In this document: positions 1 to 23,481 of the stretch, piece after piece | Layout: the number at the start of each line of letters is the position of its first letter | Position numbering within the stretch: the stretch's first letter is position 1 | Virus record (IMG/VR): IMGVR_UViG_3300010885_027199 | Span: 1-23,481 of that record | Direction: 5' to 3' (one strand) | DNA: 23,481 bases | From: a virus | Notes under the pieces: model-generated | What the model saw: the letters and a program-made list of their open reading frames with translations, nothing else | Told to the model about the DNA's origin: nothing | Databases searched by the model: none | Position numbers and translations under genes: made by a program

Positions 1-1454
1 GCCATTACACGGTCAAGGTTAAACCCGGCTTGAACCATAACTGTCTCACGCACGGTGCCGGCGCCGGTGTAGTCATGCGCAACAAAGTCACAATTGAAAA
101 AGTTTGACCACTTCATGCACTCAACGGCTTCTGCAAGATGATCGCCGCCAATGAGCAAACGTTTAGCCCAGATCACATCAATTGTGCCGTCTGGTCTAAA
201 ACCCATAACAGACAAGACGGTAAAACTAATGCCGGCTTCGCCACCACCGCCCCAGTCAATAGCTAGAATACGGTGCGTGTAACTGCTCAAGTTTTTGAAG
301 CACACTGGTTCGGGTTCTTTTTTGTTTTCCCATTCAAGTGTGCAGGCTGCTTTTAAATCTGTCTCGCTGATAAGCTTCTGCCCCGTGTCAACGCTTTCGC
401 CCATGACTTCGTTATAAAACTGAGCTTGGGTCATGTTGCCATACCCTTCCCGTTTTAATAACAAAGTCGACCATTTTTCCGGGTCGGCAAAATGCAACGG
501 CAGAATAATCTGCGGCACGTGATAGCCAGCAAATTGCCACCGTCTATCTGGAAAACGATGCACCCAGCGACCGTGTCGTGGATTCACCGGCTTGCGACAC
601 TTTGCGCAAACAGTGCCCGGCTGCTTTTCGCTAATGTGAATGTTGTAATCACCAATCATGGCGTCGAGATCATGTTCGAGCGCTGGTATATTCCAGTGTT
701 TACAAGCCTCACACGGTATAAACCATTCAGCTTGCGAAGAGCGTTTGTATAATCCGTAAATTAAATTGTCTAGGGTCTTTGGCGTTCCTGTATAGTAACT
801 AGTCCCCCAACGACTATACGACATCGTCTCTTGAATGATAGGTACGTGGTCCGGGTCCATGTCCTGAACTTCGTCGATACATACTCTGTCTGCGCTAACA
901 CCGCGGACCCGATCGGCGTCAAGCAGCGCAAAACTGAACAGCATCATCGAGTTGTTCTTAAACGAACGCTGCAGTACAGAATTCTCTGTACTCGTCCCGC
1001 TCCATTGCGATTTGATTGGAGACAAGTCGACGAACGGCCGTACGTAATTGTTACTAAACCTTCGAATCTGTTCGAACCGAGGAGTAATGTAAAGTGTTTT
1101 AAAGAATGGCACAGCGTTAGAAAATACAACTCCGTGCGCCGCCAACGACGTAGACTTTGATACCTGACGCCCTGTACACCACACCTGATTTTTAGGTGTT
1201 AACACCCTAAAAAGGGGGGAAAAAGCGAAATGATCTTTTATGGTGTACGGGCGACCATTAAGGTTCAATACGAGCGGGAGTAATGGTTCAAGGGACGGGA
1301 ACGCGTGCCGCCCCGCTAGCTCGCGCAAGACTGCGGCTTTGGCGTGCACAGACGCCTGATCAGTGACATCGATAGAGATTAGATCATCTATAAGCGACCG
1401 AATACCTGCGGACGGTGTATCTGTCGCCTTATTCGTTTTATTAGGTTTGACCAT
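1..1454 (-). CDS. terL: Terminase large subunit (partial, C-terminus beyond left edge)
   Basis: This is the ATPase/nuclease motor subunit that packages phage DNA into the prohead. 484 codons are visible, from the ATG at 1454-1452 to the window edge. Seen in order: a Walker A-like motif GRQVSKST at residues 95-102; Walker B VCIDE at 191-195, with D194 and E195; a zinc-ribbon insertion with C248xxC251 and C283xxC286; the GYHVPQIILPLHF block; 'FYNEV.GES.D.GQKL'; then the RNase H-like nuclease start 'ILAIDWGGGG' with acidic D400, and a second acidic segment 'HDYTGAG' with D461. These resemble GpA-type large terminases. A minus-strand in-frame stop lies just upstream (1461-1463) and no other Met precedes the Walker A, so the start is well constrained. 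The ribosome site is weak. It is the only minus-strand gene here and it diverges from the small-gene array; the two start codons share the bases CATG. Confidence 0.95.
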   Translation of the reverse strand, partial: MVKPNKTNKATDTPSAGIRSLIDDLISIDVTDQASVHAKAAVLRELAGRHAFPSLEPLLPLVLNLNGRPYTIKDHFAFSPLFRVLTPKNQVWCTGRQVSKSTSLAAHGVVFSNAVPFFKTLYITPRFEQIRRFSNNYVRPFVDLSPIKSQWSGTSTENSVLQRSFKNNSMMLFSFALLDADRVRGVSADRVCIDEVQDMDPDHVPIIQETMSYSRWGTSYYTGTPKTLDNLIYGLYKRSSQAEWFIPCEACKHWNIPALEHDLDAMIGDYNIHISEKQPGTVCAKCRKPVNPRHGRWVHRFPDRRWQFAGYHVPQIILPLHFADPEKWSTLLLKREGYGNMTQAQFYNEVMGESVDTGQKLISETDLKAACTLEWENKKEPEPVCFKNLSSYTHRILAIDWGGGGEAGISFTVLSVMGFRPDGTIDVIWAKRLLIGGDHLAEAVECMKWSNFFNCDFVAHDYTGAGTVRETVMVQAGFNLDRVM

Positions 1455-1614
1455 GAACCACTATGACAATGACGATTGGGAATTTCAATGGGTAGAGAAT
1501 AGCGTAAATTACATCGGACACGTTTTGGTTGAAGGATTGAAAGGCCTTGCGTACGTGTTTGAGAGTTTGTTTACGGTAGCAATAGACGCCATCAAAGAAA
1601 AAACCAAAAAATGA
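1453..1614 (+). CDS. Small hypothetical protein divergent from terL
   Basis: A 53-residue protein that I do not recognise. The N-terminus is acidic and aromatic (MNHYDNDDWEFQWVEN). A hydrophobic or amphipathic stretch of about 25 residues follows, and the tail is lysine-rich (KEKTKK). It could be a peripheral or membrane-associated peptide. The ATG at 1453 overlaps the terL start on the other strand by two bases. A short AGG lies 7 bases upstream. A longer in-frame start at 1363 would run antisense through the terL N-terminus and is unlikely. The divergent start-to-start arrangement and the weak ribosome site make this a moderate call. Confidence 0.5.
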   Translation: MNHYDNDDWEFQWVENSVNYIGHVLVEGLKGLAYVFESLFTVAIDAIKEKTKK

Positions 1615-1623
1615 GCGTTAGCC

Positions 1624-1650
1624 GGCGAGTATACTAAACGGTGTCTCGCC
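1624..1650 (+). promoter_or_regulatory. Inverted repeat around a TATACT -10-like box
   Basis: GGCGAG (1624-1629) and CTCGCC (1645-1650) form a 6-bp inverted repeat enclosing TATACT (1630-1635), a near-perfect -10 hexamer. No good -35 box stands 16-18 bases upstream. It could be a weak or activator-dependent promoter with an operator, or a small leader hairpin for the gene at 1673. Confidence 0.3.
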
Positions 1651-1672
1651 CCCACGCCACGAGGAGTTTAAC

Positions 1673-1897
1673 ATGGCTACTGTTGGACGTTCCGCAAAAC
1701 TTTATCAAGAGCGGCGCAACTTGTACGTTGAAGGTACACGCCGCGGCCCCGGGCCACAAATCTACTTACCCGATAACGCGGTGAATCATCTTAAACTTGA
1801 ACCACCGCTACCGCCACCGAGTTCTCTCAGTAACCCTAATGTCCCCGACACAACACGCACCGAGGTGTGGCCGTATGGCGACAATTACAGCTCTTAA
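1673..1897 (+). CDS. Hypothetical protein, proline-rich
   Basis: A 74-residue unknown protein. The N-terminal half is basic with an arginine cluster (YQERRNLYVEGTRRGPGP). The C-terminal half is proline-rich (EPPLPPPSSLSNPN). No membrane segment or recognised domain is visible. A strong GAGGAG ribosome site stands 6 bases upstream of the ATG, which fixes the start. It heads the plus-strand run, with the next gene starting 6 bases after its stop. The low-complexity, probably disordered composition gives no clue to function. Confidence 0.7.
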   Translation: MATVGRSAKLYQERRNLYVEGTRRGPGPQIYLPDNAVNHLKLEPPLPPPSSLSNPNVPDTTRTEVWPYGDNYSS

Positions 1898-1903
1898 CAA
1901 AAC

Positions 1904-2107
1904 ATGGCAAAACCAAACCCCAACAACACGTTTGCCGGCTATGCAGCCCTTCTGATTCTCGGCGGAATCGTAGCTGCACCGGAACTTGGTTTGTTAGGGC
2001 TATTCGCCGCCGGTGTTGCCATCTATACTGGCGCCTGCTTTATGCGTGGGTACACAGCAGCACCGAAATCAAAGGCACGGAAAAGCCATGGACATCACAC
2101 CGTTTGA
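1904..2107 (+). CDS. Small two-helix membrane protein
   Basis: A 67-residue protein with two hydrophobic segments, about residues 10-24 (YAALLILGGIVAAP) and 27-47 (ELGLLGLFAAGVAIYTGACF), joined by a very short turn. The tail is basic (KSKARKSHGHH). A two-segment hairpin with a basic tail is also seen in class II holins, but no lysin or spanin gene is adjacent, so that role is only a possibility. No clear Shine-Dalgarno precedes the start. Translation may be coupled to the gene ending 7 bases upstream. Its 3' end overlaps the next gene by 20 bases. Confidence 0.65.
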   Translation: MAKPNPNNTFAGYAALLILGGIVAAPELGLLGLFAAGVAIYTGACFMRGYTAAPKSKARKSHGHHTV

Positions 2108-2492
2108 TTTTCTCACAGTAGTTTTAGCGGCGGGCGCAGTCATTGAGGTCTGGCACAAAGGCTCGCTATTTGAAACAGCCCGGGCTTACGCTCAAGCCAT
2201 GCAAGACGTCACCCCCCGCGAAACCTTCAAAGGCCGGTTTCTAGAGCTGGTCAATTGTCCGTTTTGCAAATCTTACCACGTGCCGTTTTATCTTTTCGCA
2301 CTGCTCGTAATCAGCGGCATGTTGGGCAACACCTTGCACAACGTCGCGCGACTGGTAGTCTACAGCCTTGCCGCTACGCGACTGGGCAATATTGTTGACA
2401 GTTTTTTACCTGCAGCTGCTAAATACGTCCCCGACCAATTTGGAGATTTTGTGCATGGAAGCGACACAGCAAACCGAGAATCAGACAAATAG
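2088..2492 (+). CDS. Membrane protein with CPFC motif (DUF1360-like)
   Basis: A 134-residue membrane protein. Segments are likely at residues 6-21, 66-83 and 86-100. Before the second helix sits 'LVNCPFCKSYHVPFY' with C57 and C60. A CxxC just ahead of a helix is the signature of small DUF1360-type membrane proteins found in bacteria and phages; the assignment is from memory. The pair could bind metal or be redox-active; that is inference. I chose the ATG at 2088, inside the preceding gene. A longer frame from 2013 would overlap that gene by 95 bases and lacks a ribosome site. Confidence 0.7.
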   Translation: MDITPFDFLTVVLAAGAVIEVWHKGSLFETARAYAQAMQDVTPRETFKGRFLELVNCPFCKSYHVPFYLFALLVISGMLGNTLHNVARLVVYSLAATRLGNIVDSFLPAAAKYVPDQFGDFVHGSDTANRESDK

Positions 2493-2853
2493 CCCGGCAC
2501 GTTTGCCGTTTGACGTAGAGTTTGTCAAACACGTTGAAGAATTCTGCGCTGCAATCATGACAGCTGTGCCAGAACTGCACGCGCTTACCATTGTCCCGAT
2601 CTGGGAAAATCAACCAGAGAACATGCCGGCCGGATTGTTGCACCTGCGCAATCCACAGCCGCCATATATCCCCAGTCTACTCGCAGCGCTCAAACGACTC
2701 ACGGTATTCCATGTTGACCTACATCGCGATCTGATTGGACAAATCGGCCAGTATGAGCGATACGTCGCGCAGCTATCGGCTGAAGCCCAAACACAACTAG
2801 AGAAACTCAATAAATTTGCAACAGATCCAAGCAGCGGCAATGACTCAAAATAA
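2455..2853 (+). CDS. Hypothetical protein
   Basis: A 132-residue, probably soluble and largely helical protein that I do not recognise. The first 15 residues are Gln/Thr/Asn-rich and likely disordered. The C-terminal third (about residues 90-122, with IGQIGQYERYVAQLSAEAQ) has heptad-like spacing suggestive of a short coiled coil. GGAG at 2442-2445 gives a ribosome site for the ATG at 2455. It overlaps the end of the preceding membrane protein gene by 38 bases. Confidence 0.7.
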   Translation: MEATQQTENQTNSPARLPFDVEFVKHVEEFCAAIMTAVPELHALTIVPIWENQPENMPAGLLHLRNPQPPYIPSLLAALKRLTVFHVDLHRDLIGQIGQYERYVAQLSAEAQTQLEKLNKFATDPSSGNDSK

Positions 2854-3151
2854 AGTCGAGATACCTACAACCGATGTCGATGTTAATCTAACAAATGACA
2901 TCGTCACGTTGATACTTAAACATCAATTTGCGCACCTTGACAGCGGCGAGCTGCGCGCCGCTCTTGAAGACTACTACGGCGAAGGTCGAGTGTGGAACAA
3001 CGAAGAGTTGTTGCAGCGTTTCGAAGTGTCTCATTTTGAACCGCCTTACGTGCACGTCATTGACAAGATGAACAGCTTTCGCGGTACGGTCTTGTTCAAC
3101 GATGAACCGCGGCTCTACTTCGCGTATAAGCCGTCAAAAACGCAGTCCTAG
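2840..3151 (+). CDS. Hypothetical acidic protein
   Basis: A 103-residue acidic protein with no recognised domain. The middle ('SGELRAALEDYYGEGRVWNNEELLQRFEV') looks helical and the C-terminal third looks beta-rich ('GTVLFNDEPRLYFAYKPS'). The ATG at 2840 overlaps the previous gene by 14 bases. There is no strong Shine-Dalgarno, so translational coupling is likely. It is the last gene before the 91-bp gap holding a promoter-like site. Confidence 0.65.
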   Translation: MTQNKVEIPTTDVDVNLTNDIVTLILKHQFAHLDSGELRAALEDYYGEGRVWNNEELLQRFEVSHFEPPYVHVIDKMNSFRGTVLFNDEPRLYFAYKPSKTQS

Positions 3152-3170
3152 CGAATATTTTGCTAGGTAG

Positions 3171-3198
3171 TTGATTTTTGTTTTCAAGCGCGTATTGT
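3171..3198 (+). promoter_or_regulatory. Sigma70-like promoter upstream of the acidic HTH protein gene
   Basis: TTGATT (3171-3176) and TATTGT (3193-3198) are separated by 16 bases, four of six consensus matches in each box. The site lies in the only gap in this part of the window. A small inverted repeat CCTAGC/GCTAGG (3147-3152 with 3162-3167), followed by a T-rich run, precedes it and could be a weak terminator for the upstream genes. Prediction from sequence only. Confidence 0.45.
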
Positions 3199-3205
3199 GA
3201 ATTTA

Positions 3206-3227
3206 GCCGCAGGGATGTACCCGCGGC
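3206..3227 (+). promoter_or_regulatory. Leader hairpin next to the ribosome binding site
   Basis: GCCGC(a)GGG pairs with CCCGCGGC around a 5-base loop: eight G-C-rich pairs with one bulged A. The stem ends four bases before the GAGGAG ribosome site (3231-3236) of the gene at 3243. It could modulate ribosome access, stabilise the mRNA 5' end, or bind a protein. No U-tract follows, so it is not an intrinsic terminator. Confidence 0.5.
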
Positions 3228-3242
3228 CCAGAGGAGAATCGC

Positions 3243-4106
3243 ATGGCAAAAAAGACAGAAGCTGGTGGATTCATCAGTCCAGCAAACCTGTGGGGGAAAC
3301 CGCTGCCCAATTTGAGCGGCAGCAAACCAGCCCCTGCAAGTAAGGCAACAGAAGAAGAAAGGACAAAACGGATGTTGGCCGACGAAGATGACAATATCGA
3401 CTCGGACGTCGATGCAGAGTTGGAGGACGAGGAAGTTGTCGTAGACGACGAAGCTCTCGCCGAAGACGATGACGAAGCAGCGTACGAAGCCGCAGCCGAA
3501 ACCGAAGAAAACGGTTCGGATGACGACGAAGACGAGGCGGACGAAGAAGAGAGTTACGAACCCGAAGACGGCGACACCGCCGATGACGGGCAAGCAGAGG
3601 TCGATGCCACAGGGGCTGTTGACTCTGATGATCCCGCGCCAGTGCCCGTAACAGCTGGCGCAAAAAAGAAGGTAGCTAACATGTCCGAGAAAAAGAGCGG
3701 CGCTGACCATATCCGCGACGAAATCGCAAAGCGTCAGGCCGCTGGTGAGTCCCTTCGCGGTGTCGATATCGTTGGTGCGCTTGCCAAGCGCCGGATTGAA
3801 GTCAGCCCGGCACAGGTTAGTCAGCTGTTGAAGAAGGCAGGTGCTGGCGGCGCTCCTCGTGGCGGCAATAAGCTCGTAACCGCCGGTGACGACGGCAAGA
3901 GCCGCGTTGCTGGAAAGGCCAAGAAGAGCCACGCAGAACCTCCCCGTGCTGCACCCAAGGCCCGCGCTAGCCAGACCCCGGCAACGCTGCCAATGGAACA
4001 GTTGAAGGCTGCGTCCGCGTTCCTCGCAGCTTGCGAGGGTTGCTACGACACGGCTGGAGAAATCCTGTCGGCGCACAAGCAACTTGGCGCCATGATGGCG
4101 CGCTGA
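3243..4106 (+). CDS. Acidic protein with C-terminal HTH-like region
   Basis: A 287-residue protein in three parts. Residues 1-46 are a short leader. Residues 47-131 are an extreme Asp/Glu tract with few hydrophobics, surely disordered. Residues 147-200 hold a helical region, 'HIRDEIAKRQAAGESL' then 'VGALAKRRIEVSPAQVSQLLKKAG', with the shape of a helix-turn-helix recognition unit. A basic Ala/Pro/Lys linker follows, and a final helix spans about 250-287. The 'VSPAQVS' HTH style recalls small proteins common in Planctomycetes (memory, not searched). The acidic arm may mimic DNA or bind basic proteins; that is inference. GAGGAG fixes the start. M147 (3681) is preceded by AAGAAGG at suitable spacing and by a shift toward AAG lysine codons, so an internal start giving a 141-residue HTH-only product is possible. 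Confidence 0.85.
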   Translation: MAKKTEAGGFISPANLWGKPLPNLSGSKPAPASKATEEERTKRMLADEDDNIDSDVDAELEDEEVVVDDEALAEDDDEAAYEAAAETEENGSDDDEDEADEEESYEPEDGDTADDGQAEVDATGAVDSDDPAPVPVTAGAKKKVANMSEKKSGADHIRDEIAKRQAAGESLRGVDIVGALAKRRIEVSPAQVSQLLKKAGAGGAPRGGNKLVTAGDDGKSRVAGKAKKSHAEPPRAAPKARASQTPATLPMEQLKAASAFLAACEGCYDTAGEILSAHKQLGAMMAR

Positions 4107-4137
4107 GCCCGCTAGGCTCCCACGTGTCCACTCGTTA

Positions 4138-4193
4138 GCCGCCCTTGGAATTGCCCCGCACTGATAAAGCGGCAAGCATACCCCAAGGGCGGC
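4138..4193 (+). other. Strong RNA hairpin, 11-bp perfect stem
   Basis: GCCGCCCTTGG (4138-4148) pairs perfectly with CCAAGGGCGGC (4183-4193). Between them a smaller hairpin, TTGCC (4151-4155) with GGCAA (4171-4175), can form, giving a stacked structure of about 56 nt. It follows the stop at 4106 by 31 bases. There is no U-tract, so it does not look like a Rho-independent terminator. It may be an RNA processing or stability element, a small RNA, or a protein-binding site. Confidence 0.6.
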
Positions 4194-4211
4194 AACGGGC
4201 TGGATATCTTT

Positions 4212-4245
4212 ATCGCATCGGACACGCTGTCCGATAGCCTGCGAT
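4212..4245 (+). other. Second intergenic hairpin
   Basis: ATCGGACA (4217-4224) pairs perfectly with TGTCCGAT (4228-4235) around a CGC loop. An outer ATCGC/GCGAT pairing (4212-4216 with 4241-4245) extends it across a one-sided 5-base bulge. It ends 19 bases before the AAGGAG ribosome site of the gene at 4273. At the DNA level it is also an 8-bp dyad that could be an operator. Confidence 0.55.
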
Positions 4246-4272
4246 TCCCTCTGGAATTGCTAAGGAGTTCCC

Positions 4273-4557
4273 ATGACAACAACCGTATGCCCTAACGGGT
4301 CAACGGATACGCACGACCGCGTTTTCCCGGCCGGCACTATCAAACGAATCCACGTAAACCAGCACATTGCGCGAAACAACAAAAAAACAGGCGCCACAGA
4401 AGCTGTCACAACTATTCAGTGGCGGAACAAGTCGTACCGTTTTGCCAAAGTTGAAATCCTAGGCCCGTCAGAAGTTCTTTACTCTCCAGACAAGCCGCTG
4501 AGCTGCGGCGCTCATATCTGGATTGAAACACGGCAAGAAGTGATAGGGCGCGTATGA
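4273..4557 (+). CDS. Hypothetical protein
   Basis: A 94-residue unknown protein, predicted soluble and beta-rich ('TTIQWRNKSYRFAKVEILGPSEVLYS'), with two cysteines that form no CxxC. AAGGAG lies 5 bases before the ATG, one of the best ribosome sites in the window. The following gene starts inside its stop (ATGA). It begins the gene run that leads into the DUF1257/AAA+ module and could be part of that transcript. Confidence 0.75.
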   Translation: MTTTVCPNGSTDTHDRVFPAGTIKRIHVNQHIARNNKKTGATEAVTTIQWRNKSYRFAKVEILGPSEVLYSPDKPLSCGAHIWIETRQEVIGRV

Positions 4558-4862
4558 AATACACCGATGAAGAACACGACGCCGACAAAGAACGAATCTT
4601 GGAAGCGCTGGACAAAATTCACGCGCTGGCGGCTGAATACAAAGACGTGCTCGCTATCCCGGAAGTCGTCACGTTGCACGATATCACTGAGTATCGGCTA
4701 GACACGCCAATCGGTCCAAAACAATTCAAGGTTGCTTATAACCGCGCAGTCGCAGTAGAAGTTTTAGATTCTTTTGCGGGTACTGATTATCTCGAACCCG
4801 AATTATTCGAGCACACTATCGTTTACGCGCTTCAAGAAATCCTCGCACGAAAAGGAAAGTAA
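4554..4862 (+). CDS. Hypothetical protein
   Basis: A 102-residue acidic protein with no recognised domain. The N-terminus is a charged helix (about residues 5-30). The C-terminus 'FEHTIVYALQEILARKGK' is an amphipathic helix. It overlaps the previous gene by 4 bases (ATGA) and ends 2 bases before the DUF1257 gene. This tight spacing suggests co-translation with the module downstream. Confidence 0.75.
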   Translation: MKYTDEEHDADKERILEALDKIHALAAEYKDVLAIPEVVTLHDITEYRLDTPIGPKQFKVAYNRAVAVEVLDSFAGTDYLEPELFEHTIVYALQEILARKGK

Positions 4863-4864
4863 CA

Positions 4865-5227
4865 ATGTCGCACATTGCACAGATCAAGACAGAAGTCCGC
4901 GACGCATCGGCCGTGGAAGCCGCTTGCCGCCGGCTCGGACTGGAACAGCCCACGACGGGCACGTTCGGCGTCTATGTCGTCCAGCGCACCGGTATGGGCG
5001 TCAAGCTCCCGGGCTGGCAGTACCCGGTCGTCTGCAACCTCGAAACCGGCGCAGTCGATTTTGATAACTATAACGGCGGCTGGGGCAACCAGAAGGAACT
5101 CGACAAGTTCCTGCAGGCCTACGCAACCGAGAAGGCGATCCATGAGGCCCAGAAGGGCGGCTATTCGGTATTTGAGCAGGTTCTGGAAGACGGTTCGATC
5201 AAGCTTAACATCACTGTGGAGGGTTGA
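4865..5227 (+). CDS. DUF1257 (Ycf35-like) protein
   Basis: A 120-residue protein of the DUF1257 family, known as Ycf35 in algal plastids and cyanobacteria; its biochemical role is unknown. Seen: the start 'MSHIAQIKTEVRD' followed by a helix ('AVEAACRRLGL'), a central beta region, an 'ELDKFLQAYA..KAIHEA' helix, and the family's C-terminal strand pair 'GYSVFEQVLEDGSIKLNI'. The length is usual for the family. AAGGAAAG precedes the ATG. DUF1257, DUF2997 and a Ycf46-like AAA+ gene are often neighbours in phages and bacteria, and the same order is found here. Confidence 0.85.
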   Translation: MSHIAQIKTEVRDASAVEAACRRLGLEQPTTGTFGVYVVQRTGMGVKLPGWQYPVVCNLETGAVDFDNYNGGWGNQKELDKFLQAYATEKAIHEAQKGGYSVFEQVLEDGSIKLNITVEG

Positions 5228-5232
5228 TACAC

Positions 5233-5424
5233 ATGAGCAAGACCATTCAGATCACCATCTCGCCCAAGGGCGAAACGAAGATTGAGACGCAGGGTTTCAC
5301 GGGCAGCTCGTGTCAGGACGCCACCCGTGCGCTGGAAGCGGCGCTTGGCGCCAAGACGAGCGACACGCTGACTGGCGAGTATTACGCCGCCAGCAACGAG
5401 CAGACGAACGAGATCGAAAACTAA
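5233..5424 (+). CDS. DUF2997 protein
   Basis: A 63-residue protein matching the DUF2997 pattern: a short N-terminal strand pair ('TIQITISPKGETKIETQGFTG'), then 'GSSCQDATRALEAALGA', then a 'YYA' tail. Function is unknown; in other genomes it sits beside DUF1257 and an AAA+ ATPase, as here. GGAGGG (5218-5223) is spaced for the ATG at 5233. The in-frame TTG at 5224 is less likely. Confidence 0.85.
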   Translation: MSKTIQITISPKGETKIETQGFTGSSCQDATRALEAALGAKTSDTLTGEYYAASNEQTNEIEN

Positions 5425-5445
5425 CTTACTACCTGAAGGAACCAC

Positions 5446-6393
5446 ATGTCGCTCGAAACCGAAATCAAGGAACTGGTGTGTGCCGGCTTTTCCGGCATCT
5501 GGGTTGAATCGCAGGAGTGCGACGACGCCATCGACTCTATCCGCAAGCTCGCCGACGAAAAGGACTGGGGCTTCGACGTCTGGGACATCGACCGCGAGCT
5601 GTATTCGGCCGCGGCTAAGGCACCCGGCCCCGTCGAGGCGCTCAAGTATCTGGATCAGCCGCAGCAAAAGAGCACGACTATTTTCGTGCTTAAGAACTTC
5701 CACCGGTTCCTTGGCAACCCGCAGGTGCTGCAGACGCTGGCCAATCGGCTGGTGACCGGTAAGAGCAAGGGGCAGCATATCGTGATCACGGCCCCCGTAA
5801 TTGCGCTGCAGCCCGAGGTCGAGAAGATGTTCACGGTTGTTCACCACGAACTGCCCGATCGCGCGCAGCTGACGACTCTGTGCAACTCGCTGTTCACGGC
5901 TGACTCCGAGTTCAAGAAGCCAGCTGATAACGACGTGCAGGTTGTCGTGGACGCTGCCAAGGGTCTGACCCGGCAGGAAGCCGAAGACGCGTTCGCGCTG
6001 TCGCTTGTGCGTAATCGCAAACTGGCGGCCGATACTATCTGGACGATCAAGGCCCAGACGTTGGAAAAGAGCGGCACCCTGTCGCTCTATCGCGGCGACG
6101 CGGACTTCGAGAATCTCGGTGGCCTCGAAAACCTGAAAAGCTTCTGCCTGCGCGCCATGCGCCGGCAGGGCGAGACGAATGTCGACAAGCGGCCCAAGGG
6201 CGTGCTCCTGCTGTCGCCTCCGGGCTGCGGCAAATCTCAGTTCGCCAAGGCGCTAGGCAACGAGGTCGGCCGCCCCACGGTGATGCTCGACTTCGGTAGC
6301 CTGATGGGCAAGTTCGTCGGTGAGTCCGAGGGTAACATGCGCCGAGCCCTCAAGCAGGTCGACGCCATGGCGCCGTGCGTTCTTTTTGTGGAT
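5446..6393 (+). CDS. AAA+ ATPase (Ycf46-like), exon 1
   Basis: First 316 residues of a 495-residue ATPase whose second exon is 7208-7747. Residues 1-200 form the N-terminal region typical of Ycf46-like proteins, including the strand-rich 'STTIFVLKNFHRFLG' and 'HIVITAPVIALQPEVEKMF'. The AAA+ core follows: 'FENLGGLENLK' at 221-231; Walker A SPPGCGKS at 257-264, with K263; pore-loop-like 'MGKFVGESEGNMRRAL' at 287-302; and the first half of Walker B, CVLFVD, at 311-316. The frame meets TGA immediately at 6394-6396. Joining D316 to the GAA at 7208 restores 'VDEIEKGLAG', the Ycf46 Walker B. Unspliced RNA would give a protein lacking the catalytic Glu. AAGGA precedes the ATG. The partner genes DUF1257 and DUF2997 lie directly upstream. 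Confidence 0.9.
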
Positions 6394-7207
6394 TGAATTC
6401 AGTCCCCTGATTTGGCAACAAATCAGCGCAAAGCCCTTTAATTGCAAGAAACTCCTCAGCGTAAGCCGGACAACTTGCAGCCAAGCCAAGTAATACTACA
6501 CTTGGAAGGTTCAACGACTAGATCGAAAGATCGTAGGACCCAAGTGGGTTCGAAACGGGGGCCTTGTAGTAGAGTTTTGAAATGTGGTCAAAAAAATATT
6601 CCTGCTGCCAAACATGCGCAAAAACAGAAAAACCGCATATGGCAAAAGGACTGTGCAAAATTTGTTATTTAGCTCGTTATCGCAACGATGACGCAAATCG
6701 TCAACGGATAACAAAGTTAAAAAAACAATGGTACTACGACAATTATGCCGACTGTTTACGGTACAGAAAAGAATACCGAGAACAAAAGCATTTTGACGGG
6801 CAAAGAAGCTCGGTTATTGCACGCGATGAGCAGCGCTGCTCTCGTTGCGGTAATACAAACAAACTTGTCGTACACCACAAAGATCGTTTAGGGCGCGGAA
6901 AAAAAAATCCAAACAACGTCCTCGATAATCTTGAAACAGTTTGTAGACGCTGTCATCTTTTAGAACACAAGATAGAGCTACAAGTTGCACGCACAGAAAA
7001 ATACGCCACACCCAAACTTTTAAAGTGTGGCCGCTGGAGCACGCAACATACTGCGTGTATTTCATGCGGCCTCACAACGTCACCACATGCGTCAAAAGGT
7101 TTATGCAACCGATGCAATGTGAGACGTTACGCTACAAGATGACATAGTCTGGTCCTGTATGAAAGTACAGGAGAATTAGCGGTAACGGCTAATTCGTAAC
7201 ACAAACG
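6394..7207 (+). mobile_element. Group I intron (IA-type) with internal HNH ORF
   Basis: An 814-nt self-splicing intron. The last exon base is T (6393) and the last intron base is G (7207), as group I requires. P1: exon GGAT (6390-6393) pairs with guide GTCC (6402-6405), with U-G at the cut. P2: CTGATTTG/CAAATCAG (6407-6414, 6419-6426). P3: 6429-6436 with 6559-6566, one mismatch. A P-element AATTGC begins at 6440. P6 is CCAAG/CTTGG. P7: GACTA (6516-6520) with TAGTC (7145-7149). P7.1 and P7.2 are at 6521-6532 and 6536-6551; these extra stems mark subgroup IA. Two 3' hairpins follow: 7153-7172 with a GAAA tetraloop, and 7173-7195. The HNH gene sits in the P8 loop, between P3' and P7'. A possible P10 is TTC/GAA. 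The intron is richer in A+T than its exons. Confidence 0.93.
6582..7142 (+). CDS. HNH homing endonuclease in the group I intron
   Basis: A 186-residue homing endonuclease that would cut intron-less copies of the ATPase gene and spread the intron. The HNH core has C86xxC89, the catalytic pair H98-H99, 'NNVLDNLETVCRRCH' with C121xxC124 and H125, and H129. It is flanked by two similar zinc ribbons. The first is C9xxC12 with C25xxC28 ('PHMAKGLCKICYLARY'). The second is C159xxC162 with C175xxC178 ('PHASKGLCNRCNVRRY'). Internal spacing is the same in both, so they look like a duplication. The basic middle region (residues 40-70) probably contacts DNA. The ribosome site is weak. The 3' end reaches to within three bases of the P7 strand at 7145, so translation could disturb intron folding. 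Confidence 0.9.
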   Translation: MWSKKYSCCQTCAKTEKPHMAKGLCKICYLARYRNDDANRQRITKLKKQWYYDNYADCLRYRKEYREQKHFDGQRSSVIARDEQRCSRCGNTNKLVVHHKDRLGRGKKNPNNVLDNLETVCRRCHLLEHKIELQVARTEKYATPKLLKCGRWSTQHTACISCGLTTSPHASKGLCNRCNVRRYATR

Positions 7208-7747
7208 GAAATTGAAAAGGGTTTGGCGGGCGTCGGTAGCTCCGGCCAGACGGACTCCGGCGTATCTGCCCGGCTGTTCGGCACGCTGCTGACGTGGCTC
7301 AACGACCACACCAGCGACGTGTTCTTCATCGGTACCTGCAATGACGCTAGCCAGCTGCCGGCGCCTTTCGCACGTGCTGAGCGTTTCGACGGCGTGTTCT
7401 TCGTAGACCTGCCGGCTGCCGATCAGCGTGCGGCGATCTGGGATATATATCTGGATCACTTCGGTATCGACAAGGGTCAGGCCAAGCCAGACGACTCAAA
7501 CTGGACTGGTGCTGAGATCAAGTCGTGCTGCCGCTTGGCTGCGCTGCTTGAGATCCCGCTTGTCGAGTCGGCTCAGAACGTCGTGCCGGTGTCGGTAACG
7601 TCGGCCGAGCAAATCGAGCATCTGCGCAACTGGGCTGAGGGTCGCTGCCTGTCTGCTGACAACAAGGGTATTTACACCCGTGTCGGCAAGCCAGTGCAGC
7701 AGCCGACCACCCGGCGCCGGATGGTCAACGGTTCGTCCGCGAACTGA
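7208..7747 (+). CDS. AAA+ ATPase (Ycf46-like), exon 2
   Basis: Last 179 residues of the split ATPase. It opens with EIEKGLAGVG, completing Walker B and supplying the catalytic Glu as its first codon. 'SGVSARLFGTLLTWLND' follows, then sensor 1 in 'VFFIGTCNDASQLP', an arginine-finger region 'RAERFDGVFFVDLP', the lid helices 'RAAIWDIYLDHFG', and a sensor-2-like 'WTGAEIKSCCRLAAL'. The C-terminal tail is basic and likely disordered (RRRMVNGSSAN). Read alone, the frame could only start at the TTG at 7223, with no good ribosome site, so a separate gene is unlikely. The substrate is unknown. Confidence 0.9.
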   Translation, partial: EIEKGLAGVGSSGQTDSGVSARLFGTLLTWLNDHTSDVFFIGTCNDASQLPAPFARAERFDGVFFVDLPAADQRAAIWDIYLDHFGIDKGQAKPDDSNWTGAEIKSCCRLAALLEIPLVESAQNVVPVSVTSAEQIEHLRNWAEGRCLSADNKGIYTRVGKPVQQPTTRRRMVNGSSAN

Positions 7748-7810
7748 TAGTTACAGCGTTGGCAACTGTGCAGTTGCAGCGCGTTGGTTCAAATAACAAA
7801 AAGGGAAAAC

Positions 7811-8758
7811 ATGTCAACAGAGACTGAAACACAGACGCCCGCCGCCGAAAGCATTGTCGGCACAGCGCGCGAAATGCGGCAGAGCATGGGCGCGGTCAAG
7901 CTGTCGTTCTCGTGGCTGGGTACGCACCGCAAGCTGTCGGATGCCCAGACCACGCAGGCGGCAAGTAGCTTCGATGCGGCGGCTGATCTCGTTTCGGCGT
8001 CCAAGAAGCTGATCGACACAAAGCACCCGGCATACAAGGCCGCTACGGCTATCAAGCACCAAGCCATGGCGTATTGGCGCGGCATGACCTTGCCCTATCC
8101 GCAGGAAGGCGTGCGCCTGATCCGTCAGGCTGACGTCGACGGATTCGAAGTCAAGATGCGGGAGTTCAAAGATCAGCTCGCCGCAGCCGCTGCCAACCTG
8201 CAGCTGGAATACGAGACGATCAAGATTGCCGCCCGTGAAAAGCTGGGGCAGTTGTATAACCCGGCAGACTATCCGCCAACTCTGGAAGGCATGTTCTCTA
8301 TTTCATGGGAATACCCGCCGGTTGAGCCGCCGCGGTATCTCATGAACTTCAACCCCGAGTTGTATGAGCAGGAGCAGAGCCGTATCCAGCAGCGCTTTGA
8401 GAACGCGGTTGCTATGGCCGAGGAAGCGTTTGCCGAGCAGCTGAGCGATATGGTGTCGCACCTGATCGAGCGGCTGGCCGACAATCCAGACGGCACGCAG
8501 AAGGTGTTCCGCACCAGTTCAATTGAGAACATCAAGGAGTTCTACGAGAACTTCCGCAAGATGAACGTGCGGTCGAACCCGCAGCTGGAATCGCTTATCT
8601 CACAGGCCAGCAACCTTGTCAGCGGCGTCAGTACACAGGAGATCCGCACCGACAAGTCGTTGCGGCAAAATCTGTCGGCGCAGATGTCGACACTGCAGAC
8701 AGCGTTGAATGACGTCATTGTCGATGCCCCTCGCCGGCGCATCATGAGCATGGAGTAA
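7811..8758 (+). CDS. Coiled-coil protein of the AAA+ module (possibly DUF3150-like)
   Basis: A 315-residue helical protein. Residues 25-50 carry 'AVKLSFSWLGTHRKLSDAQ'. The middle is rich in long helices ('FKDQLAAAAANLQLEYETIKIAAREKLGQLY', then 'SRIQQRFENAVAMAEEAFAEQLSDMVSHLIERL'), with a proline-rich 'WEYPPVEPPRYL' between. The 'KLs...W.G..rkL' start recalls DUF3150, a family of unknown function seen near MoxR-type AAA+ genes; this match is uncertain. It follows the ATPase by 63 bases and shares its preference for AAG and GC-rich codons, so it may be an adaptor or substrate. A GCAACTG/CAGTTGC dyad (7762-7777) lies in the leader. Start: ATG after AAAAAGGG; the earlier start at 7784 is less likely. 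Confidence 0.8.
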   Translation: MSTETETQTPAAESIVGTAREMRQSMGAVKLSFSWLGTHRKLSDAQTTQAASSFDAAADLVSASKKLIDTKHPAYKAATAIKHQAMAYWRGMTLPYPQEGVRLIRQADVDGFEVKMREFKDQLAAAAANLQLEYETIKIAAREKLGQLYNPADYPPTLEGMFSISWEYPPVEPPRYLMNFNPELYEQEQSRIQQRFENAVAMAEEAFAEQLSDMVSHLIERLADNPDGTQKVFRTSSIENIKEFYENFRKMNVRSNPQLESLISQASNLVSGVSTQEIRTDKSLRQNLSAQMSTLQTALNDVIVDAPRRRIMSME

Positions 8759-8760
8759 AC

Positions 8761-9759
8761 ATGTTTGAAGTCGTTTTACCGGCGCCGGAGCTGAAGCCAG
8801 ACGCTTCGGCGCCGGTGGCCAAAAAGCCCCGCAAAGCGCGGGCACCGAAACATGATTTCAGAGACGGCCGCGGCAAAGTATTTGCGCACCGACACGTATA
8901 CGGTAACGGCTGGGTCGAAGATACAGCCAAGGTTGCTGACACGGTTTATGTCGGCAGGCTTGCCGAAGTATTTAATAACGCAGTCATCGAAAACGACGTT
9001 GCAGTCAGAGATCGTGCAAAAGTCTGCGGCAACGCGTATGTCCGAGATCGTGTTCGGGTGATGCGGCGTGCGTACATCGGTGGTAATGCGCTGGTCTATG
9101 ACGACGCAACGATACGCGACGAGGCTATCGTCAATGGCGGCACTATTTGCGGGCACAGCGTTATCAAAGATAGCGCCATCGTGCGCGAGTATCCGTTCAT
9201 CAAGGGCGGTACACTCTGCGACAAATCGCAAATCAGCGGCTACGTACAGTTCTTAAACTCTACGGCGCAAAGTCACGTATATTTGCGGCACAATTGCATT
9301 GTGTTAAACGCGACGCTAAACGGTTATATTACCGTGAAAAACACAGCGCGGGTCATCAACAGTTCGTTGTATATGACAGCTAAGCACCGCGCGCACGAAC
9401 ACGATGAAAGCGGGCACCTGCTCGTTAGCGACGACGTCACAATCGTGGGTTGCGATAACTTTCACGCGTTTCTGCACATCAAGGGGCACACAAAGATCGT
9501 TGGCGGCGAAATCCGATTGTCGCCGGCATGGAACTCCGATACGCGCGAATATATCCGGGCTGAAACGCTGACAACGGCAATCTTTCCAAACGCCCGTATC
9601 CGCAATCTGGAACAGTTCCAAACGTATAACAACGCCGATATCAATGCTCGGGCTGGTACAGCGCAGGCCGTACTAGCGTCGATGCCCGCGATGCGGCAAC
9701 CGTTTGATTTTGCAGCTACGACTGGCCGGCGTGTAATGTCTACGGGAGATAACACATGA
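8761..9759 (+). CDS. Hexapeptide-repeat, beta-helix-like protein
   Basis: A 332-residue protein. From about residue 40 to 210 it is built of short repeats of the form V-x-(G/D)-x-A-x-V, for example 'VYGNGWVEDTAKVADTVYV', 'AVIENDVAVRDRAKVCGNA' and 'ALVYDDATIRDEAIVNGG'. This is the left-handed beta-helix pattern of hexapeptide acyltransferases and of phage and bacterial repeat proteins. No catalytic histidine arrangement could be assigned, so it may be purely structural. The first 35 residues are Pro/Lys-rich and disordered. 'TKIVGGEIRLSPAWNSDTREYI' near 240-270 departs from the repeat and may be a cap. GGAG stands 5 bases before the ATG; the previous stop is 2 bases away. The neighbour AAA+ module suggests co-expression, not necessarily joint function. 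Confidence 0.8.
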   Translation: MFEVVLPAPELKPDASAPVAKKPRKARAPKHDFRDGRGKVFAHRHVYGNGWVEDTAKVADTVYVGRLAEVFNNAVIENDVAVRDRAKVCGNAYVRDRVRVMRRAYIGGNALVYDDATIRDEAIVNGGTICGHSVIKDSAIVREYPFIKGGTLCDKSQISGYVQFLNSTAQSHVYLRHNCIVLNATLNGYITVKNTARVINSSLYMTAKHRAHEHDESGHLLVSDDVTIVGCDNFHAFLHIKGHTKIVGGEIRLSPAWNSDTREYIRAETLTTAIFPNARIRNLEQFQTYNNADINARAGTAQAVLASMPAMRQPFDFAATTGRRVMSTGDNT

Positions 9760-10019
9760 ACATCTATGTACGCCCGGACGGATCAGCGCAATGTGTCTAC
9801 GGCGAAGATATCAATTTGTCGCAGCTCGGCACGGTGGATATTCGGCGCGCCAGTCACGTCGAGCCGATACCAGATAAACCCGGTAAGTGGGGCGCAGATC
9901 TGGCGCCAGTAGGCGGGCCGTTTCTTGGGCCATTTGATACGCGCGCTGCGGCACTGGCCGCTGAGGTAGCGTGGCTTGATAATGAACTCACACAGCGCCC
10001 CGTTCACGTTACGAGGTAA
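9756..10019 (+). CDS. Conserved hypothetical protein (RRASHVEP type)
   Basis: An 87-residue protein. The pattern 'MNIYVRPDG..QCVY', 'IRRASHVEPIPDKPGKWGADLAPVGGP', 'LGPFDTRAAALAAEVAWL' is one I associate with small proteins recurring in phages and environmental bacteria; no function is known. It is predicted beta-rich with a C-terminal helix. It overlaps the previous gene by 4 bases (ATGA), with GGGAG upstream, so it is probably co-translated with the repeat protein. Confidence 0.8.
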   Translation: MNIYVRPDGSAQCVYGEDINLSQLGTVDIRRASHVEPIPDKPGKWGADLAPVGGPFLGPFDTRAAALAAEVAWLDNELTQRPVHVTR

Positions 10020-10021
10020 TC

Positions 10022-10351
10022 ATGCGTTGGTCTGTCGAAGATGAGATTGGGAAAAACCCAACTGGCTTTGCCGGTGAATTTGAGTTTGATATTGATTTCA
10101 CATACAACCCGGGCGACCCGGGTGTCATGTATGACAGCAATATGGAAGGTTACCCCGGACATGCGCCAAGTATCTCGCCTGAGAGCGTCATCTGTTCTTC
10201 GGTAAAATTCGAAGGCGACGAAGTGGGAAGACGCCCAACTGCGGCAGAGCAGCAAATGCTCAGCAAGTGGTTTTGGGTGTGGTTAGATGCAAACCCCGAC
10301 GAGTGCAGCGCTATTTGCGAAAGCGGTATGGCGCAATTAGTCGACGAATGA
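10022..10351 (+). CDS. Conserved hypothetical acidic protein
   Basis: A 109-residue acidic protein. The beta-rich N-terminal half has 'FDIDFTYNPGDPGVMYDSNMEGYPG'. The helical C-terminal half has 'PTAAEQQMLSKWFWVWLDANPDECSAICES'. The 'FTYxPGxPGxMY' element recurs in small phage proteins; function is unknown. GAGG precedes the ATG by 6 bases. It is the last gene of the run that starts at 4273; the promoter-like site at 10367 follows. Confidence 0.75.
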   Translation: MRWSVEDEIGKNPTGFAGEFEFDIDFTYNPGDPGVMYDSNMEGYPGHAPSISPESVICSSVKFEGDEVGRRPTAAEQQMLSKWFWVWLDANPDECSAICESGMAQLVDE

Positions 10352-10366
10352 CGAGAAAAGCTGGGG

Positions 10367-10395
10367 TTGCAGAAGAAAAATTAATCAGCTATGGT
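10367..10395 (+). promoter_or_regulatory. Sigma70-like promoter for the secreted protein gene
   Basis: TTGCAG (10367-10372) and TATGGT (10390-10395) stand 17 bases apart, close to the consensus spacing and each matching four of six bases. Transcription would start near 10402, leaving a leader of about 90 nt that contains two hairpins. The terminator at 10862-10902 closes a short monocistronic unit. Prediction from sequence only. Confidence 0.45.
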
Positions 10396-10417
10396 GCTGA
10401 TATCACTGAGTTGGTTG

Positions 10418-10468
10418 TGCATGGTGGAACCATGCATTTGGATAGCGGGCACATACGTTTGTGCCTGC
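10418..10468 (+). promoter_or_regulatory. Two tandem leader hairpins
   Basis: TGCATGGT (10418-10425) pairs perfectly with ACCATGCA (10429-10436) around a GGA loop. GGCACA (10448-10453) pairs with TGTGCC (10460-10465), extended by an outer GC/GC pair (10445-10446 with 10467-10468). They fill the leader between the promoter-like site and the AAGGAG ribosome site (10482-10487). They could stabilise the mRNA or bind a regulator. Confidence 0.5.
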
Positions 10469-10493
10469 ATGGATGTGTTTCAAGGAGTTTACG

Positions 10494-10829
10494 ATGAAGT
10501 CTTGTTTTGTTGCGATTGTTGCGGTTCTGTCGTTCGTGTCGTTCGCTGTTGCTGGCGACTCGGGCGAAATGAAGAGCGTGGTCGTCAATCATGGTCAGAC
10601 AGCCCCCGTGGCGGCTGCTCCTGCCCCCGTTGTAGTTGTAGCAGCTCCGGTTGCTGCCTGCACTGATTGCGTCGCTGCTCCGGCTCCGGTCTGCACCAGC
10701 GGGCGTTGCCAGACGCAGAAGCTCTACAACGTCGAGCAGGAAAACAGCGAGAGCTGCCGTAACCGTCTCTTCGGCGGGCACGTGGTGCGCAAGACCAACC
10801 GCACGGTGTACAAGCCCGTCCGTCGTTAA
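10494..10829 (+). CDS. Secreted Cys-containing Ala/Pro/Val-rich protein
   Basis: A 111-residue exported protein. A signal peptide spans residues 1-20: lysine, hydrophobic VAIVAVLSFVSF, and AVA before the likely cut at G21. The mature part has an Ala/Pro/Val stretch (residues 37-65) with C56xxC59, then C67, C72 and C88, and ends in a basic 'VVRKTNRTVYKPVRR'. The six cysteines (C4 included) and basic tail recall small secreted proteins abundant in Planctomycetes; this is from memory and is the main hint of host type. It may act in the periplasm or cell envelope, perhaps at lysis or in superinfection exclusion; those roles are guesses. It has AAGGAG 6 bases upstream, its own promoter-like site and leader hairpins, and a terminator just downstream. 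Confidence 0.85.
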   Translation: MKSCFVAIVAVLSFVSFAVAGDSGEMKSVVVNHGQTAPVAAAPAPVVVVAAPVAACTDCVAAPAPVCTSGRCQTQKLYNVEQENSESCRNRLFGGHVVRKTNRTVYKPVRR

Positions 10830-10861
10830 TCGCGACTAGTCAATATTGTCAGATCACGCCA

Positions 10862-10902
10862 CGGAGGGCGTCGAGTGTAAAAGCTCGGCGCCCTCCGCTT
10901 TT
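10862..10902 (+). terminator. Intrinsic terminator
   Basis: CGGAGGGCG (10862-10870) pairs with CGCCCTCCG (10889-10897). It continues into CGAG/CTCG after one T-G position, with an 8-base loop, and is followed by CTTTT. The stem is very stable but the U-tract is short. The next gene's GGAGG ribosome site starts only five bases after the T-run, so there is no room for a separate promoter. The terminator is probably leaky. Confidence 0.8.
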
Positions 10903-10916
10903 AACTGGAGGTACCC

Positions 10917-11429
10917 GTGGGAATTGATATCTATTTGGAATGGGACGGCATTAAGGAAGATGACAAGCAAGCGCAATGGCGTACAGGTTTCTCTGTAACC
11001 GCCGGCGGTGTCGGCTATTTGCGCGAAGCGTATCACGGCGGGCCTTATGCCACGAAGATCTTGTGCCGCGAAGCGTTTGAAAGCGAAACGTGTCGCGCGG
11101 ACATCCCCGCAGAGATACTTCGTGAACGCCTTACAAATGTGACTGAACCGGCGTACACAGGAAACAACGGCCACAATATGGCTATGCACATGCTGGCTAT
11201 GTTGCAAAGTATGGGCGCTGAAGTTGTTGGCGGGCCGATTGAAGAGAAAGACACAACGTCGCCTATGACCGTTGAAGAAGCTATTCGTGAGCGGCAGCGA
11301 CGCGTATACACCGGCGATAACGACGAAGACACAGAACATGTTGTCCAGTCGTTTCGGGATTTCGTATCGCTTGCCGAGCAGAAAGAACGCGAGACAGGAA
11401 AACCCTGCACAATCTACGCGAGCTACTAA
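10917..11429 (+). CDS. Conserved hypothetical protein (MGIDIYLxW type)
   Basis: A 170-residue protein. The N-terminus 'MGIDIYLEWDG', 'GFSVTAGGVGYLREAYHGGPYATKILCREAF', 'DIPAEILRERL' and C-terminal 'FVSLAEQKERETGKPCTIYASY' form a pattern I associate with phage and environmental hypothetical proteins; function is unknown. It is likely an alpha/beta protein in the cytosol. A GTG start with GGAGG 5 bases upstream is well supported. It is the first gene of the 10-kb run and may rely on readthrough of the terminator just before it. Confidence 0.8.
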   Translation: MGIDIYLEWDGIKEDDKQAQWRTGFSVTAGGVGYLREAYHGGPYATKILCREAFESETCRADIPAEILRERLTNVTEPAYTGNNGHNMAMHMLAMLQSMGAEVVGGPIEEKDTTSPMTVEEAIRERQRRVYTGDNDEDTEHVVQSFRDFVSLAEQKERETGKPCTIYASY

Positions 11430-11431
11430 GC

Positions 11432-11959
11432 ATGACCAGCCCGGGCAACGAACCGCTGCAAGAACACCCAACAGTGTTTGAAGTGCAGCAGCTCATAGAA
11501 CAATCACTGAACGGAGGCAAAGTGCCAACCACAAAAACAAAAACGCCTGTCGATACTATTAAAGAAACGTGCGGCATGCTGCAATCGTTTGGGTTTAATT
11601 ATCTTATTGCTGAGTATGACGGCAGCGGAGATTCTGGCGACTTTGACTACATCACGTTGATGCCGAAACATCCAGATTCAGGTGCCAGAGATATTAACGT
11701 TGTCAATGAAGAACATCAGAAATCATTTGGCGCTTTCAAACATGAAACGCTCGACAACGCGCGCACAAAGACGCAGAAAGAAACGCTGACAAGACAACTT
11801 GACGCGTTCGAAAAAGCCTTGTGGCAAATCCTGCCTAGTGGGTGGGAAATCAACGAGGGTAGCTTCGGCGAGCTACAGATTGATATTGCTAATAAGACGA
11901 TTCATCTGGTCGTGAACGAACGTATTTCCGACGTACACACATACGAACGAGATTTCTGA
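11432..11959 (+). CDS. DUF6878-like protein
   Basis: A 175-residue protein. Two blocks stand out: 'YLIAEYDGSGDSGDFDYITLMP' (about residues 57-78) and 'LWQILPSGWEINEGSFGELQIDI..KTIHLVVNER' (about 131-164). The pair 'YDGSGDSG' with 'GWEINEGSxGEL' is what I recall for the DUF6878 family, whose function is unknown. The first 45 residues look disordered. The ribosome site is weak, with the ATG 2 bases after the previous stop, suggesting coupling. The next gene begins at its last base. Confidence 0.75.
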   Translation: MTSPGNEPLQEHPTVFEVQQLIEQSLNGGKVPTTKTKTPVDTIKETCGMLQSFGFNYLIAEYDGSGDSGDFDYITLMPKHPDSGARDINVVNEEHQKSFGAFKHETLDNARTKTQKETLTRQLDAFEKALWQILPSGWEINEGSFGELQIDIANKTIHLVVNERISDVHTYERDF

Positions 11960-12213
11960 TGAAAAAGCAGCAACCATTACCGTCCGGGTTACAGTCAGCG
12001 CTCATTACCGCGCTTGAGTTTATCCGGGTTGTCGTGACAGATATGCCAAGGACGCGAGAACGAGTATTGACGGCAATGGATTTGTCTGACGAAGGATTCG
12101 ACGACGAGATCGACATACTTGAAAACCTGCTAGCTTCTTTAAGTCCACCTGATAACCCGCCGTATGACCGAATGGTTCCGCGGCTGGCGAATAAACGTAA
12201 AAAGGAGGAATAG
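11959..12213 (+). CDS. Hypothetical protein
   Basis: An 84-residue protein, helical in the first two thirds ('SALITALEFIRVVVTDMPRTRERVLTAMDL' and 'GFDDEIDILENLLASL') with a proline-containing link and a basic tail (ANKRKKEE). I do not recognise a family. It starts within the stop of the previous gene (TGATG) and ends within the start of the next (TAGTG), so translation of all three is likely coupled. Confidence 0.7.
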   Translation: MKKQQPLPSGLQSALITALEFIRVVVTDMPRTRERVLTAMDLSDEGFDDEIDILENLLASLSPPDNPPYDRMVPRLANKRKKEE

Positions 12214-12434
12214 TGCCGCTGTATTACGTAGACGTTTTATGGGGCACCAAACTTGGCAACCCGACCGTGACACGCGCCCGGGTTCATGCCGCTGACCATG
12301 AAGCAGCAATAGCGTATCTGCGTAATCGTGTCAGCAAGTACAAACGCTGCGGCAAGATTCACGGCGGCAGTGCAATAGAAGTTCCGCCCATAAACAAGAG
12401 AGATGATGTCTGCAATAACAACACCCGTGTTTGA
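12213..12434 (+). CDS. Hypothetical protein
   Basis: A 73-residue protein with a beta-helix-beta look: 'LYYVDVLWGTK', then 'HAADHEAAIAYLRNRVSKYKRCG', then a short tail. The pattern of a strand, a helix containing 'A..H..AIAYLRNR' and a further strand is common in small phage proteins of unknown role. The GTG start has AAAGGAGGAA upstream, an excellent ribosome site. It overlaps the following gene by 32 bases. Confidence 0.7.
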   Translation: MPLYYVDVLWGTKLGNPTVTRARVHAADHEAAIAYLRNRVSKYKRCGKIHGGSAIEVPPINKRDDVCNNNTRV

Positions 12435-12738
12435 CGGAAAAATATGGCGAGGATTAGCAAAAGCTTATGGCGTGCGCTTTATTGCCGAACTGTTCCCGTC
12501 TGCTAAAAACCCCGGATATTATCATTTCAGTGTTGTGTGCATGGCTGACGAAAATAACACGTCGTACGTAGACAGCACAAAACACGCAATCCTAGCTGAC
12601 AGCGCGTTGCAACTGTTAACTATTGCGTTAAAACGCGAAGGACTAGTAATAGCCGATATGCGGTGGCAAGAAGTAGCCAATAAAGCAGAACTACTTATTG
12701 AACACCCAGAACGCCCGCAAACTAACGGCAAGGCATAA
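12403..12738 (+). CDS. Hypothetical protein
   Basis: A 111-residue protein with no recognised domain. The sequence 'WRGLAKAYGVRFIAELFPSAKNPGYYHFSVVCMAD' suggests an alpha/beta fold, followed by a helix ('DSALQLLTIALKREGL'). Two tandem ATGs (12403 and 12406) share the weak site AAGAGAG; either could be used. Bases, especially in synonymous positions, are more A+T-rich than in the AAA+ module. Confidence 0.65.
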   Translation: MMSAITTPVFDGKIWRGLAKAYGVRFIAELFPSAKNPGYYHFSVVCMADENNTSYVDSTKHAILADSALQLLTIALKREGLVIADMRWQEVANKAELLIEHPERPQTNGKA

Positions 12739-12740
12739 CA

Positions 12741-13133
12741 ATGGCCCATCCATACCACCACGCGATCTCGTCAGCCCGTAAGTGGGGCGGCGAACCCGAA
12801 GACTATCAAAAAATCCACGACTTTTTTGACGGCAGTAAAGAACACATGGCTGACTTTCGCCACAGAGCCCTCCGGCATCACACGGAGGGCATTTTCATGG
12901 CCGAAAGGATCTTCGGCGTGACGATTGTGAATTCAGCCGGCAGAGTCGTTCCTGTGCGCTATATCGGCGAGCAGCATGTCAAAGAAGACCTAGGCCGAAT
13001 CCCCACCGTGGCGGATTGGCTTTCAAATATCAAAACCGAAGGCTGGATGCTCGGCCGCGGCAAAAATCTCGAAAAGGAGCTAGAAGATGGGAATCTGCAG
13101 GTTCAAGACGTCGGAACTGAAGCCGCTCATTGA
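12741..13133 (+). CDS. DUF6915-like protein
   Basis: A 130-residue protein. The blocks 'MAHPYHHAISSARKWGGEPEDYQKIHDFFDGSK', 'ADFRHRALRHHTEGIFMAERIFG' and 'VPVRYIGEQHVKEDLGRIPTVADWL' match what I recall of DUF6915, a histidine-rich family found in phages and diverse bacteria. The conserved His/Glu/Asp pattern could bind metal; that is inference. The C-terminal 30 residues overlap the next gene by 47 bases and may be a variable extension. A perfect GCCCTCCG/CGGAGGGC dyad (12867-12874 with 12883-12890) falls within the 'RALRHHTEG' codons. Confidence 0.8.
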   Translation: MAHPYHHAISSARKWGGEPEDYQKIHDFFDGSKEHMADFRHRALRHHTEGIFMAERIFGVTIVNSAGRVVPVRYIGEQHVKEDLGRIPTVADWLSNIKTEGWMLGRGKNLEKELEDGNLQVQDVGTEAAH

Positions 13134-13545
13134 GCACGCCATGGCTTCGACGGAGTTTGACATGGGCTACGAGAACATGACGGACGAGGAGTGCGCAGCA
13201 GCCGGCTTGCCGCCAATCACTAACAGAACGCCCCGCGGCCCGGCGCTCTTGTTTGTGCACGATCAGGGCGTCTACCTCATGAGCAACGGTGAGCCGCGCT
13301 TGCTTACAGAAGACGGCAACGCGAATCGCGTGACACACGCTGAAGGCTGCGATCCAAATATCGGCGAGTTCGATGACTGGTATGGCATGAGCCGCGAACT
13401 GGTCGGCGGCGATGACTTTGTCGAGATCCTGCCAATTCACGATTACTGGCTAGGCGACTGCGATCTCTTTGAGACGTTTGAAGTCAACGCCACAAGCGCA
13501 TCAATTAGCTACGGCTTTGCAGACCCAAAGCCAGTTACGGCCTAA
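13087..13545 (+). CDS. DUF3085-like protein
   Basis: A 152-residue protein. The start 'FKTSELKPLIEHAMAST', the block 'PALLFVHDQGVYLMSNGEPRL', 'THAEGCDPNIGEFDDWYGMSRELVGGDDFVEILP' and the end agree with the DUF3085 pattern ('VHDxGVYLMSNG'); function is unknown. AAAAGGAG lies 8 bases before the ATG. The 47-base overlap with the DUF6915-like gene is long but both frames have clear family-like sequence. Confidence 0.8.
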   Translation: MGICRFKTSELKPLIEHAMASTEFDMGYENMTDEECAAAGLPPITNRTPRGPALLFVHDQGVYLMSNGEPRLLTEDGNANRVTHAEGCDPNIGEFDDWYGMSRELVGGDDFVEILPIHDYWLGDCDLFETFEVNATSASISYGFADPKPVTA

Positions 13546-13562
13546 CGGTCAAAGGGGCACAC

Positions 13563-13910
13563 TTGCTGATCAACGAGACGTGGTATCACGATGAGACGCC
13601 TGTAGAAGTAATAAGCGTGTTGGAATCCTGTCGATTAAACAAAACCCGCATCAAGTTCCGGTACGGACATACAACAGGTCCAGACGCCGGCATCGATTGG
13701 GGCGACAGCATGGACCAATGCGGATACGTAGGCCGCAGCGGCGGAACTATGAAAGTCCCGCTTGTGATCTACAACAAACGCGCACTAGGCGGTCCGCATA
13801 TTCTCGACCATAAGATTATCAAGATTCAGACATCCCGCGGCGGCAAGGTGCTTTATCAGCACCCCATGTACCAACCGCATTCCGAAGTCGCTAACCTAAC
13901 AACCACATGA
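13563..13910 (+). CDS. Conserved hypothetical protein (IDWGDSMDQCGYVGRS type)
   Basis: A 115-residue beta-rich protein. 'RIKFRYGHTTGPDAGIDWGD', 'GYVGRSGGTMKVPLVIYNKRALGGPHILDHKIIKI' and 'LYQHPMYQP' form a pattern I associate with small phage and environmental proteins; no function is known. The start is a TTG after AAAGGGGC. No ATG precedes the conserved 'INETWYHDETPVEVISVLE', so a rare start codon is needed. It overlaps the next gene by 4 bases (ATGA). Confidence 0.75.
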   Translation: MLINETWYHDETPVEVISVLESCRLNKTRIKFRYGHTTGPDAGIDWGDSMDQCGYVGRSGGTMKVPLVIYNKRALGGPHILDHKIIKIQTSRGGKVLYQHPMYQPHSEVANLTTT

Positions 13911-15382
13911 AATCCAAGATCTCCAAGGCGCATAGCGCAATTGTTCAAGAAACGTTTGAGCGCTGGGAAAACAATGTTTACGCCGGCGTACCGAATATTG
14001 AAAAAGCTAAAACGTATCTCCGGGCAGCATATAAGAACGGCATCGGCACTCACCGTAAAGCTAAACACAAGCTCAAAGACGTCAAGTTTCTTACCGTAGC
14101 GTCGCCAGTTGCGTTCATGCTTGCCGTCACGGTTACGCGTGGCCGTATGAACAAAAAGTGGGCTACAGAGATTTGCGGCTTGCTCGGCCTCGACCCGGGG
14201 TTTTTGAAAGACCTGCGCCGCGATCCGCTAGCAAAATGGAACGGCGGCAATCGGCGCTGGTGGCATAACGCTAACAGCGAGTTTAGCCGCACGTGGCTGC
14301 GTGCTATTCGAGCGGAATACCTTACGCAAGAGCGCTTGGTATCTCGAACCACAGGCCTCATTAGTACGCAATTTCGTTCTCGATTTAGCGCTGACAGTGA
14401 AAACGCTGCGGTGGCGTACAACACAAACTCGCTAGACAACGTTATGCGGATGGTAGCGTCGCTTCTAAATGATTACAACGCGCTGGAAAGCAAGATTGAA
14501 TTGCGGCGCGGTTGGGATGGCAATGAGAGGCGGGACACAGTCACATTCACAAGCAAAAAACTCGGCGAAATTGCTAGCTCTGCCCTGTGGGACAACAACA
14601 TTACGCTCAGCGCTATCGGCGAGCTGCGCAAGGCTATCGACATCGAAGACGTTGTACGAAATGCAAACAACGCAGTAGCGCGTGGCGGCGACGCCATATT
14701 TCTTGGCAATATTCCCAAAGCTATCGACGCGGAGATCTTGTCACGGATCCTGCACATCAACGATCCCGAGCTGACGTGGGAGCACGAAGTCTTCCATCAC
14801 TGCACCGCGTTTGCAGCGTTCCAGTCGTCTTGCATTATTCTGGCCGATCGCCCGACCATGCACACAAACGAAGCAGGCAACCTGCACAGCACGACAGGAC
14901 CGGCTGTGTCGTGGACTGACGGTACCCGGCTTTGGTTTAACGACGGGCACTACATGGAAGAAGGCGGTAGATACATTGTAGATACGCCAAACAAGCTCAC
15001 GACTGCGCACATCCTGCGAATTAACAATGAGGAAACGCGCCGGCTGGCGATTGAGCAGTTTGGCTGGGATAAGTTCATTGTCGAGGCTGACTGCCCGGTG
15101 CTTGACCGGCGCACGAACGATATTGATAACACTATCGAGATGCTGGTCGGCGCGCCGCGGTCACAGTCTAGCGCAGAAGACGTACGCTGGAGCCGCCCGC
15201 AGCAGAACCGTATGGTCTTGTTCTGCCGGTCTACTGGTCGGCGATATTTCTTGAGCGTTCCAAGCACCGTTCAAACGTGCAGCGCCGCGCAAGCATGGAT
15301 GGCCAATGACGGCACTGATTCTGACACCCGGTCCCTTGTCTCCTATGCGTCGAAGCCCATGCGGTTGCTTGGCGCTTCTTGA
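13907..15382 (+). CDS. DUF6745-like large protein
   Basis: The largest gene of this run, 491 residues. The N-terminal half (1-300) is helical with 'ALWDNNITLSAIGELRKAID' and 'RILHINDPELTWEHEVFHHCTAFAAFQSSCIILADRP'. The second half has 'NLHSTTGPAVSWTDGTRLWFNDGHY' and 'ITxxHILRINNEETRRLAIEQFG', the DUF6745 signature ('GPAVxWxDG', then 'N.E.RR'). It ends with a beta block 'MVLFCRSTGRRYFLSVPSTVQTCSAAQAWM'. Function is unknown. The gene at 15412 often accompanies DUF6745 genes, as far as I recall. The ATG at 13907 overlaps the prior gene by 4 bases. An N-terminal Lys/Arg-rich stretch may bind nucleic acid. Confidence 0.8.
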   Translation: MKSKISKAHSAIVQETFERWENNVYAGVPNIEKAKTYLRAAYKNGIGTHRKAKHKLKDVKFLTVASPVAFMLAVTVTRGRMNKKWATEICGLLGLDPGFLKDLRRDPLAKWNGGNRRWWHNANSEFSRTWLRAIRAEYLTQERLVSRTTGLISTQFRSRFSADSENAAVAYNTNSLDNVMRMVASLLNDYNALESKIELRRGWDGNERRDTVTFTSKKLGEIASSALWDNNITLSAIGELRKAIDIEDVVRNANNAVARGGDAIFLGNIPKAIDAEILSRILHINDPELTWEHEVFHHCTAFAAFQSSCIILADRPTMHTNEAGNLHSTTGPAVSWTDGTRLWFNDGHYMEEGGRYIVDTPNKLTTAHILRINNEETRRLAIEQFGWDKFIVEADCPVLDRRTNDIDNTIEMLVGAPRSQSSAEDVRWSRPQQNRMVLFCRSTGRRYFLSVPSTVQTCSAAQAWMANDGTDSDTRSLVSYASKPMRLLGAS

Positions 15383-15411
15383 GTTTTAATTTCCTTTTCT
15401 TGGAGTTACCC

Positions 15412-16026
15412 ATGACTACTGCTACTACATTTGATATTGATAACCACGCCGCTGTTCGCCAGCTCCGCGAAGCACAAGCGCAGGTTGAGAAGATCAAGAA
15501 CGATGATCCCCAGAACTTCCCTGAAGCCGCCAGTATCGGCGACGCTGTCCGGCAGGGCGACGTGTATATCCAGCTGATCGATGACGTTACATCGGCGCCT
15601 TTCCTGTTCAAAAAGGCAACGCCGACGTACCCCATGCAGCTCGCCCCGGGTAACACCAAGGGCAGCCGGCACTGTCTGGATCACGGCCGCGGCGTAACGG
15701 CTTACGAGCCCTGCGAAAGCGGCAGCATTGAGATGATTAACCAGCTGGCGGCGCAATACGGCATTGCTGCAAACTCGCCCGACCTACGGCAGCAGTTGCG
15801 CACCGCCGAGTTTCAAGCCCGAAAGGCCGGCACCGACGCCAACAAGATCGGCAGCGCTGACGCGTTTTCGCTGCTCATGCTCGCCGGGCCAATCTTTGTC
15901 TTGACAGAAACAAACACCGTGACGCATCCTGAGCACGGAGACTGGGTTCTCCCCCCGGGTTCGTACCGCGTGACCTATCAGCGCACCGTGGCTCGCGACA
16001 ACACCGTTACCCGCGTACTGGACTGA
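15412..16026 (+). CDS. Conserved hypothetical protein beside the DUF6745 gene
   Basis: A 204-residue protein. The blocks 'GDAVRQGDVYIQLIDD', 'QLAPGNTKGSRHCLDHGRGV' and 'LTETNTVTHPEHGDWVLPPGSYRVTYQRT' form the pattern of a protein frequently found next to DUF6745 genes (recalled, not searched). 'THPEHGDWVLP' with its two His could sit in a metal or active site. The region 110-160 is a helical insertion. TTGGAG at 15400-15405 supports the ATG at 15412; an earlier start at 15379 would overlap the previous gene and is unlikely. AAG-rich codons match the AAA+ module. Confidence 0.8.
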   Translation: MTTATTFDIDNHAAVRQLREAQAQVEKIKNDDPQNFPEAASIGDAVRQGDVYIQLIDDVTSAPFLFKKATPTYPMQLAPGNTKGSRHCLDHGRGVTAYEPCESGSIEMINQLAAQYGIAANSPDLRQQLRTAEFQARKAGTDANKIGSADAFSLLMLAGPIFVLTETNTVTHPEHGDWVLPPGSYRVTYQRTVARDNTVTRVLD

Positions 16027-16028
16027 CC

Positions 16029-16490
16029 ATGAAGCGCAATACAGTGCGATTCGATAAAGATATCCGGCCGTTCGACACCGTCTGCTGGGTGGCCGTCCAT
16101 TACGAAGACCTGCAAGATATCAAAAAGAACAGCCGGCTGGCGGTCAAAATTGACATGGCTGCTGATGACCACCAGTCCAAGTTTCATGACAACTACGTCG
16201 CGGCTGCTCAAGAATGCACTGAAGAAGGCTATATCGAAGTTGACGACAACGCAGCGGTGTCAACAGATGAGCCGGAGTACGGCGCGTATGTGCAGGCGTG
16301 GATCTGGGTCGACGCCGAGACGCTCAAAGACGTAGGCAAGGCAAAAGACCTAAAGCGTCGTCGAAGGTTTGTGACTGATATTCTCCTCCCGCAGAAAAAG
16401 AAAGTAACCCGTGGCAAAAAAGAAAGCAGCAAAAAAGGCAGTCGTAAAGGGAAAGCCCAAAGCAAAGGCAAAGGCAAAACCAAAGGCTAA
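16029..16490 (+). CDS. Hypothetical protein with Lys/Gly/Ser basic tail
   Basis: A 153-residue protein. The first 115 residues look folded ('FDTVCWVAVHYEDLQDIKKNSRLAVKIDMAADD' and 'EYGAYVQAWIWVDAETLKDVGKA'). The last 35 are almost all Lys, Gly, Ser and Arg, as in nucleic-acid-binding tails. The ATG is 2 bases after the previous stop (TGACCATG). The final 80 bases overlap the next gene in another frame, which also encodes a lysine-rich segment. I do not recognise the family. Confidence 0.75.
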   Translation: MKRNTVRFDKDIRPFDTVCWVAVHYEDLQDIKKNSRLAVKIDMAADDHQSKFHDNYVAAAQECTEEGYIEVDDNAAVSTDEPEYGAYVQAWIWVDAETLKDVGKAKDLKRRRRFVTDILLPQKKKVTRGKKESSKKGSRKGKAQSKGKGKTKG

Positions 16491-16857
16491 AAATAAAGAC
16501 ATGACCCGCTGGGAGAACATCCCAGCCAAGGTCATTCTGGCCGTATCGGATATCTGCGACGGCCACACGATCATGAAGCCCGCCGCGTTCCTTGAGCTTG
16601 GCCTGCACAAAGACATGGTCAAAGCGCACACCCATGTTATCAAGAGCGACTTCAGTGATCACAAGTCCACAATCTTTGATAACAAAACCGGTAAGCCCGT
16701 AGCGTCTATGGAAGGTGTGTACGGCCTCGACGTGCTGGCTGACATTGTGTATCAGCTTAAGCTGAACTATCACGAATTCTTTGGCCGCGGCTCACAAGCC
16801 CGAGAGTGGCAGCGCGTAATCGAAGAGCGTTTCAATCCCACAAAGCAAAAGGCCTGA
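16411..16857 (+). CDS. Hypothetical protein with Lys/Ala N-terminal arm
   Basis: A 148-residue protein. The first 29 residues are a Lys/Ala/Pro repeat (KKKAAKKA, then KPKAKAKAKPKA), an H1-like or AlgP-like basic arm likely to bind DNA or RNA. Residues 30-140 look folded ('RWENIPAKVILAVSDICDG', 'GVYGLDVLADIVYQLKLNYHEFFGRGSQAREWQ'). The GTG at 16411 is preceded by AGAAAG. An ATG at 16501 would remove the arm but has no ribosome site. It overlaps the previous gene by 80 bases. Confidence 0.7.
   Translation: MAKKKAAKKAVVKGKPKAKAKAKPKAKNKDMTRWENIPAKVILAVSDICDGHTIMKPAAFLELGLHKDMVKAHTHVIKSDFSDHKSTIFDNKTGKPVASMEGVYGLDVLADIVYQLKLNYHEFFGRGSQAREWQRVIEERFNPTKQKA
16458..16487 (+). repeat. AAAGGC-type hexanucleotide repeat in the overlap
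   Basis: A run of about five imperfect 6-base units of the AAAGGC/AAAGCC/AAAACC type. One frame reads Lys-Gly/Ser/Thr pairs, the other Lys-Ala/Pro pairs. Adding or losing a unit keeps both frames open, so the tails could change length by slippage without breaking either gene. Confidence 0.6.
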
Positions 16858-16859
16858 CC

Positions 16860-17333
16860 ATGCCGTCAACCATTCGCGAAGAGTTCTTCATCGCCGACCG
16901 CGATCCGGTGACTGAAGAGACAATTGCCGGCCTGATTCGGCGCAGCTTTGCCAACAGCGATTTTGACGCTGGCGATGACGCGGGGATCATTGGTCATCTT
17001 GTCGAGGCGCATTACGCTTGTCGGCTGGCCACTGCCGCGCAAGAAGACGAAAAAAGCGACGACGGAACCGAGACGGTCGTGCTTATGGTGCAGTTCGACA
17101 AAGCTGAAGACTGCTACCGCGACGCCTATGTCGCGGCGTATAAGGAATCCGGCGCAAGCGAAGCGTACGCGCACGAATCTATGTACTGGCCAGACTCGTT
17201 GCCAATGCGCGCCCCGTGGGATCCCAGTTTGCTAGCTGAGCTAGCGCGGTTTCAGGTTGGCCACGAACTGGTATCCATGGACTATACCCGGGCAATGATC
17301 CAGCGGGAGAAACTCAATGGTAGCGTTCAATAA
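16860..17333 (+). CDS. Hypothetical acidic protein
   Basis: A 157-residue acidic protein without a recognised family. 'PVTEETIAGLIRRSFANSDFDAGDDAGIIGHLVEAHYACRLA' and 'EDCYRDAYVAAYKESGASEAYAHESMYWP' look helical and are rich in Ala/Asp/Glu. The ATG at 16860 lies 2 bases after the preceding stop; a longer frame from 16806 would overlap that gene and lacks a ribosome site. It overlaps the next gene by 17 bases. Confidence 0.7.
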   Translation: MPSTIREEFFIADRDPVTEETIAGLIRRSFANSDFDAGDDAGIIGHLVEAHYACRLATAAQEDEKSDDGTETVVLMVQFDKAEDCYRDAYVAAYKESGASEAYAHESMYWPDSLPMRAPWDPSLLAELARFQVGHELVSMDYTRAMIQREKLNGSVQ

Positions 17334-17586
17334 GAACGTGTTCGATGACGATACGCCGCCAGAACACATTCTGGAGTGGTGCCGGAACTGCGTGCGAATT
17401 ATTCACGATGGCGGCATTTGGGGTATTCCACGCTCCGGCACCACTTTCCGGGTTGACCACAAGAATCACAAGTTGATATTAGTCAACCCCGGTTGCGATG
17501 ACGGCGATGACTTCCGCGCTACGAAACATGTGTTCAAATTCATCGGCTGGGATGTGGTCAAAGAAACTGAGCCGCCAAATGAGTGA
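17317..17586 (+). CDS. Hypothetical protein
   Basis: An 89-residue unknown protein. The N-terminal half includes 'PPEHILEWCRNCVRIIHDGGIWGIPRSGTTFRVDHKN'; a CxxxC-like pair (C25 and C28) is present but not a typical zinc motif. The C-terminal half is acidic, then 'HVFKFIGWDVV'. The ATG follows GGGAG with good spacing. It overlaps its neighbours by 17 and 8 bases. Confidence 0.7.
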   Translation: MVAFNKNVFDDDTPPEHILEWCRNCVRIIHDGGIWGIPRSGTTFRVDHKNHKLILVNPGCDDGDDFRATKHVFKFIGWDVVKETEPPNE

Positions 17587-17788
17587 GCTGCAGTTCACCG
17601 GCAAAGAGCTATCGCTAATTACAACGGTGCTCTCGACAAGCAAGATTGCTTTGCTAAAACATCTGCGTGATTTGCCGGCGGATACGCCTACAAGCAAGCT
17701 CAAACCATTTTGGGAGTTTGACGACAGCGTAGGCGCGTTGCTGGACAAAATTAGGAACAACAGAAAGAAGCGTAAACGGAAAAGCTAA
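17579..17788 (+). CDS. Small hypothetical protein with basic tail
   Basis: A 69-residue protein. The start 'MSELQFTGKELSLITTVLSTSKIALLKHL' is helical and the C-terminus 'NNRKKRKRKS' is strongly basic, perhaps for nucleic-acid contact. I do not recognise the family. The ATG at 17579 overlaps the previous stop by 8 bases; the longer frame from 17498 would overlap that gene by 89 bases. Confidence 0.65.
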   Translation: MSELQFTGKELSLITTVLSTSKIALLKHLRDLPADTPTSKLKPFWEFDDSVGALLDKIRNNRKKRKRKS

Positions 17789-17799
17789 GGAGGGCTTGA

Positions 17800-18147
17800 G
17801 TGAAGAAGGCAGACAAGCCAGTTCATGTTCCAGACCTATTCAAACTATGGAACAGTGATCGCACTACAACGCAGGTGCATCAAGAACTAGGCATCACATA
17901 CAACCAGCTTGTACGGCTTGTAGCGCAACACAAGCTAGGCAAAAAACCGCGAGTACAAGCACAGTTAGACAAAGACCCAACTCCCGAAGAAATAGCTGAG
18001 CGTGCCGCAGAATGCCGGCGTAAGCGTGACACGTCAGGGCGAATAAACGCTACCAGTCACGGTAGCCGGATTGAGCATGTGGCCCGTTGGACAGCGCCGG
18101 TGTACTCATATAGCGAGCACACCGGCATATTCGAACCAATGCGTTAG
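17800..18147 (+). CDS. HTH protein, possible DNA-binding regulator
   Basis: A 115-residue basic protein. Residues 10-45 read 'VPDLFKLWNSDRTTTQVHQELGITYNQLVRLVAQHKL', a helix-turn-helix layout like GcrA-type or short phage regulators (helix, 'T..QV...LGIT', recognition helix). 'DPTPEEIAERAAECRRKR' follows, an element seen in several phage proteins. The C-terminal part is probably disordered. A GTG start with AAGGAGGG 6 bases upstream is well supported. The target is not visible; no clear operator repeats surround it. Confidence 0.75.
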   Translation: MKKADKPVHVPDLFKLWNSDRTTTQVHQELGITYNQLVRLVAQHKLGKKPRVQAQLDKDPTPEEIAERAAECRRKRDTSGRINATSHGSRIEHVARWTAPVYSYSEHTGIFEPMR

Positions 18148-18154
18148 GAGAACC

Positions 18155-18424
18155 ATGCCTAGTAAACAAAACCCTGTGTGGGCTGTCGAAGATGAGCGAG
18201 GGCTACAGCTTGCGCTGCACCCAACTGAAGGCCACGCGCGACACATGGCGCAGACATATCGCACGGACGGAATTGAGGGCAAAGTAGTGCCGCTCTACCG
18301 CGCGCCTAAGCTCGCCGACGAGGAGCGGGAGGCGTTAGAGTTCTTTGCGGATATTCACGCCGACGACGAGCCGCCTCACGAATACGCCGACAAGCTCCGC
18401 TCGCTGCTTGAGAGGACGAAATGA
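18155..18424 (+). CDS. Hypothetical protein with LADEEREALEFF-type C-terminus
   Basis: An 89-residue protein. The N-terminal 'NPVWAVEDERGLQLALHPTEGHARHMAQTYR' is of unknown type. The C-terminal 'LADEEREALEFFADI...YADKLRSLLERTK' is a helical element also present, in variant form, in the next gene's C-terminus ('LTDEERAAILTAADLM...ATLRKLLEKLK'). AGGAG precedes the ATG at 18155; the longer frame from 18071 would overlap the preceding gene. Confidence 0.75.
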   Translation: MPSKQNPVWAVEDERGLQLALHPTEGHARHMAQTYRTDGIEGKVVPLYRAPKLADEEREALEFFADIHADDEPPHEYADKLRSLLERTK

Positions 18425-18732
18425 CAGACACGCTTGCAAACGTAACCATAGCAAACCAAGCGCAGTTCAACTCTGCCGTCATGGGCTGGATCAGGGAGGC
18501 TACGCAAGCCATCAAATCCTGTGCTGCGATGAGCAATTGCGCCGAACGCCATGTAGGACAAATGTGCTGCCAATGTGAAGACGCCTACAAAGACTTGGCA
18601 CAACAGCAGACTCTCTTGCATCATCACTCACTCACCGACGAGGAGCGGGCGGCGATTCTGACTGCCGCTGACCTGATGATCGGGAGCAAACCAGGTGCCA
18701 CGCTCCGCAAACTGCTGGAGAAACTGAAATGA
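18421..18732 (+). CDS. Hypothetical protein with shared C-terminal element
   Basis: A 103-residue protein. The first two thirds hold cysteines (C38, C44, and C53-C54-xx-C57 in 'MCCQCEDAYKDLAQQ'). The final 35 residues carry the same 'LTDEERAAI...LRKLLEKLK' helix pair as the previous gene, suggesting gene duplication or reuse of a module. The ATG lies in the preceding stop (ATGA), and the next gene starts in this one's stop, so all three are coupled. Confidence 0.75.
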   Translation: MTDTLANVTIANQAQFNSAVMGWIREATQAIKSCAAMSNCAERHVGQMCCQCEDAYKDLAQQQTLLHHHSLTDEERAAILTAADLMIGSKPGATLRKLLEKLK

Positions 18733-19058
18733 ACGCTGACGATGACCGGTTCAATCTCTACGCGCCGTCCGACCAAGATATCATTATCGACGGCTGCCGC
18801 TTGATCTGCACCTGCCCAGCGTGTCCTGAGCAGTACGAAGTGTTCGACGAAATCACGCGCGAGCAAATCGGGTATCTACGTCTGCGCCACGGATGGTTTC
18901 GGGCAGATGCGCCCTGCTGCGGCGGCGAGACGGTCTACGAAGCCAATCCACACGGGGATGGCATGTTTGACGAAGACGAGCGTATGGGCTATTTGACCGA
19001 CGCTGTCAAAGCAATTCAGGAACACAGACAACAAACCAAGGAGGGAACAAATGGCTGA
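18729..19058 (+). CDS. Conserved hypothetical protein with CTCPACPEQY motif
   Basis: A 109-residue protein. 'LICTCPACPEQYEVFDEITREQIGYLRLRHGWFRADAPCCGGETVYEANPHGDGMFDEDERMGYL' is a pattern I recall from phage and environmental proteins of unknown function. Cysteines C27, C29, C32 and a later CC could hold a zinc ion; that is inference. It overlaps both neighbours by 4-8 bases. Confidence 0.75.
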   Translation: MNADDDRFNLYAPSDQDIIIDGCRLICTCPACPEQYEVFDEITREQIGYLRLRHGWFRADAPCCGGETVYEANPHGDGMFDEDERMGYLTDAVKAIQEHRQQTKEGTNG

Positions 19059-19440
19059 CACACTGCTGGACAAGATCGCCCATTACCGACAAAAGTTAGA
19101 CAGCGCCATTCGCACGCTGGCAAGCCCCGTAATGGCAGAACCAGAACCAAAAGCACAAGCGCCAGCGTACCCAGAAGACGCCACGCCCGTTATGACGCAT
19201 CTGGGCACGCCGTATATGCATGTCTGGCTGGACAACAACTCTACCCCGCCGCAAACCTGCATGCGGTTGCGCAATGGCTTCTTGATCAGGCTCGACCAGC
19301 GCATTACACAGGGGCTGGCTATTGCCTTGCTCAAGCTGCCGTACAACACAGAGCTACCCGTAACCCCACCAGCACACGAGGAACAACCAAGTGAGCGAGA
19401 CAGTCAAGTACGTGGACAAGAATCTGCTGGACAAGATTAA
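19051..19440 (+). CDS. Hypothetical protein, Pro-rich linker
   Basis: A 129-residue protein with a short helical N-terminus ('LLDKIAHYRQKLDSAIRTL'), an Ala/Pro/Glu linker, and a folded-looking part 'MHVWLDNNSTPPQTCMRLRNGFLIRLDQRITQGLAIALLKL'. No family is recognised. AAGGAGGG before the ATG is a strong ribosome site. The last 50 bases overlap the next gene in another frame, so the C-terminal 17 residues may be of little importance. Confidence 0.7.
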   Translation: MADTLLDKIAHYRQKLDSAIRTLASPVMAEPEPKAQAPAYPEDATPVMTHLGTPYMHVWLDNNSTPPQTCMRLRNGFLIRLDQRITQGLAIALLKLPYNTELPVTPPAHEEQPSERDSQVRGQESAGQD

Positions 19441-19738
19441 TTACATCTCCACCAGATCGATGAAGTACAACCGCACCATCCCGCAGGAAGTTATTGACAG
19501 CCTGCCGAGTGACAAGTTCTTTATTGTCATGCCGCTGTTGGTGCATGAGCATATCGCCGGGAAGCCCGCTGCCCCGCATATGCGCTGCAGGATCTATACC
19601 GGCCCTGACCTTGAAGACGTGCGGGGGCACATGCTCCTGCTGGATATCGAGATGGGCATGTATGAGCTGATTCCGACGTTTGAACACAACCCCGAACCCA
19701 ATCCGGCTAATGATAGCAATACGCCGGCTGTTGTTTGA
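19391..19738 (+). CDS. Hypothetical protein
   Basis: A 115-residue unknown protein. 'LLDKINYISTRSMKYNRTIPQEVIDSLPSDKFFIVMPLLVHEHI' and 'RCRIYTGPDLEDVRGHMLLLDIEMGMYELIPTF' suggest an alpha/beta fold. The start is a GTG with CGAGGAAC upstream. It shares the short 'LLDKI' with the previous product; this may be chance. It is followed by a 26-base gap before the ParB-like gene. Confidence 0.7.
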   Translation: MSETVKYVDKNLLDKINYISTRSMKYNRTIPQEVIDSLPSDKFFIVMPLLVHEHIAGKPAAPHMRCRIYTGPDLEDVRGHMLLLDIEMGMYELIPTFEHNPEPNPANDSNTPAVV

Positions 19739-19764
19739 TTTTTACCCCCATGGAGATACCACAG

Positions 19765-20820
19765 ATGGACCTGTTTTCTTTCAGCCATGACGACATTGCA
19801 AACCTGATTCTGGCACTGAGCATGGCTGCCGTCGGCATTGTGACGTTGAAGAAGGTGAAGTGCCCTACACACCGGAAGATGACGCTCAAGCAGTGGCTGG
19901 CTGTTCCAGACGCGCCAACACAGCGAAACACTGAGAAGCACGCACACAAGGTTGCTACTCGCGCGTACCTTGGCAAGCTCAAGGCGGCGCATACCCACGT
20001 CGTCATGGCGCAATTGCCAGACGGTTCTTGTTACTGCTGTGACGGGCATACACGGCGGTACATGTGGGTCAACGGCATGACCGATCAAGTGCCCGAGCAC
20101 GTTGACGTCGAAGTGCATCAGGTTGATGACATCGAGGGCGTGCTGGATCTGTACGAGTCCTATGACGGCGCCGGACAGGTCAAGACTGCCTCTGATCAGC
20201 TTTATAGCGCGTTCAAACAGTTCAATGTGCCGACTGAGTCGAAGTTTTTCCAGTCGTGCGCTGGTATCGTGTCGGCGCTTAAGGAGGCTTATCGTGAAGT
20301 GGCCAAGGCCTATGACATCGACACGCACGGTGAGTCTCGCCGGCTGTCTGTGGCAACGGTTGTGGAGTTTTTTCGCGAGCACCTCGTTGCGCTTGACGCA
20401 ATCCACCCCAAGGCTTGCCAGAAGGGGCCAAACTTCAAGGGCCCGGTCACGACGGCTTACTTGATGGCGCGGTACAAGTACAGCGAGCTTGGCCAAAATG
20501 TTGCTGAGGTCGACGCGTTTTTCGACGCATATAACAACGATCTTGGCAAGAAAAACGGCAAATTCTATGATCCGATTTATTCGGTGACCAAGACTATGTC
20601 GGGAGGCGGTGCTGGCGAACAGCTGCGGCTGAAGCGTACGGCTGAAATCCTCGGTGCTGTTGAACGCTGGCTGTCGCCGCGCGGTGGTCGTGACGCCCAG
20701 TACAGCAGGCAAAGCGAGGTTGAACTGAGCAGTTACCTTACTGACGGCAATGCACGTAAGACTAGTCGGGCGCAAAAAGCACGATTTTCTAAGACCCCGC
20801 AGCGCAAGATCACCCGTTGA
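19765..20820 (+). CDS. ParB-fold-like protein with N-terminal hydrophobic segment
   Basis: A 351-residue protein. A hydrophobic segment at residues 12-28 (ANLILALSMAAVGIVTL) might be a membrane anchor. 'KMTLKQWLAVPDAPTQRNTEKHA' and 'LPDGSCYCCDGHTRRYMWVNGM' with 'VDVEVHQVDDIEGVLDLYESYD' follow. 'DGHTR' (residues 93-97) fits the ParB/Srx-type N-terminal domain found in many phage proteins. The remaining 220 residues are helical with a basic C-terminus (RAQKARFSKTPQRKITR). Whether it binds DNA or hydrolyses nucleotide is not visible. GGAG at 19752-19755 selects the ATG at 19765; an ATG at 19879 would omit the hydrophobic part. It is the last gene before the strong terminator, and uses AAG/GC-rich codons like the AAA+ module. 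Confidence 0.8.
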   Translation: MDLFSFSHDDIANLILALSMAAVGIVTLKKVKCPTHRKMTLKQWLAVPDAPTQRNTEKHAHKVATRAYLGKLKAAHTHVVMAQLPDGSCYCCDGHTRRYMWVNGMTDQVPEHVDVEVHQVDDIEGVLDLYESYDGAGQVKTASDQLYSAFKQFNVPTESKFFQSCAGIVSALKEAYREVAKAYDIDTHGESRRLSVATVVEFFREHLVALDAIHPKACQKGPNFKGPVTTAYLMARYKYSELGQNVAEVDAFFDAYNNDLGKKNGKFYDPIYSVTKTMSGGGAGEQLRLKRTAEILGAVERWLSPRGGRDAQYSRQSEVELSSYLTDGNARKTSRAQKARFSKTPQRKITR

Positions 20821-20845
20821 TCTGCAATCTAGTTACTAGTTAGCG

Positions 20846-20890
20846 CACGGGGGCAGGCTAATTACCTGCCCCCGTGTTTTCTTTTTTTTT
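20846..20890 (+). terminator. Strong intrinsic terminator
   Basis: CACGGGGGCAGG (20846-20857) pairs perfectly with CCTGCCCCCGTG (20865-20876) around a 7-base loop and is followed by TTTTCTTTTTTTTT. This is the best Rho-independent terminator in the window. It closes the 10-kb gene run. Confidence 0.95.
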
Positions 20891-20928
20891 CGTACCGTCG
20901 TAAAACTATTTAAACGGAATCCCCGCGC

Positions 20929-21162
20929 ATGACCGTTCGAGAGTTGATAGAAAAACTGCAAACATTTAAGCCCGATATGGATGTGGTCGTCGACGGCTAC
21001 GAAGAGGGCTGTGATGACCCAGTTGTGACAACTATTAGTTTGATCATGGACGCTAACTGGACAGGAACTGAGAAGTTTCGGAGCTGGGCTGGCTTACATG
21101 ACTATGCTGCGCCAAATGATCTGGCAGCTCGACAAGCTGTAAGAATAGGAAGAGGATGGTAG
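20929..21162 (+). CDS. Conserved hypothetical protein (MTVRELIEKL type)
   Basis: A 77-residue protein. 'MTVRELIEKLQTFKPDMDVVVDGYEEGCDDPVV' matches a small family widespread in phages and bacteria with unknown function; the C-terminal half 'NWTGTEKFRSWAGLHDYAA' is less typical. The ribosome site is weak (CGGAAT). It directly follows the strong terminator, so its own promoter must lie in 20891-20928; a TATTTA (20907-20912) is the only -10-like box. It is followed by a non-coding structured gap. Confidence 0.8.
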   Translation: MTVRELIEKLQTFKPDMDVVVDGYEEGCDDPVVTTISLIMDANWTGTEKFRSWAGLHDYAAPNDLAARQAVRIGRGW

Positions 21163-21183
21163 ACACAGTTTTCTACGACAGCC

Positions 21184-21253
21184 GAGAAAGACAGTCCCCT
21201 GTTTTCTCCTTCGTAGTTCCGAAGGAACTACACTAGGTCCGCCGAAAGCGGAC
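21184..21253 (+). ncRNA. Three tandem hairpins, candidate structured RNA
   Basis: The gene-free gap 21163-21447 holds three adjacent stems. Stem 1: GAGAAA(g)ACAG (21184-21194) with CTGTTTTCTC (21199-21208). Stem 2: GTAGTTCC/GGAACTAC (21213-21220, 21224-21231) with a GAA loop. Stem 3: GTCCGC/GCGGAC (21237-21242, 21248-21253) with a CGAAA loop. GCCGAG (21181-21186) and CTCGGC (21291-21296) could close an outer stem, competing with stem 1. A fourth stem, GTATTT/AAATAC, lies at 21353-21370. The gap contains no good coding frame. The function is unknown. It could be a small RNA, a leader element or an intron remnant. Confidence 0.5.
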
Positions 21254-21386
21254 AGACATAGGGTTCAAAACGGGTCAAAAAATGGCGTATCTCGGCCTAA
21301 GACTGCACTTTTTGCCCTTAGTCTCACGACCACACTTTTTTTAAAAAACAGCGTATTTCTCGGAAAATACTCACTTTCTGATCCTC

Positions 21387-21414
21387 TTGACGTGCACAGA
21401 GCAACAGGTATGCT
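21387..21414 (+). promoter_or_regulatory. Sigma70-like promoter
   Basis: TTGACG (21387-21392) and TATGCT (21409-21414) with a 16-base spacer, five and four matches to consensus respectively. It stands about 35 bases ahead of the SEC-C gene and probably drives the run starting at 21448. Confidence 0.55.
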
Positions 21415-21447
21415 GCTCCCGTCAGACTCATCTCGCAAGGAGGCGCC

Positions 21448-21936
21448 ATGTCTACGATTCGCCGCGGCAATATCGTCCGCAGGAATGACCGCTGTGTTTG
21501 TGGCAGCGGCAAGAAGTTCAAGCACTGCTGTTCTCCCGATGCCCCCAGTCGGCCTAAGCAGTACATTCAGCCGTCGGTGCGATACATCGACACTGGCGAG
21601 GAAGCTGTGCGCTGGGTGATCTGCGACGACACCGGCGTAAAATTCTTCTCCGACAAAGACAACCGGATTCTGGTATTTAAAACCCGCGCTGCCGCTACAG
21701 CCGTGGCTTTGCTTGACGACTTTGCGGCTCAAGAATCTGGCGAAATTAATATAGCCAGCGTAGGCCCGACCAAGTGGGCGCACTTGCAGGAGATCTTGCC
21801 GTTCGTCGAGATTGACGACGTTCACGACGGTATTGCATTATTGCGCGAGCGTATCGACCTTGAGCTTGCAAAATATGAATCTTTGAGTGACCAAGTAGAT
21901 CCACCCACCCCGCCGGCACAGGAGGCCGCAGAATGA
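21448..21936 (+). CDS. SEC-C motif zinc-binding protein
   Basis: A 162-residue protein. Residues 12-28 are 'RNDRCVCGSGKKFKHCC', the SEC-C motif: C16, C18, C27 and C28 bind one zinc ion. SEC-C is found at the C-terminus of SecA and in many small proteins, and usually mediates protein contact. The rest is alpha/beta with 'VRWVICDDTGVKFFSDKDNRILVFKTRAAATAVALLDD' and a Pro-rich tail. A partner is not visible. AAGGAGG lies 6 bases upstream of the ATG. The MazG-like gene starts inside its stop (ATGA). Confidence 0.85.
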   Translation: MSTIRRGNIVRRNDRCVCGSGKKFKHCCSPDAPSRPKQYIQPSVRYIDTGEEAVRWVICDDTGVKFFSDKDNRILVFKTRAAATAVALLDDFAAQESGEINIASVGPTKWAHLQEILPFVEIDDVHDGIALLRERIDLELAKYESLSDQVDPPTPPAQEAAE

Positions 21937-22250
21937 CGTTTCAGGAATTAGAAGCCAAGGTTATTGAATGGGCTTGCTTGCGGCAGATCATTCCTAACAG
22001 CAATCCCACTTCGCAGCTCATGAAAACCATGTCGGAGTTAGGCGAGCTTGCCGACGCTACCCTCAAGGGTAACATGCGGGGTGTCCAAGACGGCGTAGGC
22101 GATGTGATTGTGACCCTTATCCTGTATTGCAAATTGTCTGGCACAAATATTACAGACTGTCTGGCCGGTGCCTACGACGAGATCAAAGACCGCAAAGGAA
22201 CTCTTACTGCGGAAGGCATTTTTGTGAAAGAAGAGAAAGGGACTTCGTGA
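21933..22250 (+). CDS. MazG-like nucleotide pyrophosphohydrolase
   Basis: A 105-residue protein of the all-alpha NTP pyrophosphohydrolase (MazG-like) superfamily, which hydrolyses NTPs to NMP and pyrophosphate. Seen: 'MKTMSELGELADATLKG' with E35xxE38, then 'GVQDGVGDVIVTLILYC' with D53 and D57 (the ExxE...ExxD-type metal site), then 'YDEIKDRKGTLTAEGIFVKE', the usual C-terminal block. The length is typical for a single-domain phage MazG. Phage versions may balance nucleotides or lower alarmone levels; that role is from the family. Coupled to both neighbours by ATGA/GTGA. Confidence 0.85.
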   Translation: MTFQELEAKVIEWACLRQIIPNSNPTSQLMKTMSELGELADATLKGNMRGVQDGVGDVIVTLILYCKLSGTNITDCLAGAYDEIKDRKGTLTAEGIFVKEEKGTS

Positions 22251-22615
22251 CGAATTACTTTAATTTTGTGCCGCGGTTTGTTCGAACGCGGCAAGACGCG
22301 CAGCAAACCATCGACGCATACGAGGCGTGCAAAGAAGATCTGTCACGCAAACCAGAGGAACTAAAGAACGCTTTTGCGGCCGTAAAACCCCCGTTCAAAT
22401 GCAAGGACTGCAAGCGCAAGATTACGTTGGAAGAAGGCTGTAAAGTTGGCAAAGCAAAGTTGTGTCAGCAGTGCGCGCAGGATTCATTTTTGAAAGGGTA
22501 TCAGCACCTCAAGCGCAGCGAAACGCTTACCGGCAAGCGGCTGGTTTCTGACGAGATTCGAGCAATGTGCGAGCATCTATTGGCGCAGGCCCCGCCGGTT
22601 CCAGAGGTCAATTGA
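22247..22615 (+). CDS. Zinc-ribbon protein
   Basis: A 122-residue protein. A zinc-ribbon element is seen at about residues 53-78: 'FKCKDCKRKI', then 'KVGKAKLCQQCA', that is CxxC...CxxC. The N-terminal 50 residues are helical and charged, the C-terminal 40 are helical ('SDEIRAMCEHLL'). It may bind nucleic acid or another protein; no closer assignment. The start is GTG at 22247 overlapping the MazG stop (GTGA). The earlier start at 22127 would run across the MazG gene and is rejected. Confidence 0.75.
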   Translation: MTNYFNFVPRFVRTRQDAQQTIDAYEACKEDLSRKPEELKNAFAAVKPPFKCKDCKRKITLEEGCKVGKAKLCQQCAQDSFLKGYQHLKRSETLTGKRLVSDEIRAMCEHLLAQAPPVPEVN

Positions 22616-22644
22616 GTTTAATAATTACAGAAAGGACTTGACCC

Positions 22645-22968
22645 ATGACAATTGAAAACACTAACACTGATACTGATACGCCAGTTGACGCTGCTCCTGC
22701 GTTAGAGAAGCCAGTTGTTCCTGTAGCACAGCCCGCACGAACAGGCTGGACTTGCTGCTGCGCGATGCTGCCAGCGCCGGGTAGTTTTGTTGCAGTGACG
22801 CGTTCTACAAACGGGCGTATTGCTGTAGCCCGTTTGTGCAACGTTCGTGATAGCGACAGGGGTATTTTGTTTGACGTGATTGGCAGTTACGACAGTATCG
22901 TTCCAGATCCAAGTTGGCTGTGGTTTGAGCTTCCCGAGCTGCCGCGCGTGTCAGGCGTTTTGTCGTGA
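22645..22968 (+). CDS. Hypothetical protein
   Basis: A 107-residue protein. The first 33 residues are a disordered Thr/Asp/Pro-rich leader. Then comes a Cys cluster ('WTCCCAML') and a beta-rich part, 'GSFVAVTRSTNGRIAVARLCNVRDSDRGILFDVIG'. I do not recognise a family. The ATG follows GAAAGGA with a fairly long spacing. Its stop overlaps the start of the next small gene (GTGA). Confidence 0.65.
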   Translation: MTIENTNTDTDTPVDAAPALEKPVVPVAQPARTGWTCCCAMLPAPGSFVAVTRSTNGRIAVARLCNVRDSDRGILFDVIGSYDSIVPDPSWLWFELPELPRVSGVLS

Positions 22969-23123
22969 CGCGCGTATTTAGATATCTACGCCGCGGCTGG
23001 TGTGTTTATTTATCTGGCTTGGCGTGTGTTACAAATTTTGCGCTGGATTGGCTGGAAGAGTTTCACGGCACCGTGCTTCACGCCATAGAAAAGCTAGACA
23101 CACCAGAGGAGGACTCACTGTGA
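22965..23123 (+). CDS. Small membrane-associated peptide, GTG start
   Basis: A 52-residue reading frame, MTRVFRYLRRGWCVYL to ...EEDSL. It has a basic N-terminus, one hydrophobic segment (about residues 11-30, 'GWCVYLSGLACVTNFALDWL') and an acidic tail. Start and stop both overlap neighbours by 4 bases (GTGA at each end), the same coupling as in the surrounding genes; this is the main evidence that it is real. Alternatively it is chance spacing between genes. Confidence 0.5.
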   Translation: MTRVFRYLRRGWCVYLSGLACVTNFALDWLEEFHGTVLHAIEKLDTPEEDSL

Positions 23124-23422
23124 GTATGGGTTACTGGCCCCGCGAGAATTTGCCGCACATCTACACAAACGACGAAGTAGACGAGAAAACACAGAAAGAA
23201 GCGAACGATCTTTTTCTTGATTTTCTGCAGGCTGCGGCGCAGACAATTGATGACGGCGTGTCACCTGTGCGTCACGACTGGGTGCCGGACGTAATTGGCA
23301 AGGTGTTTTTTAGCGTTGCTGTGGAACTCATCCAACTACGCGCAAAGATTGCCAAGCTAGAAACCAAACCCGGCAAGAAAACAAAGCCTGTAAACAAACG
23401 AGGAAAACGTGCTGACGTTTGA
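23120..23422 (+). CDS. Hypothetical protein with basic tail
   Basis: A 100-residue protein: 'YWPRENLPHIYTNDEVDEKTQKEANDLFLDFLQAAAQTIDDG' (helical, acidic) then 'VFFSVAVELIQLRAKIAKLETKPGKKTKPVNKRGKR', a helix merging into a Lys/Arg-rich tail. No family is recognised. AGGAGG precedes the GTG at 23120; the ATG at 23126 is also possible. An earlier start at 23000 would overlap the small gene before it. Confidence 0.7.
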   Translation: MSMGYWPRENLPHIYTNDEVDEKTQKEANDLFLDFLQAAAQTIDDGVSPVRHDWVPDVIGKVFFSVAVELIQLRAKIAKLETKPGKKTKPVNKRGKRADV

Positions 23423-23481
23423 CTTTGCTAAGTATGTCAACAAGTACAAGCACGGTAGATGGAAGATCTGCAGGATTGGGC
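23409..23481 (+). CDS. Start of a gene running off the right edge
   Basis: An open frame from the GTG at 23409 (MLTFDFAKYVNKYKHGRWK...) with GAGGAAAA upstream. It overlaps the previous stop by 14 bases. Only 24 residues are visible, so identity cannot be judged. Confidence 0.5.
   Translation, partial: MLTFDFAKYVNKYKHGRWKICRIG

Follow-up and report, generated by a model that had tools for sequence, protein, structure and literature searches.

A probable mobile group I intron with an HNH gene separates the Walker B Asp codon from the Glu codon in a phage AAA+ ATPase gene

We describe an insertion in a phage AAA+ ATPase gene that is, with a probability of about 0.9, a mobile group I intron of IA2 type, carrying a gene for an HNH homing endonuclease in its P8, lying between the codons for the Walker B Asp and Glu, and spreading by homing. 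The sequence analyzed, hereafter the window, is an IMG/VR virus record of 23,481 bases (IMGVR_UViG_3300010885_027199). Relatives of the intron interrupt this codon pair in phage ATPases that differ widely, a distribution suggesting that the element spreads by aiming at DNA that the ATPase cannot afford to change. This supports a first-pass annotation of the window, made from the letters alone, which had stated that such introns favor invariant codons. The HNH reading frame, the pattern of homing and the occurrence of related elements at these codons in distant ATPases go beyond what that annotation contained.

Results

The ATPase gene is divided into two exons on the plus strand. Exon 1 (5446-6393; 316 codons) includes Walker A and ends with GAT, the codon for the Walker B Asp, directly after which the frame is halted by TGA at 6394-6396, and exon 2 (7208-7747) runs from the Walker B Glu codon (GAA, 7208-7210) through sensor 1 to the stop codon. 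Both the halt and the proposal that joining base 6393 to base 7208 restores the ATPase were part of the first-pass annotation, and both held up: the joined frame encodes 495 aa and reads VLFVDEIEKGLAG across the junction. The AAA domain PF00004 and PHROG 8638 match both exon halves, and the exon ends agree with alignments to uninterrupted relatives. The product has an AAA domain with Walker A, the Walker B Asp-Glu pair and sensor 1, as expected of an AAA+ ATPase, and its best solved relatives are CDC48/p97-type chains (E about 1e-42). PHROG 8638 is a phage family of unknown function. Genes for DUF1257 (4865-5227; PF06868) and DUF2997 (5236-5424; PF11211) lie upstream on the same strand. The name Ycf46-like used in the first-pass annotation is tentative: what was observed is the PHROG 8638 match, general AAA matches and the DUF1257 and DUF2997 neighbors. 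The G+C content of the intron is 44% vs. 61% for the exons.

Elsewhere in the window we noted a 332-aa protein of hexapeptide-repeat type (8761-9759) with matches to several phage families whose function is unknown, a 491-aa protein with a DUF6745 match (13907-15382) and a gene for a MazG-like pyrophosphatase (21933-22250).

The intron itself (6394-7207, plus strand; 814 nt) is delimited by its exact absence from intronless relatives. The earlier assignment to group I was confirmed by the Rfam covariance search that had been proposed as a check: RF00028 matched positions 6384-7171 over the whole model with 68.9 bits (E 7.8e-16; cut-off 50 bits) and was the sole RNA family in the window to exceed its cut-off. 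The 5′ U, 3′ G, P1 guide and P7 pairing that had been cited for this assignment were all found. In P1 (6390-6405) the 5′ exon GGAU pairs with the guide GUCC, placing a U6393/G6402 wobble at the 5′ splice site; the exon and guide change together in related introns, and the terminal intron base is G7207. P2 forms as well. The core (within 6433-6562) consists of P3 (6433-6436/6559-6562), P4 (6444-6448/6474-6478), P5 (6453-6455/6468-6470), P6 (6481-6482/6508-6509) and P6a (6486-6491/6500-6505), while P7 is formed by GACUA (6516-6520) and UAGUC (7145-7149). P7.1 (6521-6524/6529-6532) and P7.2 (6536-6541/6546-6551) together span 6521-6551, show compensatory changes and are linked by GUA, the feature by which subgroup IA2 is recognized (PMC3428280) and which assigns the predicted fold to that subgroup, supporting the IA type first annotated. 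P8 (6563-6570/7131-7138) holds nearly all of the HNH open reading frame in its loop (6563-7138), and P9 (7153-7159/7166-7172) and P9.1 (7173-7180/7188-7195) complete the structure (7153-7195). Among five distinct alleles, all 70 pairs are kept (100% paired), and both sides have changed in three of them. Counting against our reading, P10 comprises just 3 bp in the window and P1 only 4-6 bp. A search with the start of the intron as a DNA pattern found the intron at this site alone; the other hits appear to be chance matches.

The predicted homing endonuclease gene (6582-7142, plus strand) encodes 186 aa, with Cys-rich repeats flanking an HNH core. It belongs to a homing endonuclease family by its matches to PF01844 (26.6 bits; cut-off 21.4) and to PHROG HNH families, and its reading frame is intact in every related intron seen. 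The ribosome-binding site before its start is weak in the window. A profile search of solved structures gave no match to the HNH protein, and its predicted model had weak matches to HNH nucleases (E > 0.001). Neither megablast of the whole window nor tblastn of the HNH protein matched any named phage, and relatives were therefore drawn from IMG/VR.

Scanning IMG/VR with an ATPase profile yielded 51 viral contigs. In 45 of these the ATPase gene is continuous across the Asp-Glu pair, and the remaining six carry the same intron there, one being truncated by the contig end. Cellular relatives were uninterrupted in 80 of 80 cases among the matches listed. These exact empty sites, in viral and cellular relatives alike, are strong evidence that the insertion falls on the very base given in the first-pass annotation, after the Walker B Asp codon and before that for Glu, and the alignment establishes that the two exons are normally one continuous gene. 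Nearly all of the cellular relatives are from Planctomycetota, which hints at this phylum as the likely hosts of these uncultured phages.

Movement of the intron is indicated by its spread, which is incongruent with the history of the host gene. The closest relatives of the window by exon sequence (L032 and L003; 95% protein and 87.7% nucleotide identity) both lack the intron, whereas the closest intron, shared by L026 and L035, is 91.4% identical to that of the window, in contrast to exons that are 78.9% identical between the window and L026 (63% at third positions). Given the well-supported branches of the exon tree, the intron must have been gained or lost four times. The flanking exon bases also differ by intron status: all intron-bearing alleles read GTG GAT/GAA AT (the slash marks the insertion point), whereas nearly all intronless alleles, including those of the window's sister phages, read GTC GAC/GAG ATC. 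The converted form of the site is GTGGAT/GAAATTGAA and the empty form GTCGAC/GAGATCGAG. At codons -2 and -1, synonymous identity was found in 18 of 18 comparisons between intron-bearing alleles of different lineages vs. 10 of 290 between intron-bearing and intronless alleles (84% among intronless alleles), and the difference fades within about four to eight codons. Against the guide of the window, an exon reading GUCGAC would form no U.G pair and would have one additional mismatch. The shared flank can be read as the joint outcome of short co-conversion tracts and the need for guide pairing, with selection for splicing as a possible alternative. One intronless allele, L029, the sister of L026, has the intron-type flank (GTGGAT/GAAATT at L029:4970-4985), and the two share a 24-codon identical run around the junction; L029 may have lost the intron precisely, or its site may have been converted without the intron. 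Taken together, introns more alike than their exons, incongruence with the exon tree and a shared flank are the pattern of homing with co-conversion, although the alleles that speak for recent homing are few, the close group having five distinct ones.

Wider loci were found with an HNH protein profile. Related HNH genes reside in a group I intron at the same ATPase Asp-Glu pair in L113/L114, L115, L116, L117, L208/L216 and L212. The ATPases of the window, L113, L115, L116 and L212 are 25-43% identical among themselves, and the latter four all match PHROG 8638. A core covariance model made with the intron of L113 and four introns from the close group of the window, five in all, detected the introns of L212, L118, L115, L117, L208 and L116 with E-values of 4e-27 to 8e-16, and had no match in L215, L211, L214, L003, L007 and L029. 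In the core alignment, which was fitted to the model and is favored by it in its pairing figures, 98.5% of cells pair and both sides have changed in 21 of 30 pairs; none of 500 shuffles reached 21 pairs, and sliding gave at most 7. Exon and guide covary, with GGAU and GUCC in the window, CAUCGAU and GUCGAUG in L115, and AUACUGGAU and GUUCAGUAU in L212, and every related intron located at the Asp codon retains the U.G pair of P1. The site rule is not absolute, because one contig (L118/L213) has a related intron with an HNH gene (L118:1640-2830) about 16 codons downstream of the Asp-Glu pair. The junction of this intron is unsure, as the reading frame wants G, not U, before the cut.

A further group I intron with a related HNH gene interrupts the large terminase subunit gene of L215 (2352-3357), again at the Walker B Asp-Glu pair. 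The joined exons read DVVVFD/EIDRMSP, and matches to GpA_ATPase (PF05876) and PHROG 675 span the junction. Its HNH protein falls in the 42% class (query residues 2-184, E 2e-27 relative to the candidates). The group I match is weaker than in the window (41.2 bits, E 4e-7), and the ribozyme lies outside the reach of the core model, indicating a different group I ribozyme. At the 3′ junction, the string TCG/GAAATTGA is identical in L215 and L113.

Discussion

The evidence presented above can be assembled into the following cycle of homing. The ribozyme would fold in the ATPase transcript and cleave after U6393 with the aid of guanosine, and ligation of GAU to GAA would then give the intact ATPase. 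When a relative with an uninterrupted ATPase allele co-infects, the HNH protein would cut or nick that allele near GTCGAC/GAGATCGAG; during repair, the intron and a few flanking exon bases would be copied into it. The copied flank would also provide the GUGGAU required by the guide of the intron. Because the target encodes the catalytic Asp-Glu pair, target phages would escape poorly by mutation, and the lineage could persist at the pair in ATPases that have diverged widely.

It is possible, though we consider it rather unlikely, that the intron also serves as a weapon in competition, its nuclease damaging the ATPase gene of co-infecting relatives by analogy with PhiPA3 gp210, for which there is precedent (PMC11620839). 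Such a role would be compatible with homing, and it is suggested by the HNH homing nuclease, its sporadic occurrence among close relatives and the essential-looking target codons; simple selfish homing, however, gives the same pattern. That the intron is now immobile, with its patchy distribution reflecting vertical inheritance and repeated losses, is improbable. The intron-type flank and identical run of intronless L029 do fit precise loss (or conversion without the intron), but the intron alleles of distant phages are more alike than their exons, and the sister phages of the window keep an unconverted GTC GAC/GAG. More doubtful still is the suggestion of the first-pass annotation that splicing acts as a switch, whereby the intron would be kept since it sets the timing of active ATPase. 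Unspliced RNA would yield a 316-aa protein ending before the catalytic Glu, and a regulatory role has been proposed for phage introns since splicing needs GTP (PMC11878797). Nevertheless, most related viral contigs, that of the nearest relative (95% identity) among them, lack the intron, which behaves as a mobile element that moves independently of its host gene with its HNH frame retained; since it is dispensable in most relatives, the switch finds no support. Finally, although each exon alone gives an open reading frame, separate genes or an assembly error can be discarded, because the gene is uninterrupted in all intronless relatives and seven contigs have the insertion at the same base.

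In kind, the element appears to be an ordinary mobile group I intron with an HNH gene. Phage IA2 introns of Pf-WMP3 (I-PfoP3I) and SPO1 (I-HmuI) resemble it in the P7.1/P7.2-GUA anatomy, in the intron-borne HNH reading frame and in targeting a conserved gene close to the point of insertion (PMC3428280). Their host gene is that of DNA polymerase, whereas here it encodes an AAA+ ATPase, the reading frame is in P8, and the HNH protein, whose core is flanked by Cys-rich repeats, matches nothing solved in sequence searches. In Bastillevirinae, too, group I introns with HNH genes have a patchy distribution in genes for NTP-using enzymes, namely terminase, polymerase and reductase (PMC11878797). We considered the SIOphi terminase introns as a case of the same site and rejected them, as that gene is interrupted elsewhere and its Walker B is intact. 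The large phage PhiPA3 likewise has a group I intron with an HNH protein, gp210, that a related phage lacks; gp210 differs in targeting an RNA polymerase gene and in that competition was shown there (PMC11620839), whereas the present case is known from sequence. For the td, nrdB and nrdD introns of T4, homing with co-conversion of exon flanks is established and the target genes are likewise conserved, but the host genes are others and the td and nrdD nucleases are of the GIY-YIG type (PMC2988022).

As far as the searched literature shows, the host gene is new: consistent with the first-pass annotation, the papers searched described no intron in genes of this ATPase family and none at the Walker B position of a phage gene, most subscription papers lying outside that scope. 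The ATPase would add a gene family to the hosts of mobile phage introns, and it is instructive that the Walker B codons have been chosen repeatedly. Moreover, nature supplies a series in the window (filled site), L032 (empty) and L029 (possibly vacated), in which homing, co-conversion and exon-guide coevolution can be tested at synonymous positions.

The simplest reading of the terminase case is that the nuclease lineage, rather than the ribozyme, picks the site. This is one case, and coincidence is possible, critical codons being frequent targets of homing nucleases (PMC3984707). Extending this reading, it is conceivable, at somewhat less than even odds, that the HNH lineage reads the Walker B DNA string (GAT/GAA ATT GA, for Asp-Glu-Ile-Asp/Glu) and not one gene, and that introns were so carried into ATPases of 25-43% identity and, with a different ribozyme, into a non-homologous terminase. 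In that case, an intron nuclease would follow a motif of proteins from one family to another. Whether homing nucleases can do so between unrelated genes is cleanly testable, since the Walker B pair is occupied repeatedly, in diverged ATPases as well as in a terminase.

Two of the wider loci contain related ATPases of this family, 39% identical, with a permuted motif order (L211:1372-2937 and L214:1453-2970). In these, a Walker B segment (DEVEK or DELDK) precedes Walker A, which is followed by sensor 1; the structure predicted for the L214 protein was too poor to use (pLDDT 44). A sub-threshold match to the twister-P1 ribozyme occurs at L211:552-620 (42.6 bits; cut-off 67.2). Directly 3′ of each permuted, intronless ATPase gene lies a free-standing relative of the intron HNH gene (L211:2968-3453 and L214:2974-3435).
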